Origin: a virus
IMG/VR virus record: IMGVR_UViG_3300007541_000135
Location: 1-28,753 of that record
Strand: one strand, 5' to 3'
DNA length: 28,753 nt
The notes beneath the pieces are model-generated. The model saw only the letters and a program-made list of their open reading frames with translations, searched no databases and was not told where the DNA came from. The translations under genes were made by a program, and so were the position numbers. Shown here one piece after another: positions 1 through 28,753 of this stretch (positions are counted from its first letter, which is position 1; the number at the start of each line of letters is the position of its first letter).

Positions 1-267
1 CCAGTGAGGGATAGAATAAATGCTGTGAACAGCAGATTCCTTTCTTCAACTGGCGAAGTCCGCCTTGTTGTGGATCCAAGATGCCGTAGAGTTATTGAAG
101 GACTCGAAAAACAAACTTACAAAGAAGGAACTCAACAACCAGATAAAGATAGCGGATGGGATCATTGGAATGACGCTTTAGGATATATGATACATTTCAA
201 ATATCCAATTAGAAGAGACAGAGCAGATGAAACAGTCGCTACTTGGAAACATAGGACAGGAGCATAA
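1..267 (+). CDS. terL: Terminase large subunit, C-terminal part (cut by window start)
   Basis: This is the end of the DNA-packaging motor whose first 326 codons lie at 27774-28753. The frame opens at base 1 (P-V-R-D-R-I-N-A-V-N) and ends with TAA at 265-267. The VRDRINAVN stretch and the later D-x-x-x-x-x-DALGY segment (GWDHWNDALGY) are typical of the RNase H-like nuclease end of T4/HK97-type large terminases; the Asp there is the usual third metal ligand. The far half ends in ...KAPRS plus two bases, so the join reads APRS-(H/Q)-P-VRDRIN only if one extra base is supplied between the ends. The portal gene begins 3 bases after the stop, the usual order. Identification is by motif; the circular join is inferred. 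Confidence 0.9.
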   Translation, partial: PVRDRINAVNSRFLSSTGEVRLVVDPRCRRVIEGLEKQTYKEGTQQPDKDSGWDHWNDALGYMIHFKYPIRRDRADETVATWKHRTGA

Positions 268-270
268 TAA

Positions 271-1788
271 ATGACGGACGCATACAATAGATACACAAGC
301 ACCAACAATGCTTATGATAAACATTACAAGAGATGGAAATATCTTCTTGCCAGTTATATGGGAGCAGATGTTTACAGAAAAGGCGAATACTTAACACGCT
401 ATCAAATGGAAACAGAAGTTGAATACCAAGAAAGGTTGGCAACAACTCCTCTTGATAATCACTGTAAAGGTGTAATTTCAATATTCAATAGTTTTATATT
501 CCGTAATCCAGTTTATAGAGAATACGGTAGTTTAGAAAACGACCCAGCATTGAAACCATTCCTTGAAGATGCTGATTTAGAAGGTAGAAGCCTAAATGCT
601 TTTATGAAAGATGTCAGCACATACACAAGTATCTTTGGACACAGTTGGGTTATCTTAACTAAACCATCAACCAACGCAAGAACAAGAGCAGAAGAATTAC
701 TACAGCAAGTCCGTCCGTATGCGTCTGTATTAACTCCTCTATCAGTTCTTGATTGGAAATATGAAAGAAGTCCAAGTGGCATTTATGTTTTAACATATTT
801 GAAATACATTGAAGATATGGTACAAGGTGAAATGGTTATTAAGGAATGGACTAATGATACCATTTACACAATGGTGCTGGATGACAAGAACAAAGAAGTA
901 AAAGAAGAAATTGAAGAAGTAAATGGATTGGGTTTAATTCCAGCCGTTTGTGTGTATTCAAATCGCTCACCGATTAGAGGTGTAGGTGTTTCAGATATTG
1001 ATGATATTTCAGACTTACAGCGAGCAATTTACAATGAATATTCAGAAATTGAACAGTTGGTAAGACTTCAAAACCACCCTTCACTTGTAATGACTGGCAC
1101 AACAGAAGCAGGTGCTGGAGCAGGTGCTATCATTAAGATGGATGAAGGATTGGATCCAGGACTTCGTCCTTATTTGCTACAACCAAGTGGTGAAAGCATT
1201 GACAGTTTATACAAGTCAATTGAAAGCAAGGTTGATGCCATTGATAGAATAGCACACCTTGGAGCAATGCGTGAAAACCGTGCTTCAACAATGAGTGGCG
1301 TTTCAAGACAGATGGAGTTTGAACAACTTAATTCAAAACTTTCAGAGAAAGCGGATAACCTAGAACTTGCTGAAGAAATGTTATGGCGTTTGTTTGCCGT
1401 ATATCAAGGCAAGGTTTGGGATGGTAAGATTGACTATCCGGACAGTTTCAACATTCAAGACAAGCACAGTGATATGGGACTGTTGGAAATGGCGGCAAGA
1501 GCAAACCCACAGGATCCAAGTGTTAGAGCACTTATTGACTTTAGAATGAAAATGATACTTGATGATGAAGAAGAGTTTTACTATGATGACATTGAGCGTA
1601 TGAAGAAGCGAGTTGAGAAAAACGCTGAAATGGAACACACACCAATGACACCACAAACTTTTGACAGTCATCTTGCTGAAATGATACAGCAAGGATACAC
1701 AATGGAGCAGATTGCTGAACTACATCCAGAGTTCTTGACAATACTACAACAGAGGTTATCAGATGCGTCACAGCAAAACAACGGTTAA
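271..1788 (+). CDS. Portal protein
   Basis: The 505-residue protein would form the dodecameric ring at the capsid vertex through which TerL pumps DNA. Size and position directly after TerL fit. The sequence is mostly alpha/beta in the first 250 residues (wing and clip region), with a helical segment around residues 300-400 (SIDSLYKSIESKVDAI, then a Met/Glu-rich run) as in the stem and crown of portals of the large siphovirus families. The C-terminus is acidic then Gln-rich. The start is the ATG at 271, preceded by AGGAG about 8 bases upstream. The next gene overlaps its end by 26 bases, suggesting coupled translation. No obvious defects. Family assignment is from position and general sequence character, without a database search. 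Confidence 0.85.
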   Translation: MTDAYNRYTSTNNAYDKHYKRWKYLLASYMGADVYRKGEYLTRYQMETEVEYQERLATTPLDNHCKGVISIFNSFIFRNPVYREYGSLENDPALKPFLEDADLEGRSLNAFMKDVSTYTSIFGHSWVILTKPSTNARTRAEELLQQVRPYASVLTPLSVLDWKYERSPSGIYVLTYLKYIEDMVQGEMVIKEWTNDTIYTMVLDDKNKEVKEEIEEVNGLGLIPAVCVYSNRSPIRGVGVSDIDDISDLQRAIYNEYSEIEQLVRLQNHPSLVMTGTTEAGAGAGAIIKMDEGLDPGLRPYLLQPSGESIDSLYKSIESKVDAIDRIAHLGAMRENRASTMSGVSRQMEFEQLNSKLSEKADNLELAEEMLWRLFAVYQGKVWDGKIDYPDSFNIQDKHSDMGLLEMAARANPQDPSVRALIDFRMKMILDDEEEFYYDDIERMKKRVEKNAEMEHTPMTPQTFDSHLAEMIQQGYTMEQIAELHPEFLTILQQRLSDASQQNNG

Positions 1789-2077
1789 ACCAGGCGAACA
1801 ATATAAGAGGTTAGAACAACCTTGGTTGTTTTACGAGCCCTTTGATACCAAGATTGTGGAAACGCTAATCCAGTATCACTATGAAGGATTTATGAAAGAC
1901 TATCCTAAATGGCAAAACCGGTTAAATCAAGAAGCAAGAAAAAGAAGTAGAAAACATCTGTTGGCATTACACAGATTAACACATTGGATGCGTCAAGAAC
2001 TACGACACCAATACAACAGCATTGACAATATCCAAGATTTCAAAAAGATGTTAGAGGATCCAGAGTATGGCGAATAA
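1763..2077 (+). CDS. Small basic protein between portal and scaffold, unknown function
   Basis: A 104-residue protein rich in Lys, Arg, His and Trp, with long helical stretches (residues 30-75) and an acidic end. It overlaps the portal gene by 26 bases and the next gene by 11 bases, so it is almost certainly translated as part of the packaging/head operon. I do not recognise the family. A head-assembly or portal-associated role follows only from its position. Base composition and codon choice look like the neighbours. Likely a real gene because of the tight overlaps and absence of a competing frame. Confidence 0.7.
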   Translation: MRHSKTTVKPGEQYKRLEQPWLFYEPFDTKIVETLIQYHYEGFMKDYPKWQNRLNQEARKRSRKHLLALHRLTHWMRQELRHQYNSIDNIQDFKKMLEDPEYGE

Positions 2078-2330
2078 ACCACTACAACCAACATTCCTCG
2101 GGTATGAATGTAAAGGACCCAATTGTGCTGGGCACAAGGCTGGGTATAGATATGCTCGCACTGGCGGTGGTGTTCCGTCACCATACAGTAGAAGTTTCAA
2201 TGAAGGAATGAGTGCTTACACAACCAATTACACAGCACCCAAAACAAGCACAAGAAAATCAGGAATTACTTCAAGTGTTCTATCAGCCGTGGCGGCTGGT
2301 GCGGCACTAGGAGCAAAAAAGGGAGGATAA
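2067..2330 (+). CDS. Small conserved-looking phage protein, unknown function
   Basis: An 87-residue protein. The first half has two Cys (GYECKGPNCAGHKAGYRYAR) and aromatic residues; the middle is Ser/Thr-rich; the end is an Ala/Gly-rich helix (residues 65-82) finishing in basic KKGG. Proteins with the same C-x4-C, GHKAGYRYAR style start are found between portal and scaffold in marine phages as I remember, but no function is established to my knowledge. The start ATG overlaps the preceding gene by 11 bases. The Ala/Gly segment is too short and mixed to be called a confident membrane span. Possibly a minor head protein or scaffold accessory; this is a guess from position. Confidence 0.7.
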   Translation: MANKPLQPTFLGYECKGPNCAGHKAGYRYARTGGGVPSPYSRSFNEGMSAYTTNYTAPKTSTRKSGITSSVLSAVAAGAALGAKKGG

Positions 2331-2334
2331 ACCA

Positions 2335-2382
2335 ATGAAAGCCAAAAAAAAGAAAAGTAAAAAACGCGGGAATAGAAAGTAA
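2335..2382 (+). CDS. Possible 15-residue Lys/Arg-rich peptide
   Basis: A tiny frame encodes MKAKKKKSKKRGNRK and stop. It starts 4 bases after the previous stop and has a good GGGAGG ribosome site 8 bases upstream, which is better than that of many longer genes here. Eleven of fifteen residues are Lys or Arg, so the product would bind nucleic acid non-specifically, for example during DNA packaging. Chance cannot be excluded at this length. Confidence 0.35.
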   Translation: MKAKKKKSKKRGNRK

Positions 2383-2416
2383 TACGCCCAGATTATGGTG
2401 GAAATACCACTATTCA

Positions 2417-2424
2417 TATAAATA
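2417..2424 (+). promoter_or_regulatory. T4-late-like promoter box TATAAATA before scaffold gene
   Basis: An exact TATAAATA lies 36 bases before the scaffold ATG. By analogy to T4 late promoters transcription would begin near 2431, leaving a leader of about 30 bases containing the AGGAGG ribosome site. No TTGACA-like -35 element is visible upstream. The same box recurs at the heads of other units in this window. Confidence 0.65.
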
Positions 2425-2460
2425 GTATTACAATATTAACTCATAGGAGGCAGAGGTACG

Positions 2461-3153
2461 ATGGACTCACAAACCACGGAAGCAATAGCGGCTACAACTG
2501 ACAGCCCAAGCACAGAAGAAATAAGTCAGGCAATCAACGAAGCAAAAGGTAAAATGTATTCTCAACAGGAGTTTGATGACGCTATGGCGAAAATGAAACA
2601 CGCTGTTTTGAATAAAGCATTAAAGCCTTATCAAGAACTGGGAGATATCGAAGAACTCAAGCAACTGAAGGCAACGCAAGAAAAGGCGAAGCACGAAGAA
2701 GCAATGAAAAAGGGTGAATTCGAAAAAATCTTATCAGACTTGGCTTCAAAAAAAGATGCTGAAATCCAACAGAGAGATAGCATCATTAGAGAATACAAGG
2801 TGGATACACCTTTGGTTAATGCGGCGGCAAAATATCGCTCTATTAACCCAGAACAAGTCAGGGCACTTTTGAAATCAAATGTGCGTCTTGGTAGTGAGGG
2901 TGAAGTAGAAGTGTTAGATGCCACTGGGACGGTAAGATACAAAGACAACGGCACAGCAATGGGCGTTGATGATTTGGTAAAAGAGTTTTTGGACTCCAAC
3001 CCACACTTTGTTTCACCAACACCAAGCACAACCAATACAAAGAGTTCTGTAATGAATGATAGAGAAACTGTGGATGTTAGCAAACTGGATATGAGTAATC
3101 CAGAACATAGAAAAATATACGCAGAGATGAGAAAATCTCGTCAAACCGTATAA
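2461..3153 (+). CDS. Capsid scaffolding protein
   Basis: The 230-residue protein would guide assembly of the procapsid shell and leave before or during DNA packaging. It sits directly upstream of the major capsid gene. Residues 35-110 are a highly charged, Glu/Lys/Gln-rich helical coiled coil (for example EELKQLKATQEKAKHEEAMK), the hallmark of phage scaffolds; the N-terminus is Ser/Thr-rich and the C-terminus is basic, as in scaffolds that bind coat protein through a charged tail. It starts at the ATG at 2461 with an AGGAGG site 8-13 bases upstream and is the first gene after the TATAAATA box at 2417. No protease gene is visible nearby, so the scaffold may be released intact. Assignment rests on position and coiled-coil character. 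Confidence 0.8.
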   Translation: MDSQTTEAIAATTDSPSTEEISQAINEAKGKMYSQQEFDDAMAKMKHAVLNKALKPYQELGDIEELKQLKATQEKAKHEEAMKKGEFEKILSDLASKKDAEIQQRDSIIREYKVDTPLVNAAAKYRSINPEQVRALLKSNVRLGSEGEVEVLDATGTVRYKDNGTAMGVDDLVKEFLDSNPHFVSPTPSTTNTKSSVMNDRETVDVSKLDMSNPEHRKIYAEMRKSRQTV

Positions 3154-3181
3154 GCCAAAACTTATATAAAGGAGAACTATT

Positions 3182-4039
3182 ATGGCTAATAACACAACCA
3201 TCAATAGCGAACTGTTTACAAACCTTCTTGCTGAAGCCCAGTTTGCTATGTATGAGAACAGTATCGCAAGACAAATTGTGACACCGTTCAGTTTCCCAGC
3301 AAACGCTGGAAAAACACTATCAGTGCCTGTATATTCCGCAGTAACTGCCGCTTCATTAACTGAAGGTTCGGCACCATCAGCGGCTGACACTAACACTACA
3401 TCTGTATCAATCAACTTAGGTGAAGTTGGTACATACTTCCAAGTAACTGACTTCTTGAGAGATTCCGCACAGCGTGATGTAATCGCTGATTTAGGTGCTC
3501 AAGCAGGTAGAGCGATTGCTGAAAAAATGGACAACGATGTATTCGCATTGTTCAACTCTTTCAGTGCTTCTGTAGGAACTGAAGACAGCCCAGTCACTGT
3601 TGACAACATCCTTACTGCTGTAGCGACACTTCGCCAAGCAAAGGTTATCGGTCCGTTAGCGTGTGTGGTGGGTCCAAGACAAGCACTTCAACTTAAGAAG
3701 GAACTTGCTGGAACTGGCGGCACAACAGCACTAACAGCCAACGCACTTGGTAATGAGGCACTTCGTGCTTACTACATCGGCACACTTGCTGGATGTTCAG
3801 TATACGAAAGTTCATTAGTTAAATCAGACTTAGACACTGATACTGACACTGAACTTAATATGGTAGGTGCGGTATTTGCTCCAACAGCCATTGGACACGC
3901 TATCAGAGGCGGTGTTGTAATGGAAGAGCAAAGACAAGCGGCGGCTCGTGCTACAGACATTATGATTTCTGTAGTTAAAGGCGAAGCAATCCTTCAAAAC
4001 AGCCACGGTGTTAAAATCGTAGGTTCCGCTACTGACTAA
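3182..4039 (+). CDS. Major capsid protein
   Basis: The 285-residue protein is the main shell subunit, presumably with the HK97 fold. Evidence is its place after the scaffold, its size, its Ala/Ser/Thr/Val-rich composition with few Cys, and family-like segments: a helical N-terminus (SELFTNLLAEAQFAMYENS), an E-loop-like hydrophobic stretch (TLSVPVYSAVTAASLTEGS), then the spine helix (QAGRAIAEKMDNDVFALFNS). A strong ribosome site (AAAGGAG) precedes the ATG. It uses optimal codons and AGT/GAC choices like its neighbours. A T4-late-like box overlaps its stop codon and an intrinsic terminator lies 60 bases on, closing the scaffold-capsid unit. No sign of a prohead-protease cleavage domain. Confidence 0.85.
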   Translation: MANNTTINSELFTNLLAEAQFAMYENSIARQIVTPFSFPANAGKTLSVPVYSAVTAASLTEGSAPSAADTNTTSVSINLGEVGTYFQVTDFLRDSAQRDVIADLGAQAGRAIAEKMDNDVFALFNSFSASVGTEDSPVTVDNILTAVATLRQAKVIGPLACVVGPRQALQLKKELAGTGGTTALTANALGNEALRAYYIGTLAGCSVYESSLVKSDLDTDTDTELNMVGAVFAPTAIGHAIRGGVVMEEQRQAAARATDIMISVVKGEAILQNSHGVKIVGSATD

Positions 4040-4045
4040 TAAATA
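4038..4045 (+). promoter_or_regulatory. T4-late-like box AATAAATA at the end of the capsid gene
   Basis: The box overlaps the TAA of the capsid gene and is followed only by the terminator at 4101-4126, with no gene between. It would produce a short RNA of about 75 bases, or it may be a chance run of stop-like codons. Confidence is lower than for boxes placed before genes. Confidence 0.4.
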
Positions 4046-4051
4046 GTTTAG

Positions 4052-4126
4052 AGCGAGGGTAGGGATTAGGTTACTGACATTACCTAAAACCAAAATAGAA
4101 GGGGGTGTGGAAACATACCCCCTTTT
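4052..4126 (+). ncRNA. Possible short RNA between capsid gene and next unit
   Basis: If the AATAAATA at 4038 is a promoter, the transcript would run from about 4052 to the T-run at 4126. It contains a small 5-bp hairpin (TAGGT/ACCTA, about 4068-4088) and ends in a strong GC-rich terminator. There is no open frame of note. It could equally be just the 3' untranslated end of the capsid message. Confidence 0.3.
4101..4126 (+). terminator. Intrinsic terminator after the capsid gene
   Basis: GGGGGTGTG at 4101-4109 pairs with CATACCCCC at 4114-4122 (nine pairs, one G-T) around the loop GAAA, followed by TTTT. This is a textbook Rho-independent terminator and separates the head unit from the tail unit. 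Confidence 0.85.
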
Positions 4127-4159
4127 ATCGTCTTTATCCATACCATTATCTTAAATTCA

Positions 4160-4167
4160 CATAAATA
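4160..4167 (+). promoter_or_regulatory. T4-late-like promoter box CATAAATA before the connector/tail operon
   Basis: It lies 34 bases after the capsid terminator and 56 bases before the ATG at 4224, in a gap with no gene. It would start the long tail unit that runs with overlapping genes to 15763. Confidence 0.6.
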
Positions 4168-4223
4168 CATTAGAAGCAGTAGGACTGCTCAACTATATTA
4201 TAAATCACGGGGAAGGACTTCGT

Positions 4224-4670
4224 ATGGCATACGCAACATTAAATGATTTGCTAGATGTGGATCCGCACATTACCGATTACGGTGTGTTGGAGTGGAACAC
4301 AGAGTTAGCCAAATCAGAACAAGAAATCAATAGACTTTTATCCGTTAGATGGTTTCCTTCATACCAGAAGGGACGCACTGACATTCGCTATTCCAATTTA
4401 GCCGTTCTTATGGACGAGGACAAATTGGATCCAACACAATGGACTAAAGCAACAGTCTTTCACGCATTAGCATATCATATATGCCCTAAGTTAACCAAGT
4501 TTGAAGCGGAACCAGATAGATTCCGTGAAATGATGGACTACTACAAGGCAAGATTTGAAGATGAGTTTGACTTATGCTTACGCCAAGGAGTTCGCTACGA
4601 CGCCAACGATGACAATGTTTATCAGGATGTTGAAAAAACCCCAGATGTGTTTTTGAGACTGCGAAGATAA
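4224..4670 (+). CDS. Head-tail connector (adaptor) protein
   Basis: A 148-residue, largely helical, acidic protein in the usual place after the major capsid gene. The opening AYATLNDLL followed by paired helices and a C-terminal segment after a long helix resembles gp6/gp15-type adaptors that bind the portal from below after packaging. Helices around residues 70-115 (WTKATVFHALAYHICPKL; MMDYYKARFEDEFDL) match the family's helical bundle. It is the first gene after the CATAAATA box at 4160; the ribosome site is the GGGGAAGGA run about 7-15 bases before the ATG. Assignment is by order and general character. Confidence 0.7.
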   Translation: MAYATLNDLLDVDPHITDYGVLEWNTELAKSEQEINRLLSVRWFPSYQKGRTDIRYSNLAVLMDEDKLDPTQWTKATVFHALAYHICPKLTKFEAEPDRFREMMDYYKARFEDEFDLCLRQGVRYDANDDNVYQDVEKTPDVFLRLRR

Positions 4671-4681
4671 AGGTATGATTG

Positions 4682-5119
4682 ATGTCCATTAGAGAAGATT
4701 TAGCAAATAATATAGTTGAGACGCTTAAGGAAATAGAACTTCCGCGTCCAGTCCTAGTCACACGCCAGCCTTTCAATGTTGAAGAGTTGGCTATCACACA
4801 GTTTCCAGCACTTTTAGTTCAAACAACTACAGAAGACAGAGAACTACTTACTATGGGTGCCACTTCAGGGCGAAAACAAGGCACCATCCGTTATCAAATC
4901 AGAGGTTTTGTGCGTGGCACAGAACTAGACACCAAACGCAATGATTTAATTGAAGCCATTGATGAAATTCTTGATGGCGATAGATATCGCGACAAGACAA
5001 AATCAGTGGTTATGGATAGTATAGTGGTAGGAATCGAAGTTATTGAAAGACAACCGCCATTAGCGGAGTTTGTAATGAACTTTGATGTAACATACAACTA
5101 TGTGATGGGGAACAACTAA
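4682..5119 (+). CDS. Tail terminator / tail completion protein
   Basis: About 145 residues. It starts MSIREDLANNIVETLKEI and has alternating strands and helices, with a FPALLVQ-type strand and a helix LIEAIDEILDGD followed by strands, the layout of gpU/gp17-type terminators that cap the tail tube and join it to the head. I prefer the ATG at 4682 over a TTG at 4679, because AAAGG lies 9-13 bases upstream. It begins 11 bases after the connector gene, in the same operon. The position between connector and tail tube supports the role; a general head-tail joining protein is the alternative. Confidence 0.6.
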   Translation: MSIREDLANNIVETLKEIELPRPVLVTRQPFNVEELAITQFPALLVQTTTEDRELLTMGATSGRKQGTIRYQIRGFVRGTELDTKRNDLIEAIDEILDGDRYRDKTKSVVMDSIVVGIEVIERQPPLAEFVMNFDVTYNYVMGNN

Positions 5120-5158
5120 CAGCGGAGCGTGAAGGCTTTGCGAAGGAGTATATAGACT

Positions 5159-5389
5159 ATGAAAATACATAACAAAAAAGGACAAGTCAAATTTATAGAT
5201 AAAGACAGACTTGATTATTATATTTCTCAAGGTTGGAGTGCTGATGGTAAGGAAGAGAACACTATCAAACTAAAACCAGTGAAAAAGAATACGGTATCGC
5301 CTAAACCCGCCGTTGACGAAGAAGATTCCAAGTGGGCTTCTTTGGAAGAAGAGGTTAGCAACTTAACAAATGATACAGAAGGAGAATAA
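5159..5389 (+). CDS. Small charged protein before the tail tube gene, unknown
   Basis: A 76-residue protein with a basic, strand-forming N-terminus (residues 1-40) and an acidic, Ser/Thr-rich C-terminal tail (residues 55-76). A GAAGGAG ribosome site lies about 10 bases before the ATG, and the stop is 2 bases before the tail tube ATG. I do not recognise the family. Position suggests a head-tail joining or tail accessory role. Confidence 0.65.
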   Translation: MKIHNKKGQVKFIDKDRLDYYISQGWSADGKEENTIKLKPVKKNTVSPKPAVDEEDSKWASLEEEVSNLTNDTEGE

Positions 5390-5391
5390 TT

Positions 5392-5799
5392 ATGGCATCA
5401 TTAGTGGGAAACGCTGGCGTCATCAATGTGGATTCACAGGCGGTAGCGGAAATTAGAAGTTATTCAATTGAACTAACTTCAGACACAATCGAGCAGACAG
5501 TGATGGGAGATGACGCTCGTCAGTATGTGAAAGGTTTACATTCATTCAGCGGTAGTGCTGATGTGTATTGGGACGCTTCACACTTTGACGCAACATCAAA
5601 CCCAGATTTGGATGGTTTAATCCAAGGCACAGTAGGTGACGCACCAGTAGGTATCGTAGTATACCCAACAGGTAGTGGAGCAAACTGGAGTGGAAACATC
5701 CTTATTACTGGATACAGCATTACAGCACAAATGGACGGAATGATTGAGGCTTCAATCTCTTTCCAAGGCAGTGGTGCGTTAACATACACAGCCGCTTAA
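5392..5799 (+). CDS. Major tail tube protein
   Basis: The 135-residue protein should polymerise into the tail tube. It is almost all beta-strand by composition (Gly, Ser, Thr, Val), with a MASLVGNAGVINV start, a loop rich in Gly/Asp near residue 45 and the paired strands near the end (NILITGYSITAQ; ASISFQGSGALTYTA) seen in TP901-1/lambda gpV-type tube proteins. It sits between the terminator-type gene and the chaperone genes, as expected. The start has an AGGAGAATA ribosome site. At 135 residues it is on the short side, so no extra Ig-like decoration domain is present. Confidence 0.85.
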   Translation: MASLVGNAGVINVDSQAVAEIRSYSIELTSDTIEQTVMGDDARQYVKGLHSFSGSADVYWDASHFDATSNPDLDGLIQGTVGDAPVGIVVYPTGSGANWSGNILITGYSITAQMDGMIEASISFQGSGALTYTAA

Positions 5800-5814
5800 T
5801 AGAGGTAGTGTAAG

Positions 5815-6111
5815 TTGGCACAAGTTGATATATTAGGTATCAAACAGGCAATGACGGCGTTGTCGGAAGAGATTAAGGCTGTCATTGACGAACACGCAAA
5901 CTTCATTAAGAGTACTGTAACAAGTAAAACTCCTAAGCGAAGTGGAAACGCGAGACGCAATTGGAAAAAATCCAAAAGCGATGGAACAGGGTTCGAAGTT
6001 GAAAACCGTGTTCCATACATCGAGCGTTTAGAAGCGGGTTATTCAAAACAAGCCCCAAGAGGATTTGTTAATCAAACTCTTAAGGCAACATCTAGAAGGA
6101 GAAAAAGATGA
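5815..6111 (+). CDS. HK97 gp10-like tail/head-tail joining protein (TTG start)
   Basis: A 98-residue basic protein with helices in residues 5-40, a TPKRSGNARRNW segment near residue 40 and a basic tail ending RRRKR. The TPxRSGxxRxxW motif followed by VPYIERLEAGYS is typical of HK97 gp10-family proteins that help close the tail. The likely start is TTG at 5815 with AGAGG about 10-14 bases upstream; no ATG would keep the conserved N-terminal helix. It overlaps the chaperone gene by 4 bases (ATGA). Its place after the tube gene is unusual compared with HK97, where it precedes it, but is seen in other phages. Confidence 0.7.
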   Translation: MAQVDILGIKQAMTALSEEIKAVIDEHANFIKSTVTSKTPKRSGNARRNWKKSKSDGTGFEVENRVPYIERLEAGYSKQAPRGFVNQTLKATSRRRKR

Positions 6112-6476
6112 CAGACGGAACAAATCAAACCGTAAAACCAATGGAAAAAATCACTGGGCATTTTAGAAATAAAATCACAAACCAGATGAAATCCATTTAT
6201 GTCCCAGAATGGGATTTAGAAATCTTCTTTAAGGAAGTAAACACCTTAACAGAAGAGAGCAAAATGCTCGCACTTGCCCAAGCAGGCAAGACAATTGAAG
6301 CACTTGTTGAAACTCTTATTTCTAAATCAAGAGATAAAGACGGAAACAAAATCTTCAAACCCGCTGACAAAGTCACATTGATGAATGAGGCAGACCCAGC
6401 GGTAGTCATCAGGGTAACTGGTGAAATCAATAGTGCCAACCAAGATTCCAATATGGAGTTTGCGGAAAAAAACTAA
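6108..6476 (+). CDS. Tail assembly chaperone, upstream (G-type) product
   Basis: The 122-residue protein lies between the tail tube and tape-measure genes. In that location siphophages encode a chaperone pair (lambda gpG and gpGT) that coats the tape measure during tail assembly. The product is helical, charged, and ends ...EKN at a TAA that directly follows a slippery A-AAA-AAC at 6467-6473. The ATG overlaps the preceding stop (ATGA). A second frame continues in the -1 register to 6661. It has no similarity to other proteins in this window. Confidence 0.8.
   Translation: MTDGTNQTVKPMEKITGHFRNKITNQMKSIYVPEWDLEIFFKEVNTLTEESKMLALAQAGKTIEALVETLISKSRDKDGNKIFKPADKVTLMNEADPAVVIRVTGEINSANQDSNMEFAEKN
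6467..6473 (+). promoter_or_regulatory. -1 ribosomal frameshift site (A AAA AAC) of the tail chaperone gene
   Basis: Seven As (6466-6472) and a C form codons GAA AAA AAC TAA in the first frame, so the heptamer A-AAA-AAC is in the correct register for a -1 slip, one codon before the stop. After slipping, reading continues CTA AGA GCA GAC into a 62-codon extension. Heptamers of this X-XXY-YYZ type drive gpG/gpGT synthesis in lambda-like phages. Confidence 0.85.
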
Positions 6477-6661
6477 GAGCAGACCCAGATTTAGTGTTCG
6501 CGTATAGGTTGGCGAAGGATTTGGGTCTGTTAGTTAAGGATGTGCTTGAAATGACAACTGCGGAATTTGCCGGATGGGCGGCTTTCTATAAAATGGAAGC
6601 AGAAGAAAACAGAAAGGCAATGAATGCGGCTAAGGCACAAGGTAAATTGAGAGGAAAATAA
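6473..6661 (+). CDS. Tail assembly chaperone, T-type extension made by -1 frameshift
   Basis: This frame has no start codon near its beginning and is read after the slip at 6467-6473, giving a fusion of about 184 residues. The extension (LRADPDLVFAYRLAKDLGLL; then EFAGWAAFYKMEAEENRKAM) is helical. The pattern of a short helix pair with a TxxEFxxWxAFYK motif is the classic T-domain of gpGT and of many later-described phage chaperones. The stop TAA at 6659-6661 is 2 bases before the tape-measure GTG. A GAGAGG ribosome site for the tape measure lies within the end of this frame. Confidence 0.85.
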   Translation, partial: LRADPDLVFAYRLAKDLGLLVKDVLEMTTAEFAGWAAFYKMEAEENRKAMNAAKAQGKLRGK

Positions 6662-6663
6662 CA

Positions 6664-9255
6664 GTGGCACAAGACATTTATATTCGGTTTAAGGGAGACG
6701 CAAGTCATCTTAACCGTACACTAACACAAGTTAATAGGAGTATGCGGACTCTTGATAAAAATAGCAAGATGGCACGCGGTGCTCTCAATCGTGTTGAAGG
6801 TGCGGCGAGTAGAGTGTCAACAGCACTTAGGGTTGCTGGAGCGGCTTTCATAGCCTTTGCCGCAACCGCTGGTATTAGAGGAATTGTTCAAGCAACAACA
6901 ACCTTTGAAGGATTCCGTGCTCAGTTAACAGCATACCTTGGAAGTCAGGAGCGAGCGAACGCCGAATTAGCAAGAATGGAGCAACTTGCTAAGGGGCTCC
7001 CTCAAACACTACAAGACTTAACAAATGGTTTCGTTGTTCTTAATAGATATGGATTAAGCACAACAAACGAAAGTATGACAGCATTCGCCAATATTGCGAG
7101 TGCTAATAATAAATCATTATCTCAATTAGCAGAAGCACTTGGTGACGCACTAACAGGTGAATATGAGCGTCTAAAAGAGTTTGGTGTTAAGATAAGAACT
7201 GAAAACGGTAGAACAACTGTTATGCTGGGAGATCAAATTCTTGGTGTGGCAAACAGTGGACAAGAACTTGTTGGTATTGTTCAACAGTTAGGACAAGAAG
7301 GCGGAAAATACTTTGGTGCGGCTGAGAAACAAGCAACAACACTAACTGGTGCTCTATCAAGATTAAATGACAGCGTAACACGAGCACAAAGAAACATTGG
7401 TGACGCTGGATTTGGTGCGGCAGTTGGACAACTTGCTGACAGAATATCAACAGCATTAGACAGCAACACTGAACTAACAGAAAGCATTTCAAGAGGCTTA
7501 ACAACAGCAACATTGATAGCCAGTGATGCTTTGTTCTTGTTGTTTGAAAACTTTGACAAGGTATTGATTGCCATAGGAGCACTAATTGGTATTGGTATTA
7601 TCAAATGGATGTACAGTTTAGGCAGAATGATTATCAGCGTAGTGGTAGTCGCTGTTATGGGACTATGGAAAGCATTTAGAGGACTTGCTGTATTCTTGGT
7701 TAGACATCTTATTAGAGGTGCTCTTGGTGCCCTTGCTGTTGCGTTTGGTAAGATTGTATTAGTAACAGGAGCAGTAGCCGCCGCGGCATATGGATTAGCC
7801 AAGGCGTGGGATTGGGTATTTGGAACCTCAATGTCAGAAAGCATTGAGAACTTTGCCGACAAGGCAATGGAAAAGATTGGCAACATTACAGATGAAATTG
7901 CTGGCTTGGGAGGGGAAGCAATTGAAAGTGTAATTGGTGTTGATAATCTAAACGCGGCATTGAGTGCTGGTGCTGACATTATGTCAGGTTTAACAAGCAT
8001 CACAGGCGACTTAACAACATACCGTGAACGACTTGCTAAAAGAACTCAAGAACTAATGGAGTTAAGCAAACAGAATAATGTTCAAATGTCAGAAGAAGAA
8101 GCAAAGCGTTTGGCAATACTTGACTTAGAGAAAAAACAACAACAAATTGAAGAAGCAAGACTTCAAAAAATATCAGAGTATCAAAAAACACAAGAACAAA
8201 CATTACAAGATACAGCGGACGCACTTAGACTTGAAATTAGTCTATTAGGTAAGAGTGAAACCGAGAGAGCGGCGGCACTTGCTGGATTAAAAGCAGAACA
8301 AGAATTAAGAGACAAAAATCTCAAGGCAAAACCAGAAGAAATTAAAGCATATGGACAGTTAATTGCCCAACGAGAAAAAGAACTTGGTGCTCTAAGAGAA
8401 AAACTAGCATTAGAAAAAGCATTGCTAGAATTTAGAAAACAATCAACAGCGGTAGAAGAAGTAAACGCTGGCATTGGTGCTTTTGGAAGAATGAATCCTC
8501 TAGAAGGCATCAACAAAACTTATAGTGATGAACTAAAAGGTTTACAGCGTTTAAGAGACGCAGACAAAATAAATGAGGAAGAATACCTCAGAACAAAAGC
8601 AAGACTTAACCAAGAGTATGCTGACAAGATACACGACATTAGAAAACAAGATGCTCGTAGACAGTTAGAACTCAACGGTGTTACCAACTCAACAATCATT
8701 GAAGCCGTCGAGGCACAAATGGATGCTGTGAAAATGATACAGCAAGGCGGTGTAGTAGGTGCTCAAGGAGCACTTCAGGCAATGAATAATGTGCTGGGGC
8801 AAATGGCTGGAAGTAGTAAAGAAGCCTTTGAAGCCCACAAGGCACTGAGTATCGCCCAAGCGTTAATAAGCACATACCAAGCGGCGGCAATGGCTATCGC
8901 TTTCCCACCGGGCCCACCAATTTCGTTGATTTATGTGGCAGGTGCGATTGCGGCTGGTATGGCACAGGTTAACGCTATTAGAAGCCAACGCTATTCAGGG
9001 CGAGCGTTAGGTGGTCCCGTTATGTCGGGTGAGTCTTACATAGTAGGTGAAAACGGACCCGAACTCTTCACCCCAACCAACAGTGGAAACATCACAAGAA
9101 ACCAAGACTTGGGTAGTCGTCCGGTGGAAATCAACTTTACAATAAACGCCGTTGATACTACATCTTTTGATGAACTGCTGATACAAAGAAAAGGCGTCAT
9201 TCAACAAGTGATTAGTGATGCGATGTTAGAAAGCGGACAAAGGAGTAGATTTTAA
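6664..9255 (+). CDS. Tail tape measure protein
   Basis: The 863-residue protein sets tail length; at about 0.15 nm per residue the tail would be near 130 nm. It opens at a GTG with GAGAGG upstream. The N-terminus (IYIRFKGDASHLNRTLTQV) and residues 40-80 with AAFIAFAATAG are typical. A hydrophobic, multi-span stretch occupies residues 290-385, expected for the part that enters the host membrane during DNA ejection. Residues 455-600 form a Gln/Glu/Lys-rich coiled coil. The end carries the usual YSGRALGGPVMSGESYIVGE tip sequence and GENGPELFTP. No lysozyme-like or peptidase domain is visible, so cell-wall piercing would need another protein. It overlaps the next gene by TAATG. Confidence 0.9.
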   Translation: MAQDIYIRFKGDASHLNRTLTQVNRSMRTLDKNSKMARGALNRVEGAASRVSTALRVAGAAFIAFAATAGIRGIVQATTTFEGFRAQLTAYLGSQERANAELARMEQLAKGLPQTLQDLTNGFVVLNRYGLSTTNESMTAFANIASANNKSLSQLAEALGDALTGEYERLKEFGVKIRTENGRTTVMLGDQILGVANSGQELVGIVQQLGQEGGKYFGAAEKQATTLTGALSRLNDSVTRAQRNIGDAGFGAAVGQLADRISTALDSNTELTESISRGLTTATLIASDALFLLFENFDKVLIAIGALIGIGIIKWMYSLGRMIISVVVVAVMGLWKAFRGLAVFLVRHLIRGALGALAVAFGKIVLVTGAVAAAAYGLAKAWDWVFGTSMSESIENFADKAMEKIGNITDEIAGLGGEAIESVIGVDNLNAALSAGADIMSGLTSITGDLTTYRERLAKRTQELMELSKQNNVQMSEEEAKRLAILDLEKKQQQIEEARLQKISEYQKTQEQTLQDTADALRLEISLLGKSETERAAALAGLKAEQELRDKNLKAKPEEIKAYGQLIAQREKELGALREKLALEKALLEFRKQSTAVEEVNAGIGAFGRMNPLEGINKTYSDELKGLQRLRDADKINEEEYLRTKARLNQEYADKIHDIRKQDARRQLELNGVTNSTIIEAVEAQMDAVKMIQQGGVVGAQGALQAMNNVLGQMAGSSKEAFEAHKALSIAQALISTYQAAAMAIAFPPGPPISLIYVAGAIAAGMAQVNAIRSQRYSGRALGGPVMSGESYIVGENGPELFTPTNSGNITRNQDLGSRPVEINFTINAVDTTSFDELLIQRKGVIQQVISDAMLESGQRSRF

Positions 9256-9866
9256 TGGCTGATATAGTAACATTATATCCACAGAGTCCTTCATTTAATG
9301 CGGTATCATTTAGGGTTAATACGCCTAGCATTACGACAGAGACTTATAGTGGTAAATTAAGAAGAACTGGATACGGAAATTCCTTTTATACTTGGCAGGT
9401 TAAGTATCCAACATTAACGCCAGGACAAGCAGGCATAGTCACAGGCTATCTTGCTCAAACACTAGGACCCGCATTTAGTTTTGAAATTATCTTACCAGAA
9501 CTTTCTTATTCTAAAAGTCCAAACCAACCAAGCACTACACCTTACCTAAGCACAGCGGCAAGCAAAGGTGACAAGGTTGTGTATCTTGACAACTGTGGTA
9601 ATAGCAAAATTATCTTAGCAGGTGATTTTATTAAATTTGCTAATCATTCAAAAGTTTATCAGGTGGTTGGAACAGCAACTTCAAACGCAAGCGGTGAGAT
9701 GACACTTTACTTTAGTGGTAGTCTTGTTAACGATGTTCCAATTAGCACAAACTTAATATTCAATGGTGTTAGATTTACTGCTGTAACAGAAAATGATGTT
9801 CAACAGTTTGATGTTGGAAGCGGCGGGATGACATCATTAAGTGTCAATATGCGTGAGGTATGGTAA
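9255..9866 (+). CDS. Distal tail protein (DUF2460-like position)
   Basis: A 203-residue beta-rich protein that follows the tape measure directly. It contains a tandem-strand core with TYSGKLRRTGYGNSFYTWQV and ends NMREVW; the composition and place match the first of the tail-tip proteins that ring the tube end (the DUF2460/gp12-type proteins of alphaproteobacterial phages and gene-transfer agents, or Dit in other siphophages). Start at the ATG in TAATG of the previous stop. The next gene starts immediately after its stop. Function is from position and general resemblance. Confidence 0.65.
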   Translation: MADIVTLYPQSPSFNAVSFRVNTPSITTETYSGKLRRTGYGNSFYTWQVKYPTLTPGQAGIVTGYLAQTLGPAFSFEIILPELSYSKSPNQPSTTPYLSTAASKGDKVVYLDNCGNSKIILAGDFIKFANHSKVYQVVGTATSNASGEMTLYFSGSLVNDVPISTNLIFNGVRFTAVTENDVQQFDVGSGGMTSLSVNMREVW

Positions 9867-10481
9867 ATGAAAAGTTTCTATACAGACACAACTCTTAGAG
9901 ACGAGTATTATCGTGATACAAACTTTGCTGTTGATTTAATTGAATTACATCTTAAGGACGCCAGCGATGCTGACGATCCGTTATACCTTGCTTCAGGCGG
10001 TATAGACATTGACTACAATTCGCCAACGGCTCCAACCGCTGGCACAAATACATATTCAGCACAAGGACAGTTTATGAGTTACACCAACATTGGTGAAGAC
10101 TTTGATGTTAAGGTTGGTAAATTTACAATCAACATATCAGGACTGCCAAGTGGTTACATTGACAGATTTGTAAACAAGGAACCAGAACTAAAGAGGGTTG
10201 TTGTTTACAAAGCATTCCTAAGCACAACAGATTTAAGCATTGTTTCAACACCAATACTAATGTATGATGGTGTTATATTCAATGTGGCAATACAAGAGAG
10301 CAATGTTACTTGTTTAATCAATGTGGATTGTTCAAGTAAGTTTGCTGACTTTGAAAGAACAGCAGGTAGAAAAACAAATAACTGGAGCAACTGGTTATTA
10401 CAAAATGACAAATACGATACCTCAATGGAAAAGGCGGGGTATGTAGGCAACACAGAATTCTTATGGGGTAGAACAGAATAA
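9867..10481 (+). CDS. Tail tip / baseplate hub-like protein (DUF2163-like position)
   Basis: A 204-residue protein of alternating strands with a region DIDYNSPTAPTAGTNTYSAQ and a C-terminal Cys pair in LINVDCSSKFADFERTAGRK, ending with WLLQNDKYDTSMEKAGYVG. DCSSKFADFERTAGRK plus a conserved-looking Trp/Asn tail resembles hub proteins (DUF2163/minor tail type) that sit between distal tail protein and the tip. In related modules the next gene is an NlpC/P60 peptidase, but here it is a GNAT-like gene. Begins one base after the previous stop and ends in TAATG. Confidence 0.6.
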   Translation: MKSFYTDTTLRDEYYRDTNFAVDLIELHLKDASDADDPLYLASGGIDIDYNSPTAPTAGTNTYSAQGQFMSYTNIGEDFDVKVGKFTINISGLPSGYIDRFVNKEPELKRVVVYKAFLSTTDLSIVSTPILMYDGVIFNVAIQESNVTCLINVDCSSKFADFERTAGRKTNNWSNWLLQNDKYDTSMEKAGYVGNTEFLWGRTE

Positions 10482-10945
10482 TGATAGTAAGAACAATGCG
10501 TCCAGAAGAAATTGATTTGAATGTCAATCTGTTTCGTCAGTATGCTGATGAGGCAAGCGAAACAAATCCAACACTAGGTGCTCAGTACGATGAGCAAAGT
10601 GTTATCACAAGCATTAGACAACGCAACATCAATCCAGAATATTGTTGGTTTAGTTTATTAGACAATGGACGCCCCGTTGGCTTTATCAGTGGTGCTGTTA
10701 CACAAGCACCTTGGAATTTAGATATAATTTACGCACACATTGAAATGATATATGTGCTTAAAGAAAAACGCAGTATAGACGCTTTTAGACGCCTTGTAAC
10801 CGCCTTCGAAGAGTGGGCAGTTAATATGGATGCTGTTGAAATTACTGCTGGCGATATTGGTGTTAATCCAGAAAGAAGCAAACGAGTATATGAAAGTATT
10901 GGCTTCAAAGAAGGATGCTTTATGACAAGGGAGATTGAAGTATGA
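10481..10945 (+). CDS. GNAT-family acetyltransferase-like protein inside the tail module
   Basis: A 154-residue protein with the GNAT order: an N-terminal MIVRTMRPEEIDLNVNLFRQ strand-helix, a central strand (WFSLLDNGRPVGFISGAV), a strand-helix motif A (HIEMIYVLKEKRSIDAFRRL), and a C-terminal RVYESIGFKEGCFM motif typical of motif B. The usual acetyl-CoA loop (Q/R-x-x-G-x-G/A) is replaced by a KEKRSIDAF version, so catalysis is uncertain. It occupies the slot normally taken by a C40 peptidase between hub and tip proteins, overlaps both neighbours by a few bases, and is in the same operon. It could be a structural adaptor derived from an enzyme, or modify a tail protein. Confidence 0.75.
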   Translation: MIVRTMRPEEIDLNVNLFRQYADEASETNPTLGAQYDEQSVITSIRQRNINPEYCWFSLLDNGRPVGFISGAVTQAPWNLDIIYAHIEMIYVLKEKRSIDAFRRLVTAFEEWAVNMDAVEITAGDIGVNPERSKRVYESIGFKEGCFMTREIEV

Positions 10946-13900
10946 GTGGAATAGTCAAAGGCATCAAAAAAGTTGTCAAGGGTGTCGTTAAGGTTATAAC
11001 AGGTGTCGTTAAGGCAGTAGTTGATGTTGTATCCAGTGTTGTCAACTTTGTTGTTCAACCATTCCTTGGCTTGTTTGGTGGTTATGATGTTCCCAATGCG
11101 GATCAAGAAGCGGCAAGACAACAAGGTGTTCAAGGACAAAGAACAGGTAGTGTTACACCAATTCCAGTGGTATATGGATATCGCAAGGTTGGTGGTGCTG
11201 TTACATTTGCTGAAACAGGTAGTAGCAATAACCAATACCTTTGGGTTGCTTATGTTTTATCAGAAGGTACTGTTGAAGGTTTGCGTGAAATCTTTATTGA
11301 TGATAACCAACTACCAGCGGATATTATTGCTAATCTAAACAACGGACAAACCGTTGATATTACCACAGGCAAATACAAGAATAGAGTAAGACTACAATTC
11401 AGTCACGGTTTATATTTCTCGGATCCATCAACAAGCACACTAGGCACTTGGAGTATTTGTAAGGACGCACCAAGTTGGAAACCAACAATGGTATACAATG
11501 GTATGGCTGTATTATTTGCTAGATACTATTGGAAAAAAGTTGAAACACAAGAAGATGCTGATAGTAATCCATTCAGCGGAAATATCCCAGAAATTAAGGC
11601 TTGTTTATTAGGTAAGAAGGTTGCCAGTTTAACATCAGGCACACCATCAAGTTATACATACGCCAACGCACCAGTAAGATATTCAACTAACCCAGCAGAA
11701 TGTTTATTGGATTATTTGAGAAACCCTCGTTATGGTAAGGGTTTGTCAAATGATGATATTGATTGGACAAGTTGGGAAGCCACAGCGGCAAAATTAAATC
11801 AAGAGGTTGAATATGTGAGTGGTATTAGAGGTCCCATTCATACTTTTAACTATGTTGTTGATACAGCCAACACACTATTCAACAATGTTAAATCAATGCT
11901 ACCAAACTTTAGATGTTATATGCCTTATGTTCAAGGCAAGTTTAAGTTAAGGGTAGAAGATGCTGGCAATGCCTCAGATATTACTTCAGGTAGTGCTACT
12001 ATTGTGGCAACATTTACAGAAGATAATATTCAGGGCCCAATTACATACACGGCAATTGAGGCAACATCAAAATACAATCAGGTATCAGTCACTTATGTTA
12101 ATCCAGACAACAAATGGAGTAACGATACAATAGTCTATCCAGAAACAGAAGCGGAAAGACAAACTTACATAGATAAAGATGGTGGGCGTGTCAACAAGTT
12201 AGATGTGACATTTGGCGGTATCACCAACTATGCCATAGCAAAAGATATGGCAAAACTAATGTTTAACAAATCGCGATATCAGGAATCTTGTAGTCTTACA
12301 GTGACTTCACAAGGTTTAGAATTAGAAGTTGGTGACAACATTAGAGTACAGGGTCATTTATTAGACTTTGGCACAACACCTTGGCGTATAGTTTCAATCA
12401 AATATAATAATGATATGACGGTGGAACTTGGTTGTGTAAGAAATCCAGACACAATCTATCCCCACACGAGATACAACGAAGAAGACATAGTCTTACCAGT
12501 CTATACACCACGCGGTGCTACCATTCTTTATCCAGAGTTTAATACAACGGTTCCAATTGGACTTGTTCCGCCTTCAAATGCTGAAACACCCGTTGTTCAT
12601 TATCCACCAGTAATTTATGGTGTATCACCACAGACATATACTGGTGCTCAAGTTACTACCATAACTGTTACAGGTGTTAGATTTCAAACAGGTTTAACTG
12701 CTATATTCATTGGTGAAGATGGAACACAAATTACACCAACTTCAGTAACAAGGGTTAGTGAAACTGAGATTGAAATGGAAACTACCTTGGCAATGGACAA
12801 TAGTAATCAACCATATGATATCAAAATTACAAACAGTCCAACATTTGGTAGTTTGAGTTGTAGACAAAACAATGTTATTAGAGTAGATGGTGTGGAACCA
12901 GCACCTTCACCACCAATTCAGGATCCACCAGAAGTGGAACCACCAGAGGATCCAATTATTACTCCAACACCAACACCAACACCACCAGAGGGTCCACCAA
13001 TTACAAACCCACCGGAGCCAACACCGGAGCCATTACCATTAACTGATGTGGCTGACATTACAGAAATTGATTATACTGTTGATGTTGATTTGGTTTATGC
13101 TGACATTTACTTTATACAACCAGAAAATCCAGCGTATGAATTGCTTCAGGTTTATTACAGAAGACAATCAGCCGCGGAACCTTGGCGTTATCAAGAAGTA
13201 ACTGACAAACCAGGACCCGGCGGAACAGCATCATTTAGAATGGGCCCATTCGCCAAGACAAGCACAAACCTTATTACCGTAAGAACTCGTGTTAAGTATG
13301 TGACTGGTGAATTCAGCACCAAAATTAACAGCATATTCTTAAATCCAGCAACCGCTGAAGATACTACGGAACCAAAAGATTTCCAAGAAACAGTTGGACA
13401 AGGTTGGACACCACCAACTCCAGGTGAAGTTACTGACAGAGACAACAAGATTGCTACACTTGTTGGACAAACTGTATTATCAAGCAGTCAACCAACAAAT
13501 CCAAGAAGCATTGATTTTACACTAACACAAGATATTCAAAACTATGCTGTGAACTTTGATGTTAATGGATGTAGAATTTACTACAAACCTTCAAACCTAG
13601 ATGAATGGGAATATCAAGATTATTTGTTTGGCGACAGTTATGTTCCAGGCACAACCAAAACAGTTAGACTTGCTGATTTAGGTAGTCCAACATACCCAAG
13701 CATACCAAGTACGGCACAAAACAATTATGATTTTATATTCCGTTTGAAATATGTGGATGGAAAAGAAAGCAGTAATCAAATTCGTTATATGGGCGTAGGT
13801 GTTGAAAGAAACGCATTTCAAAGTCTTGATTACAATCCTCTATATGGTGAATATGCTTACAATGAAGATAGCACCAAGTACAATATTAAATTAACGGATC

Positions 13901-15018
13901 CATCAGCACCAAGCAACAAAGACTTAATCACTGTTAATGTTGATACACTATTTGCTGATTATAATGGCGAGAACATTAGATTGTTCCTTATTCCACCACA
14001 CGCAAGTTTCTTGGCTGATTGGGCTGGTATAAATGTAAGAACAAGAAAAATTGAACCCGGCACGGATCCAGATTACACAGACAATATTATTACAAGTGTT
14101 GGTTTAACAACAGAAGGCAAATGGTTTAGTTATATTCCAATCACTTATGAAGATGAATATGAAATTGTTATTACACCTTTATATTGGAGTGGTGGACAAA
14201 GACTTGAAAGCAAGTATAGTTGGTTAGGTAGCGGTTATATCACCAACAGAACTACAGGTGCGGATATTCCAACAAACGGATTTCCACCAAACTTTGTTCA
14301 AAAATATAATTTTAGACAATTGACTACCGCTGATGCTTTGAAAGAAGTGGATAAACCATTCCCAGCACCAGTAAACCCAAGAATTAACATTGAGAAATGG
14401 CAATTGGTTGTTCCTAAGAGTTATGACAATGCCCCGAACGCATATTTCCAATTGGTATTCAAACACAATCATATTAACAATTATGTTAAATTAAACATCT
14501 ATCGCAGATACTACAATCCAAACTACTACAGTTGGGATTTGAATAGACACGGTGCTGGTAGATGGGAAAAGGTAGAAATTACAACTACAAATGCGGGTGG
14601 AACTGTAACTGCTAACTTAAAATTCCCATTGAGTTATCAGGAATACAATCCTTATTTCAATCCAAGCAATGCTGAAAGCAGTTCAAATGTTAAATTAAGA
14701 TTGCCAGGTTGGGTTGAAACCAGTGTTACATCAGCACAATACTATCAATATATTGCTGTGGTTGAAACTACATCAGGTGAAAGCACCGTTGGATTGTTCT
14801 TACCAGCAATACTTGGTATTAATACACAAGGCACTTATCAACCACAAGCAGGTGGTAGGGTAATTGAAGTGGATCCAACTGATTACAGTGATTATGCGGT
14901 GGCATTGGGCAAAAACCTAAACCAAGCAATTACACCATTGGCAGATAGTGCTCGTAGATTTGGATATAAGTATTTCAACACTTATACACTAACAACAGTA
15001 AACCCGGTGAGGAAATAA
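10942..15018 (+). CDS. Tail tip attachment / central fibre protein (J-like), 1358 residues
   Basis: A very large tail-tip protein, expected to bind the receptor. Residues 1-45 are a hydrophobic, Val/Lys-rich amphipathic helix (IVKGIKKVVKGVVKVITGVV), a feature of tip proteins made next to the tape measure. Residues 60-550 hold the beta-rich hub region typical of lambda gpJ and related proteins. An IPT/TIG-type Ig-like domain lies near residues 553-650 (GVSPQTYTGAQVTTITVTGV), followed by a proline-rich hinge at 650-700. Residues 700-1358 contain fibronectin-like strands. The ATG overlaps the GNAT stop (ATGA). It is the last large gene of the tail operon before 15763. Receptor and exact fold cannot be read from sequence alone. 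Confidence 0.85.
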   Translation: MSGIVKGIKKVVKGVVKVITGVVKAVVDVVSSVVNFVVQPFLGLFGGYDVPNADQEAARQQGVQGQRTGSVTPIPVVYGYRKVGGAVTFAETGSSNNQYLWVAYVLSEGTVEGLREIFIDDNQLPADIIANLNNGQTVDITTGKYKNRVRLQFSHGLYFSDPSTSTLGTWSICKDAPSWKPTMVYNGMAVLFARYYWKKVETQEDADSNPFSGNIPEIKACLLGKKVASLTSGTPSSYTYANAPVRYSTNPAECLLDYLRNPRYGKGLSNDDIDWTSWEATAAKLNQEVEYVSGIRGPIHTFNYVVDTANTLFNNVKSMLPNFRCYMPYVQGKFKLRVEDAGNASDITSGSATIVATFTEDNIQGPITYTAIEATSKYNQVSVTYVNPDNKWSNDTIVYPETEAERQTYIDKDGGRVNKLDVTFGGITNYAIAKDMAKLMFNKSRYQESCSLTVTSQGLELEVGDNIRVQGHLLDFGTTPWRIVSIKYNNDMTVELGCVRNPDTIYPHTRYNEEDIVLPVYTPRGATILYPEFNTTVPIGLVPPSNAETPVVHYPPVIYGVSPQTYTGAQVTTITVTGVRFQTGLTAIFIGEDGTQITPTSVTRVSETEIEMETTLAMDNSNQPYDIKITNSPTFGSLSCRQNNVIRVDGVEPAPSPPIQDPPEVEPPEDPIITPTPTPTPPEGPPITNPPEPTPEPLPLTDVADITEIDYTVDVDLVYADIYFIQPENPAYELLQVYYRRQSAAEPWRYQEVTDKPGPGGTASFRMGPFAKTSTNLITVRTRVKYVTGEFSTKINSIFLNPATAEDTTEPKDFQETVGQGWTPPTPGEVTDRDNKIATLVGQTVLSSSQPTNPRSIDFTLTQDIQNYAVNFDVNGCRIYYKPSNLDEWEYQDYLFGDSYVPGTTKTVRLADLGSPTYPSIPSTAQNNYDFIFRLKYVDGKESSNQIRYMGVGVERNAFQSLDYNPLYGEYAYNEDSTKYNIKLTDPSAPSNKDLITVNVDTLFADYNGENIRLFLIPPHASFLADWAGINVRTRKIEPGTDPDYTDNIITSVGLTTEGKWFSYIPITYEDEYEIVITPLYWSGGQRLESKYSWLGSGYITNRTTGADIPTNGFPPNFVQKYNFRQLTTADALKEVDKPFPAPVNPRINIEKWQLVVPKSYDNAPNAYFQLVFKHNHINNYVKLNIYRRYYNPNYYSWDLNRHGAGRWEKVEITTTNAGGTVTANLKFPLSYQEYNPYFNPSNAESSSNVKLRLPGWVETSVTSAQYYQYIAVVETTSGESTVGLFLPAILGINTQGTYQPQAGGRVIEVDPTDYSDYAVALGKNLNQAITPLADSARRFGYKYFNTYTLTTVNPVRK

Positions 15019-15019
15019 T

Positions 15020-15763
15020 ATGGCATTACCAACAGTTAACGGAATATACAATCCTTTCACAAATGTAATTGAAGCACCCAGCACCAGTGCTTGGAGCGAA
15101 AACACCAGTTGGCAGAATTGGACAAGTTGGACAGGCACACCGGCGGCACAACTTACTTGGTTAACTGATACACTGGATTTAGGTAGTTCGGTATATTTCA
15201 ATCTTACAATTAACACAGAAGCAGTAGGAACCATCAGCCAATATGTGGTTTACACAAGTACCACTGGACAATTTAACGGCGAAGAAACAGTAACCACAAT
15301 AACACCAGGTGACACCAACATAGAAGGCTTTTATGGACAATATGTGGTAGTCAAGATAACGGTTGATTATGTGCCGGCAAGTGGGGATCCGCAAATTACT
15401 TCAATTAACACCAACGCGACTTCCGAGAGATTAGAAATTGTTTTAACTGACATCAATAGTGCGGATTTATCAGGTGGTTTAACAGCAAAAGAATTGGTAT
15501 TAGGAAGAAATGTATCAAAGGTAGTTTCAATGTTCATTCAGCCCCATCAACCAGGTGGATACTTTGCTGAAGATTATGTTGCGGATGATTATGTTGAAAC
15601 AGCACCGCCAGTATTTGCTAATATCACTGACAAAAACAGAACAACACCCAAGATTAGTTTTGCCACATATGAAGGCATCTATACCAACAGCGTATTTGAT
15701 ATAAAAGTGGCTGTTTTGCCAGAACAATACTGTGATAATGAGGGCAATATGCTCGTAAGATAA
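15020..15763 (+). CDS. Beta-rich tail protein, unknown
   Basis: A 247-residue protein starting 1 base after the tip gene stop. It is Thr/Ser/Asn-rich with a Trp-rich segment near residues 25-50 (WSENTSWQNWTSWTGT) that looks like a carbohydrate- or protein-binding surface. It has no Cys until the last 12 residues. It closes the tail operon, followed by a promoter box. Probably a tip accessory or short fibre subunit; family not recognised. Confidence 0.65.
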   Translation: MALPTVNGIYNPFTNVIEAPSTSAWSENTSWQNWTSWTGTPAAQLTWLTDTLDLGSSVYFNLTINTEAVGTISQYVVYTSTTGQFNGEETVTTITPGDTNIEGFYGQYVVVKITVDYVPASGDPQITSINTNATSERLEIVLTDINSADLSGGLTAKELVLGRNVSKVVSMFIQPHQPGGYFAEDYVADDYVETAPPVFANITDKNRTTPKISFATYEGIYTNSVFDIKVAVLPEQYCDNEGNMLVR

Positions 15764-15781
15764 TGGTATATTGCGAAAACG

Positions 15782-15789
15782 AATAAATA
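15782..15789 (+). promoter_or_regulatory. T4-late-like promoter box AATAAATA before a short fibre gene
   Basis: It lies in the 55-base gap between 15763 and 15819, 29 bases before the ATG, with a GAGAGGATAGAG ribosome site between. No -35 element is seen. Confidence 0.6.
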
Positions 15790-15818
15790 TGTATATTAAA
15801 CAAAAGAGAGGATAGAGT

Positions 15819-16241
15819 ATGGCGTTCCCAACAAGCCAAATTGACACCAGTAATTTAGATAGTGCCACTGACGACCCAAGTCTTGCTCGTAGTGATTTAT
15901 ATGATGCTGTGGTGGCATTAAATTCAATCATTGCTGACAAGAATGCGGCAAATGGAGTTTTGGTGTTGGGTAGCACTGGTAAGATTACAGCCACACAACT
16001 ACCTTCAACTATTACATCAACAGGCACCCAAACATTCAATCCAACAAATGGTGTTGTAAACATTCAGAATGTGCTACGACTTAGTTCACTAACAGTGGCA
16101 CAAGCAAACGCACTAACCACAAATACCACAGGTGATATTGCTATGATATCAAATGGTGACGCTGGTAACCTTTGTGTTGCTGTATATGATGGCACCAATT
16201 GGAAAAGAATAGCATTGGGCTCAACAATTAGTGCTACATAA
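15819..16241 (+). CDS. Short tail fibre / tip protein with conserved C-terminal module
   Basis: A 140-residue protein. The N-terminus is Asp/Ser-rich helix (SDLYDAVVALNSIIADKN); residues 45-85 are Thr/Asn/Gly-rich, as in a fibre shaft; the end GDIAMISNGDAGNLCVAVYD-GTNWK is a beta-sheet tip seen in many fibre proteins of marine and cyanobacterial phages. It has its own T4-late-like box at 15782 and a good ribosome site. It probably forms a small trimeric fibre. The next gene starts 10 bases after the stop. Moderate confidence because only the module type is recognisable. Confidence 0.65.
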   Translation: MAFPTSQIDTSNLDSATDDPSLARSDLYDAVVALNSIIADKNAANGVLVLGSTGKITATQLPSTITSTGTQTFNPTNGVVNIQNVLRLSSLTVAQANALTTNTTGDIAMISNGDAGNLCVAVYDGTNWKRIALGSTISAT

Positions 16242-16251
16242 GGAACGAGAT

Positions 16252-16479
16252 ATGGCAAATCGCGAAGATTATTTGGAATCAGAATTAAGAGCAGAGCGAG
16301 CATATCACGAACTTGACAAGCGTATGGCACTTGTTGAACAAACACTAACCGTTATCAAAGACAATCATTTAACACACTTATCCAAAGATGTAGAATGGAT
16401 TAAGAAAGTTATGTGGTTAACAGCGGCTGGTGTCATTGGTAATCTTCTTACCGTATTGTTCATAATCGCATTCAAGTAA
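16252..16479 (+). CDS. Holin-like / XhlA-like membrane protein
   Basis: A 75-residue protein with an N-terminal charged coiled coil (residues 5-45) and a single C-terminal membrane span (residues 52-74, WLTAAGVIGNLLTVLFIIAF). This layout matches hemolysin XhlA-type proteins and some class III holins. I chose ATG 16252 over an in-frame ATG at 16231 because AAGGA lies about 6 bases before it and the shorter product does not overlap the previous stop. No endolysin gene is next to it, unlike in classical lysis cassettes, so a role in tail or membrane attachment remains possible. Confidence 0.65.
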   Translation: MANREDYLESELRAERAYHELDKRMALVEQTLTVIKDNHLTHLSKDVEWIKKVMWLTAAGVIGNLLTVLFIIAFK

Positions 16480-16489
16480 CTCCAAAAGT

Positions 16490-16497
16490 TCTAAATA
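16490..16497 (+). promoter_or_regulatory. T4-late-like box TCTAAATA five bases before an ATG
   Basis: The TAAATA core ends at 16497 and the ATG of the next gene is at 16502. With transcription expected about 6-8 bases after the box, the message would be leaderless or start within the gene. No ribosome site is visible. The first two bases deviate from NATAAATA. Confidence 0.4.
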
Positions 16498-16501
16498 CAG
16501 T

Positions 16502-16786
16502 ATGGACACGAGGGTTTTAGAAGAGTATTGCGAAATCACACGCGATAAAGATAACGAACAGGTTATATTAAGTGTAACAGTCAAGCACCAACCAAAACCG
16601 TGCGAAGATTGTGGTGATGTTGTGACTAATAGGATAGTACACACAAGAGCGTGCCAACTACCTTTCAAACATTGGCGTAAACAATGTGGCACTTGCCGGC
16701 GATTTGAAAACCCATTAAACGGCAAATATGAGTTCGAAACCAGTCATCAAGTCCATAATGTCCTTGTAAAACAGCGTAAAGCATAA
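16502..16786 (+). CDS. Small zinc-ribbon-like protein
   Basis: A 94-residue protein with two CxxC pairs, Cys34-x2-Cys37 (CEDC) and Cys62-x2-Cys65 (CGTC), spaced about 24 residues apart with His and Arg around them, which is a zinc-binding ribbon layout. Residues 1-30 are acidic then strand-like. Such small zinc ribbons often bind nucleic acid or RNA polymerase. The ATG at 16502 lacks a ribosome site and lies 5 bases after a T4-late-like box. A later start is possible but would lose little. No neighbouring gene reveals its partner. Confidence 0.65.
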   Translation: MDTRVLEEYCEITRDKDNEQVILSVTVKHQPKPCEDCGDVVTNRIVHTRACQLPFKHWRKQCGTCRRFENPLNGKYEFETSHQVHNVLVKQRKA

Positions 16787-16789
16787 ATA
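16782..16789 (+). promoter_or_regulatory. T4-late-like promoter box CATAAATA before a small RNA
   Basis: The box overlaps the stop of the zinc-ribbon gene and is followed by no gene. Instead the folded element at 16796-16907 begins about 6 bases after it, exactly where a transcript would start, and ends in a terminator hairpin. Confidence 0.6.
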
Positions 16790-16795
16790 CTAGTG

Positions 16796-16907
16796 TAAGA
16801 GTTTGGTGAGGCTGTCACTTCACAATCATCAACTCCTTAAACTTAATGCCATTTTGTTTTATACTGATGACATAAACTCTTATAGAAAGCCCCGCAATGG
16901 GGCTTTC
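16796..16907 (+). ncRNA. Predicted small structured RNA with its own promoter and terminator
   Basis: About 112 bases between the CATAAATA box and a terminator. TAAGAGTTT at 16796-16804 pairs perfectly with AAACTCTTA at 16874-16882 (9 bp), closing a multi-branched core. Inside, GTGA/TCAC (about 16807-16819) and TCATCA with TGATGA (about 16826-16872) can form two smaller stems. The hairpin 16885-16907 then ends the RNA. It does not fit a tRNA: there is no T-arm or 7-bp acceptor pattern. There is no meaningful open frame. Compare the similar box-plus-terminator pair at 4038-4126. Confidence 0.55.
16885..16907 (+). terminator. Terminator-type hairpin after the small RNA
   Basis: GAAAGCCCC at 16885-16893 pairs with GGGGCTTTC at 16899-16907 (9 perfect pairs, loop GCAAT). 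The T-run is weak (CACCTTATT), but the stem itself ends in three A-T pairs. It may work on both strands. Another promoter box follows at 16917. Confidence 0.7.
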
Positions 16908-16916
16908 ACCTTATTC

Positions 16917-16924
16917 AATAAATA
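16917..16924 (+). promoter_or_regulatory. T4-late-like promoter box AATAAATA
   Basis: It lies just after the terminator and 51 bases before the ATG at 16976. A further TAAATA sits at 16980-16985, four bases inside that gene, so the exact start of the unit is uncertain. Confidence 0.5.
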
Positions 16925-16975
16925 GTTCACCAAAAACACAAAAAACAACCACTTTAGGTTGACTTTTTAACAGAA

Positions 16976-17257
16976 ATGCTAAATAATAGTATAACAACAA
17001 AGGCATTGAAGTTGAAAGTAACACACCAACAAAGAATTGAAAACTGGGCACAACAGCAGAGGCAGTATCGCCAGGATGCTCTTGTGACACAGTGGCAACG
17101 CAATTTGGGCATTGGCGACTTCCAAAAAAAACTCACAGGCACGGAATGGGATAATTACAAACACTACAGAAAAACCCAACGACAAACACAAAGATTACAG
17201 GCACAATTAGCAAGGCTGGAACGCAAGGCACTATTCACAGACGATGCCAAGTCTTAA
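16976..17257 (+). CDS. Small Gln/Arg-rich helical protein, unknown
   Basis: A 93-residue basic protein dominated by Gln, Arg, Lys and Leu (for example QRIENWAQQQRQYRQDALVT, QTQRLQAQLARLERKALF), almost certainly helical and coiled-coil-forming. No clear ribosome site precedes the ATG, and a TAAATA box lies in the first codons, so an internal start near residue 10-12 is possible. It might bind DNA or RNA. No family recognised. It is followed by a long structured gap. Confidence 0.5.
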   Translation: MLNNSITTKALKLKVTHQQRIENWAQQQRQYRQDALVTQWQRNLGIGDFQKKLTGTEWDNYKHYRKTQRQTQRLQAQLARLERKALFTDDAKS

Positions 17258-17461
17258 TAAGTGGCGGTTAAAACTGGGGTTGTAATATGACGGCTAATGA
17301 CCCCCACGCTCCACGGTTGCTGAAAGGCTGTGGAACAAGCGGAGCCGCGAGATTTCTTGCTGTATTCAAGGCAACTTATACAGTGAAGTTGAGAGTTTCA
17401 ATACATTCGTCTCTTGTTAAATCTTCTTCAGTCGTGTGCGATATCCAAGACACACACTAGG

Positions 17462-17542
17462 CGGCTATGCGACTACACGCATTCTTAACAACAAACAAAC
17501 AATGTTTGGTATTTTTCTTGTTTGTGTGTAGTCACATAGCCG
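17462..17542 (+). repeat. Long inverted repeat (19-base arms) in the structured gap
   Basis: The arm 17462-17480 (CGGCTATGCGACTACACGC) pairs with 17524-17542 (GTGTGTAGTCACATAGCCG): 17 Watson-Crick pairs, one G-T and one mismatch. The 43-base loop is AT-rich and itself contains small repeats of AAACAA and TTGTTT. It is the strongest fold I see in the window and no coding frame crosses it. Confidence 0.8.
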
Positions 17543-17702
17543 TCGTATGACTTCAAATCCAAGTGCTAAAGACTTTCTCTTAAAACAAATAAGAAAAAAA
17601 GATGAAGTGGAGTTTGAGCGATAGCGAATGACTCCACGGAATAGACTTAACGCAAGTTAAGTCTTTGAATGCCCCTAAATTAACCACAGGTTAAATTATC
17701 TT

Positions 17703-17710
17703 GATAAATA
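17703..17710 (+). promoter_or_regulatory. T4-late-like promoter box GATAAATA before an HNH-like gene
   Basis: It lies 24 bases before the ATG at 17735 with an AAAGAGG ribosome site in between. Confidence 0.6.
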
Positions 17711-17734
17711 CTACTATAACAAAGAGGTATTGAT

Positions 17735-18157
17735 ATGTATACGGAATTGAGAAAACAACTACCGCGAACTTGGCGAATATGGCATCGTATGAATTGGCGT
17801 TGTGAGAGATACGACTTGTTCCCTTGTTATGAAGATGTGGTGATATGCGACAAATGGAATAGACAGGTATCAGGTGAAGATGGATTCATCAACTTTGTGA
17901 CTGACATAGGTGATTTGGACACCAATGAATTGTTCATATATAGACTGAACTGTTTCAAAGGATGGACACCCAAAAACACAGCAACCAAAACTTACAGAGA
18001 CTTTACCGCACACAATAGATGGCACAAGGATCCTGCCAACAAATACAAAATTATAGCCAAAGCAAATGGCATAAGAAACGCAACACTACGAACTAGATTG
18101 GAAAATGGATGGAGTCTCAAGAGAGCAATTACACAGCCAGTAAAACAGCGTGGCTAA
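17735..18157 (+). CDS. HNH-endonuclease-like protein (degenerate), C-terminal DNA-binding repeat
   Basis: A 140-residue protein resembling phage HNH/AP2-type homing nucleases: RIWHRMNWRCERY near the start, then VVICDKWN, GFINFVTDIG, and a Y-R-L-N-C-F-K-G-W-T-P-K-N segment that parallels the family's R-x-D-N-x-x-x-Y-x-P-x-N, followed by ATKTYRDFTAHNR. The expected catalytic His-Asn-His set is not complete. Residues 108-135 (IIAKANGIRNATLRTRLENG-WSLKRAITQP) look like the small helical DNA-binding repeat that follows such nucleases. It may be a nuclease or a DNA-binding relic. It has its own T4-late-like box, and a small gene overlaps its end. Confidence 0.55.
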   Translation: MYTELRKQLPRTWRIWHRMNWRCERYDLFPCYEDVVICDKWNRQVSGEDGFINFVTDIGDLDTNELFIYRLNCFKGWTPKNTATKTYRDFTAHNRWHKDPANKYKIIAKANGIRNATLRTRLENGWSLKRAITQPVKQRG

Positions 18158-18312
18158 CACTAACCGATGAACAGTTTGAACACGCACTCAGCAAGGGTTT
18201 GTTTGACTTGTGTGATGATTGGAATAACCCAGAAGCGGGTGAATACCGCATAATAAATCCACGCACAAGATTCTATACGGTGGCATTGTTCCTTGGGATA
18301 GCAGTATATTGA
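18109..18312 (+). CDS. Small acidic protein overlapping the HNH-like gene, unknown
   Basis: A 67-residue protein that overlaps the end of the previous gene by 49 bases. It is acidic through residues 18-45 (LTDEQFEHALSKGLFDLCDD) and ends in a short hydrophobic segment (FYTVALFLGIAVY). The following TTG-started membrane peptide overlaps its stop by 3 bases (TTGA). No known family. The chain of overlaps supports translation. Confidence 0.45.
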   Translation: MESQESNYTASKTAWLTLTDEQFEHALSKGLFDLCDDWNNPEAGEYRIINPRTRFYTVALFLGIAVY

Positions 18313-18404
18313 CACCCAAACAACAGGAATGGCTTACAGTTTTGGGCATTCTAGCGGTGGTAATTGGCGTGGGTTTGGCACTACTTTTCACCCTTGTTAT
18401 ATAG
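18309..18404 (+). CDS. 31-residue membrane peptide (TTG start)
   Basis: Frame LTPKQQEWLTVLGILAVVIG and on through VGLALLFTLVI, then TAG: a short hydrophilic head and one membrane span of about 20 residues. It starts at TTG overlapping the previous TGA. Tiny single-span proteins of this kind are common among phage holins, pinholins and antiholins. There is no clear ribosome site, so it depends on translational coupling. Confidence 0.45.
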   Translation: MTPKQQEWLTVLGILAVVIGVGLALLFTLVI

Positions 18405-18471
18405 AGGTTTTACCACTGTTAAGGGGCAAGAATTTAACGCCATCTCATTCTCTAGATACCATAATCACCAC

Positions 18472-18479
18472 CCTAAATA
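18472..18479 (+). promoter_or_regulatory. Weak T4-late-like box CCTAAATA
   Basis: A second, weaker TAAATA lies 9 bases before the better box at 18488. Either may act; the first could be chance. Confidence 0.25.
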
Positions 18480-18487
18480 ACCTTAAG

Positions 18488-18495
18488 CATAAATA
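18488..18495 (+). promoter_or_regulatory. T4-late-like promoter box CATAAATA before a second HNH-like gene
   Basis: It lies 19 bases before the ATG at 18515, with AAAGGAG between. It would drive the overlapping genes to 19667. Confidence 0.6.
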
Positions 18496-18514
18496 TATAA
18501 AAGGAGTTATAGTA

Positions 18515-18856
18515 ATGACAAGACCCAAAGGCATACTGAATTATTCAAGCCAATTAGAAAGCACCCAAAGATTGTGTTATGCTCGCCACCGTGCCCAAGC
18601 CAAACACCGAGGGGAACCGTACACACTCACATTTGAAGATTTTAAGGCTATATGGGGTGAACAGTTTGAACAGCGTGGCAAGGCTGTTGAAGCCCTGTGT
18701 ATGAGCAGACGAGACAAGGCGTTGGGATGGACACCCACCAATACCATAATTGTCACAAGACAACAGCACCTTTCAAAGGCTGTTGAACTTATGAAAAAGC
18801 CTCGCAAAGGCGTGGATGAATGGGAGATACCAGATGAAATTAAACACAGACTATGA
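18515..18856 (+). CDS. Phage HNH-like/DNA-binding protein, second copy type
   Basis: A 113-residue protein. CYARHRAQAKHRGEPYTLTF and DFKAIW near the start, then MSRRDKALGWTPTNTIIVTR-QQHL, follow the same pattern as phage HNH-like proteins (Y-x-R-H-R-x-Q-A-x-x-R, then an S/T-R-x-D-x-x-x-x-W-x-x-x-N-x-x-x-x-T-R-x-x-H segment). The final conserved His is present. The ATG at 18515 has AAAGGAG 8 bases upstream; an earlier in-frame ATG at 18329 would read through promoter and gap sequence and is less likely. It shares the W-T-P-x-N-T segment with the HNH-like protein at 17735. The membrane peptide at 18834 overlaps its end. Confidence 0.6.
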   Translation: MTRPKGILNYSSQLESTQRLCYARHRAQAKHRGEPYTLTFEDFKAIWGEQFEQRGKAVEALCMSRRDKALGWTPTNTIIVTRQQHLSKAVELMKKPRKGVDEWEIPDEIKHRL

Positions 18857-18980
18857 AGAAGGCATTAAGTTAGCCCGCAAGTGGAACACCACAATCACTC
18901 TACTTAACGGTGCTTTATCAGCCTTCATATGGTGCTCACTAGCACTCACCATATCAACCATACTGTGGCAATGGCTATGA
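18834..18980 (+). CDS. 48-residue membrane protein
   Basis: MKLNTDYEEGIKLARKWNTT followed by a hydrophobic span of about 25 residues (ITLLNGALSAFIWCSLALTI) ending WQWL. It overlaps the preceding gene by 23 bases and its stop forms ATGA with the next start. Size and layout (charged head, one span) suit a holin, antiholin or membrane-anchored inhibitor. No family recognised. Confidence 0.5.
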   Translation: MKLNTDYEEGIKLARKWNTTITLLNGALSAFIWCSLALTISTILWQWL

Positions 18981-19195
18981 GGATGAACTCAATAGACCCG
19001 TATGATTTGCTAATGGAACTCACTGAAAGGATTCAACATCTAGAGAAGACTAACAGTGAACTTATTCGTGCCATTAACACCAATCATCAAACACTACAGA
19101 GTGTGCTTAAAAACCAACAGAATATGGCTGAAGCACATCGCGAACTAACCAACTATGTCACAGCCAAGAAACCCATTAGCACCAACACCGCTTGA
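18977..19195 (+). CDS. Small coiled-coil protein
   Basis: Starting at the ATG in ATGA (18977) the protein has 72 residues: MRMNSIDPYDLLMELTERIQ followed by a heptad-like helix (LEKTNSELIRAINTNHQTLQ, then SVLKNQQNMAEAHRELTNYV). An earlier in-frame ATG at 18929 would give a longer head that overlaps the membrane protein and is less likely. It could partner with the membrane protein encoded just before it. The next gene overlaps its end by 41 bases. Function unknown. Confidence 0.55.
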   Translation: MRMNSIDPYDLLMELTERIQHLEKTNSELIRAINTNHQTLQSVLKNQQNMAEAHRELTNYVTAKKPISTNTA

Positions 19196-19667
19196 AGCCC
19201 GGGTGTGGGACTACATTGATGTCAAACTTCAAACTCCCAAGCGAGAGTTAGGGGGTTTGCCCATATGTCCTTATGTGCGACAGTTCCGCGACAGCATCAT
19301 AGTGTGTGAACCCAGAGACAGCATCAATGACAGTCTGTCAGTATGGAGTAAGGTATGGAATCCCCACCGGCACACAGCCATATTGTTGGCATACGCTTAT
19401 CCAGCCAGTGGTGAAGGTGACAGGGCAACCAGCCAAGGTGTGTCTAGGATTTGTGATAGATGGGCAAGTGCTTTATGGGATAAGGACTGTACCGTATTGG
19501 TTAATCATCCCCAGGATCCTTACCCTGTTGCCAATGTGTGGACGGGGTTTGATGAAGCCATCCTTGTTATTCTTCAAAAGGAAAGCCTGTTAAAAAGAAT
19601 GCGAACACAGTTGAAGAAGACTGCGTATTATGGGGGGTGGAGCAAGAAAGATTTGGCGGCACTATAG
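19155..19667 (+). CDS. Hypothetical protein, 170 residues
   Basis: A soluble-looking protein. It has a Pro-rich start, then ICPYVRQFRDSIIV, a helix-strand segment (TAILLAYAYPASGEGDRATS), RWASALW, and VNHPQDPYPVANVWTGFDEA. The CPY/CPF plus aligned strands recall proteins of the DUF1415 kind, but I would not assign it. The start at 19155 lies inside the previous gene and has no clear ribosome site; a downstream start is possible. It ends the + strand accessory operon, 39 bases before the convergent minus-strand pair. Confidence 0.55.
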   Translation: MSQPRNPLAPTPLEARVWDYIDVKLQTPKRELGGLPICPYVRQFRDSIIVCEPRDSINDSLSVWSKVWNPHRHTAILLAYAYPASGEGDRATSQGVSRICDRWASALWDKDCTVLVNHPQDPYPVANVWTGFDEAILVILQKESLLKRMRTQLKKTAYYGGWSKKDLAAL

Positions 19668-19706
19668 GGCACAGCCTGTCTATCAAATCAGTTTGAAACC
19701 GTTTGT

Positions 19707-19904
19707 CTATTTTGGAGAAATTATTTGATAACCCTTGCCGTTTACCGTGATATTTTGGACGGAAACACCCCGTGTTGAAGTGCTCCATTGTGCGTCACTG
19801 GGAAGGGGCGTTATCCAATGGTATGTTCGTCCGTCGGTGCCAGGATATGAACTACAACCGCATAATACGGTGCTAATTAGCAGTGGTAAAACTAAAGATT
19901 TCAT
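19707..19904 (-). CDS. Small lipoprotein (signal peptide II), superinfection-exclusion or spanin candidate
   Basis: Reading the minus strand from 19904, the 65-residue product starts MKSLVLPLLISTVLCGCSSY: a short basic head, a hydrophobic core and a lipobox L-C-G-C with the modified Cys at residue 17, followed by Ser, which suggests outer-membrane sorting in a Gram-negative cell. The remaining 48 residues are Thr/Ser/Gly-rich and have no second span. It overlaps the upstream gene by 32 bases. Known phage lipoproteins of this size are outer spanins (Rz1-like) or superinfection-exclusion proteins such as T5 Llp; it lacks the high Pro content of Rz1. Confidence 0.7.
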   Translation of the reverse strand: MKSLVLPLLISTVLCGCSSYPGTDGRTYHWITPLPSDAQWSTSTRGVSVQNITVNGKGYQIISPK

Positions 19905-20316
19905 TGAATGTGTTTGGTTTGGGATCAAACTGTGAACGCTGTTCCATTTCAAATCCCCAACCATCCAAATTATCAAAGAACTTGTTCCATCGCTCAATTG
20001 GTGCTTGGGCAAAGTCTTTAGGCAGTCCGTCTCGCTTCTTGCCTTGTATTTCACCCGCCATATCCTCAACTATTTCCCAAAGTGTTCTATTCTTGCCTTG
20101 TGTCTTTGGAAAGCCTCGTAATGGTAGGTGAACTGCTTGACTTAAATCCTCATTGCTGTCAACCAATTCAACAAATGTTCTTATTCTTTCTTTCAACCAT
20201 TTGGCTTGTTTGTTACGCTCATCAACCGTTTGTTTGTAATAGGTGGTGGCAAATTTGTTACCTTCACGAGGTTTCATTTCGTGTGTTTTAATATATGGAA
20301 ATACTTTTTTTGTCAT
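19873..20316 (-). CDS. Minus-strand hypothetical protein, first gene of the lipoprotein unit
   Basis: A 147-residue protein on the minus strand. Start at 20316 with AAGGAG 9 bases before the ATG; the frame is open further upstream but that part overlaps the opposite-strand fibre gene. It is basic at the start (KKVFPYIKTHEMKPREGNKF) and helical through residues 28-60, with a central region rich in Lys/Gly (MAGEIQGKKRDGLPKDFA) and WNKFFDNLDGWGF. I do not recognise the family. With the lipoprotein gene it forms the only minus-strand unit in the window; its upstream region holds both a sigma-70-like and a T4-late-like promoter, so it is a good candidate for an early or host-facing function. Confidence 0.7.
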   Translation of the reverse strand: MTKKVFPYIKTHEMKPREGNKFATTYYKQTVDERNKQAKWLKERIRTFVELVDSNEDLSQAVHLPLRGFPKTQGKNRTLWEIVEDMAGEIQGKKRDGLPKDFAQAPIERWNKFFDNLDGWGFEMEQRSQFDPKPNTFNEIFSFTTAN

Positions 20317-20346
20317 ATAAATTACTCCTTGCGTGCCATTGTTTAT

Positions 20347-20375
20347 ATTATTACATATAAACTTATTTATGTCAA
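20347..20375 (-). promoter_or_regulatory. Sigma-70-like promoter (TTGACA-17-AATAAT) of the minus-strand unit
   Basis: On the minus strand, TTGACA (20375-20370) and AATAAT (20352-20347) are 17 bases apart, a near-perfect bacterial vegetative promoter and the best one I see in the window. The 5' untranslated leader would be about 20-30 bases. The T4-late-like box at 20364-20371 overlaps it. Confidence 0.65.
20364..20371 (-). promoter_or_regulatory. T4-late-like box CATAAATA on the minus strand
   Basis: The same box as on the + strand, 47 bases before the minus-strand ATG, overlapping the -35 of the sigma-70-like promoter. If both act, the unit could be transcribed early and late. Confidence 0.4.
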
Positions 20376-20441
20376 TCACAAATTTATCCAATCCTTTATG
20401 AATCCTTTTGTGCCTTTTACAACCCCTAAAACCAAAAACGA

Positions 20442-20449
20442 TATAAATA
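20442..20449 (+). promoter_or_regulatory. T4-late-like promoter box TATAAATA before the fibre operon
   Basis: An exact TATAAATA lies 39 bases before the ATG at 20489, inside a 7-base inverted repeat (CGATATA 20439-20445 and TATATCG 20452-20458). It would begin the unit that runs through fibres and terminase and, across the circular join, to the portal. The minus-strand promoter is divergent, about 70-90 bases away. Confidence 0.65.
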
Positions 20450-20488
20450 TGTATATCGCGATAACAATTATATAGGAGATATCTTCTT

Positions 20489-21265
20489 ATGGCTTTACCA
20501 AGTATTACCACAAGATCCGCTAAAGGAAGTGCCCTTACCTTTGCTGAAGCAGATGCTAACTTTACCAATTTAAGAGACGCTGTTATCAGTGTCACGGACG
20601 GTAGCAACTCAACAAACATCAATTTAAATAGTGCCATTACATTCACGGCTGGCACTGGTATTTCAATCACAGAAAGCAACGGCACAATCACAGTCACTAA
20701 CACGGTAAGTGACACGGACACAACTAATTTTAACATAGGCGACGGTAGCACATCATTCAATGTAAGTGATAGTGAAACCGTTAACATTGCCGCTGGCACA
20801 GGAATTTCAATTGGTGTCAACACAGGCACTAATACACTAACAATTACCAACACGGTATCAGACACTGGTATCTTAAATGTTGTTGAGGACACAACTCCAC
20901 AACTTGGTGGTTTATTGGATGGACAGGGCAACACGGTAAGTGATGTCAATATGAAGAACTACAAGGAAGCGGTTTATGCCTTATCATATGCGGCAACACT
21001 AACACCAGACGCTGTAAACGGCAATGTTCAGAAAACAACACTGACAGGCAATGTCACTATCAATGGTTTTAGCAATGCTGAAACAGGACAAAGCATCACG
21101 GTTATTCTTACACAGGATGGAACTGGTAGCAGAACACTATCAACCACTATGAAGATGGCTGGCGGTGACAGCACTCTATCAACGGGCCCAAATGCTATCG
21201 ACATACTAACAATCTTTTATGACGGCACAAACTATTACGGTAGTTTAGCAAAAGACTTCTCATAA
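20489..21265 (+). CDS. Tail fibre protein (phage-type N-terminus, glycine/threonine repeats)
   Basis: A 258-residue protein. The N-terminal MALPSITTRSAKGSALTFAE and FTNLRDAV are typical of fibre proteins attached to the tail in T4-like cyanophages and other marine phages. Residues 48-125 repeat an AGTGISI...TITNTVS-type strand motif twice (about 53-76 and 92-117), a beta-helix-like shaft. The C-terminal half (NVTINGFSNAETGQSITVIL) is beta-rich with IDILTIFYDGTNYYGS, a short carbohydrate-binding-type tip. It is the first gene after the TATAAATA box at 20442, and the next gene starts 12 bases on. Probably one component of the receptor-binding apparatus. Confidence 0.75.
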   Translation: MALPSITTRSAKGSALTFAEADANFTNLRDAVISVTDGSNSTNINLNSAITFTAGTGISITESNGTITVTNTVSDTDTTNFNIGDGSTSFNVSDSETVNIAAGTGISIGVNTGTNTLTITNTVSDTGILNVVEDTTPQLGGLLDGQGNTVSDVNMKNYKEAVYALSYAATLTPDAVNGNVQKTTLTGNVTINGFSNAETGQSITVILTQDGTGSRTLSTTMKMAGGDSTLSTGPNAIDILTIFYDGTNYYGSLAKDFS

Positions 21266-21277
21266 GGGGGATACGGT

Positions 21278-24196
21278 ATGCCATTAGGAATAGCAAGACT
21301 TAACACATTATCGCGATACATTGTGGCGGCGGCACCGGTGGCACAGCGTACGGCTTCAACCATTACAGCATACGGTAGTGCCCAATTGGGTTCAACCAAC
21401 GCATTTGGCGGCACATCACTACAGGGGGCAAGTGCTACCAATGTTCAATCATATCTAAGAGCCAGTTCAGTTGGCACCTTTACTTCAGGGGACTTTACCA
21501 TCGAAGGTTGGTTTTATTGGAGTGACAATGCTGATACCCATATGATGACAATCACGGGTGCGAGCGGTGCCTTACCAGGCATCAGTCTATATAGAAACTA
21601 TACCAATTTAGTGGTGTATTCAAACGGTGCCAATGGTGGATGGAGCAGTTTAGGAACATTTGCTACCAATGTTAGCACCAACACTTGGCATCACATCTCA
21701 ATCTGTCGCAATAACACCCTTTACTACGCAAGTTTGGATGGAACAGTTACAAGTTTAGGCAGTTACACAGGCACAATATCATCAAGTGGTGATATTGATA
21801 TTGGCGGTTTAATCAGCAGTGGAGCAAACAATTACAACACGGGTTTTATGGATGAAATTCGTGTATCAAACACAGCAAGATATACCACAAACTTTACACC
21901 ACCAAGCAACTTTTTTGTAAACGATGCTAACACACTATTGCTAGTTCACTGTGATGGAACAGTGGGTGACACGGTGTTCATTGATGACAACGGTGCTAGA
22001 GCATCAATTGGTGTTGGAGCATTTGGTGATGCCGCAATATCAACCACACAATATAAAATTGGTTCCAGTTCATTTTATGTTGATGGGACCGGTGATTATA
22101 TCAAAACGGGTTCATATGTTATACCAGCATCAGGAACTTTTACTATAGAATTTTGGTATAGATCAGAAGGATTAGGCACGGTAAGAACACTATGCGGGCA
22201 GTATCTTGGTGGCACAGCAAATGAATGGACAATTTGGCAAAACACAAATGATACCATCAATATGTATTATCAAGGTGCCGGAGGACATATTCTTACAAGC
22301 ACAACTGGCATTACTGATTTGAATTGGCATCATATTGCTATCACAAGAAACGCGGCTAACAGATTTGATTTATGGATTGATGGTGTGTTGGAAGACAATG
22401 TCACCGAATCAGGCAACCTTTTAGAATATGATTTTATGATAGGAGCAAGGTTTAATGGCGGTGGGCCCAGCACAACAGAACACGCAAATGGATATTTTGA
22501 CGAAGTTCGCGTATCAAACACAGTAAGATACACAACAAATTTTACACCTTCAACAACAGCGTTTACAAATGATAGCAACACGCTTTTACTATTACACGCT
22601 GAACGGGTTAATGCTGACACAACCGTAATATTTGATGACAATGGTGGAACACTTCCAACTTACACACCACCGGTTCCAAATTACAGTTCAGACAGTTACA
22701 GCAATTATCTTGTATTGGCTATGCCATTTGATAGCACCAACGGAATCGTTGATGTCAGTGCTGATATTAGAGGTAGCGGAAGCAACTGTACGGTTACAGC
22801 AGGTGGAAACTCCAGTGTTACAAGCACATTGGTTAGATACGATGGACAGGGTTATGCTGGAGCATTACAAAATGTCAACACAAGTGCCACACCAAGTATC
22901 ACAGCCTCATTAACAACAGCAATTCCAAGTTCATCAAGCGGAACTTATGTTATTGAAGGATGGTTTAAGGCAAACAACGCAACCACAAACGGTAACTGGG
23001 CATTATCAAGTGCTGACAGTGGCGGTAGATGGTTGTTGGGTATAAACAACGGCACAATCTATACATCAGGAAATGAAAACAGAATAGGTATTGGTAGCAC
23101 GGATTGGCATCACATTGCCATTGTGTGCGATGGCTCCGGCAAACGACTTTATGTGGACGGTGCTTACAAAATGGCATTTACCACACCAAACACAGGCTTC
23201 TCAACACTACACATTGGACAGTTTAACGCTGGTGACAACGCTGACTTCCAAGGACACATACAGGATTTAAGAGTATATGTTGGAACCAACAAGGGTTACA
23301 CAGGCACCAATACAACCACAACAAACTTTGATTTACCGGGTCCAATTATTCAATACTTTGCTCAAGCAGGAGCAGTTCAACCATTTGGTTTAGGTGACAA
23401 TGCTGTTGATTTAGACGGAACGACTTACATCAAGGGTAACGCACAACCAAACACAGCACTATACAATACCGCAAGTATAAACACACACGGAGCATTCACA
23501 CTCAGTATGTGGGTTAAGGTATCAAGTTCAAGTGGTGGTTGGACTTCAGGAAGTGGCTTTGTTTGGGAAGACTTTATGGACGGAAAATTCCCTTCAAGAT
23601 GGCAGGTTGAATACAATCAAACCAACAAGATACAGTTTGAAGCATACAACTCAGCAGGTGCCAGAATTATTAGAACTGGTTACAACCAAGGAACTGGTGC
23701 GTCAGCCGGTGCCATCAGTGCTAACACTTGGTATTGGTTGGGAGCGTCATATGATAGTGCCGTGGGAAGTTCAGCAAGGGTGTACATTGCCCCATTGAAC
23801 GGTAGCCCAGTGGCACAGACTTACTACTCAAACGCAACATCGTCACAAACATTGATTACCAACTGGAACTATCCAACTGTAAACACTTACAAGGATAGAC
23901 TAGGTATTGGTGCTCGTTATGCGGGCAATGTTCAATCAGACTGTTGTGTTGCGGATATATGGTATAGCACTGAATACATTGATTTAAGTATTCTCGCAAA
24001 CAGACAGAAATTTATTACATCAAGCGGAACACCCGCTAACCTAGGAGCATATGGACAAACGCCAACAGGCAACTTACCATCATTGTTCTTGGCAGGTGAT
24101 GCTAGTAACTTCCACAAAAACCTTGGAACACTGGCAGTTCCATTAACAGTGGGCGGCGGCACAGTTACTGATTGTGCGAATGCTCCGGGAGACTAA
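21278..24196 (+). CDS. Large tail adhesin with four LamG/concanavalin-like modules
   Basis: The 972-residue protein carries repeated concanavalin/LamG-type beta-sandwich modules, which bind glycans. Three copies of the WHHI-A/S-I core strand lie near residues 135, 348 and 609; the first two modules also share DEIRVSNTARYTTNFTP (near 191) and DEVRVSNTVRYTTNFTP (near 407), so they are tandem duplicates. A fourth, divergent module spans about residues 700-960 (LSMWVKVSSSSGGW, WYWLGASYDSAVGS). The N-terminal 50 residues are the likely tail-docking segment. It follows the first fibre by 12 bases. It probably binds a host surface polysaccharide and may evolve by module duplication. Confidence 0.75.
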   Translation: MPLGIARLNTLSRYIVAAAPVAQRTASTITAYGSAQLGSTNAFGGTSLQGASATNVQSYLRASSVGTFTSGDFTIEGWFYWSDNADTHMMTITGASGALPGISLYRNYTNLVVYSNGANGGWSSLGTFATNVSTNTWHHISICRNNTLYYASLDGTVTSLGSYTGTISSSGDIDIGGLISSGANNYNTGFMDEIRVSNTARYTTNFTPPSNFFVNDANTLLLVHCDGTVGDTVFIDDNGARASIGVGAFGDAAISTTQYKIGSSSFYVDGTGDYIKTGSYVIPASGTFTIEFWYRSEGLGTVRTLCGQYLGGTANEWTIWQNTNDTINMYYQGAGGHILTSTTGITDLNWHHIAITRNAANRFDLWIDGVLEDNVTESGNLLEYDFMIGARFNGGGPSTTEHANGYFDEVRVSNTVRYTTNFTPSTTAFTNDSNTLLLLHAERVNADTTVIFDDNGGTLPTYTPPVPNYSSDSYSNYLVLAMPFDSTNGIVDVSADIRGSGSNCTVTAGGNSSVTSTLVRYDGQGYAGALQNVNTSATPSITASLTTAIPSSSSGTYVIEGWFKANNATTNGNWALSSADSGGRWLLGINNGTIYTSGNENRIGIGSTDWHHIAIVCDGSGKRLYVDGAYKMAFTTPNTGFSTLHIGQFNAGDNADFQGHIQDLRVYVGTNKGYTGTNTTTTNFDLPGPIIQYFAQAGAVQPFGLGDNAVDLDGTTYIKGNAQPNTALYNTASINTHGAFTLSMWVKVSSSSGGWTSGSGFVWEDFMDGKFPSRWQVEYNQTNKIQFEAYNSAGARIIRTGYNQGTGASAGAISANTWYWLGASYDSAVGSSARVYIAPLNGSPVAQTYYSNATSSQTLITNWNYPTVNTYKDRLGIGARYAGNVQSDCCVADIWYSTEYIDLSILANRQKFITSSGTPANLGAYGQTPTGNLPSLFLAGDASNFHKNLGTLAVPLTVGGGTVTDCANAPGD

Positions 24197-24197
24197 T

Positions 24198-24389
24198 ATG
24201 AAATTTAGGCTAACATACACAAACAACACAGATTACCAAGCGGATGAAGACATCTATTTAGATACATCCAAATGGGGATACATTTTTGAAGACGGCTATA
24301 TTACCCTTTGTCCAACAACAGATGAACAAGAGGATTGTAAGGCGGCTTTAGATAACCATTCACTGACTTACGAAGAAATCGGTGAGTAA
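24198..24389 (+). CDS. Small acidic protein, unknown
   Basis: A 63-residue protein with strong acidic content and two Cys (LCPTTDEQEDC). I chose ATG 24198, which has GGGAG about 8 bases upstream and starts right after the previous stop, over an in-frame ATG at 24174 that lies inside the adhesin gene. No family recognised. It could be a fibre chaperone or a small decoration protein. Confidence 0.5.
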   Translation: MKFRLTYTNNTDYQADEDIYLDTSKWGYIFEDGYITLCPTTDEQEDCKAALDNHSLTYEEIGE

Positions 24390-24415
24390 CACAAAAACAA
24401 AGGAGAAAACAAACT

Positions 24416-24835
24416 ATGTCAAACGCGGCAAGTAATTATTTAGAGAACGCTGTATTGGACTGGTGGCTTAACGGCAACAGCGGTGGCTATTCAGTACCAG
24501 GCACACTATACCTTGGACTGTTTCACGGAACAGCGGCAAGTGTATTAGCAAATTTAGAAGCAGGAACACTTACTGATGAAGTAACTCTTGGAAACTATTC
24601 AAGACAAACTGTATCATTTGGTAGCCCATCAGGCGGTAGCATTTCAAACGATGCGGCTGTGACATTCCCAACAGCAACAGCAAACTACGACGGCACAGTA
24701 ACCTGTATTGCTATTCTAGATGCTTCAACATCGGGAAATGTACTTTGGTATGGCGAATTAACTGTATCTAAGACAGTTACGACAGGGGACCAATTTCAGG
24801 TGGCAACAGGCAATTTACAAGTATCCTTAACTTAA
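24416..24835 (+). CDS. Conserved phage structural protein (tail fibre-associated)
   Basis: A 139-residue protein of a type frequently seen in marine and cyanobacterial phages: MSNAASNYLENAVLDWWLNG, then LYLGLFHGTAASVL, YSRQTVSFGSPSGGSISNDA and AVTFPTATANYDGTVTCIAI, ending in DASTSGNVLWYGELTVSKTV and a strand-rich tail. This order is distinctive and usually annotated as a tail or virion structural protein; its precise function is not known to me. An AAAGGAG ribosome site precedes the ATG. Confidence 0.7.
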   Translation: MSNAASNYLENAVLDWWLNGNSGGYSVPGTLYLGLFHGTAASVLANLEAGTLTDEVTLGNYSRQTVSFGSPSGGSISNDAAVTFPTATANYDGTVTCIAILDASTSGNVLWYGELTVSKTVTTGDQFQVATGNLQVSLT

Positions 24836-24851
24836 TTTAAGGACGCTGTGA

Positions 24852-27107
24852 ATGCCAACTTACGCCAATAATCTTAAGAGGAGGATTGGCTGGGATTATA
24901 GAACTACCCAGTCAGGAACTTCTAAATGGGTGTGGGAGACTATAACACAATCATACAAGTATGTTGGTTATAGTACCACTTACACACATCAGCATCCTCT
25001 GTGGAAATTGGTTCCGGGAAGCACTGGACAAGATACAAACTTAAGTTGGACACCCAACAACTATAATCAGTCAACGGCTTTTGATAGTCTTTGGGGCACT
25101 TACACATTCTTTGGCAACTTCCTTTATGGATATACCGAAGACTATACCTTAAATTCATCAGACAACTTTGTGTTTGACTTTGTAGCATTTGCCCAACCGC
25201 CAAGTTTTAATACAGGCTTTCAAGACAATGCTATATTCAAATTGTATAAGGCTGATGTAAACGGATATCCAAGTTGGTTAGAATTTGGTGTAACCACATA
25301 TAGATATTTTAGTTCAGGCAACAAGATAGAGTTCAAATACTATGTAAAAGAAAAGACTGTAGTAAGTTTTGAACAAGACTACTACTCATCAGGTGTTCAC
25401 CGTTGGGGTGTAAGTCAAACTACATTGGCTGAAGATAGTCAATTTAGTAGTCCTTCAAACTATCCATTAACTGTTAGTTTACAATCATTTATTAATAGGA
25501 TGAAGGTTGTTAGAAATGGAAACAAGATAGAGTTTTGGCGTAATGGCATAAAACAATTTGATATTACTAAAACAGCAGAAACTTATTACAATTATAGTTT
25601 CGATCCGTACACACTCTATACAACCTCGTTTTATACTAATGGTATAATAGACACATATCTATATCTTGATGAAATTCAACTTCGTGTTAATAATTTAACA
25701 GCATCAGATTTAACCGCTACTGTATCCCCAATCAAAGACAATTGGTTTGGCACAGTCAGTGAGAGTAGTGCTGGAACACTAACTTGTCAGCCAGGATTCT
25801 TGTATGATGAAAGTTTTAACCTAAACACTCCAAGCACAATATCAGCGGATAGTGTTAACAACATATCAAGTAGTCAAACACTTCTAAATGAATACAACAT
25901 ATCAACAACAGCAAACAATCGTGTTGGATTCCCAGAATTAACACAAATCTATATAGAGCCCGGATATGTAGAAACTGGTGCTCAATATGCCGGCAATGCT
26001 GTAAACGATTATGATTATGTTTTAGATGGATATTATACAGTTGATTATATAGAAGAAGCAACATTACAAATTGCTAATAGTAGTGGTGCTAATATTAGTG
26101 ATGACAATTACTTTGGAACTGAAACTTTTGTTCCTAGTGTTACAATGTTACAGAGTTTTGTATCAGAAAGCACAGTTCCAAATGTGTTAATGGGGCAAAT
26201 TGTTCGTTCAGAGGCAAATGTTAGTTCACAAAGTCAAACAACAGTAAGTGGTATAAGAGCAAGACAATTAGAAGCCAGTGTGGCAAGTGAAACAACAGCA
26301 TCATTTAGTGGCGGAAGAATATTTGACATAGATAAAACGCTACAAAGCGAAACAAACGCAACAATAGACAGTGGTAGGCTACAACAAATTGCCGCGGATT
26401 TGTTAAGCCAAACACAGCAAACAAGTGTTCCTTTCTTGTTAAAAGGTGGTTTAGGTATTGTGGCTGGAGCCAGTGCTGTATTCACAGAAGGTGGATATTT
26501 ACAGTCAAGCGGTGGATTAAACTTCAATGCCCAAGCAGACATTGTGCTAGGCAACAATGTGAATAGCAATACTGGCATTATATTAAAAGGATTTGAAGTT
26601 GATGCTAACAGTGAAAGCACAACCTTATTCAATGCTGGAAAAGTCTATACAATTAACGAAAGCCTTTTATCACAAAGCCAAGTGATAGGAGTTCCAGGAT
26701 ACTTGTGGACTGGTGAAGCAGATTTAATCAACCAATCGGCTATTATTGTTGATGGTGGAATAAGTTTCTTGGCACCACAAGCATTTATACAGTCACAGTT
26801 TACAGTTCCAAATACATTGGCTGGATTTAGACTGTTAGGTATTACTACACTTGTTTCAAACAACTTCCAACTTGCGGTTGGTAAGAAATGGTTGGTGGAT
26901 CCATATAGAAGATTGATTGTGGATCCAGAAACAAGATTAACAGTAATACCTTTAGAAACCTCGTTATTTAGGGTGGATATGGAAAATCGCTTAAATACGA
27001 TTATAGAAGAAAGAAACAATATTATTGTTAAACAAGAAACAAGGAAATATCATATTCCACAAGCACCGATAGTCTTTGTTTCAGACACAAGAACGGAGAG
27101 AGTATAA
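24852..27107 (+). CDS. Large tail/fibre protein with Ser-rich repeats and a conserved C-terminus
   Basis: A 751-residue protein. Residues 1-285 form a beta-rich head with many aromatic residues; residues 440-640 repeat short Ser/Gln/Glu-rich strand blocks (SSQSQTTVSGI, ASETTASFSGG, SETNATIDSG, SQTQQTSVPFLLKGG), a shaft-like pattern; residues 676-751 carry paired V-D-P-x-x-R/E-T-R-L-x-V motifs (LVDPYRRLIVDPETRLTVIP) that I remember from other phage tail proteins. It starts 16 bases after the preceding gene and overlaps the next by 1 base. It is probably a long fibre or tail-side appendage. No enzyme motif is visible. Confidence 0.65.
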   Translation: MPTYANNLKRRIGWDYRTTQSGTSKWVWETITQSYKYVGYSTTYTHQHPLWKLVPGSTGQDTNLSWTPNNYNQSTAFDSLWGTYTFFGNFLYGYTEDYTLNSSDNFVFDFVAFAQPPSFNTGFQDNAIFKLYKADVNGYPSWLEFGVTTYRYFSSGNKIEFKYYVKEKTVVSFEQDYYSSGVHRWGVSQTTLAEDSQFSSPSNYPLTVSLQSFINRMKVVRNGNKIEFWRNGIKQFDITKTAETYYNYSFDPYTLYTTSFYTNGIIDTYLYLDEIQLRVNNLTASDLTATVSPIKDNWFGTVSESSAGTLTCQPGFLYDESFNLNTPSTISADSVNNISSSQTLLNEYNISTTANNRVGFPELTQIYIEPGYVETGAQYAGNAVNDYDYVLDGYYTVDYIEEATLQIANSSGANISDDNYFGTETFVPSVTMLQSFVSESTVPNVLMGQIVRSEANVSSQSQTTVSGIRARQLEASVASETTASFSGGRIFDIDKTLQSETNATIDSGRLQQIAADLLSQTQQTSVPFLLKGGLGIVAGASAVFTEGGYLQSSGGLNFNAQADIVLGNNVNSNTGIILKGFEVDANSESTTLFNAGKVYTINESLLSQSQVIGVPGYLWTGEADLINQSAIIVDGGISFLAPQAFIQSQFTVPNTLAGFRLLGITTLVSNNFQLAVGKKWLVDPYRRLIVDPETRLTVIPLETSLFRVDMENRLNTIIEERNNIIVKQETRKYHIPQAPIVFVSDTRTERV

Positions 27108-27436
27108 TGCCAGATACAAGTGGATTTAAGAAAGATACTGTTGGTAGTTATATCGTCAAGGATCCAGGAGCATACCTTACTTACACAGTAGATTGGGTTG
27201 ACTGGCTACCAGGTGGCGATAACTTGGATACATCAACATTTACGGTAAGCACGATATCAGGGGACGCAAGTCCACTAACCGTTGCGGCAACTACAATTAT
27301 CACAACACAAGCGATTGTTGAAATTAGTGGTGGCACAGCAGGTAATATCTATACTGTTACAAATACAATAACAACAACAAATGGGGAAACTGACAAAAGA
27401 AGGTTCCGCATCAAGGTGGAAGACAGGTATCTATAA
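27107..27436 (+). CDS. Small beta-sandwich phage protein next to the terminase genes
   Basis: A 109-residue protein with a YLTYTVDWVDWLPGGDNLDT segment and alternating Thr/Val strands (STFTVSTISGDASPLTVAAT, IYTVTNTITTTNGETDKRRF). The DWxDWLxxGDxL opening followed by Ig-like strands is common in small structural proteins of siphophages encoded near the terminase. It overlaps both neighbours by one base (AATG). Probably a minor capsid decoration or fibre-tip protein; exact role unknown. Confidence 0.6.
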   Translation: MPDTSGFKKDTVGSYIVKDPGAYLTYTVDWVDWLPGGDNLDTSTFTVSTISGDASPLTVAATTIITTQAIVEISGGTAGNIYTVTNTITTTNGETDKRRFRIKVEDRYL

Positions 27437-27774
27437 TGGAACATACTACGCCAGAACAAGAAAAAAACTATCGTGAGATAGCAAAAGCAAACAGAGAACT
27501 AGTTCGCCGTTTGTCAGAAATTCATTGTTCTTTGGCGGAAATATCCCACATCACAGGCATCAAAGAAGAAACTCTTAAGAAAAAATATCAGAAAGAAATA
27601 GACGAAGGCAAAGCACAGGGCTCATTGGGATTACGCCGTACACAGATGACAAGAGCAATGGATGGGGATCCAAGAATGCTTATTTGGCTTGGAAAGAATT
27701 TATTAGGACAATCAGAGAATCCAACTGGTGGTGATGACAAAGCACCGCTACCTTGGACAGATGAGGACATTTAA
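27436..27774 (+). CDS. terS: Terminase small subunit-like protein
   Basis: A 112-residue protein directly upstream of TerL. Residues 25-60 look like a helix-turn-helix (LSEIHCSLAEISHITGIKEE, then TLKKKYQKEI), and residues 68-95 follow the TerS-type helix with R-x-x-x-x-x-R-A-M-D-G-x-P-x-M-L-I-W-L-G-K-x-L-L-G-Q, a motif I recognise from small terminases of marine phages. The C-terminus is acidic with PWTDEDI, the usual TerL-contacting tail. The overlap of its stop with the TerL ATG (TAATG) supports coupled production. TerS would recognise the packaging start site, which I cannot place with confidence. Confidence 0.75.
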   Translation: MEHTTPEQEKNYREIAKANRELVRRLSEIHCSLAEISHITGIKEETLKKKYQKEIDEGKAQGSLGLRRTQMTRAMDGDPRMLIWLGKNLLGQSENPTGGDDKAPLPWTDEDI

Positions 27775-28753
27775 TGCCGTTAACACAACCACAGACAGAA
27801 GTAGCCAAAAGCGAAAAAAGGTTCCGAGTTTTAATTAGTGGGCGTCGCTTTGGAAAAACTACTTTAGGTATTAGGGAGATTTGTAAAGAAGCAAGTCAAC
27901 CGCACACAGTCTGTTGGGCAATTTGTCCTTCATACCGCCAAGCAAAAAACATTTGGTGGTTAAAACTAAAAAAGAAATTATTCAGTTTACATTGGATTGA
28001 CAAAGTAAACGAAGCAGAATTAACAATTACACTTAAGAATGGTAGCATTATTGCTCTTAAGGGTGCTGAAAACTATGACAGTTTAAGAGGTAACCGTGTG
28101 GACTTCCTTGTTATGGATGAGGTTGCTGATATTAAACCAGAAGCATTCTTTGAAAGTTTACGCCCAACACTTTCAGACAGTATGGGCAAAGCACTCTTTA
28201 TGGGAACACCAAAAGGATTAAACTGGGCATATGATTTATTCAACAATGCCAAAGGTGATGATGAATGGGCAAGTTGGCAATTTACAACTGAACAAGGTGG
28301 GAATGTCCCAGATAATGAATTAGAAAGTGCTCGTAGACTACTTGATGAAAGAACATATAGACAAGAATACCAAGGTAGTTTTGAAAGTTTCAGTGGACGC
28401 ATATACTACTCATTTGACAGACAAAACAATGTTGTCAAATGTGATGAATATGATTTAGACAAAGGTGAATTCCCAGAGATATTACACATCGGTGAAGACT
28501 TTAACATTGATCCCAGTGTGGCTGTAGTGGCATATGAAAGAGCAGACGGTGTGCTACATATTATAGATGAAATAGGTATCTTTAGTTCAAACACAGATGA
28601 GATGGTTGAAGAAATTAAATCAAGATATCCTAAATCAAAGATATGGGTGTATCCGGACCCAGCCGGTGCGGCAAGAAAAACGAGTTCAGGGGGACGCACT
28701 GATATCATTATCTTACAAAATGCTGGTTTCATTGTGAAGGCACCAAGAAGCCA
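27774..28753 (+). CDS. terL: Terminase large subunit, N-terminal part (cut by window end)
   Basis: The 326 codons here hold the packaging ATPase and most of the nuclease. The Walker A/P-loop is RVLISGRRFGKTT (residues 18-30), Walker B is FLVMDE with the catalytic Glu, and LFMGTPKG is the coupling motif. The nuclease begins around residue 235, with the first acidic ligand in IGEDFNIDP and the second in VYPDPAG. The third ligand is in the part at 1-267. The joined protein would be about 415 residues, short but normal for HK97/T4-type terminases of small siphophages. The start overlaps the TerS stop (TAATG). The last two bases (CA) need one more base before base 1 to continue APRS-(H/Q)-P-VRDRIN, so the contig junction lacks one base or a small multiple plus one. 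Confidence 0.95.
   Translation, partial: MPLTQPQTEVAKSEKRFRVLISGRRFGKTTLGIREICKEASQPHTVCWAICPSYRQAKNIWWLKLKKKLFSLHWIDKVNEAELTITLKNGSIIALKGAENYDSLRGNRVDFLVMDEVADIKPEAFFESLRPTLSDSMGKALFMGTPKGLNWAYDLFNNAKGDDEWASWQFTTEQGGNVPDNELESARRLLDERTYRQEYQGSFESFSGRIYYSFDRQNNVVKCDEYDLDKGEFPEILHIGEDFNIDPSVAVVAYERADGVLHIIDEIGIFSSNTDEMVEEIKSRYPKSKIWVYPDPAGAARKTSSGGRTDIIILQNAGFIVKAPRS

Follow-up and report, generated by a model that had tools for sequence, protein, structure and literature searches.

Late promoters of the T4 type carry a box that reads TATAAATA in phage T4 and NATAAATA in cyanophage S-PM2 (PMC2984593). The latter phage also produces CfrI, an antisense transcript of ~225 nt that is tied to psbA (PMC2984593). 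Other structured RNAs, such as manA, wcaG, and PhotoRC-II, stem mostly from marine metagenomes and phages and serve as leaders for genes of metabolism or photosynthesis (PMC2864571). C-rich anti-Shine-Dalgarno motifs occur in small RNAs that act by base pairing, such as the RsaE and LhrC types. Ogr of phage P2 is a zinc-finger late activator, a small protein with four cysteines whose gene stands last in the tail operon, in phages that use special late promoters. To our knowledge, few structured phage RNAs have deep covariation support and nearly all of these come from cultured phages. The present analysis concerns a small RNA family that was previously undescribed, of which the structure is clearly kept by evolution and the function is a hypothesis only. 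It was found in the window, i.e. the whole 28.7-kb stretch of DNA analysed (IMG/VR virus record IMGVR_UViG_3300007541_000135, positions 1 to 28,753).

Architecture and genomic setting of the element

The window encodes portal, scaffold, capsid, tape-measure, and J-like tail proteins. Its portal protein is 43-49% identical to those of the pelagiphages HTVC202P/111P/026P/112P and of phage DSL-LC06, in none of which the small RNA was found, apart from one weak match (L102; E = 0.07). All members of the RNA family come from metagenomic contigs, the host of which has not been identified, and the phages that carry it form a deep clade of uncultivated siphophages of ~30 kb. The capsid protein of the window was matched in 13 of the 22 member contigs (26-87% identity among the longer matches), and the contigs without a match were mostly short fragments. 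A single origin of the family is possible, as it is compatible with the trees, which do not prove it. The gene order in this clade consists of the gene for the tail J-like protein, genes for small proteins, those for a holin-like and a zinc-ribbon protein, and then the RNA (Table 1). Directly downstream of the RNA, no gene was shared across the members compared.

Table 1. Features of the element and its surroundings, numbered along the window
Feature	Position	Strand	Basis or remark
Zinc-ribbon protein gene, 94 aa (CxxC...HWRxxCxxC)	16502-16786	+	Partner candidate
Candidate upstream promoter element CC	16753-16754	+	31 nt before the start of TAAATA; C counts at RNA promoters
Promoter box CATAAATA	16782-16789	+	T4-late-like; read directly from the sequence; overlaps the TAA stop of the upstream gene (16784-16786)
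Predicted transcription start (G)	16795	+	Inferred from the conserved offset, not mapped
P1 closing stem, 5' strand TAAGAGTTT	16796-16804	+	Swap test, covariation counts
P2 hairpin GUGAGG[CUGUCA]CUUCAC	16806-16823	+	Swap test, pair counts, loop conservation; loop CUGUCA at 16812-16817
P3 arm	16826-16870	+	Minimum free energy fold; arms flanking UGCCAU pass the swap test; UCAUCA (16826-16831) pairs with UGAUGA (16865-16870), inner AAAC/GUUU; apical motif UGCCAU at 16847-16852
ACUCC motif	16832-16836	+	Motif counts versus shuffles; complementary to Shine-Dalgarno GGAGU
P1 closing stem, 3' strand AAACTCTTA	16874-16882	+	Swap test, covariation counts
Terminator hairpin, 9 bp	16885-16907	+	Sequence, fold, similar hairpins in other members; GAAAGCCCC (16885-16893) pairs with GGGGCTTTC (16899-16907), loop GCAAT (RNA GCAAU)

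A preliminary description of the locus had claimed a promoter-like box followed by a 112-base element (16782-16907 together), closed by a perfect 9-bp stem, with inner stems, a 9-bp terminator hairpin, and no gene. The length held, as 16796-16907 comprises 112 bases, and so did the closing stem (P1), which was read directly and to which a G16795-U16883 wobble adds a tenth pair. The inner hairpins are present in the sequence and in the fold, no ORF of at least 50 aa overlaps the element on either strand, and a conserved reading frame through the element, which was named as grounds for refutation, was not seen. The terminator hairpin held too, but needs a correction, in that the U-tract following it is weak (CUUUCACCUU) and the hairpin went unflagged in a generic scan for terminators. 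In relatives, the same kind of hairpin is followed by ...UUUCNUCUUUU, and a terminator-like hairpin occurred downstream of P1 in the members inspected. The RNA fold of 16796-16912 amounted to -36.1 kcal/mol versus -20.3 +/- 3.4 kcal/mol for shuffled sequences, none of 200 shuffles being as stable. This difference corresponds to z = -4.7.

A cis-acting leader that controls the downstream gene in the manner of a riboswitch would likewise have conserved loops within a closing stem and a terminator behind it, P1 and the terminator then acting as expression platform. This alternative is considered very unlikely, as a conserved class of downstream genes is lacking, several members have about 100 nt extra between P1 and the terminator, and no anti-terminator pairing was seen, albeit without a systematic search. 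Equally remote is a packaging RNA like the pRNA of phi29. In its favour, the element is a small phage RNA that is structured and has a promoter of its own, and in one relative (G014) it precedes a gene block leading to the terminase. Against it, the HTVC isolates and DSL-LC06 have homologous terminase, portal, and capsid genes and lack the RNA, which is therefore dispensable for a packaging machinery of this type; nor does the short form contain a perfectly complementary loop pair.

Two further observations concern the surroundings. The region from the RNA to the terminase genes in the relatives G014 and G002, representing their early regions, encodes HNH-like, small-terminase-like, and unknown small proteins only; no replication genes were recognised by eye in the translated ORFs, without an HMM test. 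In the window itself, a long noncoding stretch (17257-17735) with an imperfect inverted repeat (GGCGGCTATGCGACTACAC / GTGTAGTCACATAGCCGTC) may be a packaging or regulatory site.

Conservation of the fold in distant relatives

The family was first revealed by a 25-bp match, which could be due to chance, and reliance was therefore placed on protein-based retrieval. A first retrieval, in which loci were fetched by means of a 140-aa upstream protein and without the RNA sequence, yielded the same layout with different stems at the syntenic place (L085/L086, L088, L089/L090, and L091). Further members were added by pattern scans, whereby matches within genes and without P1 were discarded; the median pairwise identity among the 24 distinct members was 55%. 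A second retrieval made use of an unrelated neighbour, a 110-aa protein, to avoid motif bias. Of the 74 loci obtained, 51 contained a zinc-ribbon ORF with its end at a TAAATA box; 38 of these 51 were distinct, and eight of the 38 were already known. One locus (L190) was excluded as not RNA-like, and the set used for conservation consisted of 42 distinct members fetched by neighbouring proteins alone.

In this protein-fetched set, the loop CUGUCA occurred in 34 of the 42 members (1.2 in shuffles), [U/A]GCCAU in 38 (2.8 in shuffles), and ACUCC in 22 (5.0 in shuffles). Similarly, ACUCC was present in 13 of the 24 members versus 2.4 in shuffles, none of 2000 shuffles scoring as high, which leaves about half of the members without this motif. 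Members lacking CUGUCA or UGCCAU exist as well (L174, L193, L197, and L231), and AGCCAU variants, for instance in L092 and L232, match AUGGCU. A CUU following the loop, at first taken for a conserved motif, turned out to be an artefact of the first pattern and is covarying stem sequence in the protein-fetched set.

The stem sequences differ between phages while the pairing persists. Each 5' strand was paired with the 3' strands of other members in a swap test of 10,000 permutations, and for P1, P2, and P3 none of these was as good as the true partners, with 24 as well as with 42 members. Across 23 sequences, pairing in the P1 arms reached 99.4%, with 81 double-changed cells and a covariation score of 1.29 versus 0.29; these arms were chosen by eye, which inflates the pair counts and leaves the swap test unaffected. 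P2 was 94.1% paired, with a covariation score of 0.60 versus 0.15. In addition, the covariance search in related phages that had been proposed as a check succeeded. A model built on ten other phages, with the window left out and relying mainly on P2 pairs, placed the window RNA at 16784-16877 (E = 1.7e-8), with nothing else below 0.1, and all stems covary. The comparison supports the fold, its conservation, the invariant promoter box, and the place after the tail, holin, and zinc-ribbon genes, and the conserved RNA is very likely real.

Longer members (L126, L147, L193, L199, L200, L203, L206, and others) have a 3' hairpin, P4, downstream of P1. Its loop CUGACA is complementary to the P2 loop of the same member and its arms covary (swap test 0/10,000; 14 members).

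Several other identities were considered and rejected. No tRNA was found by ARAGORN, a hammerhead-like reading of CUGAUGA...GAAA fails as stem I cannot form, a host origin is not supported by a pattern scan of genome contigs (two matches, both without the P1 stem), and matches at the DNA level among phage isolates were chance matches only. Rfam 15 gave no match above the gathering threshold for the window and 16 member loci, and for the window none even with permissive settings.

The TAAATA box and the zinc-ribbon neighbour

The TAAATA box was exact in 24 of the 24 members, despite the upstream stop codon lying in many registers (about -114 to +28 relative to the box); one of the pattern scans did not demand TAAATA, and all true members from that scan still carry it. 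The base preceding the box was A or C in all 24 members, and the box was followed by T at offset 10 in 22 and by a purine at offset 11 in all 24. This T-purine step was also enriched at other intergenic boxes that are not linked to the RNA (25/45 versus 21/82; p = 0.001). Furthermore, TAAATA was the most strand-asymmetric intergenic hexamer across the kin (33 versus 6), ranking above AAGGAG; in RNA-less pelagiphage isolates this was not the case (24 versus 29). Upstream of the box, C occurred at -31 in 19/24 and at -30 in 15/24 RNA promoters, whereas CC within +-1 of this place was weaker elsewhere (17/49 of the intergenic, 6/42 of the coding, and 7/49 of the opposite-strand boxes). The evidence for a C-rich element at -31 is suggestive only; such an element may be an activator site.

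As to the promoter claimed in the preliminary description, CATAAATA behaves as one across the clade, as judged by sequence comparison only, and the RNA is likely transcribed from its own TAAATA box. The interpretation as a small RNA is supported as a whole by comparison, although no transcript has been observed. The box resembles a T4-type late promoter, as CATAAATA fits NATAAATA, a -10 box occurs without a required -35 box, a purine is found about six nt downstream (by sequence, the start being unmapped), and late genes follow. Late expression is inferred from this promoter type and the gene position. In contrast with T4-type promoters, those considered here belong to siphophages of ~30 kb, possibly have an extra CC at -31, and come without an identified gp55/gp33/gp45 homologue; indeed, neither such a homologue nor a late sigma factor was recognised by eye among the early genes of two kin genomes, without an exhaustive HMM search.

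The same box occurs elsewhere in these phages. At four places without any other known feature (G014 26405, L121 5654 (oriented), G003 18622, and G002 19458), TAAATA is immediately followed by a 5' leader hairpin of the GACAGGACAACTCCATGTTGTCTGTC type. At position 1035 of G002 (L177), it precedes a T-run and a hairpin of roughly 10 bp, the loop of which contains ACTCCTT, possibly constituting a mini small RNA.

Alternatively, the element could be the 3'-UTR and terminator of the late (zinc-ribbon) mRNA, formed by read-through or cut from that mRNA. It lies directly after the last late gene, has a terminator at its end, and in several members the TAA of TAAATA is the stop codon. Yet, the box is invariant while the stop registers vary, the same box occurs upstream of genes clade-wide, and the start-site step is conserved, so that this explanation is unlikely.

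A homologue of the zinc-ribbon gene immediately precedes the RNA in 16 of the 25 members (blastp). The family pattern is CxxC...HWRxxCxxC..NPxTGKF, with C34, C37, P54, C62, and C65 as conserved columns in 14 aligned copies. No match to the protein was found among 50,697 phage records, nor any Pfam or PHROGs match above threshold. A single-sequence structure model was poor; an alignment-based model reached a pLDDT of 72, and a fold search with it returned no PDB match and only uncharacterised phage proteins as structural kin. The zinc-ribbon protein of the window resembles P2 Ogr only in its cysteine pattern and in being encoded where the late operon ends; it has no HMM or fold match.

The main rival explanation is that the RNA is a structural cofactor of this adjacent protein, which remains possible. 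The protein would bind the CUGUCA and UGCCAU loops, which have UGNCA in common, and the ribonucleoprotein would help to control late genes, lyse the cell, or assemble virions. The zinc-ribbon gene being directly upstream in most members, the invariance of short hairpin loops on freely drifting stems, which is the usual pattern of protein-bound RNA, and the absence of a single mRNA target speak for it. Against it, L092 and L125 have no zinc-ribbon gene immediately upstream, the PDB fold search gave no RNA-binding relative, and the adjacency may merely mark the end of the late operon.

Possible mode of action and comparison with known RNAs

The best explanation of the element is a small late RNA that stands on its own and probably acts in trans, its most likely mechanism, a hypothesis only, being pairing with translation start regions. 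This reading as a whole may as well be wrong as right. The features of an independent small RNA are met, namely a promoter and a terminator of its own (both judged only by comparing sequences), the absence of an ORF, and a conserved fold. The element would encode a noncoding RNA of about 115-120 nt here and up to about 250 nt in relatives, the transcript of which would begin at ~16795 from a T4-late-like TAAATA promoter and end at the terminator hairpin, P1 enclosing hairpin P2 (loop CUGUCA), arm P3 (loop UGCCAU), and the ACUCC stretch. It would be produced late in infection and act in trans. The latter is inferred from the absence of a conserved gene downstream and is rated as probable. Through GCCAU, the RNA would pair with AUGGC and, through ACUCC, with the Shine-Dalgarno sequence of translation start regions.

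This pairing is plausible but a hypothesis only, to which low confidence is given. The motif [U/A]GCCAU is complementary to AUGGC followed by the variable third base of the Ala codon (A/U), and ATGGCT/ATGGCA are the commonest gene starts in the clade phages. CUCC occurred 7-9 nt after UGCCAU in 7 of 23 members versus 0.36 in shuffles, which is close to the GGAG-to-ATG spacing in the clade phages (peak at 6-8 nt); this spacing and the complementarity to gene starts suggest start pairing. In the window copy, ACUCC lies 5' of UGCCAU, an arrangement that would not allow both motifs to pair continuously with the same start region. The idea of one conserved target was rejected, as no gene was consistently the best target across phages; the capsid gene leads weakly (best quartile in 5/7 phages). 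Both the start-region idea and that of kissing loops rest on multiple exploratory comparisons made post hoc and are hypotheses only.

A second candidate small RNA is located at 4037-4160 of the window, downstream of the capsid gene, where a TAAATA box lies at the stop codon of that gene. It comprises a hairpin (4066-4087) with the loop ..UUACUGACAUUA.., followed by a terminator-like hairpin before the next gene, and is also present downstream of the capsid gene in L018, L020, L028, L030, L038, and L184 (G001). It contains UGACA, the complement of the UGUCA loop in the main RNA. A bolder, unlikely reading is that of a new class of late riboregulators, in which the GCCAU loop and the anti-Shine-Dalgarno motif would mask or tune translation starts, with a kissing link of CUGUCA with the CUGACA loop (UGUCA/UGACA) of the post-capsid late RNA or, in longer members, of their own 3' hairpin.

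Whatever its function, the RNA is retained by distant relatives, the capsids of which are as little as about 26% identical, along with the zinc-ribbon protein and a shared late-type promoter. This set represents a defined, testable entry point to the control of late expression in uncultivated aquatic phages. Compared with known RNAs, the window RNA is, like CfrI, a noncoding RNA encoded by a phage, CfrI being that of a marine phage; unlike CfrI, it is antisense to no gene and has a conserved fold. It shares with manA, wcaG, and PhotoRC-II that it is a structured RNA in metagenomic or phage sequence, but it ends in a terminator, has no conserved downstream gene, and lacks an Rfam match. Finally, it differs from the RsaE and LhrC types in the absence of sequence kinship, the reversed order of elements in the window copy, and the lack of a consistent target, whereas it resembles them in its exposed CUCC motif and its complementarity to start regions.

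Follow-up and report, generated by a model that had tools for sequence, protein, structure and literature searches.

A probable structured RNA gene in the main gap of a viral genome, related to a pseudoknotted RNA family of marine phages

Introduction

Phages and prophages encode GOLLD and ROOL, two kinds of large noncoding RNA with elaborate, pseudoknotted folds and a poorly understood function (PMC12286853). The RNA family described in this study is likewise a large, elaborately folded and pseudoknotted phage noncoding RNA. However, its members measure approximately 400–500 nt, compared with 659 nt for a ROOL example and more than 800 nt for many GOLLD RNAs, and they are located beside homing endonuclease genes rather than beside tRNA islands. 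The GOLLD and ROOL models of Rfam gave no gathering-threshold match in the DNA analyzed here or in the family members.

The omega-RNA is found at the 3′ end of tnpB, and HEARO is found upstream of iscB. Our family shares with these systems a mobile cassette in which a nuclease gene is accompanied by a structured RNA. The family RNA is directly 3′ of a SegE gene, often with a common stop codon, which recalls omega-RNA and tnpB, and the RNA proposed below is upstream of an HNH gene, which recalls HEARO and iscB. However, in place of IscB or TnpB, the partner is a small protein of the SegE-type GIY-YIG or the HNH kind; no guide segment was identified in the family RNA, and the Rfam HEARO model did not match. 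As in group I introns, the RNA and a homing nuclease move together, but no gene is interrupted, the upstream open reading frames (ORFs) stopping at the RNA start, and Rfam contains no matching intron. The packaging RNA of phage phi29, which has 174 nt and is linked to packaging genes, is also a phage-encoded structured RNA; unlike it, the T4-like members of our family lie downstream of gp46 and SegE.

The window, by which we mean the whole 28,753-nt stretch of viral DNA that was analyzed (IMG/VR record IMGVR_UViG_3300007541_000135), comes from a small marine phage and has a long gap between two ORFs. We consider it probable, at roughly two chances in three, that this gap encodes, on the + strand, a structured noncoding RNA that is a divergent member of a pseudoknotted family of approximately 400–500 nt, one that is widespread among marine phages and absent from Rfam.

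Results

The gap and its fold

The 477-nt gap at 17258–17734 is real, as one ORF ends at 17257 and the next starts at 17735. The hairpin with 19-base arms that a first-pass annotation of the sequence had singled out is present (17462–17480/17524–17542) and has 17 Watson-Crick pairs, one G-U and one C-A. Additional inverted repeats were recovered at 17643–17651/17656–17664 (100%), at 17607–17613/17631–17637 and as hairpins near 17275–17342, together with the repeated CTCCACGG, whose copies at 17309 and 17632 are each one arm of a separate hairpin. In the fold prediction, none of 100 dinucleotide shuffles reaches the energy of the gap on either strand (z of −5.10 on the + strand and −5.50 on the − strand). 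The same annotation called the gap the only long gene-free region of a tightly packed genome. The first part is roughly right, with the qualification that 19668–20205 is also poorly coding on the + strand. The second part must be read for a record of 28,753 bp that is classed as linear and whose ends (1 and 28753) fall 4 bp apart within terL according to three relatives (L005, L006 and L008, GCCA-TCCT-CCAGT); the record therefore covers almost the whole of a circular genome of approximately 28,757 bp.

An RNA family in marine phages

Relatives of the window were collected with the major capsid protein as the query, and more loci were collected with the HNH gene. In L116, a structured stretch that precedes the HNH gene contains the 18-mer GTTCCGTCTGACTGAAAC, as does a stretch at the same place in G011 (L112). 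This 18-mer has more than 120 matches in IMG/VR with neighborhoods that align over approximately 400–500 nt. Among GTDB genomes, five contigs contain the 18-mer; the family RNA is present in two of them, and its context is missing from three. The two RNA-bearing contigs (L249 and L251) come from a single Candidatus Neomarinimicrobiota MAG (RS350) and are probably phage contigs that were binned with it.

The family RNA has no match in Rfam, and one family RNA (a typed-in copy as read in L137) found nothing among 50,697 isolate phage records or among plasmids at blastn sensitivity. Rfam searches at gathering and permissive thresholds gave only chance-level matches, and the DNA of the gap showed no similarity to isolate phages. 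A tRNA/tmRNA search found none, and a tmRNA was rejected. Our search for papers on such an RNA, in which subscription journals and preprints were thinly covered, returned none. Because no family in the public RNA catalogue matches, the family may, provisionally, be an undescribed class of viral RNA.

A search for more RNAs of the window type with the pattern CCGTCNNATGACTNNAAATC returned the same species only, plus six unrelated stretches. Other large structured regions take the same position before HNH genes in L114, L115 and L123, and L244 has a motif common to them. L114 (G013) matches R2, the covariance model of the 5′ half of the family (E of 3.6e-6), and L123 does not match it. The occurrence of related RNAs before HNH genes in window-type phages counts in favor of the RNA reading of the gap.

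Covariation and a pseudoknot

An unguided covariation scan combined with RNAalifold provided a helix set for the family. In alignment A6, columns 203–207 pair with columns 350–354 and this helix crosses helix 11, which makes it a pseudoknot. The formal pairing test covered 36 sequences and 82 base pairs. The proportion of paired cells was 93.1%, against 31–40% when the partners were slid and 82% in shuffles, and the covariation score was 0.314, against 0.131 (sd 0.005) shuffled and 0.04–0.07 slid. Changes on both sides were observed in 43 of the 82 pairs, including all four pairs of the pseudoknot helix 8. The slid-partner control favors the structure, which was derived from related sequences, and the shuffle control ignores relatedness; the effect size far exceeds both. 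The family is therefore under selection at the RNA level and contains a pseudoknot. The stem conservation in relatives on which the first-pass annotation had made its idea depend was found at the level of the family.

The family also carries two direct repeats, 7-mers after ACTC and after ATCT, which are identical in 111 of 114 members. Copy 1 differs from ACATGAA in 30 members, and copy 2 equals copy 1 in 28 of these; shuffled repeat copies match at most 76 times.

The window as a probable divergent member

The following features of the gap are proposed.

17258–17694, + strand: probable structured RNA gene, a divergent member with approximate outer limits (fold z of −5.1; family motifs)
17275–17283, + strand: candidate 5′ strand of the closing helix, ACTGGGGTT, pairing with AATCCAAGT at 17556–17564 (analogy to family helix 1)
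17429–17433, + strand: 5′ strand of helix H10, CAGTC, with its partner at 17549–17553 (sequence; family helices 13–14)
17434–17455, + strand: hairpin GTGTG...CACAC (H11) with repeat copy 1 in the loop (sequence; fold)
17443–17449, + strand: direct repeat copy 1, ATCCAAG (sequence; family repeat position)
17462–17542, + strand: hairpin with 19-bp arms, read as an enlarged H12 (family GAYGGAACC...GGTTCCGTC), ending in CCGTC as in the family
17540–17559, + strand: 3′ core CCGTC-GTA-TGACT-TCA-AATC (family core motif)
17557–17563, + strand: direct repeat copy 2, ATCCAAG (sequence; position equivalent to family copy 2)
17607–17637, + strand: tail hairpin GTGGAGT-TTGAGC-GATA-GCGAATG-ACTCCAC (family tail motif; match of model R3)
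17643–17664, + strand: terminal 9-bp hairpin with a GCAA loop in a terminator-like position (the equivalent family hairpin, helix 18, covaries)

The covariance models R1 (3′ half) and R2 had no significant match in the window, even when unfiltered, and the family 5′ domain AAGGTT-GCGG-GCCAG...CCGC-TGTGG was not found there by R2; consequently, we call the window a divergent and not a typical member. Model R3, whose structure was specified by hand, matched part of the tail hairpin (17574–17633, 12.8 bits, E of 0.2 over the window) as its second-best hit, the top match lying elsewhere and looking spurious. Because the covariance models miss the window, the case rests on two sequence descriptors. 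The core descriptor, CCGTC-N0-4-TGACT-N2-7-AATC, has 105 family copies and otherwise fits only the window and one chance match; it was relaxed after the window had been looked at, and the core numbers therefore overstate the evidence somewhat. The tail descriptor, TTTGAG[CT]G-NN(N)-A-N-CGA, was derived jointly from the consensus of the family and from the window; it has 91 copies located +69 to +123 relative to the family core, and elsewhere in 4.67 Mb of loci, on both strands, it occurs in the window only. In the window, the tail-hairpin motif TTTGAGCG-NN-AGCGA is at 17613, 73 nt from the core, and the family spacing is approximately 70–120 nt downstream. Among 20,000 shuffles of the gap, the core appeared in one, the tail in eight and both in none.

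When the gap is anchored by these motifs, CAGTC/GACTT, GTGTG/CACAC, the ATCCAAG repeats and the long hairpin fall at H10, H11, the repeats and H12, and the hairpin with 19-base arms is therefore read as an enlarged H12. The ATCCAAG copies are in the right positions before and after H12, although a lone 7-nt repeat is not significant in 477 nt. The window type consists of two near-identical records only, and the measured covariation is that of the family. The structured RNA that the first-pass annotation had placed among its guesses gains support from the covariation in homologues and from the family motifs in the window.

A nuclease cassette around the family RNA

A SegE-type GIY-YIG endonuclease gene (Pfam SegE_GIY-YIG, E of 1e-35) is upstream of the RNA on the same strand in 85 of the 91 loci with enough sequence, with a 2-nt overlap between its stop codon and the RNA start in 44 cases. 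In the remaining loci, SegE is downstream in two, an HNH gene is downstream in one, and no nuclease was found in three (L138, L112 and L153, the last of which ends 32 nt past the core). Only in L138 is the RNA just upstream of a gene that resembles, by eye, a small terminase subunit; in the window, terL is approximately 10 kb from the gap. A scan for gp46 relatives showed the order gp46, SegE, RNA in most loci with enough sequence, and T4-like phages with their own replication genes have the same RNA with gp46 upstream. Contig ends cluster in the SegE-RNA stretch, with 53 of 80 loci (L256–L335) ending within 3 kb downstream of gp46.

In pairs such as L237/L207, identity is approximately 0.6–0.9 over gp46, 0.87–0.99 over SegE and the RNA, and approximately 0 beyond the RNA. 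The distances between RNAs correlate with those of SegE (rho of 0.51) more than with those of gp46 (0.39). These data show that the RNA and the nuclease gene are exchanged between phages as a cassette. The coupling is not obligatory, since Melnitz has a SegE-like gene without the RNA, and L112 and L138 have the RNA without an adjacent nuclease.

Genes and elements around the gap in the window

Four features flank the gap.

16795–16845, + strand: conserved hairpin containing GGCTGTCACTT (16810), where the structural-gene operon ends, upstream of the RNA locus
16959–16987, + strand: sigma70-like promoter TTGACT-17-AATAAT, a candidate for the 93-aa ORF and the RNA (10/12 matches)
16976–17257, + strand: 93-aa ORF whose stop codon abuts the RNA (open reading frame)
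17735–18157, + strand: HNH-type endonuclease-like gene, 140 aa, with a degenerate catalytic region (phrog_3377, E of 3.8e-10; phrog_1065, E of 5.8e-11; alignment)

The exact GGCTGTCACTT motif occurs in 19 of 335 loci, from window-type phages, and is present in G003, G004 and G013; the hairpin at 16810 is possibly a second conserved element. Sigma70-like sites in the promoter region are no more numerous than expected by chance, and relatives have a stronger sigma70-like promoter at the equivalent place. The 93-aa ORF had no match in PHROG or Pfam. The contigs of two relatives (L005 and L006) stop at the place equivalent to the gap.

Discussion

It is unlikely, although this is the strongest of the alternatives, that the gap is a decayed remnant in which the 3′ core and the tail hairpin were kept but the 5′ domain was lost, along with the function of the RNA. 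The failure of R2 to match the window agrees with decay, as does the degenerate catalytic stretch of the downstream HNH protein. However, the whole gap still folds with a z of about −5, and its sole difference from the near-identical relative is a 3-nt deletion in the H12 loop (in L002), as expected under constraint. We regard as more doubtful the idea that the gap acts as a cis-regulatory leader for the HNH gene, specific to this lineage and unrelated to the family. The gap is directly upstream of the HNH start in the same orientation, and the window-type phages L123 and L115 have a different structured region before the HNH gene, both of which favor a leader; the presence in the window of two family-specific 3′ motifs at the family spacing speaks against it. 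Moreover, the gene downstream of the family RNA is variable and is often encoded on the other strand, so a leader function does not hold for the family as a whole.

The first-pass annotation also suggested a replication origin or a packaging site, that is, an element acting as DNA, and these suggestions fared poorly. The gap is the main gene-free region and is rich in inverted repeats, and no replication gene was recognized among the window proteins scanned, which would suit an origin. Nevertheless, selection in the family acts on RNA pairing, including the pseudoknot, and the RNA also occurs downstream of gp46 in T4-like phages that have replication genes of their own. GC skew, which the annotation proposed as a check, has no switch at the gap, and only short gaps follow the same tail genes in the relatives G004, G008 and G009, an absence that also counts against the main reading. 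We therefore judge an origin or packaging site to be very improbable. Least credible of all is the idea that the gap holds an intron of group I or II, or some intron-like ribozyme, together with a homing endonuclease gene. The size of the structured RNA and its place beside homing endonuclease genes invite the comparison, but the intron models of Rfam have no match even at an E of 10, and the RNA begins where an intact gene has its stop codon, so no split gene is seen.

If the gap is indeed a divergent member of the RNA family, its RNA would be transcribed with the upstream ORF and would end at the terminal hairpin. In the folded RNA, the two identical repeat strands may bind one common trans partner, a phage-specific RNA or protein, because a search of the family RNA for a third strand that would pair with these repeats found none in a conserved position. 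The RNA would travel within a homing-endonuclease cassette, and in the window the HNH gene would hold the position of the nuclease on the other side. It is conceivable, but in our opinion a long shot, that the RNA is a working partner of the adjacent nucleases in RNA-assisted or RNA-guided homing, with SegE-type GIY-YIG or HNH proteins using a common pseudoknotted RNA and the co-varying repeats serving as the recognition element.

A strongly conserved large RNA that is present in more than 100 ocean-phage contigs and has no Rfam family would add a new class to the noncoding RNAs of viruses. The tight placement of this RNA behind the gene of a homing endonuclease and their joint exchange would make it an RNA carried by a nuclease cassette and not an intron, and two repeats that change in step offer a specific and testable handle on the partner of the RNA.

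Other observations

The closest named records to the window are Phage DSL-LC06 (L253), a circular 29.8-kb assembly from lake water, and the pelagiphages HTVC202P, 111P, 026P and 112P. The annotated genes of DSL-LC06 include no recognized replication gene. A gene-poor stretch of 755 nt (573–1327), to which R1 and R2 gave no match, separates the tail genes of this phage from the annotated gene that follows. For the zinc-protein family, conservation was too low for an alignment search. The stretch at 18329–18856 of the window has a weak likeness to the phage ‘decoy of host sigma70’ family (phrog_4592, E of 9e-4), and a 972-aa protein encoded at 21278–24196 contains repeated Laminin G/ConA-like lectin domains.
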